IMG/VR virus record: IMGVR_UViG_3300034107_000579
Span: 1-40,782 of that record
Reading direction: 5' to 3' (one strand)
Length of the DNA stretch: 40,782 bases
Source: a virus
Positions within the stretch are counted from its first letter, which is position 1. Each line of letters opens with the position of its first letter. Below, piece by piece: positions 1-40,782 of this stretch. A program made the position numbers and the translations under genes. The notes beneath the pieces were generated by a model. It made no database searches. It was not told where the DNA came from and worked only from the letters and a program-made list of their open reading frames with translations.

Positions 1-127
1 ACCGCGAACTCCTCTCGGGCCGCATCCAAAAAGTGCGCCGTTCCTTCCAGGTCGATGACCTCGTTGAGAATGTCGCCGACGTGGCTGGAGTTGGCCGCAA
101 GCAGGCTTTCAATAAATCCGCCGCCAA
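1..127. repeat. Terminal direct repeat marking a circular assembly (left copy)
   Basis: Bases 1-127 are identical to 40656-40782 and lie within one capsid gene. An exact 127-base overlap at contig ends is what an assembler using a 127-base k-mer leaves on a circular or circularly permuted molecule. I read it as an assembly overlap, not a biological terminal repeat. Confidence 0.93.
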
Positions 128-788
128 GGCTCTTGTGGAGCTGAAGATCGACATCGAGGCTATCCTCGGTTCCGATAACGATTCCCAAGTGGCGACCGGC
201 TCTGTCCCTTACAAGACTCGCGGTGTCGGAAGCTGGATCGCTAGTGGCGCTCAAGCCGATACAGCGACAGCAGTTCCTGCTAACTTCCGCACCCCAGCGG
301 CTTCGATTAACGCGACTGCGACTGCTTCCCTCACCGAAGCTAACGTGATCGACGTGATGGAGAGCATCTTCAAGGTCCGCCGCGCTCGTCGCAACTATGA
401 TCTCGTTTGTGGCACTAGCCTCAAGCGTGCGTTCACGAACTTCATCCGCACACAAGCTGGCTCGACCAACGTCATGTCCAGCGTGCGCACGTTCAATACG
501 AACCTCGAGAGCAAGAAGATCGTCAACACGATCGACATCTATGAGTCCGACTTCGGTACGGTCTCCCTGCACGTCTCGACCTACCTGGCGAATGGTGCGG
601 CCGCAGCGGTCTCCGCTGCCCGTGGCTATGTACTCGACATGGATCTGGTCTCGATCGGGTTCAACCGCAAGCCTCGTATGGAAGAGCTCGAAGACCGTGG
701 CGGTGGACGCCGTGGATTCTGCGACGCCATCTTTGGCGTGGCGGTGAGCAATCCTTCTGTGCTCGGCAAGTTCGCAGCGACGACTTAA
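1..788 (+). CDS. Major capsid protein, C-terminal part (continues from 40433)
   Basis: The window opens inside this gene, in the second base of a codon. Joined across the circle with 40433-40655 it makes a 336-aa protein starting MAATSILTIKGQKEDL. The opening (KEDL, then GDTPLFS and an FSWPADKY stretch) and the C-terminal region (RKPRMEELEDRGGGRRGF) match, from memory, the DUF5309/SU10-type HK97-fold capsid family, as does the length. It lies downstream of an acidic scaffold-like gene and upstream of the portal, the standard head-gene order. A strong hairpin follows its stop. The methionine at 33 is internal and is not the start. Family assignment is by pattern recognition only. Confidence 0.85.
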   Translation, partial: RELLSGRIQKVRRSFQVDDLVENVADVAGVGRKQAFNKSAAKALVELKIDIEAILGSDNDSQVATGSVPYKTRGVGSWIASGAQADTATAVPANFRTPAASINATATASLTEANVIDVMESIFKVRRARRNYDLVCGTSLKRAFTNFIRTQAGSTNVMSSVRTFNTNLESKKIVNTIDIYESDFGTVSLHVSTYLANGAAAAVSAARGYVLDMDLVSIGFNRKPRMEELEDRGGGRRGFCDAIFGVAVSNPSVLGKFAATT

Positions 789-811
789 TTCCCCGTCCCC
801 CCAGTGGCCCG

Positions 812-840
812 CCGGTGGCCTCCGCAATGGAGGCCGCCGG
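812..840 (+). terminator. Strong hairpin after the capsid gene
   Basis: Two 12-base arms (812-823 and 829-840) pair fully, with one G-U pair, around a 5-base loop. A run of eight T follows at 857-864, separated by about 16 bases, so it is not a textbook intrinsic terminator. It may act as an attenuator or an mRNA-stabilising end for the abundant capsid transcript. Confidence 0.55.
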
Positions 841-864
841 ATAACGGGCTACCCCCTTTTTTTT

Positions 865-1215
865 ATGGATGCTATCTCGGAAATACTCGACGAAATCCCA
901 AGTGAGACGGCGGATGCGGCGAAGGCGGCGATATTTGAAAACTGGAATGCCAAGGCGGAATCCGCCATGGATCGCCAGCGCGTGATCGCCAAGCAGAATG
1001 CCTCGGAGAATTTCAAATCCGTGAATGGCATCGGCGAGATGGTTCTCTCTATAGACCCGCAGATATATCACTTCTGGAATTGGAAGGTGCCTGGATGCTG
1101 GCGCGACAGCGATTTCATTCGCTGGTTCAAGCGCAGTTTCCCCGAGTGCGTCGTGAAGTGCGGCGGCACGGGAAAATCTATGTTCCTCATGCCTGGTCTT
1201 CTTAAGACGGCCTAA
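865..1215 (+). CDS. Small head-region protein of unknown function
   Basis: This 116-aa protein lies between the capsid and portal genes. Its first half looks helical (MDAISEILDEIPSE, then an Ala/Lys-rich helix); the second half is richer in aromatic and hydrophobic residues (HFWNWKVPG, FIRWFKRSF). I do not recognise a family. Position suggests a head-completion, decoration or connector role, but that is inference. The start follows a T-rich leader with no Shine-Dalgarno sequence, as in neighbouring late genes. Longer reading frames on the opposite strand here have no support. Confidence 0.7.
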   Translation: MDAISEILDEIPSETADAAKAAIFENWNAKAESAMDRQRVIAKQNASENFKSVNGIGEMVLSIDPQIYHFWNWKVPGCWRDSDFIRWFKRSFPECVVKCGGTGKSMFLMPGLLKTA

Positions 1216-1239
1216 CTTCCTTTCCCTCTTTTTTTAATA

Positions 1240-3339
1240 ATGCACGACGACGACGAAATCCGCGATTCCAAATACTGGGTCGGCCAGCTAACGCAAGCGG
1301 CGACCGATGGGTCTTGGTTTTCTAGCCTTCGTTCTAAGAACTACGACACCCGTATGTCGCTCTGGGATGGGCAATCCTCAGACGGCAAGAAGTGGGCGAG
1401 TAACTACGGACGCAAAGTTTTCCCATGGGAAGGTGGAGCGGACTGCCGTATCCGGCTTGCGGACCTTATCTGCAACCGAGATGCGCAGCTCTGCCTTACC
1501 GCCACTTTTGCTTCTCGCCTCCAGATGCTACCCGTGGAGAGCAGCGATGCGCTGGCCCGCACGGCAGCGGAGTCGGTCTTGAAGTGGATGCTTTTTACCC
1601 ATTGCGCAGATGACCTCCGCCGCGAGCTTGAGCTAGCACTCAATATACGAAACACCTACGGCCTTGCTGTGATGGGGGTCTTCTGGCGCACTACTACCCG
1701 CACGGAAACGAAGACGTTCACGCTCGAGGAGCTCATGGCTTCGGCGGCGGAGACGCAAGACCCCGCGCTCGGGGCCTTGATCGGCGCGATACTCGATCCT
1801 CTCCAAGAGGAAGTGGCGGCTGAGATCATCAATGGCATCTACGAAGGTGGTGGCACGTCGGCAAATATCCGCACGCTCCGCGAGGGCGGCACGGTGGAAG
1901 TGCCGGTGCCATACATCTTCGAGAGCAAGCCGGAGTGGACGGCGCTGGAGCCATTCAACGATGTCATCTTCCCCACGGCAACGTATGACCTTCAACGTGC
2001 CCCGTGGATCGCCCGCCGCGAAATGATCTCCTGCGAGGAGCTGGAAGAGCGGGTAACGACGGAGGGCTACCCTTACAAATTTTACGAAGAGTGCGAGAAG
2101 CACAAGGGCGCCAGCCTCTGGCCGCTCTACTCGCAACAGAATAACAACCGCCGAGATAACATCCTGTGGCAAGACTACCGCGACCTCATTGAGATCTGGC
2201 ACGTTTACTCGAAAGAGATCGACGAGAAGACGGGCGCGACCAAGGTCATGTGCCGCATCATGCACCCGAATGTGGAAGAGTGCGCGAAGGAAGAAATCTC
2301 TCCCTACACGCATGGCAACTACCCATTCATTGAGCTGCCGCGCGAGCGGGTGAGCCGGTGCTTGCTGGAGAGCCGCAGCATTCCTGAGATCGTTTCGACG
2401 ATGCAGGCGGAGATCAAGACGCAGCGCGACTACCGCAGCGACCGTGCTGGCATTGCCATCCTCCCGCCCATGCGTGTCCCTGCGAACCGTGGCAAGCTGG
2501 ACATCGTGCTCGGCCCTGCCGTGCAGATACCGGAGCGTAGGCCGAATGAATTTGGATGGATGCAGCCGCCGCCCTTTGACCAAGGAACGATTGAAGTCGA
2601 GCGGGCCGTCCGCCGCGATGTGAATGAATACTTTGGGCTCAACGGTGATGGGGTGGACCCGAACTATGTGGCCCTTGTGCAACAGCACACCGTGGACCGC
2701 TGGCTCCGCGACTACAAAGCTATCGTCACTCAGACCTACCAGCTCATGCAGCAATACATGCAGCCGGTGGAAATCCTTCGCATCTCGGGTGGGCAAGCTC
2801 TGCCTTTCTCTGCGGCGCGTGAAGACATTCAAGGGAAGTTTGATCTCACTATTGATTTCGATGCGAAGAATCTCGATGCCGAGGCGCTGGGCGTGAAGCT
2901 CGACTACATCTCGAAGGCGGTCGTGCCGCTGGATACGGCGGGCGTGATCGACCGCGCGGGCCTTGTGAAATTTATTATGGGTGCCGTGGATCCGGTGCTG
3001 GCACAAATGCTGGTGCGCGACCCTGGCCCCGCTGCGGCGATGGAGGCGAACGAAGAGCAACTTGCCTTCACGAAGATCGCGGCAGGCACCGAGCCGGAAC
3101 TCCCAGGCGAAGGGGTGAATCACCAACTCCGCGCGCAAGTGCTCCAAGGCATCATCCAAGCCAACCCTGCCGTGCAGCAACGCTACGGGCAGGATGAAAT
3201 CTTCAAGGGCATGATCGACGCCCGCATGAAGGCGCTTCAGTTCCAACTTCAGCAACAACAGAACGCGCAAATCGGCCGCATGGGAACCATGCCCGCCTTG
3301 CAGCAACAAGCCCCCCAGCAACAACCCACCCCCCAATAA
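1240..3339 (+). CDS. Portal protein (podovirus-like head-tail connector)
   Basis: This 699-aa protein has the size and position of a portal: after the capsid gene and before adaptor genes. The portal is the dodecameric ring through which DNA enters and leaves the head. The N-terminal region (YDTRMSLWDG, then FPWEGGADCRIRLAD) and the central GVDPNYVAL segment resemble large podoviral portals, from memory. The C-terminus is Gln/Pro-rich (from about residue 665), a low-complexity tail that may reach into the capsid. It starts after TTTTTTAATA with no Shine-Dalgarno sequence. A long minus-strand frame over this gene (1633-3336) is a shadow. Confidence 0.85.
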   Translation: MHDDDEIRDSKYWVGQLTQAATDGSWFSSLRSKNYDTRMSLWDGQSSDGKKWASNYGRKVFPWEGGADCRIRLADLICNRDAQLCLTATFASRLQMLPVESSDALARTAAESVLKWMLFTHCADDLRRELELALNIRNTYGLAVMGVFWRTTTRTETKTFTLEELMASAAETQDPALGALIGAILDPLQEEVAAEIINGIYEGGGTSANIRTLREGGTVEVPVPYIFESKPEWTALEPFNDVIFPTATYDLQRAPWIARREMISCEELEERVTTEGYPYKFYEECEKHKGASLWPLYSQQNNNRRDNILWQDYRDLIEIWHVYSKEIDEKTGATKVMCRIMHPNVEECAKEEISPYTHGNYPFIELPRERVSRCLLESRSIPEIVSTMQAEIKTQRDYRSDRAGIAILPPMRVPANRGKLDIVLGPAVQIPERRPNEFGWMQPPPFDQGTIEVERAVRRDVNEYFGLNGDGVDPNYVALVQQHTVDRWLRDYKAIVTQTYQLMQQYMQPVEILRISGGQALPFSAAREDIQGKFDLTIDFDAKNLDAEALGVKLDYISKAVVPLDTAGVIDRAGLVKFIMGAVDPVLAQMLVRDPGPAAAMEANEEQLAFTKIAAGTEPELPGEGVNHQLRAQVLQGIIQANPAVQQRYGQDEIFKGMIDARMKALQFQLQQQQNAQIGRMGTMPALQQQAPQQQPTPQ

Positions 3340-3345
3340 AAAATC

Positions 3346-4203
3346 ATGAGATCAGTCACATTCCAATCCGTCCTCGACGGAGCCGCTGCCCGCATCGGGC
3401 TTGATCCGACACAGACCATCCAGCCGTCCACCGCTTCGGCGCTGACGGAGTATATCAATACTCGCACCCGTTTTGCGTGGGAAGCCTACAAGTGGCCGGA
3501 GCTTTCGGCTATCGAGAAGCGCCAGTTCCGCCCGACTTACGATGCGTCTAAAACTTATATCACCGGCGACGAGGTATTTTACCTCAACCAATACTACCGC
3601 AAGACAGGCAGTGGTGCTGCGGGCGTGCTGCCGACGGTCACGGCGACATGGACCTCGGCCGCGACTCTTACCGATTTCGTACGCGCAATTGATTTTGATC
3701 AGACTTTCACGGCGGCATCTGGCACGACGGCGGCCACTCCTGTCGGCGAGGTGATGCACGTTTACCGGCAGGATCCTCGCGTGGTGCGCTATGCGGAGCG
3801 CGTGAACTTCTGGGTCACGGACGGCGGCGCTATCGTCGGCCCGACACAATTCACGAATGCCTCGCCTAACGAGGTCTATGTGGAGTTCACGATTCGCCCG
3901 ACGATGTTCAACACGTCTTCAAATTCGGCGGACTTCCCTCGCGTGCTTTCGGAGTATGTGAAATTTGCGACTGCGGCAGACGCTCTCCGCGAGGATGGGC
4001 AGTTCGACAAGGCTCAATATATGGACGGCCTCGCCAGCGATGCTCTCCAAAAGGAAATCGACATCATCGAGCTCAAGCAGGGCCAGACTCGCTTGCAGGG
4101 TACTCGCCGCGACTTGTTCCCATCCACGGCAATGCAACGCGCATCGGCTAGTCCCGTTGCGTCGGTCTTGGATCGCTCGCACAAGGCAGCCCTCGGTCGC
4201 TAA
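3346..4203 (+). CDS. Adaptor-like head-tail connection protein, copy 1
   Basis: This 285-aa protein follows the portal by 6 bases. Its N-terminal half (FQSVLDGAAARIGL, then FAWEAYKWPE) aligns by eye with the next gene (LQQLIDSINARSGL, YAWTFFDWPE), so the two are tandem paralogues. Around residues 65-85 is a YDASKTY..GDEVFY..QYY pattern like small carbohydrate-binding or fibre-attachment modules. The C-terminal part is helical (LASDALQKEIDIIELK). By position I infer an adaptor/gatekeeper ring protein between portal and tail nozzle. No named family is certain. Confidence 0.7.
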   Translation: MRSVTFQSVLDGAAARIGLDPTQTIQPSTASALTEYINTRTRFAWEAYKWPELSAIEKRQFRPTYDASKTYITGDEVFYLNQYYRKTGSGAAGVLPTVTATWTSAATLTDFVRAIDFDQTFTAASGTTAATPVGEVMHVYRQDPRVVRYAERVNFWVTDGGAIVGPTQFTNASPNEVYVEFTIRPTMFNTSSNSADFPRVLSEYVKFATAADALREDGQFDKAQYMDGLASDALQKEIDIIELKQGQTRLQGTRRDLFPSTAMQRASASPVASVLDRSHKAALGR

Positions 4204-4211
4204 AATAAAAG

Positions 4212-5153
4212 ATGAAAACGGTCCGTCTCCAGCAACTCATTGATAGCATCAACGCCCGCTCGGGTCTCAACCCCGAGCTGCCGGAGAATGCCCATCGTGG
4301 GGCGTTGGTGATGGACTACGTTTCCGAGGCGGTGAACTACGCTTGGACGTTTTTCGATTGGCCTGAGATCAACCATACGCAGGAACGCATCGTGCTCGGT
4401 GCGGGTTTCGCGGAGGGCGGATACACCTACGAGAGCGACTACGCAGGCACGATCTCCTACATTGGCCGTGCGCTTGAGGGCAGTACGTTTGAGCAGGCTG
4501 TGTGGCGCATCAAGCGGGTCACGACGAATGCGGCGGGCGCTGCGCTGAATATCGACACGGCGCTCAATGTGGCTTGGAATAACCGACTCACGGCGACCTA
4601 TGTGGAGGACTCACAAAACTCGCCTGCCGAGATTCCGTATGTGTTGCTCTTTGCCGATGGCAAGACGCCTATCGGCGATGTGGTGGCGGTGTATGCCTCG
4701 AATCCTGACACGTCGATCCCGTATGAGTTGAAGCACTCTGTCTCGGCCGACCGCATACTCATCACCGATACGGCCTACCAAGGCGGCACGGTGTATGTGA
4801 AATTCTGCGAGCCTGTGCCGGAGCTGACGATTGCGACCTACGATGCCTCGTCGAGCTATGTCTTTGGCGATCTCGTTTACCATCCCCCGACCGGCGACTG
4901 CTACCGCGCTATCGCCGCAACGAAAGTCAATGCACCGACGAATACGCTGTACTGGCATAAGCAGTCGATCCCGTTCTTCCTCGGCGACTACCTCAAGACC
5001 TCTGGCCTTGCATCCGTGCTGCTCGAAGAGGTAGGCCAAGAAAATAAGGCGACCTATATGACGGCACGCGCTGAGGGCTTGCTCTTGCGTGCGATGGACG
5101 ACGCCTGGCTGCGCAAGGGCGAGGTCCGCACTTGGACTGCTCGCTTCAACTAA
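4212..5153 (+). CDS. Adaptor-like head-tail connection protein, copy 2
   Basis: This 313-aa paralogue of the preceding gene shares its N-terminal helices and tryptophan-containing DWPE segment. The YDASSSYVFGDLVYH module that sits near residue 65 in copy 1 lies near residue 215 here, so the shared parts are arranged differently. The C-terminal LLEEVGQENKATYMTARAEGL region is helical, as in copy 1. It is probably another ring or tail-completion protein, by context. The leader is A-rich (TAAAATAAAAG) with no Shine-Dalgarno sequence. Confidence 0.7.
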   Translation: MKTVRLQQLIDSINARSGLNPELPENAHRGALVMDYVSEAVNYAWTFFDWPEINHTQERIVLGAGFAEGGYTYESDYAGTISYIGRALEGSTFEQAVWRIKRVTTNAAGAALNIDTALNVAWNNRLTATYVEDSQNSPAEIPYVLLFADGKTPIGDVVAVYASNPDTSIPYELKHSVSADRILITDTAYQGGTVYVKFCEPVPELTIATYDASSSYVFGDLVYHPPTGDCYRAIAATKVNAPTNTLYWHKQSIPFFLGDYLKTSGLASVLLEEVGQENKATYMTARAEGLLLRAMDDAWLRKGEVRTWTARFN

Positions 5154-5161
5154 CCCCCCAC

Positions 5162-5181
5162 TTGACACACTCCTCCATAAT
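5162..5181 (+). promoter_or_regulatory. TTGACA-nn-CTCC-nn-CATAAT element upstream of 5194
   Basis: TTGACA is followed after two bases by CTCC, two more bases and CATAAT. The same arrangement lies just upstream of the starts at 10395 and 38540. The 8-base gap between TTGACA and CATAAT is too short for an ordinary sigma-70 promoter, so this may be a regulator site or an unusual promoter. Confidence 0.4.
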
Positions 5182-5193
5182 AAAAATAACGAT

Positions 5194-5478
5194 ATGAGTA
5201 ACCCAACAATCCAGATCGCCGCCCGCTCTTCCGCTGGCATAGTGCAACCCGTGCAAGCCACACCAGATGGGGCTCTGCGAGTCACCACAGGCTTTGCGCT
5301 TCCGCTCTACGACAAATTCCAAATCTATAAAGTCGGAGCTACGAACAACACCGACTACACGGAATACAGCTTTAGCGGAACCGCCGTCGCCCGCATTCGG
5401 ATGACGTATTTCGGTGGCGTTCCCGCTGCCGACAACGCCCAGCTTCAAACGTCCTTCATCCAGTATCCTCCTTTTTAA
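5194..5478 (+). CDS. Small tail-region protein, unknown
   Basis: This 94-aa protein begins MSNPTIQIAARSSAG. The start is placed at 5194 because the upstream part of the frame overlaps the previous gene. It is rich in beta-forming residues (FSGTAVARIRMTYFGG) and ends QYPPF. Its stop overlaps the next start (TAATG), so the two are probably translationally coupled. It sits between adaptor-like and fibre genes, suggesting a small tail or fibre-base protein. I recognise no family. Confidence 0.65.
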   Translation: MSNPTIQIAARSSAGIVQPVQATPDGALRVTTGFALPLYDKFQIYKVGATNNTDYTEYSFSGTAVARIRMTYFGGVPAADNAQLQTSFIQYPPF

Positions 5479-5750
5479 TGTCGCAAATCTCCTTTGACCC
5501 CCTCACAGGAAATATGATCAGCACGACCGCCCAGGTCGCGCAGCTCGACTCGTCGGGACAAATCTCGGGCGCGATGATACCCGACGACTTCGACGACGTG
5601 CAGCGTTTTTCGACCCTCGCCGACTTCCCGCAAGTGGGCGTCGTGGCCCGCATCTATTTTCCGGCCGATACCAACCTCCCGCACCGTTGGGATCCGACAA
5701 CCCTTTCCTACATGCCCATCGTCTCCGATTCGGACGGCGGTGAGTTTTAG
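5478..5750 (+). CDS. Small tail-region protein, unknown
   Basis: This 90-aa acidic protein (PDDFDDVQRF, ending SDSDGGEF) overlaps the preceding stop by one base. The RIYFPADTNLPHRWDPTTLSYMPI stretch resembles short modules in phage fibre proteins where an 'is displayed as' linker precedes the coiled coil, but that is a loose impression. The next gene is a coiled-coil fibre. I infer an accessory fibre or baseplate-like protein. Confidence 0.6.
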   Translation: MSQISFDPLTGNMISTTAQVAQLDSSGQISGAMIPDDFDDVQRFSTLADFPQVGVVARIYFPADTNLPHRWDPTTLSYMPIVSDSDGGEF

Positions 5751-5788
5751 GAATTAACCCCGCAGATACAACCCCCCAAAAATAATAT

Positions 5789-6559
5789 ATGGCAAATCTA
5801 AGAATTAAACGGCGCTTGACCGGCGCAGCCGGAGCCCCCTCCAGCTTGCTTTCGGGCGAGCCAGCCTACAACAAAGTTGACGGCATCCTCTACATTGGCG
5901 ACGGCTCTGCCGTAGTGCCAGTCGGTGGTGCCCATTACGCGACCGCAGCAGCCCTCGCCAGCGAGAGCAGCGCACGCACATCGGCAGTCTCAGCAGAGGC
6001 GTCCCGTGCGACCGCAGCGGAATCCGCTCTCGGAACACGCATCGACAATGTTCTCTCGAATGTTGACGGCGCAGCCCTCGACTCCCTCACAGAAGTCGTC
6101 ACCGCCTTCCAGAGCGCAGACAGCACCCTCAATGGTGCCATCAGCTCCCTCGCCGCCAGCGCATCCTCGGCCCTCACAGCCGAAGTCAATCGTGCGACTG
6201 CCGCTGAAGGTGTCATCGCCGCGAACCTCGCGACAGAAATCACCGACCGCGCCGCAGCGATCACGACGGTCCAAGGCAATATCAACACCGTTGCAGCCAA
6301 TCTCGCTACCGAGACCTCCGCTCGCACCAGTGCTGACAGCACCTTGACATCGAACCTCTCGAGCGAAATCTCGCGTGCGACCGCCGCTGAAGGCGTCGTG
6401 GCCGCAAATCTCGCCACCGAGATTACGGATCGTGCTTCTGCCGTGTCCGCAGTGACCAGCTCGCTCAACAGCGAGATCAGCCGCGCCACAGCAGCCGAAA
6501 ATTCTCTCGATTCGCGTCTCGACGCGATTGAAGCAGAAGTCGACGGCGGCAGCTTCTAG
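5789..6559 (+). CDS. Coiled-coil tail fibre protein
   Basis: This 256-aa protein has an N-terminal RIKRRLTGAAGAP..LLSGEPAYN module (residues about 4-30), typical of fibre N-termini of the major-tropism-determinant type (MTD_N-like). A long Ala/Ser/Thr-rich coiled coil follows, built from repeats such as SEISRATAAE and ATEITDRA (residues about 55-250). It lacks a globular receptor-binding tip, so it may be a shaft carrying a tip from a neighbouring gene. An A/T-rich leader replaces a Shine-Dalgarno sequence. A strong terminator follows the stop. Confidence 0.75.
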   Translation: MANLRIKRRLTGAAGAPSSLLSGEPAYNKVDGILYIGDGSAVVPVGGAHYATAAALASESSARTSAVSAEASRATAAESALGTRIDNVLSNVDGAALDSLTEVVTAFQSADSTLNGAISSLAASASSALTAEVNRATAAEGVIAANLATEITDRAAAITTVQGNINTVAANLATETSARTSADSTLTSNLSSEISRATAAEGVVAANLATEITDRASAVSAVTSSLNSEISRATAAENSLDSRLDAIEAEVDGGSF

Positions 6560-6568
6560 ACCCTCCCC

Positions 6569-6622
6569 CTCCGTGCGGTGGTGCGGCTCGTCCGCGCCAC
6601 CGCTACGGAGCCCCCTTTTTTT
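6569..6622 (+). terminator. Rho-independent terminator
   Basis: Arms beginning CTCCGT at 6569 and ending ACGGAG at 6610 pair in three blocks (CTCCGT/ACGGAG, CGGTGG/CCACCG, GCGG/CCGC), followed by CCCCC and seven T at 6616-6622. It separates the coiled-coil fibre gene from the next fibre block. Confidence 0.8.
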
Positions 6623-6640
6623 CCTCTCTTTTTTTAAACC

Positions 6641-7006
6641 ATGCCCACCTTACTGACCAAGCGGACCTCCGTCGCAGGCCGAGTGCCGACCGCACAGCAA
6701 CTCGCTGTGGGGGAATTGGCCATTAACCTCCCCGACCGCATCCTGTATTCCAAAGATGCAGCCGGAACGGTCTTCTCGCTTGGCGCGGGCGGTGCGGCAG
6801 AGGCTTACCTATTTTCCGCCGCAGTCAGCGGCAACTATCTTTACATCGGTCGCTTGGCTGAAAGCGACATCCCGAACTCCGGCTCTCCGGACAATGCGAC
6901 AGCCTGGACAATCTACCGCATTACGACCAATGCGGCGGGCGATGTCACCGCCACCCAATCCGCCACCGGCGCGTGGTCGAACAAAACCAATCTCACCTAC
7001 GCATAA
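6641..7006 (+). CDS. Short fibre-type protein with MTD_N-like N-terminus
   Basis: This 121-aa protein starts LLTKRTSVAGRVPTAQQLAVGE, followed by LPDRILYSKDAAG, the same kind of fibre N-terminus as the gene at 5789. The remainder (AVSGNYLYIGRLAESD, WTIYRITTNAAGDV) looks like a small beta-rich domain often found in fibre proteins. It is too short to be a full fibre, so it is probably a tip or collar piece. It begins a group with the next two genes. Confidence 0.65.
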   Translation: MPTLLTKRTSVAGRVPTAQQLAVGELAINLPDRILYSKDAAGTVFSLGAGGAAEAYLFSAAVSGNYLYIGRLAESDIPNSGSPDNATAWTIYRITTNAAGDVTATQSATGAWSNKTNLTYA

Positions 7007-7010
7007 ACCT

Positions 7011-7295
7011 ATGAACGCTACCAATCCCATCCAAATCGACGGCAAATCCTACCCGCTTTATTCGCTCAACCTCGCCATAAACGGCAAATACAACGCAGAC
7101 GGCTCTAGCGATGCGTCCATCGCCGCTCGTTTCATCCCCACCCGTTTAGTCGAGGACGGCGAGCCAGAGCAGGCGCAAGAACAGAGCGTCAACATCGCCA
7201 TCGGTAGCCTCTCCGGCTCCGACGAACCCACACTCACCGCCGTCGCTGAGATCAGCGCGGCCCTTCAAAAGTTCATCATCTCGAAAGGTCTCTAA
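7011..7295 (+). CDS. Small protein in fibre block, unknown
   Basis: The start at 7011 lies four bases after the previous stop. The 94-aa product begins with an IQIDGKSYPLYSLNLAINGKYN segment and a beta-rich centre, ending in a helix (AEISAALQKFIISKGL). The pattern recalls small fibre-associated proteins encoded beside spikes. No family is recognised. It sits two bases upstream of the spike gene, so co-translation is likely. Confidence 0.6.
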   Translation: MNATNPIQIDGKSYPLYSLNLAINGKYNADGSSDASIAARFIPTRLVEDGEPEQAQEQSVNIAIGSLSGSDEPTLTAVAEISAALQKFIISKGL

Positions 7296-7297
7296 TC

Positions 7298-9307
7298 ATG
7301 GCAAACTATCGCGCAATCGCAACGGGACTCTGGAGTGCAGGAGCCACATGGGCAGGCGGGGCAGTGCCTCCAGATGCCGCTGGACACAATGTTTATTCCA
7401 ACGGTTTCACGGTCACCATCGATCAAAATGTCAATGTCGCTCTACTCACGAATGCCGCAATCACCGCATCGTTTGTGGGTGGCGGAACTTCTGCGGCGGC
7501 TGGTGGGTCTTTTAATGTTAGTAGTGCATCTGTAAGCAGCATCGTCGCAAATATAACTGGTCAAGCAGGGAATGGAACCTACGCATTAAACTTTACCGCA
7601 CTTACTCCTGCTACATTAAATCTTACCGGCAATCTTACTTCTAATATGGCTGGTAATGGTAGTGGTGTCATCAATTTAGGAGGAACTGGAACATTAACAG
7701 TAATGGGAAACATTACTAGTAATGGCTCAACTGGGGCGGGTGCAAATGCAATAAATGTAACTGGCGGCGGGACGCTTGTTGTAAACTCTGCCGTTATTTC
7801 AACCTCTGGAAATTTTTCCTCAAACTTAAATAATGCCGCAATAAATATGGGTGGCGCAGGGTCTATAACGCTGAACAACTGCTCGCTTAGTGGTTTACCA
7901 TCAGTAAACTCAACAAATGGCACAATCACTGCTGTGAATTGCGTGTTTTCAGCTTCAAACTCTGGCCCAGTCGTTGTCTCAACTATTGGCGGAAACCGAT
8001 TTTCTGGAACCTTCATAAGCTCGTCAAATGGTATGCAACCGATTTCAGCGTCTAGGTGGTTCTTAAATTCAACCCCTTCCGCCAGCTACATCCAGCACGC
8101 GCTCGACGGCATTAACGCAAGTAGCTATGTTCGCTACTACACAGCCGACAACGCCCTCGGCCAAGCCAACCCCACCGATGTCCGCAGCGGCGTGAGCTAC
8201 GCATCGGGCAACCTCACCGGACGCCTCACCGTCCCGGCTCGCGGATCGGTGGCGTTGAGCGTCAACTACGGGCCGTCGATGCCCTTCACGGCTACCCGCA
8301 GCGGCACGACCGCCACGGCCACGCTGGCCTACAGCTACCCTCTTGTAGTTGGCGACCAGATCACCGTCACAGGCGCATCGAGCGCCGAGTGGAACGGCAG
8401 CTACACCATCGCATCGGTCATCTCTGGCACATCGGTCACATTCACCGTGCCAAACACCCACAGCGCCACCGCAGGAGCAGGCGCAGCCATGCAAACAACC
8501 GGCACAGCCGTCCTCGATCCCGCCGCCGTAGCCTCGGCAGTGTGGGGAGCAGCCAGCCGCACCATCACGGGTGGATTGGTCGATACCGCGACAACGCTCA
8601 CCAACGCACCGACCGAAGCCGAAATCGCCAGCCAAGTCCGCACCGAGCTGGCCGTGGAACTTGCCCGCATTGATGCCGACATCTCTAGCCGCCTCGCGCC
8701 ATCGGGGACGCTGGCGACCGTCACGACATTGACAAATTCGCCGAATGTTCCAAGTGCAGCGGCTATCGCCGACGAAGTGCGTGTGGAACTGGCTACCGAG
8801 CTTGGCCGCATTGATGCCCCCGTCAGCGGAGCGACGGCCCCTTCCGCCGCCACCGTTGCCACCGCCGTGCGCTCCGAACTCGCCACCGAACTTGCACGGG
8901 TTGACGTGGCCACCAGCACCCGCCTCGCCACTTCCGGCTACACAGCCCCGAGCACAGCGCCAACGGCAGCGGCTAACGCCAGCGCCGTCCGCGCCGAACT
9001 CGGCACCGAACTCGGCCGCCTCGATGCAACCGTATCCTCGCGCCTCGCCTCGGCAAGCTACACAGCCCCGAGCACAGCGCCAACGGCAGCGGCTAACGCC
9101 AGCGCCGTCCGCACGGAGCTAGCCACCGAACTCGCCCGAGTGGATGCCGCAGTCAGCACGCGCCTCGCCTCCTCGGCCTACACCGCGCCAGCAAATAGTG
9201 ATGTCACGGCCATAAAAGCCAAGACGGACCTCCTCGAAACAACCCGCCTCGCGCAGTGCAGCACGGTTGCCACCACCGGAGCCCAACTCGCCGCCGCCCT
9301 CAGCTAA
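7298..9307 (+). CDS. Beta-rich tail spike or fibre with repeat stalk
   Basis: This 669-aa protein has an N-terminal module (GLWSAGATWAGGAVPPDAAGHNV) resembling the start of large G8-like or beta-helical surface proteins. Residues about 60-260 are a Gly/Asn/Ser/Thr-rich beta-helix-like region encoded by markedly AT-richer DNA (roughly 7480-8075). Residues about 425-665 contain four or five repeats of the form VRTELATELARVDA..STRLA, probably a trimeric coiled-coil stalk. The composition break suggests that the central domain was swapped in by recombination. Probable receptor-binding or polysaccharide-contacting structure; no catalytic motif was identified. Confidence 0.75.
   Translation: MANYRAIATGLWSAGATWAGGAVPPDAAGHNVYSNGFTVTIDQNVNVALLTNAAITASFVGGGTSAAAGGSFNVSSASVSSIVANITGQAGNGTYALNFTALTPATLNLTGNLTSNMAGNGSGVINLGGTGTLTVMGNITSNGSTGAGANAINVTGGGTLVVNSAVISTSGNFSSNLNNAAINMGGAGSITLNNCSLSGLPSVNSTNGTITAVNCVFSASNSGPVVVSTIGGNRFSGTFISSSNGMQPISASRWFLNSTPSASYIQHALDGINASSYVRYYTADNALGQANPTDVRSGVSYASGNLTGRLTVPARGSVALSVNYGPSMPFTATRSGTTATATLAYSYPLVVGDQITVTGASSAEWNGSYTIASVISGTSVTFTVPNTHSATAGAGAAMQTTGTAVLDPAAVASAVWGAASRTITGGLVDTATTLTNAPTEAEIASQVRTELAVELARIDADISSRLAPSGTLATVTTLTNSPNVPSAAAIADEVRVELATELGRIDAPVSGATAPSAATVATAVRSELATELARVDVATSTRLATSGYTAPSTAPTAAANASAVRAELGTELGRLDATVSSRLASASYTAPSTAPTAAANASAVRTELATELARVDAAVSTRLASSAYTAPANSDVTAIKAKTDLLETTRLAQCSTVATTGAQLAAALS
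8937..9112 (+). repeat. 120-bp period DNA repeat in the spike stalk
   Basis: Bases 8937-8992 recur identically at 9057-9112, exactly 120 bp later. They encode the SYTAPSTAPTAAANASAVR-type linker between stalk repeats. Such near-identical units can expand or contract by recombination, changing stalk length. Confidence 0.85.
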
Positions 9308-9492
9308 TGGACACGCACCAAGCCACCGCCTCCTTCACCGGCCTCGTCGCTACGGCGAGCGGGATCACGGTCAGCATGCTGCCGGAGATCGAGGCGTGGC
9401 TGCGCGTCTCCTCGCTGGTGATCGGCTGCGCGGTGGGCATCGCATCGTTTATCGTCATCCTCCGAAAGTGGGACGTGCCGCCGAAGGACTGA
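9307..9492 (+). CDS. Small membrane protein, likely holin
   Basis: This 61-aa protein starts at the TAATG overlap with the spike gene. One clear membrane segment (residues about 33-53, SSLVIGCAVGIASFIVILRKW) is followed by a charged tail (KWDVPPKD). The N-terminal half is moderately hydrophobic. It lies at the head of a cassette ending in a CHAP endolysin, so a holin or holin-like role is inferred from size, membrane segment and position. Confidence 0.6.
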   Translation: MDTHQATASFTGLVATASGITVSMLPEIEAWLRVSSLVIGCAVGIASFIVILRKWDVPPKD

Positions 9493-9535
9493 AACTTAAA
9501 ACTTAAACCTTTAACCTTAAAACTCCCCAACCCCC

Positions 9536-9706
9536 ATGAACACACTACTCCAACGATTAAAAGAGCCGTCCACCTTTCGCGGTCTGGCGATACTCGCAGG
9601 ACTCTGCGGCTACGCCATCGAACCAGCGCAACTCAACGCCATTTCTAGCGCCGTGATCGCGGTGCTGGGACTCATCGAGGTCTTCCGCCGTGAGCCCAAA
9701 ATCTAA
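9536..9706 (+). CDS. Second small membrane protein of the lysis cassette
   Basis: This 56-aa protein begins MNTLLQRLKEPSTFRG. It has two hydrophobic stretches (residues about 16-28 and 35-49), with a short linker containing EPAQLN, and ends EVFRREPKI. This form is common among short phage membrane proteins beside lysis genes. It could be the true holin or an antiholin. It overlaps the next gene by 17 bases in another frame. Confidence 0.6.
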   Translation: MNTLLQRLKEPSTFRGLAILAGLCGYAIEPAQLNAISSAVIAVLGLIEVFRREPKI

Positions 9707-9857
9707 CGCTCTCCTCATTATCCTGTCGGTCTTCGCTGGCTTCCTCACCCTACTTCTAAGCGGGTGCGCGGGGGGCTACGGCAACCCTTCTGTGTGCCTG
9801 CGTACCGACTACGGCACCCTGTGCTATGAGCTCCCGATGCCGACATCATCCAAATGA
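9690..9857 (+). CDS. Small lipoprotein, candidate outer-membrane spanin (Rz1-like)
   Basis: A GTG start at 9690 gives 55 aa: a positively charged start, a hydrophobic core and a lipobox LLLSGC with the lipid-carrying cysteine at about residue 26. The mature part is about 30 aa and contains two further cysteines. It overlaps the preceding and following genes, as lysis genes often do. A short lipoprotein beside the endolysin is the hallmark of an o-spanin. No separate Rz-like inner-membrane spanin was recognised. This would imply a Gram-negative type envelope. Confidence 0.6.
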   Translation: MSPKSNALLIILSVFAGFLTLLLSGCAGGYGNPSVCLRTDYGTLCYELPMPTSSK

Positions 9858-10369
9858 TTGACCGACTCGTTGCCGTAGCGGCGAGGCAGATCGGGACTCG
9901 CGAGGAGGGCGGGAATAATTGCGGCAACGCGATTCGCACTTTCCAACGGGCGACGGATCTTGCGCCCGACGCTTGGCCTTGGTGCGCCGCCTTTGTGGAC
10001 TGGTGCGTCTCGAAGTGGCTGGCGGAACCTGGTGTAGAGGGTTGGCTGGGGCTGCGCGTCTCGACGCCGGATCAGTGGCGCCCGAAGACGGCGCTGGCGT
10101 ATGGCTTTCTCAACTGGGCGCGAGAGCGCCCGAAGACGGTATCCATCCACCCCGACACGGCGCAGGCGCAGCCTGGCGATATAGTGGTTTTTGATTTTTC
10201 TCACATTGGCATCGTGGAGTTCGATGCGGACGACAAGCTCATCACGATCGAGGGCAACACGAATGGGCGAGGGGATCGCGACAGCGCGACGGGCGATGGG
10301 GTCTGGCGTAAGACGCGACCAAAATCCATCGCGCGAAACTTTATCCGCATCCATCCGAGAGGGGCTTGA
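9854..10369 (+). CDS. CHAP-domain endolysin
   Basis: This 171-aa protein has the CHAP/NlpC-type cysteine hydrolase pattern: WPWCAAFVDWC with catalytic Cys44, GDIVVF then FSHIGIV with His117, and TIEGNT with Asn135 as likely third residue. These enzymes cut peptide or amide bonds in peptidoglycan. No signal peptide or separate wall-binding domain is visible, so export should depend on a holin. The start overlaps the lipoprotein stop (ATGA). Its own stop lies inside the TTGACA of the next regulatory element. Confidence 0.85.
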   Translation: MIDRLVAVAARQIGTREEGGNNCGNAIRTFQRATDLAPDAWPWCAAFVDWCVSKWLAEPGVEGWLGLRVSTPDQWRPKTALAYGFLNWARERPKTVSIHPDTAQAQPGDIVVFDFSHIGIVEFDADDKLITIEGNTNGRGDRDSATGDGVWRKTRPKSIARNFIRIHPRGA

Positions 10370-10386
10370 CATGCTCCCGCATACTT
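10366..10386 (+). promoter_or_regulatory. Conserved TTGACA / CTCCCGCATACTT element
   Basis: TTGACA, two free bases, then CTCCCGCATACTT, ending 8 bases before the ATG at 10395. The same sequence, apart from the two free bases, occurs at 38510-38530, again 9 bases before a start codon. The element overlaps the endolysin stop. It is too compact for a standard promoter and may bind a phage regulator. Confidence 0.45.
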
Positions 10387-10394
10387 ACAACTAG

Positions 10395-12296
10395 ATGCCC
10401 GACGACCAAACAATCACCGAAGGAGATGCCGGATTCCTCGGCATGGCGTCGCGGCTGAACCCGCTCCAACTCCAGCCTGGCATGGTGCAATACTGCGAGA
10501 ATATGCGGCTCGACCGAGGTGTCGCGCAGACGCGCAAGGGCGCCAAGCGCCTGGGCGATGGGATCGCCAATGAAGCGCAACCGCTCACTTTTCCGTTTGC
10601 GCTCAATGCCAAAGCAATCGTTCGCACGGTTTACAGCGGAGGAATCTTATCGAGCGGCGTTTTTTCATCGCCGAACTACAACGATGCAAATGAATACATC
10701 GTCCTGTGCGGGACGTTCTCTGCCTTTCTTTACCGGCAAGATGAGGTTATTGAAGAAATCTTTTATCCCAAAAACGACACGGCAGCGGATGAGATACTAG
10801 ATTTTACAGACGACGTATCCTGCATCCAAGCATTCAACAGATTTTACCTACTGCGCGAGGCGGATGCTTCGTTGCCTGGGTGGGGGTGGCAATACACGAC
10901 GGCGAGCGGCATCGCGGTGTCTGGCACTACGGCGACTATAAATGTGACCGCGCATGGCTATGTGGTCGGCCAACGTGTGCGGATCGAGGAGGGGAATGTC
11001 GCGGCGTTTGCTGGACATGAGTTCGACATCCTCTCGGCGACGACAAATTCTTTCACCATCGCGGTGCCGTCTGGCACGGCGAGCGACATCGTCGCTGGCA
11101 TCTCCATACGGCGCGTGAAGCCGCCGCTGTGGTGGGACGGCACGACGATGGAGTTGCTCCGCGCCGAGGCGGGAGTGCCTGCGGAGGGCGTCACCTACAA
11201 GCGCTTGCGGTCGTGCGGGTGGGCGGCCTACATCGGCAACCGACTCTGGATCCCAGATGGCCGCGATACGGTGGCGATATCTGATGTGCTGGACCCCGAC
11301 CTCTACGATCCCTTCTTCCAATCCTTCCGCGCCAACCAAGGCTCGAACGACTACCTAGTTGCGATCCATCCGTGGGTGGAGGGACAGGCGCTGGTCTTCA
11401 TGCGCAACTCGATCTGGCTCGCGAACCTGACGGATACGAGTAATGCGACGGGCGACAACTTCACGGTGGACTCTGCCGTTTCTCGTCTCACTCTGCTCAC
11501 CGACGAGATCGGCTGCGTGGCTCGCCGCTCGGTGGTGACGGCGGGGCAATTTGTGTTCTTTCTTTCGGACGCCGGAGTTTACCGGCTCGATACCCAGCTC
11601 GACCTTAAGCTCCGTGCTAATACCCAGCCACTCTCTGACGCGATAGCCGACCAGCTCGACGAGATCAATACCGACTACGCGCACCTTGCCGTAGGCCGGT
11701 GGTGGAATAACCGGTACTACCTGGCTGTGCCTATAGGCGATACGGCGGAGGCAAATAATACCCTTTTTATTTGGAACGCTCTCAACTCAGCGTGGGAGAG
11801 CCGCGACACGTACTCGATCTCGCTCAACGAACTCCTCGTTGCTGGCTACGAGAGCCAACGCCGACTATTCACTGCCGCCCGCACGGGGGCGCTTTTTCTG
11901 CTTGATGAGAATGAGTACGGGGACGATGTGCCTTTTGAAAACGACGAAGACCTCTACACCGAAATCCTCTCCGAACTCATCACCCGCCGCTACGGGTGGG
12001 GCAGCCTCAACGCCAAGCGCCTCACCCGCGCCAAGGCTAGCGTGCTGCTGCCTGACGAGTCGTCCTGCACGCTGGATGCCTTGACGACCGACTACGACAA
12101 CGAATTTCAAATCGCATCGCTCGATAACGCCACAGGCGAGACCGAGGACTACACGCTCAAGGCCCCGCTGCGCTGCAAGGCTACTGGGCTAGACCTCCGG
12201 TTCCGCACTCAAAGCGGGCGACCCATCCTCCGCCAAATCAGCGCCGAGGCGACCCGATCTGGCTCCGACTCCACCGAAACCCGCACCCTCAATTAA
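10395..12296 (+). CDS. Tail nozzle-like protein
   Basis: This 633-aa protein opens with a GFLGMASRLNPLQLQPGMVQYCENMRLDRG type segment followed by RKGAKR, resembling the N-termini of large podoviral tail proteins of the nozzle or tail-tubular-B type. The body is rich in beta strands and tryptophan/glycine turns (LWWDGTTMEL, IGNRLWIPDGRD, VGRWWNNRYYLAVPIG), consistent with a beta-propeller. In short-tailed phages this protein forms the distal channel below the adaptor ring. No homologue was searched, so the family is inferred from pattern, size and context. Confidence 0.65.
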   Translation: MPDDQTITEGDAGFLGMASRLNPLQLQPGMVQYCENMRLDRGVAQTRKGAKRLGDGIANEAQPLTFPFALNAKAIVRTVYSGGILSSGVFSSPNYNDANEYIVLCGTFSAFLYRQDEVIEEIFYPKNDTAADEILDFTDDVSCIQAFNRFYLLREADASLPGWGWQYTTASGIAVSGTTATINVTAHGYVVGQRVRIEEGNVAAFAGHEFDILSATTNSFTIAVPSGTASDIVAGISIRRVKPPLWWDGTTMELLRAEAGVPAEGVTYKRLRSCGWAAYIGNRLWIPDGRDTVAISDVLDPDLYDPFFQSFRANQGSNDYLVAIHPWVEGQALVFMRNSIWLANLTDTSNATGDNFTVDSAVSRLTLLTDEIGCVARRSVVTAGQFVFFLSDAGVYRLDTQLDLKLRANTQPLSDAIADQLDEINTDYAHLAVGRWWNNRYYLAVPIGDTAEANNTLFIWNALNSAWESRDTYSISLNELLVAGYESQRRLFTAARTGALFLLDENEYGDDVPFENDEDLYTEILSELITRRYGWGSLNAKRLTRAKASVLLPDESSCTLDALTTDYDNEFQIASLDNATGETEDYTLKAPLRCKATGLDLRFRTQSGRPILRQISAEATRSGSDSTETRTLN

Positions 12297-12298
12297 CC

Positions 12299-13624
12299 AT
12301 GGCAACTCTCTCAAAAGGCAAAACATTCACCAACGGCGAACTCGTCACTCCCGCAACGCTCCACTCTCTGGTGGACTCCGGCACCGTCACTAACATCGTC
12401 AACGCCGACATCTCCAACACCGCCGCCATCGCCGACTCTAAGCTCGCGCAGATCAGCACGGCAGGAAAGGTGCTTGCCGCTGCGGTGCAAGGCACGCTTG
12501 CCAACGCCCGCACCACGGCGACATCCGCAAATACGGCCAATGCCATTGTGGCTAGGGATGCCAGTGGGGACTTCTCGGCAGGCAAAATCAACGGGGTCAC
12601 CGTAGGAATGGGCGGCGGTAGCGTAAATACAAATACGGCGGTGGGGTTGCAGGGATTAAATGCAAATACCAGCGGAAATAGCAATACGGCGGTTGGGTGG
12701 AGCTCACTCCAATCAAACACAACTGGCCAACAAAACACAGCCGCCGGTACAGGCGCACTTTTATTTAACACAACTGGCAGTAAAAACACAGCTTTCGGGG
12801 CAAACACTTTTTCTGCTAATACAACGGGCTATGAAAACACAGCGATAGGTGCCAATGCCCTTTTTTTAAACACAACTGGCTATGGAAACATAGCACTCGG
12901 GTATCAAGCCCTGTTAAATAACACAACAGGAAGAGGCAACACAGCGTGCGGGTTCGCCGCCCTTTTGCAAAACACTGGCAACGATAACACTGCCGTAGGG
13001 GGTAATGCGCTTTTCGGAAATACAACAGGAACTTTAAACACAGCTATTGGGTTGTTAGCCCTCCAGAGTGGGAATTACTCACAATCTTCTGGTGTAGGCT
13101 ACAATGCACAAGTCACTGGATCAAATCAAGTCCAGCTTGGAAATTCCACTGCGACCACTTACGCCTACGGCGCGGTGCAAGACCGGTCCGACGTCCGAGA
13201 TAAAGCCGACATCCGCGATACCACGCTGGGGCTGGATTTTGTAAATGCGCTTCGTCCGGTGGATTTTCGATGGGACTACCGCGAAGACTATCGGCCATTT
13301 GCCCCGACTCTTCCGGCTCAAGACGCTTCGGCCGAAGAGAAAGCGGCATATAAAGCGGCGCTGAACAAATGGCAGGAAGATGTCAAGCTGGCCAATATCA
13401 CGCACGACGGCAGCAAGAAGCGCAACCGCTACCATCACGGGCTCATCGCCCAAGAGGTCAAAGCAGTCCTCGACGCGCAGGGACTCGACTTTGGGGGATA
13501 CCAAGATCACTCGATCAAGGGTGGCGACGATGTGCTGTCGCTTGGCTATGAGGAACTCATCGCGCCACTCATCAAGGCCGTCCAAGAACTCGCCGCCCGC
13601 GTCGCCGCCCTCGAAGCCCGATGA
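12299..13624 (+). CDS. Tail fibre with 17-aa repeats and S74 intramolecular chaperone
   Basis: This 441-aa protein has an N-terminal fibre module (FTNGELVTPATLHSLVDSG), a central run of about eight 17-residue repeats of the type NTTGxxNTAxGxxALxx (residues about 115-260), and a C-terminal S74 chaperone/auto-protease domain. In the latter, SDVRDK gives the Ser297-Lys302 dyad expected for self-cleavage, and LIAQEVK and YEELIAPLIKAVQEL are typical of the family. The chaperone folds the trimeric fibre and is then cut off. The repeat region is AT-richer than its surroundings. The stop overlaps the next start (ATGA). Confidence 0.88.
   Translation: MATLSKGKTFTNGELVTPATLHSLVDSGTVTNIVNADISNTAAIADSKLAQISTAGKVLAAAVQGTLANARTTATSANTANAIVARDASGDFSAGKINGVTVGMGGGSVNTNTAVGLQGLNANTSGNSNTAVGWSSLQSNTTGQQNTAAGTGALLFNTTGSKNTAFGANTFSANTTGYENTAIGANALFLNTTGYGNIALGYQALLNNTTGRGNTACGFAALLQNTGNDNTAVGGNALFGNTTGTLNTAIGLLALQSGNYSQSSGVGYNAQVTGSNQVQLGNSTATTYAYGAVQDRSDVRDKADIRDTTLGLDFVNALRPVDFRWDYREDYRPFAPTLPAQDASAEEKAAYKAALNKWQEDVKLANITHDGSKKRNRYHHGLIAQEVKAVLDAQGLDFGGYQDHSIKGGDDVLSLGYEELIAPLIKAVQELAARVAALEAR
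12664..13065 (+). repeat. 51-bp tandem coding repeats in the fibre gene
   Basis: Successive units carry an AACACAACTGG-like core about 51 bp apart (for example aactgg at 12721 and 12772), encoding 17-residue NTTG...NTA..G..AL units. One unit near 12980 is one codon short. The repeats are diverged, so they are old, but they could still recombine. Confidence 0.85.
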
Positions 13625-14016
13625 CCTCCGCCCCCTCCATGCTCAAGCAAGACCTCTACCGCAGTCCGAAGCTCGCGGTGCGGCGGAGCCCTGTGCATCG
13701 CTGGGGAGTCTTTGCGGTCGAGCCTATTGCCGCTCACGAACTCCTTGAGGAGTCACCCTTTTTCTACCTCGACAAACGCGAGATCAAAAAAGCCCCCGCC
13801 TGCGAGCCCTACACCTACTACTTTGACGACGCCTGGAGCATCGTCGGCCTCGGCCTCGCCGGACTCTACAACCACGCAACCACCCCCAACGCAGACCACC
13901 AAATCGACAAATTAAACGAGGTCATGCGGCACTACTCCACCCGCGCCATCCAGGCCGGTGAGGAGATCACACTCCACTACGGCGACGATAACGCCGCCAA
14001 CTTTCAGAAAGACTAA
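13621..14016 (+). CDS. SET-domain protein (lysine methyltransferase-like)
   Basis: This 131-aa protein is a compact SET domain. HRWGVFAVEPI (residues 26-36) corresponds to the first SET motif; GLYNHATTPNA (81-91) carries the Asn84-His85 pair that contacts S-adenosylmethionine; GEEITLHYG (113-121) supplies the conserved catalytic Tyr120. SET enzymes methylate lysine side chains of proteins. There is no pre-SET zinc cluster, as in many bacterial SET proteins. The start overlaps the fibre stop, and the next gene begins four bases after its stop, so its target is likely a virion or host protein. The usual Gly in the first motif is replaced (HRWG). Confidence 0.85.
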   Translation: MTSAPSMLKQDLYRSPKLAVRRSPVHRWGVFAVEPIAAHELLEESPFFYLDKREIKKAPACEPYTYYFDDAWSIVGLGLAGLYNHATTPNADHQIDKLNEVMRHYSTRAIQAGEEITLHYGDDNAANFQKD

Positions 14017-14020
14017 AACT

Positions 14021-16426
14021 ATGCCAATGAACATGAGCAACGGCGGAGGAGGAGGCGGCGGCGGTATGTCCGGCGGCGGCGGTGGCGCAATGAGCGCAGC
14101 CCCAGCAATGAGCAACGCGATGTCCGACAACAACATGGGCGGCAACGCCATGTCCGATAGTGGGAACGCCATGTCCAGCGGCATGAGCGCCGCCACAGCC
14201 ATGTCCGGCGGAGCGATGTCTGGCGGCGGCATGAGTGGCGCCCCACTCCGCACCGGCATGTCTGTAGATCCCCGCAGCGCGCCCCGCACGCGAGATTTTC
14301 GCAATGAGTTATCAGCCATACGCACGGCCAGCGGCCAAATCGCCCAAGATCAAGCCAACACCACCGTCGATACCGCAGACCGCCTCAGCGACCAAGCCAT
14401 CGAAAGCACCGGCGACATCGCCAAGAAGCTCGAAGACAGCACCTACACCGCAGCAGCTAACCAAAAAATCCGCGACGCCGGAACCTCGGCCACCCAACTC
14501 GGCCAGAGCTACAACCAAGTCGGCCAGACTGCCGACCGTGTAGCCGCATACAACGACCCCGCACAAGCTCGGTTGAACCAAATAGCCCTCGGCCAGCTCT
14601 ACCGCCCAGACCAGCTTTCCTCGCAAGGCGTCTCCGCCGACCAAGCGCAAGGTGCCCGCGTCGCCGATGTCGGCCGCATGCAAGCCGCCCAGGCTGGCGG
14701 CCCCGCCAATGTCCAAGGCGCGCGTACAAGTGCCGCGAGCATGGGGAATGTGGCTAATGTGCAAGCCCAACAAATGCAAGCGCAGCAAGCGGGAGCTTTT
14801 GAGCGAGTCGCCGGCCGCGATGTCACGGGCGCACGGATAGCAAATACTCCGCAAATAGGGGGAATCAATGCCGCTCAAGTGCAAGATGTCTCTGGTCAAC
14901 AAGTGGGGCAAGGCCAGCTCGGGCAAAGTCTATACCAGACAGCTCAAAATAGGCTGGCTTTAAACGGGCAACTCTCTTCCGAAGCGTCCCGCGATGCGGT
15001 GCAATCTGCCCGAGCAGGATATGCGGCGCGGGGCATGGCGACCGGCAACTCAGCTCTTGCAGGAGAACTCCTTAACCGTGACCGCTACTCCCAGCAAAGA
15101 TTCCAGCAAGACGGAGTATTTGCGTCCGCCGTGCAAAATTCCGATATTGGTCGCCAGCAGCAGAACTCCGCCCTGTCCCTCGATGCGGCTCGCGCTAACC
15201 AGGCTAAATCTGCGCAACTTTCCTTGGCAAACCAAGCTGCCGGAATGGATGCGGCTCGAGCTAATCAAGCTGCCGAGATAAGCGTCAACCAAGCCAATGC
15301 GGGCTACCTGCAACAAGCGAACCTATCCAACCAAGACGCAGCTCTTCGTGCAAGCGGACTTAACCAAGCGGCAGGCATGCAGACCGAGCAATACAATGCC
15401 GGTCTCCGCCAGACAGCTAATGCGGCCAACCAAGATGCCGCTCTCCGCGCAGCGCAGGCGAATCAACTCACGGCCTACAACACCAACCAATTCAACGCCG
15501 CGAATAGCCAATCCGCGAACCTCGCAAATGCAAACTTCGCCCAGCAGGCCGGACTTGCGAACCAATCGACCGGACTCCAGCTCGGCCTCACCAACGCGCA
15601 ACTCCAGCAGCAGGCCAACGCCACCTCCTACGAAGCCTCCCAGCAATCCGCCATGGCCAACGCAGGCTACGCCCAACAGGCCGGACTCGCCAACCAACAG
15701 GCCAACCTCACCGCCGCGCAATACAATAGCAGCCAAAACCTCGCCGCCCAGAGCGCCAACCAATCGGCAAACTACAACGCGAACTACGCGAACCAAAATT
15801 TCCTGCAAGGCGTCGCCAGTCAGAACTTCAACCAATTCAGCGGCCAGCAAAGCATGCTCGGCAGCCTCTACGGCCAGCAAGCAGGCATCGCCCAAAACCA
15901 ATACTCCAACAACCTCGGCCTCGCCCAGGCCAACGTCGCCCTCGACCCCTACCAACGCGCCCTCGGATCCAATATCCCTATAGCCAGCCAAGGCAACGCC
16001 GCCAACATGATCGGCCAGAGCTTCGGGAATACCATGACCTACGGCAACGACCTCTTCAACACCAACACCAACATGCAGGCCAGCATCTACAACACCTATC
16101 AAAACAACCGCGCAGGCTTGAAATCTGCAAACATCCAAGCCGACGCCTCACGCGACGCCTCTGGCATGGGACTACAAGGTGCGGCTATGGGAGCAAGCGC
16201 CATCATAGGAGCCGCCGCCGCAGCCTGTTGGGTAGCCCGCGCCGCCTTCGGCACGACCACCACTCGTTGGGTGGAATACCGCCGCAGCATGCTGCGCCAT
16301 GCCAGCGACCGCACGATCCGCCTCTACTGCCAGCACGGCCAATCAATCGCCGCCGCCATCACCACGCCACTCCGCCGCCTCATCGCCCGCCTCACACTCC
16401 GCACCCTTCAATGGTCTTGGAACTAA
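14021..16426 (+). CDS. Gly/Met/Ser-rich and Ala/Gln/Asn-rich virion-type protein with C-terminal Cys-Trp domain
   Basis: This 801-aa protein has three parts. Residues 1-80 are almost only Gly, Met, Ser, Ala and Asn, with an eight-glycine run and many MSGG/AMS units. Residues about 100-690 are Ala/Gln/Asn-rich helical repeats (ANQAAGMDAARANQ, NQDAALRA), as in phage ejection or internal virion proteins. After a hydrophobic stretch, residues 736-801 form a basic domain starting CWVARAAFG with aromatic and Arg-rich helices; I recall similar CWxAR C-terminal domains in other phage proteins. The YcaO gene starts inside its last codons (16-base overlap), so the two are translationally coupled. The start at 14021 is chosen because the upstream frame lies in the SET gene. 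Confidence 0.75.
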   Translation: MPMNMSNGGGGGGGGMSGGGGGAMSAAPAMSNAMSDNNMGGNAMSDSGNAMSSGMSAATAMSGGAMSGGGMSGAPLRTGMSVDPRSAPRTRDFRNELSAIRTASGQIAQDQANTTVDTADRLSDQAIESTGDIAKKLEDSTYTAAANQKIRDAGTSATQLGQSYNQVGQTADRVAAYNDPAQARLNQIALGQLYRPDQLSSQGVSADQAQGARVADVGRMQAAQAGGPANVQGARTSAASMGNVANVQAQQMQAQQAGAFERVAGRDVTGARIANTPQIGGINAAQVQDVSGQQVGQGQLGQSLYQTAQNRLALNGQLSSEASRDAVQSARAGYAARGMATGNSALAGELLNRDRYSQQRFQQDGVFASAVQNSDIGRQQQNSALSLDAARANQAKSAQLSLANQAAGMDAARANQAAEISVNQANAGYLQQANLSNQDAALRASGLNQAAGMQTEQYNAGLRQTANAANQDAALRAAQANQLTAYNTNQFNAANSQSANLANANFAQQAGLANQSTGLQLGLTNAQLQQQANATSYEASQQSAMANAGYAQQAGLANQQANLTAAQYNSSQNLAAQSANQSANYNANYANQNFLQGVASQNFNQFSGQQSMLGSLYGQQAGIAQNQYSNNLGLAQANVALDPYQRALGSNIPIASQGNAANMIGQSFGNTMTYGNDLFNTNTNMQASIYNTYQNNRAGLKSANIQADASRDASGMGLQGAAMGASAIIGAAAAACWVARAAFGTTTTRWVEYRRSMLRHASDRTIRLYCQHGQSIAAAITTPLRRLIARLTLRTLQWSWN

Positions 16427-17586
16427 CAGAGAAAATCCGACTCGAAGGAGCCCACCGCGCCTGCACTCCAGAGCAAACGCTGGAGCGCATGCGTCCGCAT
16501 TTCCACGCCGCAGGCATTACCCGCCTCGCCGAGATCACTGGGCTCGACCGCATCGGTATCTGTGTCGCCCAGTGCATCCGTCCCGATGCCATAGTGCTGG
16601 CCGTAGATTCCGGCAAAGGAGCTACGCCTGCCGCAGCGAAATGCTCGGCCATGATGGAGGGCTTCGAGCGCCATGTCGGCGAGACCAGCCGCCCTCGGCA
16701 CATACTCGCCACCGCAGCGCAGCTCGGCGACAAAGCCGAGACCCGCCTGCCACTCTCCAAGGGAGCTGTCTTCCACCCCCACGCCCTCATGCCGTGGACC
16801 GAGGTGCGAGGCCTACAGAGTGGATCCGCCCGCATGGTGCCCACCGACACCGTGCGCCTCCTCGCCCGTCCAGACCCCGCTCCGCTTACCAGCCTGCCAT
16901 TTGCCTACACAAGCAACGGCCTTTCCTCCGGCAACACCTACGCCGAAGCCGTCGCCGGTGGCCTCTACGAGTGCATCGAACGCGACGCCACAGCCATCGC
17001 CCAGCACAGGCTACAAGATTTCCCCCGTGTCGATCTCGACACCATCACCGACCCCACCGTAGCCCGCCTCGTCCGCACACTGCGAGATGCCGACATCACC
17101 CCCGTGCTCCTCGATGTCACCAGCGACATCGGCCTGCCCACCTACATAGCCTACCTCATCGACTGCGAGAGCGGCTGTGGAGTCAATAAAGGCTACGCCG
17201 CCCACCTCGATCCAGCCGTGGCCCAAGCCCGCGCCCTCACCGAGACCATTCAAGCCCGCGCCGTATGGATTGCTGGAAGTCGCGACGACTTCCTCCACGC
17301 CCGCTACGAGAAGGTCAAAGCCACCGACTCCTCCGCCATTCTCGCCCGCCTCTACAAGCACGCCACCACCAGCGCAAACGCCCATCCCGACCGCTCCCGC
17401 GACACCTTTGAGGCAGACATAGACACCCTCCTCAATCTCCTCGATGCCGTCGGCGTCCCCGAGCCGCTCGTCTATGAGTTCACTCACGACTACCCATGCA
17501 GCGTCGTGCGAATCATAACCCCTACGCTGGAAGGCTACACCTTCGACTACTCGCAACCAGGCCAACGCGCCAGGAGGGCCAAATGA
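16411..17586 (+). CDS. YcaO-family protein (ATP-dependent peptide-backbone modifying enzyme)
   Basis: This 391-aa protein has the YcaO ATP/Mg-binding pattern: SAMMEGFE (Ser79, Glu83, Glu86), NTYAEAVAGGLYECIERDA (Glu179, Glu187, Glu190) and ALTETIQAR...GSRDD (residues 275-293). YcaO enzymes phosphorylate a backbone amide oxygen so that it can be replaced by a nucleophile, giving azolines, amidines or thioamides. The proline-rich C-terminus of azoline-forming cyclodehydratases is absent; it ends QRARRAK. The adjacent TfuA gene points to thioamidation. The start overlaps the 801-aa gene by 16 bases. A longer upstream frame from 16228 lies in that gene and is unlikely. Confidence 0.92.
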   Translation: MVLELTEKIRLEGAHRACTPEQTLERMRPHFHAAGITRLAEITGLDRIGICVAQCIRPDAIVLAVDSGKGATPAAAKCSAMMEGFERHVGETSRPRHILATAAQLGDKAETRLPLSKGAVFHPHALMPWTEVRGLQSGSARMVPTDTVRLLARPDPAPLTSLPFAYTSNGLSSGNTYAEAVAGGLYECIERDATAIAQHRLQDFPRVDLDTITDPTVARLVRTLRDADITPVLLDVTSDIGLPTYIAYLIDCESGCGVNKGYAAHLDPAVAQARALTETIQARAVWIAGSRDDFLHARYEKVKATDSSAILARLYKHATTSANAHPDRSRDTFEADIDTLLNLLDAVGVPEPLVYEFTHDYPCSVVRIITPTLEGYTFDYSQPGQRARRAK

Positions 17587-18599
17587 AAATCTTCCTCGGC
17601 CCCACACGACCTAGCAACATCCCCGCCGATGCCGACCTACGGCCCCCCGCACAGCAAGGCGACATCGCTGCCGCTGCCATAGAGGGACCGGATACGCTCA
17701 TCCTCATCGACGGCCTCTTTCACCAGACGCTTGCTCCCTGGCACAAGGAGATCCTCTTTGCTATTGATCGAGGGTGCCGAGTGATCGGGGCAGGAAGCCT
17801 CGGGGCGCTCCGCGCTGTGGAGTGCGCTCGCTACGGAGCCGAGCCGGTCGGAATCATCGCCGGTTGGTATGCCGACGAGTCCTGCACTGACGACGCCGAT
17901 GTCGCTCTCGCTCACGGCCACGCCGAAGATGGCTACCGCGCCCTCTCAATCCCAATCGTCAACATCCGCGCCACCGCCGAGTGCCTCGTCGCCGATGGCT
18001 TGCTCGCCGCCGCCGAGTTGCCTAGACTGCTCGCCGCCGCCCGCTCGATCTACTACGTCGAGCGCAGTTGGCCGCGCCTCCGCCAAGCCCTCGGCCCCGT
18101 AGCAGACCTCCTCCGCGAAAACTACCGCGACCAGAAAGCCCTCGACGCCGAGGAAGCCATCCGCCACGCCCAGCATGTCGCCGCTCCTATCCAGCACGAC
18201 ACGCCCCAGCACACGCACAGCGCCTATTTTCTCGCCCTCCTCGCCAATGACCTGCCAACCGGCGACGGCCAACGCCAGCACCACCTCACCAGCGAAGCCG
18301 CCCGCACCCTTGCCACCGACCGCCACCTCGTCTCCGAGCTGGCCCAACTCCTCGGCATCGTCACCACCCCCGAAGACATCTTCGCCGCCAGCACCCGCAT
18401 GTGGCAGCGCCTCGGCATCACCGACTCAAAAACCGCAAAATGCTGGCTCTCCGAGCACGCCTGGACCGACGAGCAATGGTATGCCCACGCCCAGCGCGAA
18501 GCCCTCCGCCAATCCGCCCGCGATTGGCACAACGCCAGCGGTGCCTGCCTCGACATCGTTCCACTCACCCTCGCCCACAACTTACTCAACCCAGCCTAA
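17583..18599 (+). CDS. TfuA-like protein, partner of YcaO
   Basis: This 338-aa protein matches the TfuA core: GPTRPSN near the start, PPAQQGDI (21-28), a LIDGLFHQTLAPWHKEIL block (41-58), VIGAGSLGALRA (67-78), DDADVALAH (103-111) and IPIVNIRAT (123-131). TfuA partners help YcaO form thioamides, as in thioviridamide-type peptides and methyl-CoM reductase glycine; supply of sulfide is the proposed role. The second half (140-338) is helical and less conserved. The start overlaps the YcaO stop (ATGA) behind a clear GGAGG site at about 17571, unlike the neighbouring virion genes. Confidence 0.9.
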   Translation: MKIFLGPTRPSNIPADADLRPPAQQGDIAAAAIEGPDTLILIDGLFHQTLAPWHKEILFAIDRGCRVIGAGSLGALRAVECARYGAEPVGIIAGWYADESCTDDADVALAHGHAEDGYRALSIPIVNIRATAECLVADGLLAAAELPRLLAAARSIYYVERSWPRLRQALGPVADLLRENYRDQKALDAEEAIRHAQHVAAPIQHDTPQHTHSAYFLALLANDLPTGDGQRQHHLTSEAARTLATDRHLVSELAQLLGIVTTPEDIFAASTRMWQRLGITDSKTAKCWLSEHAWTDEQWYAHAQREALRQSARDWHNASGACLDIVPLTLAHNLLNPA

Positions 18600-18604
18600 T
18601 ACCC

Positions 18605-19213
18605 ATGCCATACAACCCCTCCGTCAATGACCGCTCAGGCGAAATTTACGCCCAAGGCAGTAATAACGCTGCCAACCTTTACGCCCAAGGAGCTGCAAAC
18701 ATGCAAAATTCCCTCACCTCCTCATTCAATACCGCGATGGGAATGGTGAATAAACGCATAGAGAAGAATGAGACTGACAATGCCAAGCTCAAGCAGACAA
18801 CAGCAACAGGGCAAGCCATGATGGGGCTTGCAGATAACTATGGTGAGGACGGGCAGAAATTTAAAGTCTCACTGGCAACAGCTCTTACAGATAATGCTAA
18901 AGACCCTGACAAAATGGCAGGCACCGTCATGGCTTATGCAAATGAACTGGAGAATTTACAGAAGATCAAAACTGCCGAGAAAACCTACGAGGCGCTAGGC
19001 AATGCCTACGCAGGCAAAGCCCAAGCTGCCGCCGATGTGAAAGCGGCCCAGCCCGACAAGATGAACGCCGAGACAATCCGCGCGTATGCTAACGATGCCG
19101 CCACTAATGGGGCTACGCCTGATCAAATCAAGGCGGCTTTACTGCAAGGCTATGGACCATGGGCCGTCGATGTGGTTTACCCCCAGCCAAAGCAAAACTA
19201 TTGGGGGCCGTAG
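18605..19213 (+). CDS. Small helical virion-type protein
   Basis: This 202-aa protein begins MPYNPSVNDRSGEIYAQG, five bases after TfuA. It is Ala/Gln/Asn/Lys-rich and predicted helical (LYAQGAANMQNSLTSSFNTA; AEKTYEALGNAYAGKAQAAA), like the middle of the 801-aa protein, and ends with an aromatic KQNYWGP tail. This composition is typical of podoviral internal or ejected proteins. Its place between TfuA and the giant ejection-type protein shows that the modification genes are embedded within the virion operon. Start at 18605 excludes the overlap with TfuA. Confidence 0.65.
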   Translation: MPYNPSVNDRSGEIYAQGSNNAANLYAQGAANMQNSLTSSFNTAMGMVNKRIEKNETDNAKLKQTTATGQAMMGLADNYGEDGQKFKVSLATALTDNAKDPDKMAGTVMAYANELENLQKIKTAEKTYEALGNAYAGKAQAAADVKAAQPDKMNAETIRAYANDAATNGATPDQIKAALLQGYGPWAVDVVYPQPKQNYWGP

Positions 19214-19225
19214 TATAATACTGCC

Positions 19226-22200
19226 ATGGCGCACAACCCCCTTCTGGACATCATCAATGCTGGCACCTCTACAGAGAGTCAGGGCATAGCGATAGATCAA
19301 GCTACGCCGCTACCTAGCGACCCTCCGGATTGGACTCCATACCCGCAGAACAACATTATTGATGATCTGGAATCAATGGACTTGACTAGAGGGCAAACAC
19401 CCCAAGATGAAATCCCTGATGCGCCGGAAGAATCTTCGGGGCCGATGCCGCGCCGCAATCCGCTCCTAGACATAATTAACGGTGGCACTCCTGAGCCTAC
19501 ATTGAGGCGGGAGAATCCCTTGCTTGCGTTCATACGTCAGCAAGAGGCCGCCGCCCAGCAAGAGGCCGTCGCCCAGCAAGAGGTGGTGGCGCAGGCGACG
19601 ACGCCCGATGAGGCGCTGCCCGTCGTGCCGTCTAAGCTGGCCAACGCCCTCGGCGTGCTCGACTACCGCGACCCCGAGGAAGGCGCTCGCCGCTCGCAGG
19701 CCGCCGCCCTGGGAGAGATCCTAGGTCTGCCGGAATACGAGAGGGTCCAACTCGGAGCCGCCCCGACCAATGAGGATGGCACCGTGACCATCCGCCGCGC
19801 CCAAGCCGTGAGCCCCGAGGCGAATGCCGCCGCTGCAAATCGCCTTGCAAACATGCAGACGATGGCCGCTGGCGAAATGCTCGTCGAAGAATCTCCCAAG
19901 GAAGTCGGCTCCCTCCAAGGCATCGCCAACGCCGCGCAGAATGCTTTCGACTCCGCCCGCCAAGCCCTCATGGCCACCAATGGACTCGATGAGAACGACG
20001 CCTCGCAGATCGCTCGCATCGAATACAACAAAGCCGCCCGCCGTGTAGCCCCAGGTTACGCCGCCTACCAGCAAGCCGAAGGATGGGATGCCGCAAAAGC
20101 CTTTGCGAAAAATCCCTTTGAGGTTACGGCAAATATCATCACCGAAGGTCTCGCTGGAAGCTGGCCCGCCCTCGCGGGCGGCCTCGCCACCGGAGCCACG
20201 ACCGCCGCTGTAGCTGGAGCTGCTGGAACGGTGGTGCCAGGCGTGGGCAATGTCATCGGCGCAGGCGGTGGGTTCACCGCAGGCATGGTTGGTGGCACCG
20301 CTGCCGGTTCCTTTGCCACAGAATACGGCAGCAAGATCCTTGAGGAGTTGCAGACCGCAGGGATGAATCCTAAAAATCCGGAAAGCATCGCCCAGTTCTT
20401 CAGTAACGAATCGCTCATGGCTGAGGCAAAGGATGCCGCCTTGAAACGGGGCGTGCCTGTTGCCGCATTTGATGCCCTTTCCGCTGGTATTGCCGGACGG
20501 GTGGGCTCTATCTTCCGTGCCGCCGCGAAAACCCCTGTCCGCCTGGCTGTCACGGAAGGCGCTATCCAAGGGGGGCTCGGAGGCGCAGGCGAGGTTGCCG
20601 GATCCGTCGCAGCCGGAGACCCAGTAAACCCCAAGGCCGTCTTCGGAGAAGTCATCGGCGAAGTCGGACCGGCCGCCATCGAGATCGCCGCCGGACGCGC
20701 CGCCTCTGCCAGCCAGCCCGCCACCGTGGGAACGCCGTCGTCCCCGACGGCCCCTCCGTCATCCGCTCCCATCGCCCAGCAAGCCCCCGCCGAAGTCCCC
20801 CAAAACTTCACCCCCATTTCTAGCCCTGCCGCAGCGCAACCCGCCACCCGCCCGCGCTCGCTCGGAGAAGTCCGCGCCCCACAGATCGCCCTCGACCAAG
20901 CCGCCGTCGATGAAGCCTTCGGCTCCCCATTTGCACCACCGCCCGTGGTATCAAATGATACCTTCGCCCCGCCCGAATCAACGGGATCACCCGAATTGAT
21001 CAGCGGGAACGGGACTTCTGTTTCGGGATATTCCACTTTAATGCCCGTTGATGAGTTGCGTGAGAGCTTCGGGACTAATACCTTCGCCCCGCCCGCGCGC
21101 GCAACCGAGTTACCAGAAACTTCCCGCACCGCCTCTGCTGCCCCCACGGTAAGCGCACCAACAGCGCCCGAATCGACGGGCTCACCCGAATTGATCAGCG
21201 GGGACGGGACTTCTGTTCTTTCCCCGAACGCCTCTACGGCCCCAGTCGCCGCAAGCGGAGCGCCGGAATTAACCGGCTCACCCGAGATGATCGCCGGAGA
21301 GGGGAGTTCTGTTTCTAATATTCCAGCATTGCAGCCCGTGGATTATCCGGTCGATCAGATCAAGTTATCCAAAGACGTTCCCAACTTTAAGGATAATGCT
21401 GATCCCAATACGGGAGTGGTGCAAGGCGAACGACTCGAAGGCCAAGTGGACCGCCGTGGCATGGCTCCGATCCTTGCATGGCGCAGACTCAATGGAGATG
21501 TCGAAGTCATCAGTGGTCGCCACCGGCTAGACCTATTCCGCCGCAATCAAGAGGGGTCAATACCTACCCAAATTTTCAATGAAGCTGATGGCTTCACCCG
21601 TGAAGATGCGCTAACCTTGGACGCAGAACTCAATATACGCGATGGACAAGGAACTACCAAAGACTATGCAAACTACTTCCGAAACGCCTCAATCTCCCAT
21701 GACCAAGCAACAGAGAGAAGCCTTCTTTCAAGGGCTAAGGGCCGTTCCGGCTTCACGATTGGAAACTTTGGGGCGGATGATCTCTACGCGGTACATCAAT
21801 CAGGAAAACTCTCCGACGCCAAAGCCGAAGCCATAGCCGCCGCCGCTCCAGGGGATGCAGAGTTGCAGCATGTGGGCCTCACGTTTGCTAAAGACTTTAG
21901 TCCCGAAGCACTTACTCAACTCATCACCGTAAGCCAGCGCGCGAAGTCGCCAACCGCTAAGCAAGGGGACCTCTTTGGCACCAGCGACGAGAACCTCAAT
22001 AAGGCTGTCGCCCTAGTCAAAGCTAGCCAATCGAAGATTTCTGAAATCGACAACGCGATTCTCTCCGTGAAGGGGGCAGTGAAACGGCCTGACGCCGCTC
22101 GCAAAATGGGGGTCGATGTCAAAGACCCTGACTCGATCCGAAACAAGATCGAGCAACTCCAAACCCAGCGCGCAAAGTATGTCAACTTCCTCGACCACCC

Positions 22201-25200
22201 CGCCACGCTGGCAGAGGTGCGTGTATTAGCTTTTGGCGAAGAACAGGCCCCGCTCTTCACGGCAGCGCAAGAGCCATTCAATCTTACGTCCGATCCCGTA
22301 TCTCCTCCCGCTTCCTTGGATCCTGTAGATCAAGAGGCCGAGCGTGTCGCGGCTATCCGTAAATCTGGATACGATAATACCCCGTCCATGTTTGGCGATG
22401 AGCCAGCTCCGCGCCCGTTCTCCGACCTCATGGCAGAGAACATGAAGCGCAAAGGCGAGGCGGGCTACATCGACCTCGGAGTGGTGCAAGATTTTGGGCA
22501 TAGTGTTTATCAGGCGGGCATGGATTTTGCCGCATGGTCGGGACGCATGGTGCAGAAGTTCGGAGATACCGTGCGCGATGCGCTCGCGTCTCTCTGGCAC
22601 GTTGTATCCGGTGGGCAATACCTACCGCAAGCCCGCGAGCGGGGAAGTGTGGCGTTGCCTGGCGCTGGCCCCAAGCCCCGCAAGTTCACGCAATCTGTGC
22701 AAGCCGCCGAAGGCGTCATGCCGGAGGTGAAGGCGCAGCTCAACTCTTTTGAATACGATCCGGTCACTAACGCTGAGACCGTGGCCGCCGCCCGTGCTGG
22801 CATAGATGCCGCAGGGAGCATGGATGCCGCTCTCACTGGACTCATGGGCAAGACCGCAGCGCCAGCATGGCAACCCTCCGCCGTGGACTACGCGACGGGC
22901 ATGGAACTTATGTCGCAACTCCAAAACCGAGGCCGCCATGAGGACGCCGGAGCTATCGCAAATATGATGGCGACCCGCTCCACCGACCAAGGCCGCGCGA
23001 TCCAAGCCCTCTCTATGATCTCCCGCCTCGGGCCGCAGGGCATCGAGATCTTCGCCCAACGCCAGCTCACGCAGGCCGCCACCTCGGGCAAGACAGACAA
23101 AGTGCGCACGAGCATCCAGGCGAAGATCGACGAGGCCGACCAGCTCCGCACCGAAGTCACGAAGCTGCGCCACGATGCCACGACCGCCGCCATCGTCGGC
23201 AATAAAGACCTCATCAAAGGCGAACTTCCTACCGGAGCTAACCCCGTGAAGGTGAACCTCGCTATCCGCGATGCCATCATGGGCTCGCCTACACCGCTCG
23301 CGGCCGAGGCCGCTACCCATGCGATCCTCACCGCCGAAGGGCTATCGGATAAGGGGGCCGTGCGTATCAGCAAGAGCGTCGTGAAAGATTTCCTTAAGAC
23401 CACACAGGATGCTCGCGCTAAAGTCCTCCAAGACCTACAAGCCGCCGCTGAAAATGACCGACGCCTAGATAAATCTAAACTCGGCGGGCTCATGCGACTC
23501 AACCGCGAGGGCAAGCTCACCGATGCCAGCCTGCACGCAGGCATGGCGAAGATGCTCGGCATCCCACATTGGGGAGCGGAGCAAAGCGCGAAGGTGCAAC
23601 GCATCCTCGCTCAGCGCGACAAGGCTACCGATCCCCGCATCAAGCTCGTCAAGGGGGCCGAAGCCCTCGATGTCGTTTACCGTGAGTTCATGCCGCCTGG
23701 ATTACTGGCTAAGATAGATACCTACCAGACGCTCTCGATGCTGCTCAATACGAAGACCGTCACCCGCAACGTGCTGGGCAACTCCATCATGTTCGGCGGC
23801 GATCTGGTGGCCGACTCCTTAGCTGTGCCTATGGATGCTGTGATGGGCCTCGCGACCGGAAAGCGTACGCGCACGGGATTATCCCTCGGTCAACGTATCG
23901 CGGGCCTCGGAGCCGGAGTCGGAGATGTGAAGGCGGGATATGACTTTGCTCGCTCGGAAGGGCGTGGCATCCTCCCAAGCCTAGCCAAAGGAGTCGATAC
24001 CCTCGTCCGCCTCGGCCGCTTGCAATCCAGCGGCAAGTATGACTCGGCTCAGATCAGCGCCTACAGCGGCGGCACATTCACGGCCCCTGTCCTCCGTCAC
24101 CTCGAAGCCACCCTTGGCGCTGTGCTCTCCATAGCCGACCGAGGATTCTACGAGAGCGCCTTCCGATCCAGCCTCGACAACCGCATGAAAGCGGCTCGCG
24201 CCAACGGGACGCCCATGCTCGCGCCCGATGCCGACATGATCACCGCTGCCCGCATGGACGCCGCCCGCGCCGTTTACCAGGATGACAATATCACTAGCCG
24301 CACGCTGGGCGGGATGCGCCGTGTGCTCAATGTCAATCAACGCTGGGGTCTCGGATCCCTGCTTTTCAAATTCACCCAAGTCCCAGGCTCTATCGCTACC
24401 CGTGCGGTGGAGTTTTCCCCGCTGGGCTTCATCGGTACCGCCTACGAAACCCTCGCCCCGCTCCTAAGTAAGAATAAGGAGTTCGACCAAAAGGCATTTG
24501 TGGATTCCTTCACCCGCGCCCTCGTCGGCACGACCGGCCTCGTCGCCACCGGCTACTGGCTCGCGCAACTCGGCATCATCTCCGCAGGCAGCGACGCGAA
24601 GGATGATGACAAGCGCAACCTCGACAAAGCCCGAGGCTGGGGGAACTACAAACTCAACGCCACCGCGCTCAAGCGTGCGCTCATGACCGGCAACTTCTGG
24701 ACCCGCCAGCCACAACAGAAAGGCGACATGGTGGTGAGCTACGATTGGGCGCAACCCCTCTCCATCGGCGTCGCCATGGGAGCCTACGCCCGAGAGAACC
24801 AAGACGCCGTGCGCGAAGACATTCTTCGCGGCAAGAAGCAAAGCCTCCTCGCCAGCGGAATGAACTGGCTCGCCTACGGAGCCGGAGCCGCCACCGGTGC
24901 CATGAACTCCCTCGTCGAGCAACCTCTTCTCACGGGCATCAACTCCTTCATGCGCAACGCAGGCTACGATGGACTCATCGGGGCCGTGGTGAAGACCGCC
25001 GCCGATATACCTGGCAGCTTCGTCCCATCCTCCGCCCGCCAGTGGATGCAGCTCGACGACAACTCCTCCCGCGAGGCCCGCGACAGCTCGCCCTTCCGTC
25101 AATACGTCAACGAACTCAAGTCCCAACTCCCTGTCCTCAGTAAATCTCTGCCGCAGAAATACGATATCGCTGGCAAACCCGTGGAACGCTGGGCGCAAGA

Positions 25201-25633
25201 CAGCAATACGATCTTCAACGTCATGTTCAATCCTGGCATGGTCACGTACATCAAAGGCTCTCCCGTGCTCACCGAGATGGGAGAGATCTACCGCCGCACC
25301 GCCGATGGCCGAGCCGTGGCCAACCAGGTCAAGCCCGAGTTCACGCTCGAAGGCGTCAAGGTCCGCCTCACGGACGAAGAGATCAGCGCCATGCAAAAGG
25401 ATATGGGCGCACTCTCCGTCGCCACCATCGAGAAATATGTGCTCGATGATCCCCGCTACGCTAAAGCCTCATGGGACGTGAAAGCTAAAGCCTTCACCCG
25501 CGCCCTGGAGAAAGCTGCCACCGCCTCAAAGTATCGCATACTCCTCGCCCGTCCCGACCTCAAGGAACGCGCCCGCCAAGACTTCATCCAAACCCGCGAT
25601 GCCCGATCCGAACAACAAGCCCTCATGGAATAA
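19226..25633 (+). CDS. Giant 2135-aa ejection-type polyvalent protein with ParB-like domain
   Basis: Residues 1-110 hold repeated NPLLDII(N)xGT-type motifs; about 305-375 is a glycine-zipper, membrane-like segment (AGGLATGATTAAVAGAAG...). Residues 580-700 are a Pro/Ala linker with three TGSPE(L/M)I.G.G.SV units. About 705-880 resembles ParB-like domains (VDQIKLSKDV, ISGRHRLDLFRR). The C-terminal 700 residues (TQTL-like helices, NTKTVTRNVLGN, FKFTQVPGSIATRAVEF) resemble phage large polyvalent proteins. Such proteins are often injected with the DNA. It closes the rightward late operon and likely forms part of the ejection apparatus. Domain calls are by pattern only. Confidence 0.8.
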   Translation: MAHNPLLDIINAGTSTESQGIAIDQATPLPSDPPDWTPYPQNNIIDDLESMDLTRGQTPQDEIPDAPEESSGPMPRRNPLLDIINGGTPEPTLRRENPLLAFIRQQEAAAQQEAVAQQEVVAQATTPDEALPVVPSKLANALGVLDYRDPEEGARRSQAAALGEILGLPEYERVQLGAAPTNEDGTVTIRRAQAVSPEANAAAANRLANMQTMAAGEMLVEESPKEVGSLQGIANAAQNAFDSARQALMATNGLDENDASQIARIEYNKAARRVAPGYAAYQQAEGWDAAKAFAKNPFEVTANIITEGLAGSWPALAGGLATGATTAAVAGAAGTVVPGVGNVIGAGGGFTAGMVGGTAAGSFATEYGSKILEELQTAGMNPKNPESIAQFFSNESLMAEAKDAALKRGVPVAAFDALSAGIAGRVGSIFRAAAKTPVRLAVTEGAIQGGLGGAGEVAGSVAAGDPVNPKAVFGEVIGEVGPAAIEIAAGRAASASQPATVGTPSSPTAPPSSAPIAQQAPAEVPQNFTPISSPAAAQPATRPRSLGEVRAPQIALDQAAVDEAFGSPFAPPPVVSNDTFAPPESTGSPELISGNGTSVSGYSTLMPVDELRESFGTNTFAPPARATELPETSRTASAAPTVSAPTAPESTGSPELISGDGTSVLSPNASTAPVAASGAPELTGSPEMIAGEGSSVSNIPALQPVDYPVDQIKLSKDVPNFKDNADPNTGVVQGERLEGQVDRRGMAPILAWRRLNGDVEVISGRHRLDLFRRNQEGSIPTQIFNEADGFTREDALTLDAELNIRDGQGTTKDYANYFRNASISHDQATERSLLSRAKGRSGFTIGNFGADDLYAVHQSGKLSDAKAEAIAAAAPGDAELQHVGLTFAKDFSPEALTQLITVSQRAKSPTAKQGDLFGTSDENLNKAVALVKASQSKISEIDNAILSVKGAVKRPDAARKMGVDVKDPDSIRNKIEQLQTQRAKYVNFLDHPATLAEVRVLAFGEEQAPLFTAAQEPFNLTSDPVSPPASLDPVDQEAERVAAIRKSGYDNTPSMFGDEPAPRPFSDLMAENMKRKGEAGYIDLGVVQDFGHSVYQAGMDFAAWSGRMVQKFGDTVRDALASLWHVVSGGQYLPQARERGSVALPGAGPKPRKFTQSVQAAEGVMPEVKAQLNSFEYDPVTNAETVAAARAGIDAAGSMDAALTGLMGKTAAPAWQPSAVDYATGMELMSQLQNRGRHEDAGAIANMMATRSTDQGRAIQALSMISRLGPQGIEIFAQRQLTQAATSGKTDKVRTSIQAKIDEADQLRTEVTKLRHDATTAAIVGNKDLIKGELPTGANPVKVNLAIRDAIMGSPTPLAAEAATHAILTAEGLSDKGAVRISKSVVKDFLKTTQDARAKVLQDLQAAAENDRRLDKSKLGGLMRLNREGKLTDASLHAGMAKMLGIPHWGAEQSAKVQRILAQRDKATDPRIKLVKGAEALDVVYREFMPPGLLAKIDTYQTLSMLLNTKTVTRNVLGNSIMFGGDLVADSLAVPMDAVMGLATGKRTRTGLSLGQRIAGLGAGVGDVKAGYDFARSEGRGILPSLAKGVDTLVRLGRLQSSGKYDSAQISAYSGGTFTAPVLRHLEATLGAVLSIADRGFYESAFRSSLDNRMKAARANGTPMLAPDADMITAARMDAARAVYQDDNITSRTLGGMRRVLNVNQRWGLGSLLFKFTQVPGSIATRAVEFSPLGFIGTAYETLAPLLSKNKEFDQKAFVDSFTRALVGTTGLVATGYWLAQLGIISAGSDAKDDDKRNLDKARGWGNYKLNATALKRALMTGNFWTRQPQQKGDMVVSYDWAQPLSIGVAMGAYARENQDAVREDILRGKKQSLLASGMNWLAYGAGAATGAMNSLVEQPLLTGINSFMRNAGYDGLIGAVVKTAADIPGSFVPSSARQWMQLDDNSSREARDSSPFRQYVNELKSQLPVLSKSLPQKYDIAGKPVERWAQDSNTIFNVMFNPGMVTYIKGSPVLTEMGEIYRRTADGRAVANQVKPEFTLEGVKVRLTDEEISAMQKDMGALSVATIEKYVLDDPRYAKASWDVKAKAFTRALEKAATASKYRILLARPDLKERARQDFIQTRDARSEQQALME

Positions 25634-25635
25634 GA

Positions 25636-25666
25636 ATGGGGGAGGGTTTTTTAAGCCCACCCCCAT
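25636..25666. terminator. Hairpin between convergent genes
   Basis: ATGGGGGAGGG and CCCACCCCCAT pair with one A-A mismatch around a TTTTTTAAG loop. It lies directly after the stop of the giant gene and before the convergent integrase end, so it may terminate both transcripts. No long T-run follows on the plus strand. Confidence 0.5.
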
Positions 25667-25693
25667 GATAAAAGCCTACCAGCTCGCGGAGAA

Positions 25694-26887
25694 TTACAAT
25701 GGCTCCGGCTCAGTCACTAAATCGTGGTAATAAGCCCATGTGGTCTGGAAGCTAGAATGGCGAAGCATTCGGCTGGCCACCTCTAATCCATCGCGCATAG
25801 CTACCTCAGCGCCAAATTGCATCCGTAGATTATAGGAGAGTTTCTTGCCGCGACGGGGGAGGAATTTTTCAATGAACCGATTTATGTGACGCTCGCAGAG
25901 ATTTTCGGCGTGGGTCTGCATGTCTCTCGGGATAACGAAATCTTCGCTATCAGGAAATGCGAGTCGAAGTTGATCTAGCAGATCGGTCCGAACTGGCACG
26001 GCTCCGTCTTTTCCTTTGGGGTAGTAAAATGTTCCATCCCCCAAATCACGCTTAACAAAATCTAGCAACTTGCTCTTTTTACCTTGGCGTATCCACGACC
26101 AGCGTAAATCTATGGTCTCATGGTTCCGAAGTCCGCACCGCCTCATTAGGGCGAAGACGGCCCATATCTTCCGGTCTTCGATGTTTTTACTTTTGCGCAA
26201 GACTTCCGCAGCGGCCTCCATCTTTGCCAAGATCTCTGGAGCTATGCACACAAAGGACGATCTCTTCACCGCGCCCTTGCCCTCCCGCCGACGTGTAGAG
26301 AACACCACAGATCGGAATCCCTCAATGGGGGGCAACTTTAATTCTTTGTAAGCATGAAGGATGCTTGGTTGCAGTACGGACTTAATAGAAGACACGTCAG
26401 AACGAATGCCGTCCTCGCTCCGTCCCGCTGCCGCCTGTATCTCCGTCCAACGCCGAAGGGTGGACTCATCGAGCGCCTTGTCTAATTTTTCTTGGCTCGG
26501 CGTCGATGTGGCTAGAGCTGTCGAAACATATCGCTCGAATCTGCCAGCAACCGCCGCCGCACTTTTTATCGGCCCGCGCAGTTTCCAGCATTCCAGCAAC
26601 TCGCCGACCGTAGAAAACCCTGGTCGAGCAACCGCAGCATCGAGGGCGACCTGATCCTTTTCGACAATAGCGCGGAGGATCTCTTTTGCTTTCCATTCCG
26701 CTGCCCGCCTAGATGTTTTAGACCGGACCTCGGTCGAACGCTTGTAGCGTTTCCCGTCAACTTGCACTCGAAAATAATAGGATCCTTTATCTGCATCCCA
26801 ATAGACAGAAGCCTCGCCGTGCTTCCGGCTAGCTTTGCGGGGGCCACTCGGGGGACCACTTAGGGGACCACTTTGTTTCATATTCAT
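25694..26887 (-). CDS. int: Tyrosine-type integrase
   Basis: This 397-aa protein has the tyrosine recombinase layout: an N-terminal arm-binding region (residues about 25-70), a core-binding helical domain (70-180) and a catalytic domain. Visible active-site residues are the Arg in CGLRNHET (about 252), Arg355 in YNLRMQ (the usual His of HxLR is Tyr352), His377 in LRHSS and the nucleophile Tyr386 in TTWAYYHD. It integrates and excises the prophage. Its first codons encode a SGPxSGPxSGP tract because they overlap three 12-bp repeats likely to be arm-type binding sites. attP lies just upstream. The start is the first Met of the frame. Confidence 0.92.
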   Translation of the reverse strand: MNMKQSGPLSGPPSGPRKASRKHGEASVYWDADKGSYYFRVQVDGKRYKRSTEVRSKTSRRAAEWKAKEILRAIVEKDQVALDAAVARPGFSTVGELLECWKLRGPIKSAAAVAGRFERYVSTALATSTPSQEKLDKALDESTLRRWTEIQAAAGRSEDGIRSDVSSIKSVLQPSILHAYKELKLPPIEGFRSVVFSTRRREGKGAVKRSSFVCIAPEILAKMEAAAEVLRKSKNIEDRKIWAVFALMRRCGLRNHETIDLRWSWIRQGKKSKLLDFVKRDLGDGTFYYPKGKDGAVPVRTDLLDQLRLAFPDSEDFVIPRDMQTHAENLCERHINRFIEKFLPRRGKKLSYNLRMQFGAEVAMRDGLEVASRMLRHSSFQTTWAYYHDLVTEPEPL

Positions 26888-26936
26888 ATAGATTGAATGG
26901 ACCGATTAGACAGGGAAAGTCAAGGGCAGTTGATCA

Positions 26937-26952
26937 TTTTACCTAGGTAAAA
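26937..26952. promoter_or_regulatory. Perfect 16-bp palindrome between int and attP
   Basis: TTTTACCTAGGTAAAA is perfectly self-complementary. It lies 50 bases upstream of the integrase start, between that start and the attP core. It could be an operator controlling int or a binding site for an excision factor. A related TTTACCTAGGCAAA occurs within the coding region near 32197. Confidence 0.5.
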
Positions 26953-26974
26953 GCGCATGGGGGACCACTTGAAG

Positions 26975-27019
26975 TGGTGCGCCCCCCGGGGCTCGAACCC
27001 GGAACCAATTGATTAAGAG
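26975..27019 (-). other. attP: 3' part of a tRNA-Lys(CUU) gene
   Basis: On the minus strand the sequence reads an anticodon loop CTCTTAA, stem TCAAT, variable TGGTT, a T-arm CCGGG-TTCGAGC-CCCGG with perfect pairing, acceptor strand GGGGCGC, discriminator A and an encoded CCA. The 5' side of the anticodon stem (27020-27024) does not pair properly, and no D-arm or 5' acceptor strand follows. So this is a tRNA 3' half, not a gene. Integration here would restore an intact host tRNA-Lys. Identity with the host probably starts near the anticodon loop. Confidence 0.82.
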
Positions 27020-27127
27020 TCTAGCAATTTCTATTGATGTTTAACAACTTACAGGAAAGGGGGCCACTTGGGGGGCCACTTGGTCACATTTTAATGTGGC
27101 GGCGGGCCTCTTCGGTGGGCTCTGATT

Positions 27128-27370
27128 TTATTTTCGGATTTGACGCCATTCTTCGGGGTCGGGGCGTTCGGGGCGTCCGGTGGCTGTGTTGAGCTGGTGC
27201 CGGATCCATGCGGCGAGCTTGCCTGGCTTTGAGGCGCGCACCCATGCGTTTTTTTCCTCCGGATAGCATTCAAATAAAATCTTGGCGGTCATATTTTCCG
27301 CTTCGGGATCGGGATTGCGGGCGGCGTGGCGGTTGCCGGTGTTGCCGTGTGGGGTGGCGTCGTCTGTCAT
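27128..27370 (-). CDS. Small early protein, unknown
   Basis: This 80-aa polar, Pro/Arg-rich protein ends PDPEEWRQIRK. The middle contains FECYPEEKNAWVRASKPGKLAAWIRHQLN, which looks like a short ribbon-helix-helix or helical DNA-binding-like segment. It is the last gene before attP in a leftward row of short genes. Overlapping frames at 27084-27273 on the same strand are poorer candidates. Function is unknown. Confidence 0.55.
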   Translation of the reverse strand: MTDDATPHGNTGNRHAARNPDPEAENMTAKILFECYPEEKNAWVRASKPGKLAAWIRHQLNTATGRPERPDPEEWRQIRK

Positions 27371-27374
27371 TTTT

Positions 27375-27593
27375 TTAGGCGGGGCTGGTTGCTGGGTTTA
27401 AATCTTCGCGCCCATCCGCCAGGCGGCATTCTTGCGCGGGGGTAATTACGGGCTCCCCGTCCACTAGGGCGGGCAGGATGGCGGCATCGTCGGCGGCCAG
27501 TTCGGCCTCAATGGTGTGGCCTGGGGCAATGTCTAAATGATTAAGCGCCGCCTCAAGCTCTGAGGCGGCGCGGGTGAGTTGGTCGGGTGTCAT
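27375..27593 (-). CDS. Small early protein, unknown
   Basis: The start is taken at MTPDQLTRAASE (27593), giving 72 aa; the frame extends upstream to 27650 but that part overlaps the neighbouring gene. It has a helical N-terminus (LTRAASELEAALNHL), then an acidic stretch (EAELAADDAAILPALVDGE). No family is recognised. It stands in a tight leftward series with four bases before the next gene. Confidence 0.55.
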   Translation of the reverse strand: MTPDQLTRAASELEAALNHLDIAPGHTIEAELAADDAAILPALVDGEPVITPAQECRLADGREDLNPATSPA

Positions 27594-27598
27594 TGTTC

Positions 27599-27760
27599 TT
27601 AGGGTTGGATTTTTTCGTGGGGGTTGTCGATGGTGTATTTTTCGAGCCATTTGGCTAGGGTGTTGTCACTGGTGAATGTTTCGAGGGTGGTGGATCCGTC
27701 GCCCCATAGGATCTCGATTGTGATTTTTTCGCCTTCGGTTTGGATTTTTGTGAGTTTCAT
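27599..27760 (-). CDS. Small early protein, unknown (53 aa)
   Basis: ATG at 27760 opens a 53-codon frame: MKLTKIQTEGEKITIEILW, a DGSTTLETF turn and a C-terminal WLEKYTID. Alternating hydrophobic residues suggest a small beta-alpha protein. Its stop lies six bases before the next start on the same strand. It is short, but it fills the spacing of the series exactly. Confidence 0.55.
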   Translation of the reverse strand: MKLTKIQTEGEKITIEILWGDGSTTLETFTSDNTLAKWLEKYTIDNPHEKIQP

Positions 27761-27766
27761 ATTCTT

Positions 27767-28051
27767 TCAATGGTCCCAAGTCTCTCCTGTGGCGGTTTCG
27801 ATGGCGTTTGCCACTTGATCCCATAGCGCAGCGCCTTCTTCTCCGGCTGCGTCGCGGGCGTCGTAGCTGTCCCCCATGGCTTCGAGGGCGGCGCGGAGGG
27901 CCGCGAGCATCTGCGGGGCGGCTGCGATGAGACGGGCGAGGGATTCGCCTTCTGTTGCGTCTAAAAGGGGAGAGACGCGAGCGACGGGAAATTTTGTTTT
28001 GTCCTCAGTGATCCCCCAAGGGCGAGCTGTCCAGGTGTTGATTGTTTTCAT
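27767..28051 (-). CDS. Small phage protein with LIAAAPQMLAAL motif
   Basis: This 94-aa protein has a helical core LIAAAPQMLAALRAALEAM followed by an acidic helix (DAAGEEGAALWDQVANAIETAT). From memory, this motif recurs in many short early phage proteins of unknown function. The start overlaps the stop of the upstream gene by four bases. Confidence 0.7.
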   Translation of the reverse strand: MKTINTWTARPWGITEDKTKFPVARVSPLLDATEGESLARLIAAAPQMLAALRAALEAMGDSYDARDAAGEEGAALWDQVANAIETATGETWDH

Positions 28052-28242
28052 AGGGTGGCGGAGATCTCATGCGCGGCGGCGCGGTTGGTGGTGAGGTCGG
28101 CGATGTCGGTTGGGGGATTTGCGGCGTTCACAAATTCAAGAATATTTTGCGGACATGTGACCCGTCCGGCTTCGATGAGCTGGGCGAGGGTTAATCCTGT
28201 CCAGTTTTTGAACTCTAGGGTTTTCTGTGCGGTGGTGCTCAT
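28048..28242 (-). CDS. Small early protein, unknown
   Basis: This 64-aa protein has a helical segment NWTGLTLAQLIEAGRVT and a second half rich in Asn, Ala and Thr. It lies one base from the RadC-like gene and overlaps the next gene by four bases, so it is part of one operon. No family is recognised. Confidence 0.55.
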   Translation of the reverse strand: MSTTAQKTLEFKNWTGLTLAQLIEAGRVTCPQNILEFVNAANPPTDIADLTTNRAAAHEISATL

Positions 28243-28243
28243 A

Positions 28244-28696
28244 TTAAATCAGTCCTGCTTCTTTGAAGGAGAAAAATGGGGTTTCTGTGCGGCTGGATCC
28301 CACGATGATGTGATCAATGAATGAGATTTGCAGCATGGAGGCGGCTTCTTTTAGGTTTTTGGTAACTCTCACATCAGCGGCGCTCGGGCTTGCGTCCCCG
28401 CTTGGGTGGTTGTGCATGATGGCGATGGCGTAGGCATTCATGGCAATGGCGGGCCGGAATACGTCACGGGGATGACACAAACATTCTGACACCGTGCCTA
28501 TGCTTACAATGCTGTGCGCTACGGTGTGAAGTTTTGCATTGAGGATCAGAACAATCATTTGCTCTTTTTCTTCGCTGAACCACGGGGCCGAGGTGATGGA
28601 GTTTTTCCAATACTCCAATGATTTTTCTGGTCTGTCGCAAATGAGGCCTGGGCATTCGCGGACAAATTGAATTTTAACTTCGTTTGATGTTTTCAT
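28244..28696 (-). CDS. RadC-like JAB/MPN domain protein
   Basis: This 150-aa protein has the JAB metal motif MHNHPSGDASPSAAD (His95, His97, Asp108) and an upstream acidic stretch SEEKEQ (41-46) where the family's Glu lies. The C-terminal HIIVGS is also typical of RadC. The N-terminal helix-hairpin-helix part of full RadC proteins is absent, as in many mobile-element copies. Once tied to DNA repair, its real role is uncertain; in phages it is linked to early or anti-restriction functions. It neighbours the DUF932 gene, a common partner on plasmids and phages. Confidence 0.9.
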   Translation of the reverse strand: MKTSNEVKIQFVRECPGLICDRPEKSLEYWKNSITSAPWFSEEKEQMIVLILNAKLHTVAHSIVSIGTVSECLCHPRDVFRPAIAMNAYAIAIMHNHPSGDASPSAADVRVTKNLKEAASMLQISFIDHIIVGSSRTETPFFSFKEAGLI

Positions 28697-28738
28697 GGTG
28701 TGGAAATGGCGAGGGGTTCGGACCCTCGCCGGATTGGG

Positions 28739-29605
28739 TTAGGCGGCTTTGAGTTTCTTCATTTCCTCAGCCAATGCCCACAGGGCGCGGTTGATGTTGG
28801 TGTTTTGGTCGATGCCTCCGACTTCGCGGGTGCGGCGGCGGGCAACTAGGCGTCCGCTTTCGTTACGTTGGTTATATCTCAAGCCGCCTCTGATTAGATT
28901 TTCCTGCACGGCGTTGAGGGTGTTCCACATGGTCGGGGCAACGTCTTCGTTGCGGCGTAGGGTCAAGATCTGATCGGCGGTAACTGGTGCGGGCTTGTCG
29001 GCGTCGTCATATTTTGCAATGAGGGCGGCGCGGGCAAATGCTTGTTGTTCGCCTGGGGTGAGCCGGAGAGCGTTCATCTGGTGAACGCTTTCGGACACCT
29101 CGGGGAGCCTGTCAAGGATGCTGATGCAGCCTTCGATGACTTGGCCCTCGATGTCGCCTTTGTGGGGAATGCGGATGTCGTCGATGAGGTTTTGAGCTAC
29201 AACCATCCCGTTGCCGCACACGAGCCGGAAGACGCCAGCCATGAGGCGATAGGATGAGGTGCCGTCGTGGGAGTTCAACAAAATGATTTCGTTGTGTGTC
29301 CCGCCCACTTGCAGGGCTTGGTTGTCGTGGCGGAGGCGCAAAAGGTGCTTGGTGAATCCGCGTTTTTCGTCGTCGCGGCTTCCTCCCTGCATGACTGCGT
29401 AGGGGCGGAAACCCTCACGGGCGAGGCCTGCGAGAATCTCGCTTGTGGGAATGTATTTGTAAGCGGCGGAGCGGCTGCCGTGTGCGCCTTCGGCAAATAC
29501 GGATGGTGCAATCTGGCGGAGGCTGTCGGGCTCAATGGCTCCGGCGCGGCTGGTGAAGTTCACCGCGCCGTTGCTGCGTGTCCTAGAAAATCGTGTGATT
29601 GTCAT
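28739..29605 (-). CDS. DUF932 family protein
   Basis: This 288-aa protein has family features I recognise: YKYIPTSEIL, a region with RGFTKHLLRLRH, an EIILLNSHDGTSSYRL segment and FRLVCGNGMV, with a helical C-terminus. DUF932 proteins are common on phages and plasmids, often beside RadC-like genes; their role is unknown. The start has no Shine-Dalgarno sequence. Forty-two bases separate it from the RadC-like gene. Confidence 0.88.
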   Translation of the reverse strand: MTITRFSRTRSNGAVNFTSRAGAIEPDSLRQIAPSVFAEGAHGSRSAAYKYIPTSEILAGLAREGFRPYAVMQGGSRDDEKRGFTKHLLRLRHDNQALQVGGTHNEIILLNSHDGTSSYRLMAGVFRLVCGNGMVVAQNLIDDIRIPHKGDIEGQVIEGCISILDRLPEVSESVHQMNALRLTPGEQQAFARAALIAKYDDADKPAPVTADQILTLRRNEDVAPTMWNTLNAVQENLIRGGLRYNQRNESGRLVARRRTREVGGIDQNTNINRALWALAEEMKKLKAA

Positions 29606-29620
29606 AATATGGGGCCTTTC

Positions 29621-29791
29621 TTAGATCGTGGGGTTAAGTGTGGCGGCGATGAGGCCGAGGGTGAGGAAGGCGGCGAGGCCGCCAATGAATGCGGCGGGTC
29701 CGCTGGTGAGGGTGAAGGCCGCGCCGAGGGCGAGGGCTGAGACTGCTGCCAGGGCGAGGGCTCCGGCGATTGCGTTTTTTGCTGTTTTCAT
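29621..29791 (-). CDS. Small membrane protein (56 aa)
   Basis: ATG at 29791 gives MKTAKNAIAGALALAAVSAL followed by two hydrophobic segments (residues about 8-28 and 33-51) with a short GPAAF turn. It is a two-pass membrane protein or a signal-like peptide with one anchor. It lies 15 bases upstream of the DUF932 gene and probably heads that leftward operon. Confidence 0.6.
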   Translation of the reverse strand: MKTAKNAIAGALALAAVSALALGAAFTLTSGPAAFIGGLAAFLTLGLIAATLNPTI

Positions 29792-29986
29792 TTTGTTTCC
29801 CAGATTCGCTGGGCCGAGGTCTTATTTTTCCAGATTCGCTGGATCGGGGCGGGCCGTGTTTGGCTCGCTTGTTTATGAAACTATATAGAAACAAAAAGAG
29901 CGCAAGAATTATTTTATTTTTGATGAAAATAAATCTACAGAAAATGCTTGACAGGCGCGAGAGCTGATAGAATCAGGCGCGGCGGG
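29792..29986 (-). promoter_or_regulatory. Upstream region of the leftward operon with two 13-bp direct repeats
   Basis: This 195-base gap holds CCAGATTCGCTGG at 29800-29812 and again at 29830-29842, exactly 30 bp apart, with further matching bases on both sides. CCAG/CTGG arms make each a partial palindrome. An AT-rich stretch (about 29880-29940) upstream, read leftward, is a plausible promoter. I infer an operator pair controlling 29791 and the genes after it. Confidence 0.5.
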
Positions 29987-30412
29987 TCATGGTCCTTTTC
30001 TTTGCGAAAGAGTTTTTTTGGTAGGTGGGATAAATTGCATCAGCGGATTGGGGCCACTGGGGGAAAATATGGCGATGGTTTGGGGTGGGGTTTCGTCGGG
30101 CCGGAACATCTCGAAATTGCAGGATCCGTCACGCCACCGTGCGCGGAAATGATGGCGATATGCTCCGGTGTGGGGCCATGTGAGGCGGCCGGAGATGAGG
30201 CGCTCGGGGGTGATCTTAAGGGTGACGGGAGCGACGCCGAGCACGTTGCCGTTCCAATCTACCAGCGCGCCTTTCGGCTCGGTGATGATCTGGATCTCGA
30301 TGGGCTGGGGGACAGCTTCGGCTCGGCGGGTGATGGGCTCGGGCTGAGGAGTGGAGCAGGATGCCAGGAGGAAGGCGGAAAGTAAGGCGGAAAATGTCTT
30401 GAATGCATTCAT
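29987..30412 (-). CDS. Lipoprotein with PEGA-like domain
   Basis: The start at 30412 gives 141 aa with a signal peptide MNAFKTFSALLSAFLLASC and lipobox LLASC (Cys19). Residues about 40-75 (ITEPKGALVDWNGNVLGVAPVTLKI) match a PEGA-type beta domain. It is expected at the cell envelope. In a temperate phage, an envelope lipoprotein in the leftward early region could be a lysogenic-conversion or superinfection-exclusion factor. The 214-aa version starting at 30631 would read through a 16-C tract and overlap the next gene, so it is unlikely. Confidence 0.65.
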   Translation of the reverse strand: MNAFKTFSALLSAFLLASCSTPQPEPITRRAEAVPQPIEIQIITEPKGALVDWNGNVLGVAPVTLKITPERLISGRLTWPHTGAYRHHFRARWRDGSCNFEMFRPDETPPQTIAIFSPSGPNPLMQFIPPTKKTLSQRKGP

Positions 30413-30435
30413 AAATAGCTTAATGACAACAATCT

Positions 30436-30451
30436 CCCCCCCCCCCCCCCC
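30436..30451. repeat. 16-base C homopolymer
   Basis: An uninterrupted run of 16 C lies 24 bases upstream of the lipoprotein start (read leftward as poly-G). Long G/C runs slip during replication, so the upstream spacing may vary between phage genomes. Confidence 0.9.
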
Positions 30452-30489
30452 ACCTAGAGGCAGGGGCATCTGGATAATTTTGCATAGCC

Positions 30490-30753
30490 CTACCCTGTGG
30501 CGTGTTTTTTCTTTTGCGGAATCGGCCCAATCTCGGGAGATGATTGGGCTGGGACTTTTCCCTGGCTGATACGGGTGAGGCCAAAAATAGCGCCTTCGGT
30601 GAGGGCGGCCGTGATCGCTTCTCGAGCCCACGCGCCCCGACTAATACCGCCGGATGCCGCGAGGCGGTCAATCTCGGCGACTTGGGCATCTGTCAGCGTG
30701 GTTGAAACGCTGATTTTGCCATCGCCTGCGCCGTGGCTTTTTTTTGCTTTCAC
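30490..30753 (-). CDS. Ribbon-helix-helix DNA-binding protein
   Basis: This 87-aa protein begins with a Lys/Gly-rich tail, then a KISVSTTLTDAQVAEIDRLA strand-helix and GISRGAWAREAITAAL, the classical ribbon-helix-helix layout with a turn before the second helix. Such dimers bind operators through a beta ribbon. It is transcribed leftward from a divergent region whose other side encodes another ribbon-helix-helix protein. A repressor or antirepressor role in lysogeny control is inferred. Confidence 0.78.
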   Translation of the reverse strand: MKAKKSHGAGDGKISVSTTLTDAQVAEIDRLAASGGISRGAWAREAITAALTEGAIFGLTRISQGKVPAQSSPEIGPIPQKKKHATG

Positions 30754-30857
30754 GGGATCAATATAAGCGGGCGGAAATCATTTTCAATTTTTTTTATTGT
30801 TTTCCAATTGGAAATGAATATCTATGAATGGAAATGAGTGGAACACCCTACTTGACC
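30754..30857. promoter_or_regulatory. Divergent promoter/operator region
   Basis: This 104-base AT-rich gap contains a perfect palindrome TTTCCAATTGGAAA (30801-30814) and GGAAAT(G/C)A at 30773, 30810 and 30830, the last two 20 bp apart. It separates two divergent ribbon-helix-helix genes, so it is the best candidate for the phage's transcriptional switch. Promoter hexamers could not be assigned with confidence. Confidence 0.65.
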
Positions 30858-31004
30858 ATGAATAAAACAATACAAACGCAGATACCAAAAGAGCTGGATC
30901 AAATCATCTCAGCTATTGCGAAAAGCCAGATGGTCAGTCGGGCCGCAATCGTGCGGCAGTTAATCGTGAAGGCGCTCGATAAAACGAGAGAGGGCCAGAT
31001 ATGA
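30858..31004 (+). CDS. Short ribbon-helix-helix protein
   Basis: This 48-aa protein, starting MNKTIQTQIPKELDQIISAIAK, then MVSRAAIVRQLIVKALDK, has one strand and two helices in the Arc/CopG layout. It is the first gene of the rightward early operon, facing the other ribbon-helix-helix gene. Its stop overlaps the next start (ATGA). It is probably the Arc-like or Cro-like partner of the switch. Confidence 0.7.
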   Translation: MNKTIQTQIPKELDQIISAIAKSQMVSRAAIVRQLIVKALDKTREGQI

Positions 31005-31084
31005 GCGTTATTTATAGCCTGGCGGTTGGATGCCTGAGCGGGGCGGTTTTTTATTTTTTCGTGAAAATGGGGGGCTTGAAATGA
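31001..31084 (+). CDS. Tiny single-pass membrane protein (27 aa)
   Basis: ATG overlaps the preceding stop. The 27-aa product is one hydrophobic segment (YSLAVGCLSGAVFYFFV) followed by KMGGLK. Its stop again overlaps the next ATG. The chain of ATGA overlaps argues that it is translated, despite its size. Confidence 0.5.
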   Translation: MSVIYSLAVGCLSGAVFYFFVKMGGLK

Positions 31085-31227
31085 GCCGCTTATTTTTATG
31101 CCGTGCCACGGATCCGCTGCGGGGAGCGTTTGGGGACTATGTGAGGGCGGGCAGCCGCGATGCCGCGCGGGCTGCGTTTTTTAAAATTTTCGGGCTTTGG
31201 CCTCATTCGGTGGAGGTCGAACGATGA
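31081..31227 (+). CDS. Small basic early protein (48 aa)
   Basis: This 48-aa protein, MSRLFLCRATDPLRGAFGDY then SRDAARAAFFKIFG, resembles short phage proteins with a GxxxxYVxAxSxxAAxxxF pattern. It starts by ATGA overlap behind a GGGGG stretch and ends by ATGA overlap with the next gene. Function unknown. Confidence 0.55.
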   Translation: MSRLFLCRATDPLRGAFGDYVRAGSRDAARAAFFKIFGLWPHSVEVER

Positions 31228-31340
31228 GCGCCGATGAGTTTTTCCGGTCGTCGGGATATTTTTTCGAGTTTTTGCAACTTGTCGCCCCGTTGGTCGTCCT
31301 CCTGTGGGTGACTGATCGACTCATGGAGGGCGGGAAATGA
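31224..31340 (+). CDS. Tiny membrane protein (38 aa)
   Basis: The 38-aa product has one hydrophobic segment (FLQLVAPLVVLLWV) between an aromatic N-terminal part and a TDRLMEGGK tail. ATGA overlaps at both ends tie it into the operon. Function unknown. Confidence 0.5.
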   Translation: MSADEFFRSSGYFFEFLQLVAPLVVLLWVTDRLMEGGK

Positions 31341-31549
31341 TCGAGCAGCATTATTCTTGTCGGCAAGTGGCGGCCAGGCTCGGGCTATCTCATGGCACGG
31401 TCCACAAATCGGTGACTGATGGGCGGCTGGGTGCGGTGATATTCGGCCATCGTATTTTGATACCTGAGAGCTCGGTAAATCATTATTTAGAGGTCCACCG
31501 TGTCGGGCCTGTCCCCCCTCGTCGTTTACTGGCTGCGAAGACCGTATAA
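31337..31549 (+). CDS. Helix-turn-helix protein, excisionase-like
   Basis: This 70-aa protein has an N-terminal HTH_17/MerR-like fold: YSCRQVAARLGLSHGTVHKSV, then DGRLGAVIFGHRILIPESSV, the strand-turn typical of excisionases and phage regulators. It may direct excision at attP or control early transcription. It begins by ATGA overlap in the rightward early operon. Confidence 0.75.
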   Translation: MIEQHYSCRQVAARLGLSHGTVHKSVTDGRLGAVIFGHRILIPESSVNHYLEVHRVGPVPPRRLLAAKTV

Positions 31550-31554
31550 ATCAA

Positions 31555-32379
31555 ATGGATTCCCCATTGATTCGATTTGATGCGCATGAAACAGCGGCGC
31601 CTTTTTTATTTTCTGAGGCAGAAATAGGCGCTGAGAAGCTCGAAGCCACGGGAGAGTTTAGCGGCGAGCGGTTGCTTGCCAGACGTCCGGAGGTTTACAG
31701 GGCGATTCTATCCATGAGCGCCGAGGGTTTGAGTGTGTCGGCCATGGCTCGGGCTTTCGCTGTGTCGCGGAATACAATCGCGGCCGTCCAGGACCGTGAA
31801 GGATTTTCTATAGAGCAGCATAAAAAGGAGCTGCTCCGGAATGTTAGGACAGCGGCGAGGCTTTCGGTTGAGAGGGTCGTGGAGTTGGTTCCTGGTATTA
31901 CCAGCGCAAAGGATGCGGCGATCGTTGCGGCAGTAATGGTCGATAAGCTCCAGCTCCTCAGCGGTGAGGCAACGGCAAGAGTTGAGAGGGTCGAGGTTAG
32001 CCAGGACAAACTCTCGGAAATGCTGGCGGGTCTTCCTATGCTCGAGGCGGAGCTGGTGCCGGTAACCGGTTCAAGCGGCAGCGGGTCGGAGCAAAAGGGG
32101 CGGGCTGCGGCGGCTGCGGCGGGTTGCCTGGGGTTGGATCCGGTGGGCGCGTTGGGTGAGATTGATATAATATCAACTGATATGGCGTCGGTTTACCTAG
32201 GCAAAGCCTCGAAGGGGGCCACATTGGGGGGCAACTGCGCTGCCGGTCCGGTCGAGGTCGGTGATTTGTCTGCCGAGACGGAGGGGGGGAGGGGGTCTGA
32301 ATTTTCGAGCCCCCCCCCGTCAGCATTCACTGATTTGGGTGAACGGAAAATTTTTAGCAAAGGAGACCTTAACTCCTAA
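31555..32379 (+). CDS. Helix-turn-helix protein with low-complexity tail
   Basis: This 274-aa protein has a helix-turn-helix at residues about 55-82 (GLSVSAMARAFAVSRNTIAAV), a helical middle region (LLRNVRTAARLSVERVVELV), then an Ala/Gly/Ser-rich tail. It may be a regulator, or a candidate small terminase subunit, since no such gene is otherwise recognised; both are inference. The tail codes through G and C runs (about 32281-32320) that could fold as a hairpin. Confidence 0.6.
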   Translation: MDSPLIRFDAHETAAPFLFSEAEIGAEKLEATGEFSGERLLARRPEVYRAILSMSAEGLSVSAMARAFAVSRNTIAAVQDREGFSIEQHKKELLRNVRTAARLSVERVVELVPGITSAKDAAIVAAVMVDKLQLLSGEATARVERVEVSQDKLSEMLAGLPMLEAELVPVTGSSGSGSEQKGRAAAAAAGCLGLDPVGALGEIDIISTDMASVYLGKASKGATLGGNCAAGPVEVGDLSAETEGGRGSEFSSPPPSAFTDLGERKIFSKGDLNS

Positions 32380-32394
32380 ACGGAGGTCCATTTT

Positions 32395-32670
32395 ATGCAA
32401 AATAAAAAAAACAAACCGGAGGTGGAGCAGGCGACGCCTCCGGTGCAGGAGGCGGTGAAGGTGAAGGTGTACCGCCATGTGCCGAACAAGAACTTGCTTC
32501 AAGTGCAAGTGCCTAATGGGGACGGGGGAACAATGAAGGTGGGATTGATGCGTGTGCGCGATAGCCACTACTACAGGGCGGGGGAGATGATACCGGCGAG
32601 GTTGGGCGACCATGATGTGTGGGAGCCGCTGAAGACCCGCTTCCGCCCCAACATTGGGGGGTTGGTATGA
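32395..32670 (+). CDS. Small basic protein, unknown
   Basis: This 91-aa protein has a clear GGAGGT site upstream (near 32381). It begins MQNKKNKPEVEQATPPVQEAVK. The C-terminal half (VGLMRVRDSHYYRAGEMIPARLGDHDVWEP) looks beta-rich. The stop overlaps the next start. No family is recognised. Confidence 0.6.
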   Translation: MQNKKNKPEVEQATPPVQEAVKVKVYRHVPNKNLLQVQVPNGDGGTMKVGLMRVRDSHYYRAGEMIPARLGDHDVWEPLKTRFRPNIGGLV

Positions 32671-32804
32671 GTGGCGTTACGGCGTTGTTGCTGGCGGGGT
32701 TAGTGATGCTGGCTCTCTGGACGACTTTTCACCTTGGGGTGGAGTGCGGCAGGGAGGAGAAGGAAATGAATGATGATGAGGATGATGATTTTACAAAAAA
32801 ATGA
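32667..32804 (+). CDS. Small membrane protein with acidic tail (45 aa)
   Basis: Start by ATGA overlap. One membrane segment (VTALLLAGLVMLALWTTFHLG) is followed by a charged tail EEKEMNDDEDDDFTKK. The stop overlaps the exonuclease start. Function unknown. Confidence 0.6.
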   Translation: MSGVTALLLAGLVMLALWTTFHLGVECGREEKEMNDDEDDDFTKK

Positions 32805-33385
32805 AAACGCGATTGATTGTTATTGATACGGAGACGGGGGGATTGGATTCAAAAACAAACGCCCTGCTATCTTTGAGTGCGCTTGATACGCTTGATGGGG
32901 AGGTTTTTACAGCGATGATAAAGCCTTCGCCTGAGTGGATCGTGGAGCCGGAGGCGATGCGGGTGAATGGGTTCACCTTGGATTTTCTGGAAAAACACGG
33001 TCGGCCTGAGCGGGGGGTGATGGAGGACTTTGCGTTGTGGCTGGGTGAGCGGCGGTATGCGTTGCTGGCTGGCTGTAATGTGGCGTTTGACATTGGGTTC
33101 CTACGGGCGGCGGGGGAGCGTGTGGGGCTGACGTTGCCGCTGGGCTACCGCTCGGTCGATTTGCAGGCCGTGGCTTGGCTGGCTTGGGAGGTGGGCGGTC
33201 TGGAGCTGCCGCTGGGCAAGGATGGGCTGCCTAAGTTGAGCTTGTCGGTGATCTCGGAGGCGCTGGGGCTGGGCAGGACGAGTAAGACGCATAATTGCCT
33301 GGAGGATACGATGCTGACGTGGGCGTGCCTGAGCAAGATCGGCCGCTGCGTGGAGATGGCTCCTCGCGTGGAGGTGCAGCCATGA
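32801..33385 (+). CDS. DnaQ-like DEDDh 3'-5' exonuclease
   Basis: This 194-aa protein has the three exonuclease motifs: VIDTETGGLD (Asp9, Glu11), CNVAFDIGF (Asp97) and THNCLEDT (His164, Asp169). This is the metal-dependent DEDDh fold of polymerase III epsilon and related nucleases. The phage encodes no polymerase here, so the enzyme may proofread or recycle nucleic acid with host proteins, or degrade host DNA. It precedes the replication genes and overlaps neighbours by four bases on both sides. Confidence 0.92.
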   Translation: MKTRLIVIDTETGGLDSKTNALLSLSALDTLDGEVFTAMIKPSPEWIVEPEAMRVNGFTLDFLEKHGRPERGVMEDFALWLGERRYALLAGCNVAFDIGFLRAAGERVGLTLPLGYRSVDLQAVAWLAWEVGGLELPLGKDGLPKLSLSVISEALGLGRTSKTHNCLEDTMLTWACLSKIGRCVEMAPRVEVQP

Positions 33386-33549
33386 ACTCGAAGGAGAGGG
33401 CGCTTTCTTACGACGATGCCCGCTGTGGCCACCGTGTGGTGATGCGGCCGAAGATTACGAACAAGGCTCTCACGCGCTGGCTTGCTGGCCGTGAACCGCA
33501 AAAAAAGAAACTGACGGAGAAAAAAGAACAAAATGAGCAACTGGATTAA
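33382..33549 (+). CDS. Small basic protein (55 aa)
   Basis: Starting at 33382 behind GGAGGTG, it encodes MNSKERALSYDDARCGHRVV then a Lys/Glu-rich tail (REPQKKKLTEKKEQNEQLD). It overlaps the exonuclease stop and the start of the replication gene by 17 bases. The charged tail may be helical and bind nucleic acid. No family is recognised. Confidence 0.55.
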   Translation: MNSKERALSYDDARCGHRVVMRPKITNKALTRWLAGREPQKKKLTEKKEQNEQLD

Positions 33550-34447
33550 AATGCGAAACAATCTTTTGAGTGATGGTCGAGTCGCCAAAATTGTCGATAT
33601 GACCAACAAGCATGAGATATATGTGATTGGGGCACTCTGGTGGCTATGGGCAACGGGGGATGATCAGTCGGTTGATGGGCATATTAACGGCCTTTCTCTG
33701 GCATCTATTGATCGCAAGACCGGAATAAAAGGTTTTGGTATAGCTCTTAAAAAGGTTGGTTGGATTCTGGAAGGTGAAGATGGAGTGGATATTGTGCGAT
33801 TCGATGAGCATAATGGGGCATCTGCAAAGAGAAGGGCTGTGATGGCTAAGGTGCAATCAAAATACAGGGGCTCGTCATCAAAGCGTGATACATCTAATAT
33901 CACGGATATATCACGGCACGATCACCTAGATAATAGAATAGATAATAGAATAGATAATACCCCTATAGTCCCCGATGGGGACATGGTGTTGGAGGGTGAG
34001 AGTGTTGATTTACCGGCACCGGAGGATCAGATCGTTTCGAGATTTCGTGAGCTTTTCCACATTCGACCGACTTCGACTCTGGATGCCTCCACGACCAAGG
34101 CTTACCAGAAAAATAAAAAAGCGGCGGCGGAGTTGAGCGATGAGGATTGGCGGGCGCTGGAGTGGGTGTATCGCCAGCAGGAGGGCGTGGCGGCGACTTA
34201 CAGGCGTAAGGACTTGGCTACGTTGCTGAATAACCTCACCTCGGAGGTGCAGCGGGCCTACGATTGGGCGGGTCGCTCGGGGGTGAGCTTTGCCCTGGTG
34301 AGGGTGGCGGTGGAGTCGGAGCCGGAGGGGTGGGCGTCGATCATCACGGATGAAGACCCGAGCTATAATTGCATTTCGTGGGCGGCTTTGCCGGATTCGA
34401 TGAAGCGTTATGTGCGGGAGAGGGTCCGCCAACGGCATGAATCCTAA
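33533..34447 (+). CDS. Replication initiator-like protein
   Basis: This 304-aa protein opens with MSNWIKMRNNLLSDGRVAKI, then GALWWLWATGDDQ and a winged-helix-like IDRKTGIKGFGIALKKVGWI, the N-terminal form of phage replisome organisers. A disordered middle includes a DNRIDNRIDN stretch encoded by AT-rich tandem repeats (33927-33960). The C-terminal half is helical (LSDEDWRALEWVYRQQEG). Just downstream lies a DnaB helicase, as with lambda O followed by a helicase loader. It probably marks the origin and recruits the helicase. Confidence 0.72.
   Translation: MSNWIKMRNNLLSDGRVAKIVDMTNKHEIYVIGALWWLWATGDDQSVDGHINGLSLASIDRKTGIKGFGIALKKVGWILEGEDGVDIVRFDEHNGASAKRRAVMAKVQSKYRGSSSKRDTSNITDISRHDHLDNRIDNRIDNTPIVPDGDMVLEGESVDLPAPEDQIVSRFRELFHIRPTSTLDASTTKAYQKNKKAAAELSDEDWRALEWVYRQQEGVAATYRRKDLATLLNNLTSEVQRAYDWAGRSGVSFALVRVAVESEPEGWASIITDEDPSYNCISWAALPDSMKRYVRERVRQRHES
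33927..33960 (+). repeat. AT-rich 12-bp tandem repeats, candidate replication origin
   Basis: TAGATAATAGAA is repeated at 33927 and 33939 with a partial third copy from 33951. The stretch is very AT-rich in a GC-rich genome and lies inside the replication initiator-like gene, as do the lambda origin iterons. Confidence 0.6.
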
Positions 34448-34856
34448 CGATTATTTTTATCAACAACTTACCGAGCGCGATGCGATGGAGGAAGGATGCT
34501 TCCGCGATAGCTTCCGCTTGGAATGGGGGGTGGCATTCCCTCCGCAACTTAACAATGAATACGAACAATATATGACTACAAACAATGACTCCCTCGATAC
34601 TTACGAGGAAAATAAAAATACGGGGCTGGCGCTGATCACTCGGCATAGGCCGGATGCGAAGTATGATTTCCTGCGTTTCCAAGTGGGGGTGATGGCGCTG
34701 CGGCAGATGGTGGAGCCGATCTATGACGAGGCGGGGGAGAGGGTGATCGGGGAGCGTCCGCTGGATCGGGCGACTTGCATGGTCTTTAATCTCTTGGGCT
34801 TTGGGGTGTCTTTGCAAAAAGCAAAAGCAATGATGATGAGGAACTACAAGCTATGA
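34437..34856 (+). CDS. Protein of unknown function between initiator and helicase
   Basis: The start at 34437 gives 139 aa, overlapping the previous stop by 11 bases in another frame. Residues 1-55 are acidic and Asn/Gln-rich; the rest is helical (YDFLRFQVGVMALRQMVEPIYD; ATCMVFNLLGFGVSLQKAKAMMMRNY). By position it might be a helicase loader, but no Walker motif is present. Its stop overlaps the helicase start. Confidence 0.6.
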   Translation: MNPNDYFYQQLTERDAMEEGCFRDSFRLEWGVAFPPQLNNEYEQYMTTNNDSLDTYEENKNTGLALITRHRPDAKYDFLRFQVGVMALRQMVEPIYDEAGERVIGERPLDRATCMVFNLLGFGVSLQKAKAMMMRNYKL

Positions 34857-36223
34857 GCGTGAGTTCTTTACCAGAGGCTCCGGTGTGCGAGCGGGCGGTG
34901 ATCGGGGCGGCGTTGCAGGAGGGGCGGGTGGCGGATAGCGTGCTGGAGGTCTTGCGGCCGGAGCATCTCGCTTGGCCAGCGAATAAGGAGATCCTTTCGC
35001 TGATCTCGGATATGCGCCAACAAGCGTTGCCGGTGGATTTTATCTTGGTGACGACGGCGTTGGATAAGGCGGGAGTCCTCGAAGCGGTGGGCGGGAGTGC
35101 CTACCTATCGGAGCTGGCGACGGATATGGGGACGGTGGCAAATTGGCAGCACTACGCCGAGGAGGTGATCGACTCATGGAAGCGTCGGGAGATGCTGGCT
35201 GCGGCGATGAGGTTGGCGCAGGAGGCCCGTGATCCGGCGCTGAGGGTCGAGGACGCGCAGGAGCGGTGCGAGCAAGTGCTATACGGCTTACGGGAGAGTA
35301 TCGGGAGGGAAAATGTGGTGGCGCATTGCAAACGGGCCGTGCTGGAGGCGGTGGAGCATATCGAGAAGGTGTATCAGAATCGCGGGCAGACGGTGGGGCT
35401 GGAGAGTGGCATTCACGATCTGGACCGCTCGACGGGGGGATTCCTCGGGGGGCAGATGATTGTGATCGCGGCTCGTCCGGCGTGTGGGAAGTCGGCGCTG
35501 GGGATGCAGATGGCACTCCATGCGGCGATGAAGGTGCAAGTGCCGGTGCTGGTCTTCTCGGTGGAGATGCCGTCGATGGAGCTGATGACTCGGGCGATAT
35601 GCTCGGAGGCGGGCATTGACCTCCAGCGGGTGCGGGATGGATTTTTGCCTGCGACGGCGCTGGGGAATGTGTCTTCGGCGGCGAGCCGCTTGAGCAAGGC
35701 GAACTTGTATCTGGACGATACGCCTGGCTTGACGGTGGCGCAGTTTCGCTCACGGGCGCGGCGGGCTAAGGCGGCGCATGGCATTAAGCTCATTGTGGTG
35801 GATTATTTGCAATTCATGCACGGGTCGTCGAAGAGGGCTGGGGAGAGCAGGGCGCTGGAGGTGAGCGAGATCAGTAAGGCGATCAAGACGACAGCGAAGG
35901 AACTCAGTATTCCCATCATTGCCCTGGCGCAGCTCAACCGCGATGCGGATGAGCAGAGCAAGCCGAAGCTCTCGAATCTCCGCGAGTCGGGCAGCATCGA
36001 GCAGGATGCCGATACGGTGATGCTCATTCACCGCCTAGACAAAAATAAAAAACGGGCGGGCGAGGATGACGAGCCTATGGATCACAACACGTTGCTGATC
36101 CTTGCGAAACAAAGAAACGGCCCGACGCCGGAGATCAAGCTCAACTTCATCGGCGAGCACACGACCTTCCGCAATGTGACGGAGAAGGCGTATAGCAACA
36201 ACAAGAACGAAAGGCAGAAATAA
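34853..36223 (+). CDS. DnaB-like replicative helicase
   Basis: This 456-aa protein matches DnaB in length and order: an N-terminal helical domain (residues 8-110, ERAVIGAALQEG), a linker, then the RecA core with Walker A AARPACGKSALG (about 206-217), Walker B LIVVDYLQFM (about 311-320) and LNRDADEQSKPKLSNLRESG-IEQDAD (the DnaB motif region). It unwinds DNA ahead of the replisome as a hexamer. No primase or polymerase is encoded, so host replication proteins must be recruited. Confidence 0.95.
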   Translation: MSVSSLPEAPVCERAVIGAALQEGRVADSVLEVLRPEHLAWPANKEILSLISDMRQQALPVDFILVTTALDKAGVLEAVGGSAYLSELATDMGTVANWQHYAEEVIDSWKRREMLAAAMRLAQEARDPALRVEDAQERCEQVLYGLRESIGRENVVAHCKRAVLEAVEHIEKVYQNRGQTVGLESGIHDLDRSTGGFLGGQMIVIAARPACGKSALGMQMALHAAMKVQVPVLVFSVEMPSMELMTRAICSEAGIDLQRVRDGFLPATALGNVSSAASRLSKANLYLDDTPGLTVAQFRSRARRAKAAHGIKLIVVDYLQFMHGSSKRAGESRALEVSEISKAIKTTAKELSIPIIALAQLNRDADEQSKPKLSNLRESGSIEQDADTVMLIHRLDKNKKRAGEDDEPMDHNTLLILAKQRNGPTPEIKLNFIGEHTTFRNVTEKAYSNNKNERQK

Positions 36224-36227
36224 AGCC

Positions 36228-36473
36228 ATGAGTATCATATCAGATTCGGCGGTGGGGTGTACGGCTTGTCATCGGGATTGGCTCGACCATCCAGGGTTGG
36301 ACCACACTTGCAAGCTAGCGACGGACTTGGCGGCGACGTTGAGGGGGGTGTTGCGCTATGCGCAACCTCCGGAATACACGCGCGATATTGGCGAGCAGGA
36401 GATTTATTTTGACCTCATCGAAAATGCGCGGCGGCTGATCGTCAAGGCGCGGACTTTTGAAAGCGAACTATGA
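36228..36473 (+). CDS. Small protein with possible zinc site
   Basis: This 81-aa protein has Cys11, Cys14, His15, His26 and Cys28 (CTACH then DHTC), a pattern consistent with a small zinc-binding fold. Its C-terminal half is helical and acidic. It follows the helicase by four bases and its stop overlaps the next start. Function unknown. Confidence 0.6.
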   Translation: MSIISDSAVGCTACHRDWLDHPGLDHTCKLATDLAATLRGVLRYAQPPEYTRDIGEQEIYFDLIENARRLIVKARTFESEL

Positions 36474-36649
36474 ACTCTCTCTCGGACTACATAGCGCACA
36501 AGGGTATCGACCCGACGCATACGCTGAATCTTCTCCAAGATGCGGGGGTGGTGTCGGATCTGTGCATCACGGTGGATGAAGTGGGCGATACGGGCCTCGC
36601 GGTGGCGTGGCTGAATGAACATGAATCTGAACTGCGGAGGGCGAAATGA
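36470..36649 (+). CDS. Small acidic protein (59 aa)
   Basis: MNSLSDYIAHKGIDPTHTLN, a helical GVVSDLCITVDEVGD stretch and LNEHESELRRAK. ATGA overlaps at both ends. No family is recognised. Confidence 0.6.
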   Translation: MNSLSDYIAHKGIDPTHTLNLLQDAGVVSDLCITVDEVGDTGLAVAWLNEHESELRRAK

Positions 36650-36813
36650 GCGGCACGCCTGAGACGGATGCGGCGGTGATGGCGGCGGGAGGAGATTGGT
36701 CTTACCCGCTGCGGGAGTGCAGTCGCCGGTTGGAGCGGCAGCGCGATGAGGCGGTGGAGGAGGTGAGGCGGCTCAAGATCATCCTTGATTTGATTAAAAA
36801 GGAGGCGCAGTGA
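36646..36813 (+). CDS. Small coiled-coil protein (55 aa)
   Basis: The second half (ECSRRLERQRDEAVEEVRRL) is a heptad-like coiled coil ending KKEAQ. It starts by ATGA overlap behind GGAGG and its stop overlaps the terminase GTG start. Its place directly before the large terminase makes it a candidate terminase accessory, but it is too short for an ordinary small subunit. Confidence 0.6.
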   Translation: MSGTPETDAAVMAAGGDWSYPLRECSRRLERQRDEAVEEVRRLKIILDLIKKEAQ

Positions 36814-38513
36814 TTCCGCAGACTTCTAATCCGGTGATACCGGAGATCGTGGTGGAGGGGCGGCGGGCGGATGGGACATTTGTGGTGGTCTCGCAGGGGC
36901 GGCGTCTTGTGGCGACGGAGGCGCAGCTCCTTGCGATTCACCGTGAGCGGGAGGAAAAAATCGCGCGGATGGTGGAGGATCCGTGGCGCTATGGATGGGA
37001 GAATCCGGCGTGGGGGATGTCGGATGCGGCGTTCACGGATTTGAGGGCGCAGTTCCCTCGGGGCGTGACGGAGCTTCTTATCCTGGGCGGCAACCGCTCG
37101 GGGAAGTCGCGCTACTATGCGCGGCGGGCGATGCAGCATCTGGTGAATAAGCCTGGGGCAAAGGTGTGGTGCCTTCAATCCACGGAGGCGGCGTCGATCC
37201 AGAGTCAGCAACCCTACCTTTGGGAATACCTACCGACCGAGTGGCGGCCTGCGGCCTCGGGCAAACTCAAGAAGGGGAGCGTGGCAAATATCACCTACTC
37301 GCAGAAGGGCGGATTCACGGAGAACTCATTTGTTCTGCCGAATGGCTCGCAGTGTTGGTTTAAATTTTACTCGATGGATGTGACGAGCATTGAGGGCTCG
37401 GAGTTGGACTTTGTGTGGGCGGATGAGCTGGTGACGCCGGATTGGTTGGAGGCGTTGAGGTTCCGCTTGCTCACGCGAGATGGCGAGCTGGGTATCGGGT
37501 TCACCCCTATCGAGGGCTACACGACGACGGTGAAGGAGTATCTGGATGGGGCGCGGACGCTGGAGGAGTGCGAGGCTCCGCTCTTGCCGCGACATAAGCA
37601 TGGGGAGTTGGTGGGCTATGAGATGGTGCCGAGGGTGCAACAATGCACGCGCGAGAAGGCGAGGGTGGTGTATTTCCACACGGCGGATAATCCCTACGGC
37701 AACCCCGAGGCGATGGCGATGGAGTTGAAGGGGAGCAATCGCGAACGTGTGCTCATGCGTGCCTATGGGGTGCCGACGAAGCATCGGTTGTCGATGTTTC
37801 CGAAGTTCCGCGACACGGTGCATGTGGTGCCGCAGGACAAGGTGCCGAGCGGGGGAACGGTATTTCATTTTGTCGATCCAGGGGAGGGGAAGACGTGGGC
37901 GATGCTGTGGGTGAGGTTCTCACCGGATGGCAGGGCGTGGGTGTATCGCGAGTGGCCCGACCAGATCGACTACATCGAGGGCGTGGGCTATGCGGGCGCG
38001 TGGGCGGATCCGGATGGCAAGCTGCAAGATGGTCGCCCTGGGCCAGCGCAGAAGGCGTGCGCGGGATTTGGATTCGATGACTACAAGCGCATCATCGAGG
38101 CGGCGGAGAAGGTGGATGGGGTCACGGCGGCGGAGAGGTGGATGGATAGCCGGTATGGGAATACGCCGACGATGACGCATGAGGGGGTGCGGACTCTTAT
38201 CGAGCAGTGCAGCGAGCGCATCGACATGGACTTCCGCGCGGCCAGCGGGCAAGCCATTGTGGAGGGGGTGACGGTGCTGAACGATTGGCTTTCCTATGAC
38301 GAGGAAAAGCCGGTGGATGCTATGAATTGTCCGCGATTGTTCATTAGCGAACGGTGCAAGAATCTCATCTATGCGCTCAAGACATGGACGGGGGCGGATG
38401 GGAAAAAGGGAGCGACGAAGGATTGGATCGACATTCTGCGCTATATCGCCTTGAGCGGCGTGGCGTATGAGGATCCAGACCTGATGAGCGTGCGACCAGG
38501 GGGGACGTATTGA
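36810..38513 (+). CDS. terL: Terminase large subunit
   Basis: A GTG start behind AAAGGAGG gives 567 aa. Walker A is LGGNRSGKS (about residues 91-99), Walker B LDFVWADEL (about 199-207), and FVDPGEGKTWAML (about 352-364) begins the RNase H-fold nuclease with its Asp. A second acidic motif DWIDILRYIAL is near the C-terminus. The enzyme packages DNA into the prohead and cuts it. It lies far from a recognisable small subunit. The stop overlaps the conserved regulatory element that follows. Confidence 0.94.
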   Translation: MIPQTSNPVIPEIVVEGRRADGTFVVVSQGRRLVATEAQLLAIHREREEKIARMVEDPWRYGWENPAWGMSDAAFTDLRAQFPRGVTELLILGGNRSGKSRYYARRAMQHLVNKPGAKVWCLQSTEAASIQSQQPYLWEYLPTEWRPAASGKLKKGSVANITYSQKGGFTENSFVLPNGSQCWFKFYSMDVTSIEGSELDFVWADELVTPDWLEALRFRLLTRDGELGIGFTPIEGYTTTVKEYLDGARTLEECEAPLLPRHKHGELVGYEMVPRVQQCTREKARVVYFHTADNPYGNPEAMAMELKGSNRERVLMRAYGVPTKHRLSMFPKFRDTVHVVPQDKVPSGGTVFHFVDPGEGKTWAMLWVRFSPDGRAWVYREWPDQIDYIEGVGYAGAWADPDGKLQDGRPGPAQKACAGFGFDDYKRIIEAAEKVDGVTAAERWMDSRYGNTPTMTHEGVRTLIEQCSERIDMDFRAASGQAIVEGVTVLNDWLSYDEEKPVDAMNCPRLFISERCKNLIYALKTWTGADGKKGATKDWIDILRYIALSGVAYEDPDLMSVRPGGTY

Positions 38514-38530
38514 CAGCCTCCCGCATACTT
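38510..38530 (+). promoter_or_regulatory. Conserved TTGACA / CTCCCGCATACTT element, second copy
   Basis: Identical to 10366-10386 except for two bases. It overlaps the terminase stop and lies 9 bases before the ATG at 38540. The CTCCC can also pair with the GGGGG that follows, giving a small hairpin here but not at the other copy. A third, partial CTCCCGCATA is at 39249-39258. Confidence 0.45.
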
Positions 38531-38539
38531 GGGGGCAGT

Positions 38540-38689
38540 ATGAAACTACTTCGCCGCCGTGATGTGATGGAGCGCCTTGGCGTTTCCACAAAGCAACTCA
38601 CGAAACTTGTGGAAGCTGGGCTGGTGCGGGCGCTGCGTAAGAGCGGGGCGCGGGCTTGGTATCTCATTCCTGACTTCGATAAACTATGA
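38540..38689 (+). CDS. MerR/excisionase-like helix-turn-helix protein (49 aa)
   Basis: MKLLRRRDVMERLGVSTKQL, then TKLVEAGLVRALRKSG, is a minimal HTH_17 winged helix. It starts just after the conserved element, so it may bind its own upstream site or attP. ATGA overlaps the next gene. With 31337 it is a second excisionase-type candidate. Confidence 0.7.
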   Translation: MKLLRRRDVMERLGVSTKQLTKLVEAGLVRALRKSGARAWYLIPDFDKL

Positions 38690-38928
38690 AACACACAGAC
38701 AACGTGGGCTCGCTCTCGCGCAATAAACGCAAGGAGACGGAGAAGCAACCGCCCTACACGGGCTCGGCCATCATTGAGGGGAAGGCGTATTGGGTGAGCG
38801 GGTTCATTAACGAAAGCAAAGAAAATGGGGAAAAATATTTTCGTCTCTACTACAAACCGAAGGAGGGTGTGGCGGTTGCTGCGACTCCGACTCCGCACGA
38901 TATTGAGGGGCCAGATATTCCATTTTAA
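38686..38928 (+). CDS. Small protein with SSB-like C-terminal tip
   Basis: This 80-aa protein has a polar N-terminus, a beta-rich core (AIIEGKAYWVSGFINES, EKYFRLYYKPKEG) and an acidic end finishing GPDIPF. The DIPF ending equals the C-terminal peptide of bacterial SSB that docks host replication and repair proteins. It could be an SSB-like or SSB-mimicking protein. The core resembles common short phage proteins of unknown function. The stop overlaps the next start (TAATG). Confidence 0.6.
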   Translation: MKHTDNVGSLSRNKRKETEKQPPYTGSAIIEGKAYWVSGFINESKENGEKYFRLYYKPKEGVAVAATPTPHDIEGPDIPF

Positions 38929-39170
38929 TGAAGGCGGATATTGATCCTGCGGTGTGGTGCGTGGGGCCGGAGGAGCCTTGGTATCGCGCGGTGCTGGCGA
39001 AGATGGATGACCATATCGCGGATGCAAACTACCTTGTGCGGAATTTTCAGACGGCGCAGCAGCATGGCTTCATTGCTCATGCGGCGGGGCAGCTTGAGGC
39101 ATTGTCACTTTTGCGTGAGGAGATGGAGCGTATGCGTGCGGAGGCGATGGAAACTTCCCTCCAAGCGTAA
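38928..39170 (+). CDS. Small helical protein
   Basis: This 80-aa protein begins MKADIDPAVWCVGPEEPWYR, followed by two long helices (MDDHIADANYLVRNFQ; GQLEALSLLREEMERMRAEAME). It is the last gene before the 196-base gap ahead of the scaffold. Function unknown. Confidence 0.6.
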   Translation: MKADIDPAVWCVGPEEPWYRAVLAKMDDHIADANYLVRNFQTAQQHGFIAHAAGQLEALSLLREEMERMRAEAMETSLQA

Positions 39171-39366
39171 AGTTTTATCGTCCCATTTCGTCCCAATTGG
39201 TCCCGTTAAGGCCCGTTTTGCCAATACCCTATTGCGGCTTTGAAAAAGCTCCCGCATATCACGTTCACACACGGGGGCTGAACTGCCTGTGGCGATTTCG
39301 CAATGGTTGCGGAGCCGCATAAAAACTCAGTTCTGGAGCAGTTACTTGGAGACGTTTTAAAATTCC
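39171..39366 (+). other. Gene-free stretch before the scaffold gene: phased repeats and a hairpin
   Basis: GTCCC occurs at 39180, 39190 and 39200 and GGCCC at 39210, each exactly 10 bp apart and each followed by (A/G)TT or a similar triplet. At 39248-39278 the arms GCTCCCG and CGGGGGC can pair (one G-U) around a 17-base loop. The rest is unremarkable, ending in an AT-rich TTTTAAAATTCC just before the scaffold ATG. It could hold the late promoter, a packaging site or both. Confidence 0.5.
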
Positions 39367-40389
39367 ATGGAAGACAATACAGCAGGATTTAGCATCGGCG
39401 ACGTGCTTGATGAACTAGGGGTAAATATCCCGACCTCGGACGAGCAGATTCCCGACACCGGCGAAGTGACCGAGCAATCGGAAGCGGAGGTGCCAGAGGA
39501 GGCGGTCGCAGATGGAGCAGAGAATACAAACGAAGACACCGAAGAGATCGAGAAGGAGCCAACCGAAGACGCCGATGAGGAGTCCGAGGATACCGAGGCG
39601 GATGAGAATGAGCCCGAGGCGGAAGACCGCACGGTCAAAAAACTCAATCGCCGCGTGGATAAACTCACTGCCCGAGCGAAGACGGCTGAGGAACGCGCTG
39701 CGTCCCTAGAGTCGGAACTCGCTATGGCCCGCGATGCGGTGACGAAGGCGCAACCAATCGTGCTGCAAAGTGCGAACGACCCGTTGAGCAATGTCACTAC
39801 GGCGGATGATCTGGATGCAAGGTTAGCAAGTGCCAACGTCATCATCGACGATGTGCCGGAGCTGATCGCGCGTGCGGACTATGAGGGCGGCGAGGTGGAG
39901 CTGCCGATGGGCGATGGCACGACGAGGAAGTTCACGAAAGCGGAACTCCAAGAGCGACTACGCTTGGCGAAGAGCATCATCAAAAATGAACCCGTGCGCC
40001 GGAAATATCTAGCGGAAAGGGAGTCGTATGTAAATGAGGCGCAGCAAACCTACCCCGAGTTTTTTAAAGAGACGCCGCAGCGGCAGATGATGGTGCAAAC
40101 CCTCAAGACCTACCCTGAGCTATCTCGTATGCCGAATATCGAACTCATCATTGGTGATGCGATACGAGGCCAGCAAATACGCTTCTCTCAATACGAGGCC
40201 CTTCAAAAGAAGGCCGCTGGTGCCAAGGTCAGTCCCGCAACAGCTACCGCCAAGCCGACGTTGGCCCCGAAGGTGATCTCTCCGAACTCTGCTCCGAAAA
40301 CGAAATCTAAACCCGACGCGCTGGATGCCTTGAAAAAATCCGGAAACCGCGAGGCGGCTGAACAATTCATGTCCAGCATCTTCGATTAA
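39367..40389 (+). CDS. Scaffold-like protein
   Basis: This 340-aa protein has a very acidic first third (many Glu/Asp, residues 20-95), a coiled-coil segment (VKKLNRRVDKLTARAKTAEERAASLE, about 96-125), a mixed central domain and a basic, Ala/Lys-rich C-terminus. This is the usual profile of a phage scaffolding protein, and it lies immediately upstream of the capsid gene. It guides prohead assembly and leaves before DNA entry. No protease motif was seen. Confidence 0.78.
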   Translation: MEDNTAGFSIGDVLDELGVNIPTSDEQIPDTGEVTEQSEAEVPEEAVADGAENTNEDTEEIEKEPTEDADEESEDTEADENEPEAEDRTVKKLNRRVDKLTARAKTAEERAASLESELAMARDAVTKAQPIVLQSANDPLSNVTTADDLDARLASANVIIDDVPELIARADYEGGEVELPMGDGTTRKFTKAELQERLRLAKSIIKNEPVRRKYLAERESYVNEAQQTYPEFFKETPQRQMMVQTLKTYPELSRMPNIELIIGDAIRGQQIRFSQYEALQKKAAGAKVSPATATAKPTLAPKVISPNSAPKTKSKPDALDALKKSGNREAAEQFMSSIFD

Positions 40390-40432
40390 ACAACACCCAA
40401 TCAAACCCCAGAACTAACCCCCCAATAACATT

Positions 40433-40782
40433 ATGGCAGCTACAAGCATACTCACAATCAAAGGTCAGAAAGAAGACCTCTCCGACGCAATGGTCCTCAT
40501 CGAGCCAGGCGATACACCCCTTTTCTCGATGTGCAAAAAATCCAAGGAGCCAACCAACGTGTTGTTCTCTTGGCCCGCCGATAAATACAACGACCCGCAG
40601 ACCGCAGGCGTGATGGCGAACGACGATGTGACGACCTTCGACGACGAGCACGCTAACCGCGAACTCCTCTCGGGCCGCATCCAAAAAGTGCGCCGTTCCT
40701 TCCAGGTCGATGACCTCGTTGAGAATGTCGCCGACGTGGCTGGAGTTGGCCGCAAGCAGGCTTTCAATAAATCCGCCGCCAA
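40433..40782 (+). CDS. Major capsid protein, N-terminal part (continues at 1)
   Basis: ATG at 40433 opens the capsid gene; the last 127 bases duplicate the start of the window, so the unique part ends at 40655. The first residues are MAATSILTIKGQKEDLSDA, then GDTPLFSMCKK and FSWPADKY, typical of the DUF5309/SU10 capsid type. It follows the scaffold gene by 43 bases, with an A/C-rich leader CAATAACATT and no Shine-Dalgarno sequence. Confidence 0.85.
   Translation, partial: MAATSILTIKGQKEDLSDAMVLIEPGDTPLFSMCKKSKEPTNVLFSWPADKYNDPQTAGVMANDDVTTFDDEHANRELLSGRIQKVRRSFQVDDLVENVADVAGVGRKQAFNKSAA
40656..40782. repeat. Terminal direct repeat marking a circular assembly (right copy)
   Basis: Identical to bases 1-127. 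See the left copy; the capsid reading frame runs through the join without a break, which supports circularity. Confidence 0.93.

Follow-up and report, generated by a model that had tools for sequence, protein, structure and literature searches.

In the phage genome analyzed here, the final 66 residues of an 801-residue virion-type protein (V801) form a unit with the adjacent ycaO and tfuA genes. This C-terminal segment, which carries the signature CW[VI]ARxx[FY]G...Y...G and is called the CW domain below, was almost always gained and lost together with the enzyme pair among related phages. The neighboring SET gene lies outside the unit. The co-inheritance of two enzymes and a small domain of a virion protein suggests chemical modification of the particle by the phage itself. 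It is quite plausible, although well short of certain, that ycaO-tfuA serves specifically to thioamidate the backbone of V801, a protein of the same phage, likely within the CW domain; we infer the reaction, the substrate, the modified residue and the benefit. A matched enzyme-domain cassette of this kind points to a small candidate substrate and suggests what orphan YcaO-TfuA pairs that lack a precursor peptide may be for.

Organization of the virion operon

The window, that is the whole stretch of 40,782 nt that was analyzed, is a complete circular-type phage genome, since it carries a 127-bp exact repeat at its ends. The capsid gene is found at the start of the genome, which also encodes a terminase, an S74 fiber, a CHAP endolysin, a DnaB-like helicase and an integrase. 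A host of this phage was not found; the five genome relatives of its YcaO are cellular, and none of them is this phage. A preliminary description had pointed to a SET gene, V801, ycaO and tfuA as closely packed within virion-type genes. A check of the open reading frames bears this out: all four genes are intact at the positions given in Table 1, with an S74 fiber upstream and a giant protein of 2,135 residues downstream. A gap of 4 bases separates SET from V801, the ycaO start codon (ATG at 16411) overlaps V801 by 16 bases, and the tfuA start codon (ATG at 17583) overlaps ycaO by 4 bases and is immediately preceded by AGGAGGG.

Table 1. Features of the locus in the window and, in the last two rows, of genes found in related contigs.
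Feature	Position	Strand	Matches and remarks
Virion protein, 633 aa	10395..12296	+	PHROG 3287 virion structural protein, 9.9e-08; independent tree marker
Tail fiber or spike with S74 chaperone domain	12299..13624	+	PF13884, 1.1e-10; phrog_4636, 6e-107
SET-domain protein, 131 aa	13621..14016	+	PF00856, 1.3e-10; neighbor outside the cassette
V801, virion-type (ejection-protein-like), 801 aa	14021..16426	+	N/Q/A-rich repeats; C-terminal CW domain
CW domain, final 66 aa of V801	16226..16423	+	Proposed substrate region
ycaO, 391 aa	16411..17586	+	PF02624, 2.5e-65; PDB 6pe3, 1e-23
tfuA, 338 aa	17583..18599	+	PF07812, 2.5e-34; PDB 6xp8, 9.4e-22
w202, coil-type virion protein, 202 aa	18605..19213	+	In YcaO-less phages, counterpart comes immediately after the CW gene
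Giant virion-type (internal or ejection-like) protein, 2135 aa	19226..25633	+	PHROG 32588, 8.9e-08, a function-unknown family
ThiS/MoaD-like carrier	L091:5454-5720		About 25 related loci, e.g. L018, L020, L022, L026, L044, L053
PP-loop gene at the ycaO position	L381:6676-7770, L377:5185-6258, L385:15377-16465		About 40 further loci

The SET, YcaO and TfuA proteins all exceed their Pfam gathering cut-offs (42.1 bits against 22.4 for SET with PF00856, 221 bits against 25.7 for YcaO with PF02624). The SET protein harbors the NHxxxPN and Tyr motifs as NHATTPN and HYGD, and its nearest solved relatives are Set7 (5h6z, 5e-13) and vSET. V801 matches no Pfam family. It is probably an ejection-type protein, encoded ahead of the coil-type and giant internal proteins.

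The YcaO-TfuA pair and the sulfur carrier of relatives

The window YcaO retains the invariant residues SGKG, E..E, SNG, ERD and E..Q.R, as seen in the family alignment and against M. jannaschii MJ1094 (6pe3), its nearest solved relative. The nearest solved relative of TfuA is 6xp8. Among NCBIfam models, the best for the window YcaO is methan_mark_1, under the cut-off of that model. The dN/dS values of ycaO, between 0.04 and 0.28, indicate purifying selection. A scan of viral contigs with the window YcaO as query retrieved 61 loci, and a deeply different second clade, with contigs of 60-78 kb among its members, came to light when a diverse YcaO alignment served as query. Identity between the two clades is about 25-30%. 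YcaO-TfuA pairs located behind a V801 homolog recur in IMG/VR contigs, and tfuA adjoins ycaO in all relatives whose contig extends far enough. Two representative YcaO proteins, one per clade, had no detectable relative among the 50,697 records of INPHARED. A separate acquisition of ycaO by each phage clade was favored by the best tree, yet a single origin is not rejected (AU p 0.28), and the scenario of two acquisitions was not retained.

In the clade whose YcaO is 84% identical to that of the window, a ThiS-type open reading frame of 88 residues lies between ycaO and tfuA. It matches PF02597 (ThiS, 2.8e-08) as well as solved ThiS/MoaD and CysO-type proteins, and it ends in AGG, an ending that is kept in a sequence conserved down to 67% identity. 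Outside high-sulfide settings, thioamide-forming YcaO enzymes tend to use a ThiS homolog together with TfuA (PMC13063428). The ThiS gene of the sister clade thus supports thioamidation over azoline chemistry. Moreover, a search of 22 phage contigs, the window among them, revealed no ThiF partner, and none of 68 YcaO proteins ends in PxPxP, which makes azoline formation less likely. These results agree with the earlier assignment of the pair to the thioamide-forming type. The ThiS carrier is absent from the window, so the host would have to supply it. The earlier remark that no short precursor peptide accompanies the pair also stands, as the overlapping genes of the cassette leave no room for one and the only extra small open reading frame in relatives is ThiS. 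Finally, a cellular YcaO-TfuA pair was observed beside ThiS (ending in AGG) and ThiF genes in a Rhabdochlamydiaceae metagenome-assembled genome (L253:6560-9242).

The CW domain and its association with ycaO-tfuA

The CW domain of V801 reads CWVARAAFG...RWVEYRR...LYCQHG... and is directly preceded by an Ala/Gly-rich hydrophobic stretch. The V801 homologs (V proteins) encoded upstream of ycaO vary from 264 to 977 residues in length, and their last 66 residues are near-constant and abut ycaO, with the consensus CW[VI]AR[AT]x[FY]G...RWxx[FY]R...YCxxG. In a set of 54 diverse CW domains, the invariant columns are C, W, A, R, G, Y, G and A; the sole invariant glycines of this set are those of the [FY]G that ends the first motif and of YxxxG. 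The L055 and L192 domains each lack one of these glycines, so neither glycine is absolutely required. The predicted structure is helical, and its confidence is good for the domain part alone (pLDDT about 79-90). A fold search with this model returned no solved relative, the only matches being uncharacterized phage proteins. A weak match to CFI-box-CTERM (NF041770) was found in 14 of 19 sequences (best 1.9e-05), with a shared C-aromatic-[VI]-A...[FY]G start, but it falls below the cut-off (20.8 against 40 bits for the best match shown) and leaves the window copy unmatched; we regard CW as a phage-specific helical domain. The hhalign value of 97% between CW and an approximate CFI-box consensus is a lead only. 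Residue 7 of the first motif is A, C or T in domains accompanied by YcaO and V in the others (small residue in 19 of 24 against 5 of 61). It was rejected as a mark of the substrate: the domain tree splits the YcaO-associated domains into two groups and offers fewer than three independent pairs, and ancestry explains the difference equally well.

When IMG/VR loci were picked by YcaO alone, the CW domain was located directly upstream of ycaO for 64 of 69 distinct YcaO sequences. The pairing is present in both YcaO clades, in 40-kb and in 60-78-kb phages. The five exceptions are L049, L052, L173, L187 and L188. In L049 and L052, ycaO-tfuA has moved to a separate operon, and on the L049 contig CWVAREVYG sits on a different virion gene. 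The V protein stops short of the CW domain in the other three, as it does in the short fragment L058. Readthrough of the stop codon (selenocysteine) was discarded as the cause of the missing domain in these four, since the domain appears in no downstream frame. As L049, L052 and L173 nest within CW-positive clades of the YcaO tree, their exceptions look secondary.

A scan for the CW motif, neutral as to YcaO, yielded 85 domain loci followed by 1.3 kb or more of sequence, 80 of which lack YcaO. The domain is thus common in YcaO-less phages and works unmodified there. The gene order in these phages is CW protein, coil protein (about 200-800 residues) and giant protein (about 1000-2900 residues), an arrangement that we liken to that of podoviral genes for internal or ejection proteins. 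The ycaO-tfuA pair of the window occupies precisely the junction of the CW and coil genes. Among annotated phages, the CW domain was seen in Puniceispirillum phage HMO-2011 only. The CWVAREVYG form is a widespread C-terminal module of virion proteins from uncultured phages (IMG/VR L240, L255-L359). A CWVARAAWG variant occurs without YcaO in L413:9804-12461 and L415:12290-15556, and a w202-like gene comes directly next in L413.

Relatives were gathered via the 633-residue virion protein and via the gene that occupies the ycaO position in YcaO-less relatives. Of the resulting 98 loci, 56 harbor both YcaO and the CW domain and 40 neither; two have the domain without YcaO, and none has YcaO without the domain. 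On the tree of the 633-residue protein, the YcaO state changes at least 11 times on well-supported branches, and 21 times on the best tree. The CW domain moved with YcaO in 10.9 of 11 independent pairs and against it in none (sign test, p about 0.001). No link with YcaO was observed for SET (0.2 against 0.2 of 11 independent pairs) or for the N-terminal motif of w202, the next virion gene (0.2 against 0.3 of 9).

The YcaO-less relatives carry a different arrangement at this site. Their V proteins end in a hydrophobic tail, such as GGMVLGMTALAI or GGMIGAAVII (42/42), followed by a gene for a PP-loop protein of the PAPS-reductase family with WSGGKDSTAMLH. Tail and enzyme type are matched in all 42 cases, and YcaO, TfuA and the CW domain are each absent from the 44 loci with a PP-loop gene. 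The two blocks, domain-ycaO-tfuA and tail-PP-loop gene, are non-homologous and have homologous flanks, so homologous recombination would exchange them whole. Because such an exchange is possible, the co-switching shows a physical cassette that includes the CW domain rather than proving that the domain is the substrate.

Proposed modification, alternatives and known systems

In the mechanism that we propose, YcaO would phosphorylate an amide oxygen in the folded CW domain, and TfuA would hand over sulfide from a thiocarboxylated ThiS-type carrier, encoded by the host here and by the phage in the sister clade. The resulting thioamide would most plausibly lie close to the invariant C-W-x-A-R-x-x-[FY]-G stretch and may rigidify or protect it. 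If V801 is of the ejection type, as is probable, the modified segment would act in the virion or the host envelope. More generally, and more tentatively, ejection-type virion proteins might be thioamidated in their CW domain by virus-encoded YcaO-TfuA with a phage or host ThiS, this cassette being exchanged among relatives for a PAPS-reductase-like PP-loop enzyme matched to a different tail.

The suggestion that the phage modifies one of its own proteins, already an option in the preliminary description, is strengthened by the co-inheritance of the pair with one particular domain of the virion protein next to it, but the main rival explanation for the co-switching, neutral exchange of non-homologous blocks that take in the 3' end of the V gene, could give the same pattern. 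YcaO-TfuA might thioamidate another protein (host ribosomal, envelope or defense, or another virion protein); its place behind V would then only reflect tolerance of insertions at the 3' end of that gene, the CW domain hitchhiking in the exchanged block. We hold this main alternative to be less likely than a modification of V801, although it would account for the occurrence of CW domains without YcaO and of YcaO without CW, and for the separate ycaO-tfuA operon of L049 and L052; the PAPS-reductase family is also known as a phage metabolic gene, so that the site may be a slot for accessory genes. It fits less well with the pairing of the same domain on both sides of the deep divergence between the YcaO clades and in phages of different size, with the failure of the nearby SET gene and w202 motif to co-switch, and with the consistent match of tail and enzyme in the alternative cassette.

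Other readings concern the chemistry or the partners. Instead of a thioamide, the YcaO product could be an azoline, such as a thiazoline formed at the invariant CWVAR Cys, or an amidine: this Cys and the residue ahead of it are located where the conserved domain begins, and Cys cyclization is common among YcaO enzymes (PMC5589413). The TfuA partner, the ThiS of the sister clade, the lack of a ThiF or E1-like partner and of PxPxP, and MJ1094, the closest structure and a thioamide-forming enzyme, make this improbable. Still less probable is a thioamidated RiPP made from an overlooked short precursor. Two studies use actinobacterial YcaO-TfuA pairs for the mining of such RiPPs (PMC6511847, PMC8120280), but the phage pair is located in a virion operon beside a long conserved virion gene, where the overlapping genes have no precursor space and ThiS is the only small open reading frame of relatives. 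Finally, the SET protein had been placed with V801, YcaO and TfuA in a single protein-modification island, in which SET would methylate, and YcaO-TfuA thioamidate, the same virion protein. The four genes are indeed adjacent in the window and in some relatives, but we had to abandon this grouping, which now appears very improbable. On the tree, SET and YcaO vary independently, and SET is found in a minority of the 61 YcaO loci, being missing from most YcaO-positive relatives and present in some YcaO-negative ones. In addition, V801 has five lysines, none of them conserved, and so offers no obvious SET target; SET was thus rejected as a partner of the cassette. All 40 SET-positive loci have a V protein of at least 602 residues, and SET was seen tied to a long V whatever the YcaO state (window, L003, L014, L016, L027, L039, L050, L381, L385).

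The proposed thioamidation of V801 by YcaO-TfuA has counterparts in known systems. The McrA YcaO-TfuA of methanogens (6pe3, 6xp8) provides the closest solved relatives and is likewise an adjacent pair with a long folded protein as likely substrate. The window pair differs in being phage-borne, with no McrA and another proposed substrate, and it scores under both McrA equivalog cut-offs (197.5 against 365 bits for TIGR03266, 128 against 235.2 for NF033432). The E. coli YcaO, which acts on uL16 (PMC13063428), is similar in that a structured protein is recognized through its surface and without a leader peptide, but E. coli has no TfuA, the substrate belongs to the host ribosome, and the window YcaO scores 49.9 against 700 with NF040716. 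Thioamitide RiPP clusters of the thioviridamide type share the YcaO-TfuA chemistry, whereas the phage cassette comes without precursor peptide, protease or transporter and lies in a virion operon. Thioamidation by a YcaO enzyme is known for only two folded proteins, McrA (PMC5589413) and uL16, the "second example" (PMC13063428). A phage virion protein would add a third case, and the first from a virus; our literature search found no paper on phage thioamidation. Phage genes of the PAPS-reductase family (cysH-like) provide a sulfur-related enzyme at the identical position in YcaO-less relatives, but they encode a PP-loop fold and go with a hydrophobic V tail rather than a CW domain. In two phages of the second YcaO clade (G460 and G461, contigs of L181 and L183), a PAPS_reduct gene is located elsewhere in the genome.
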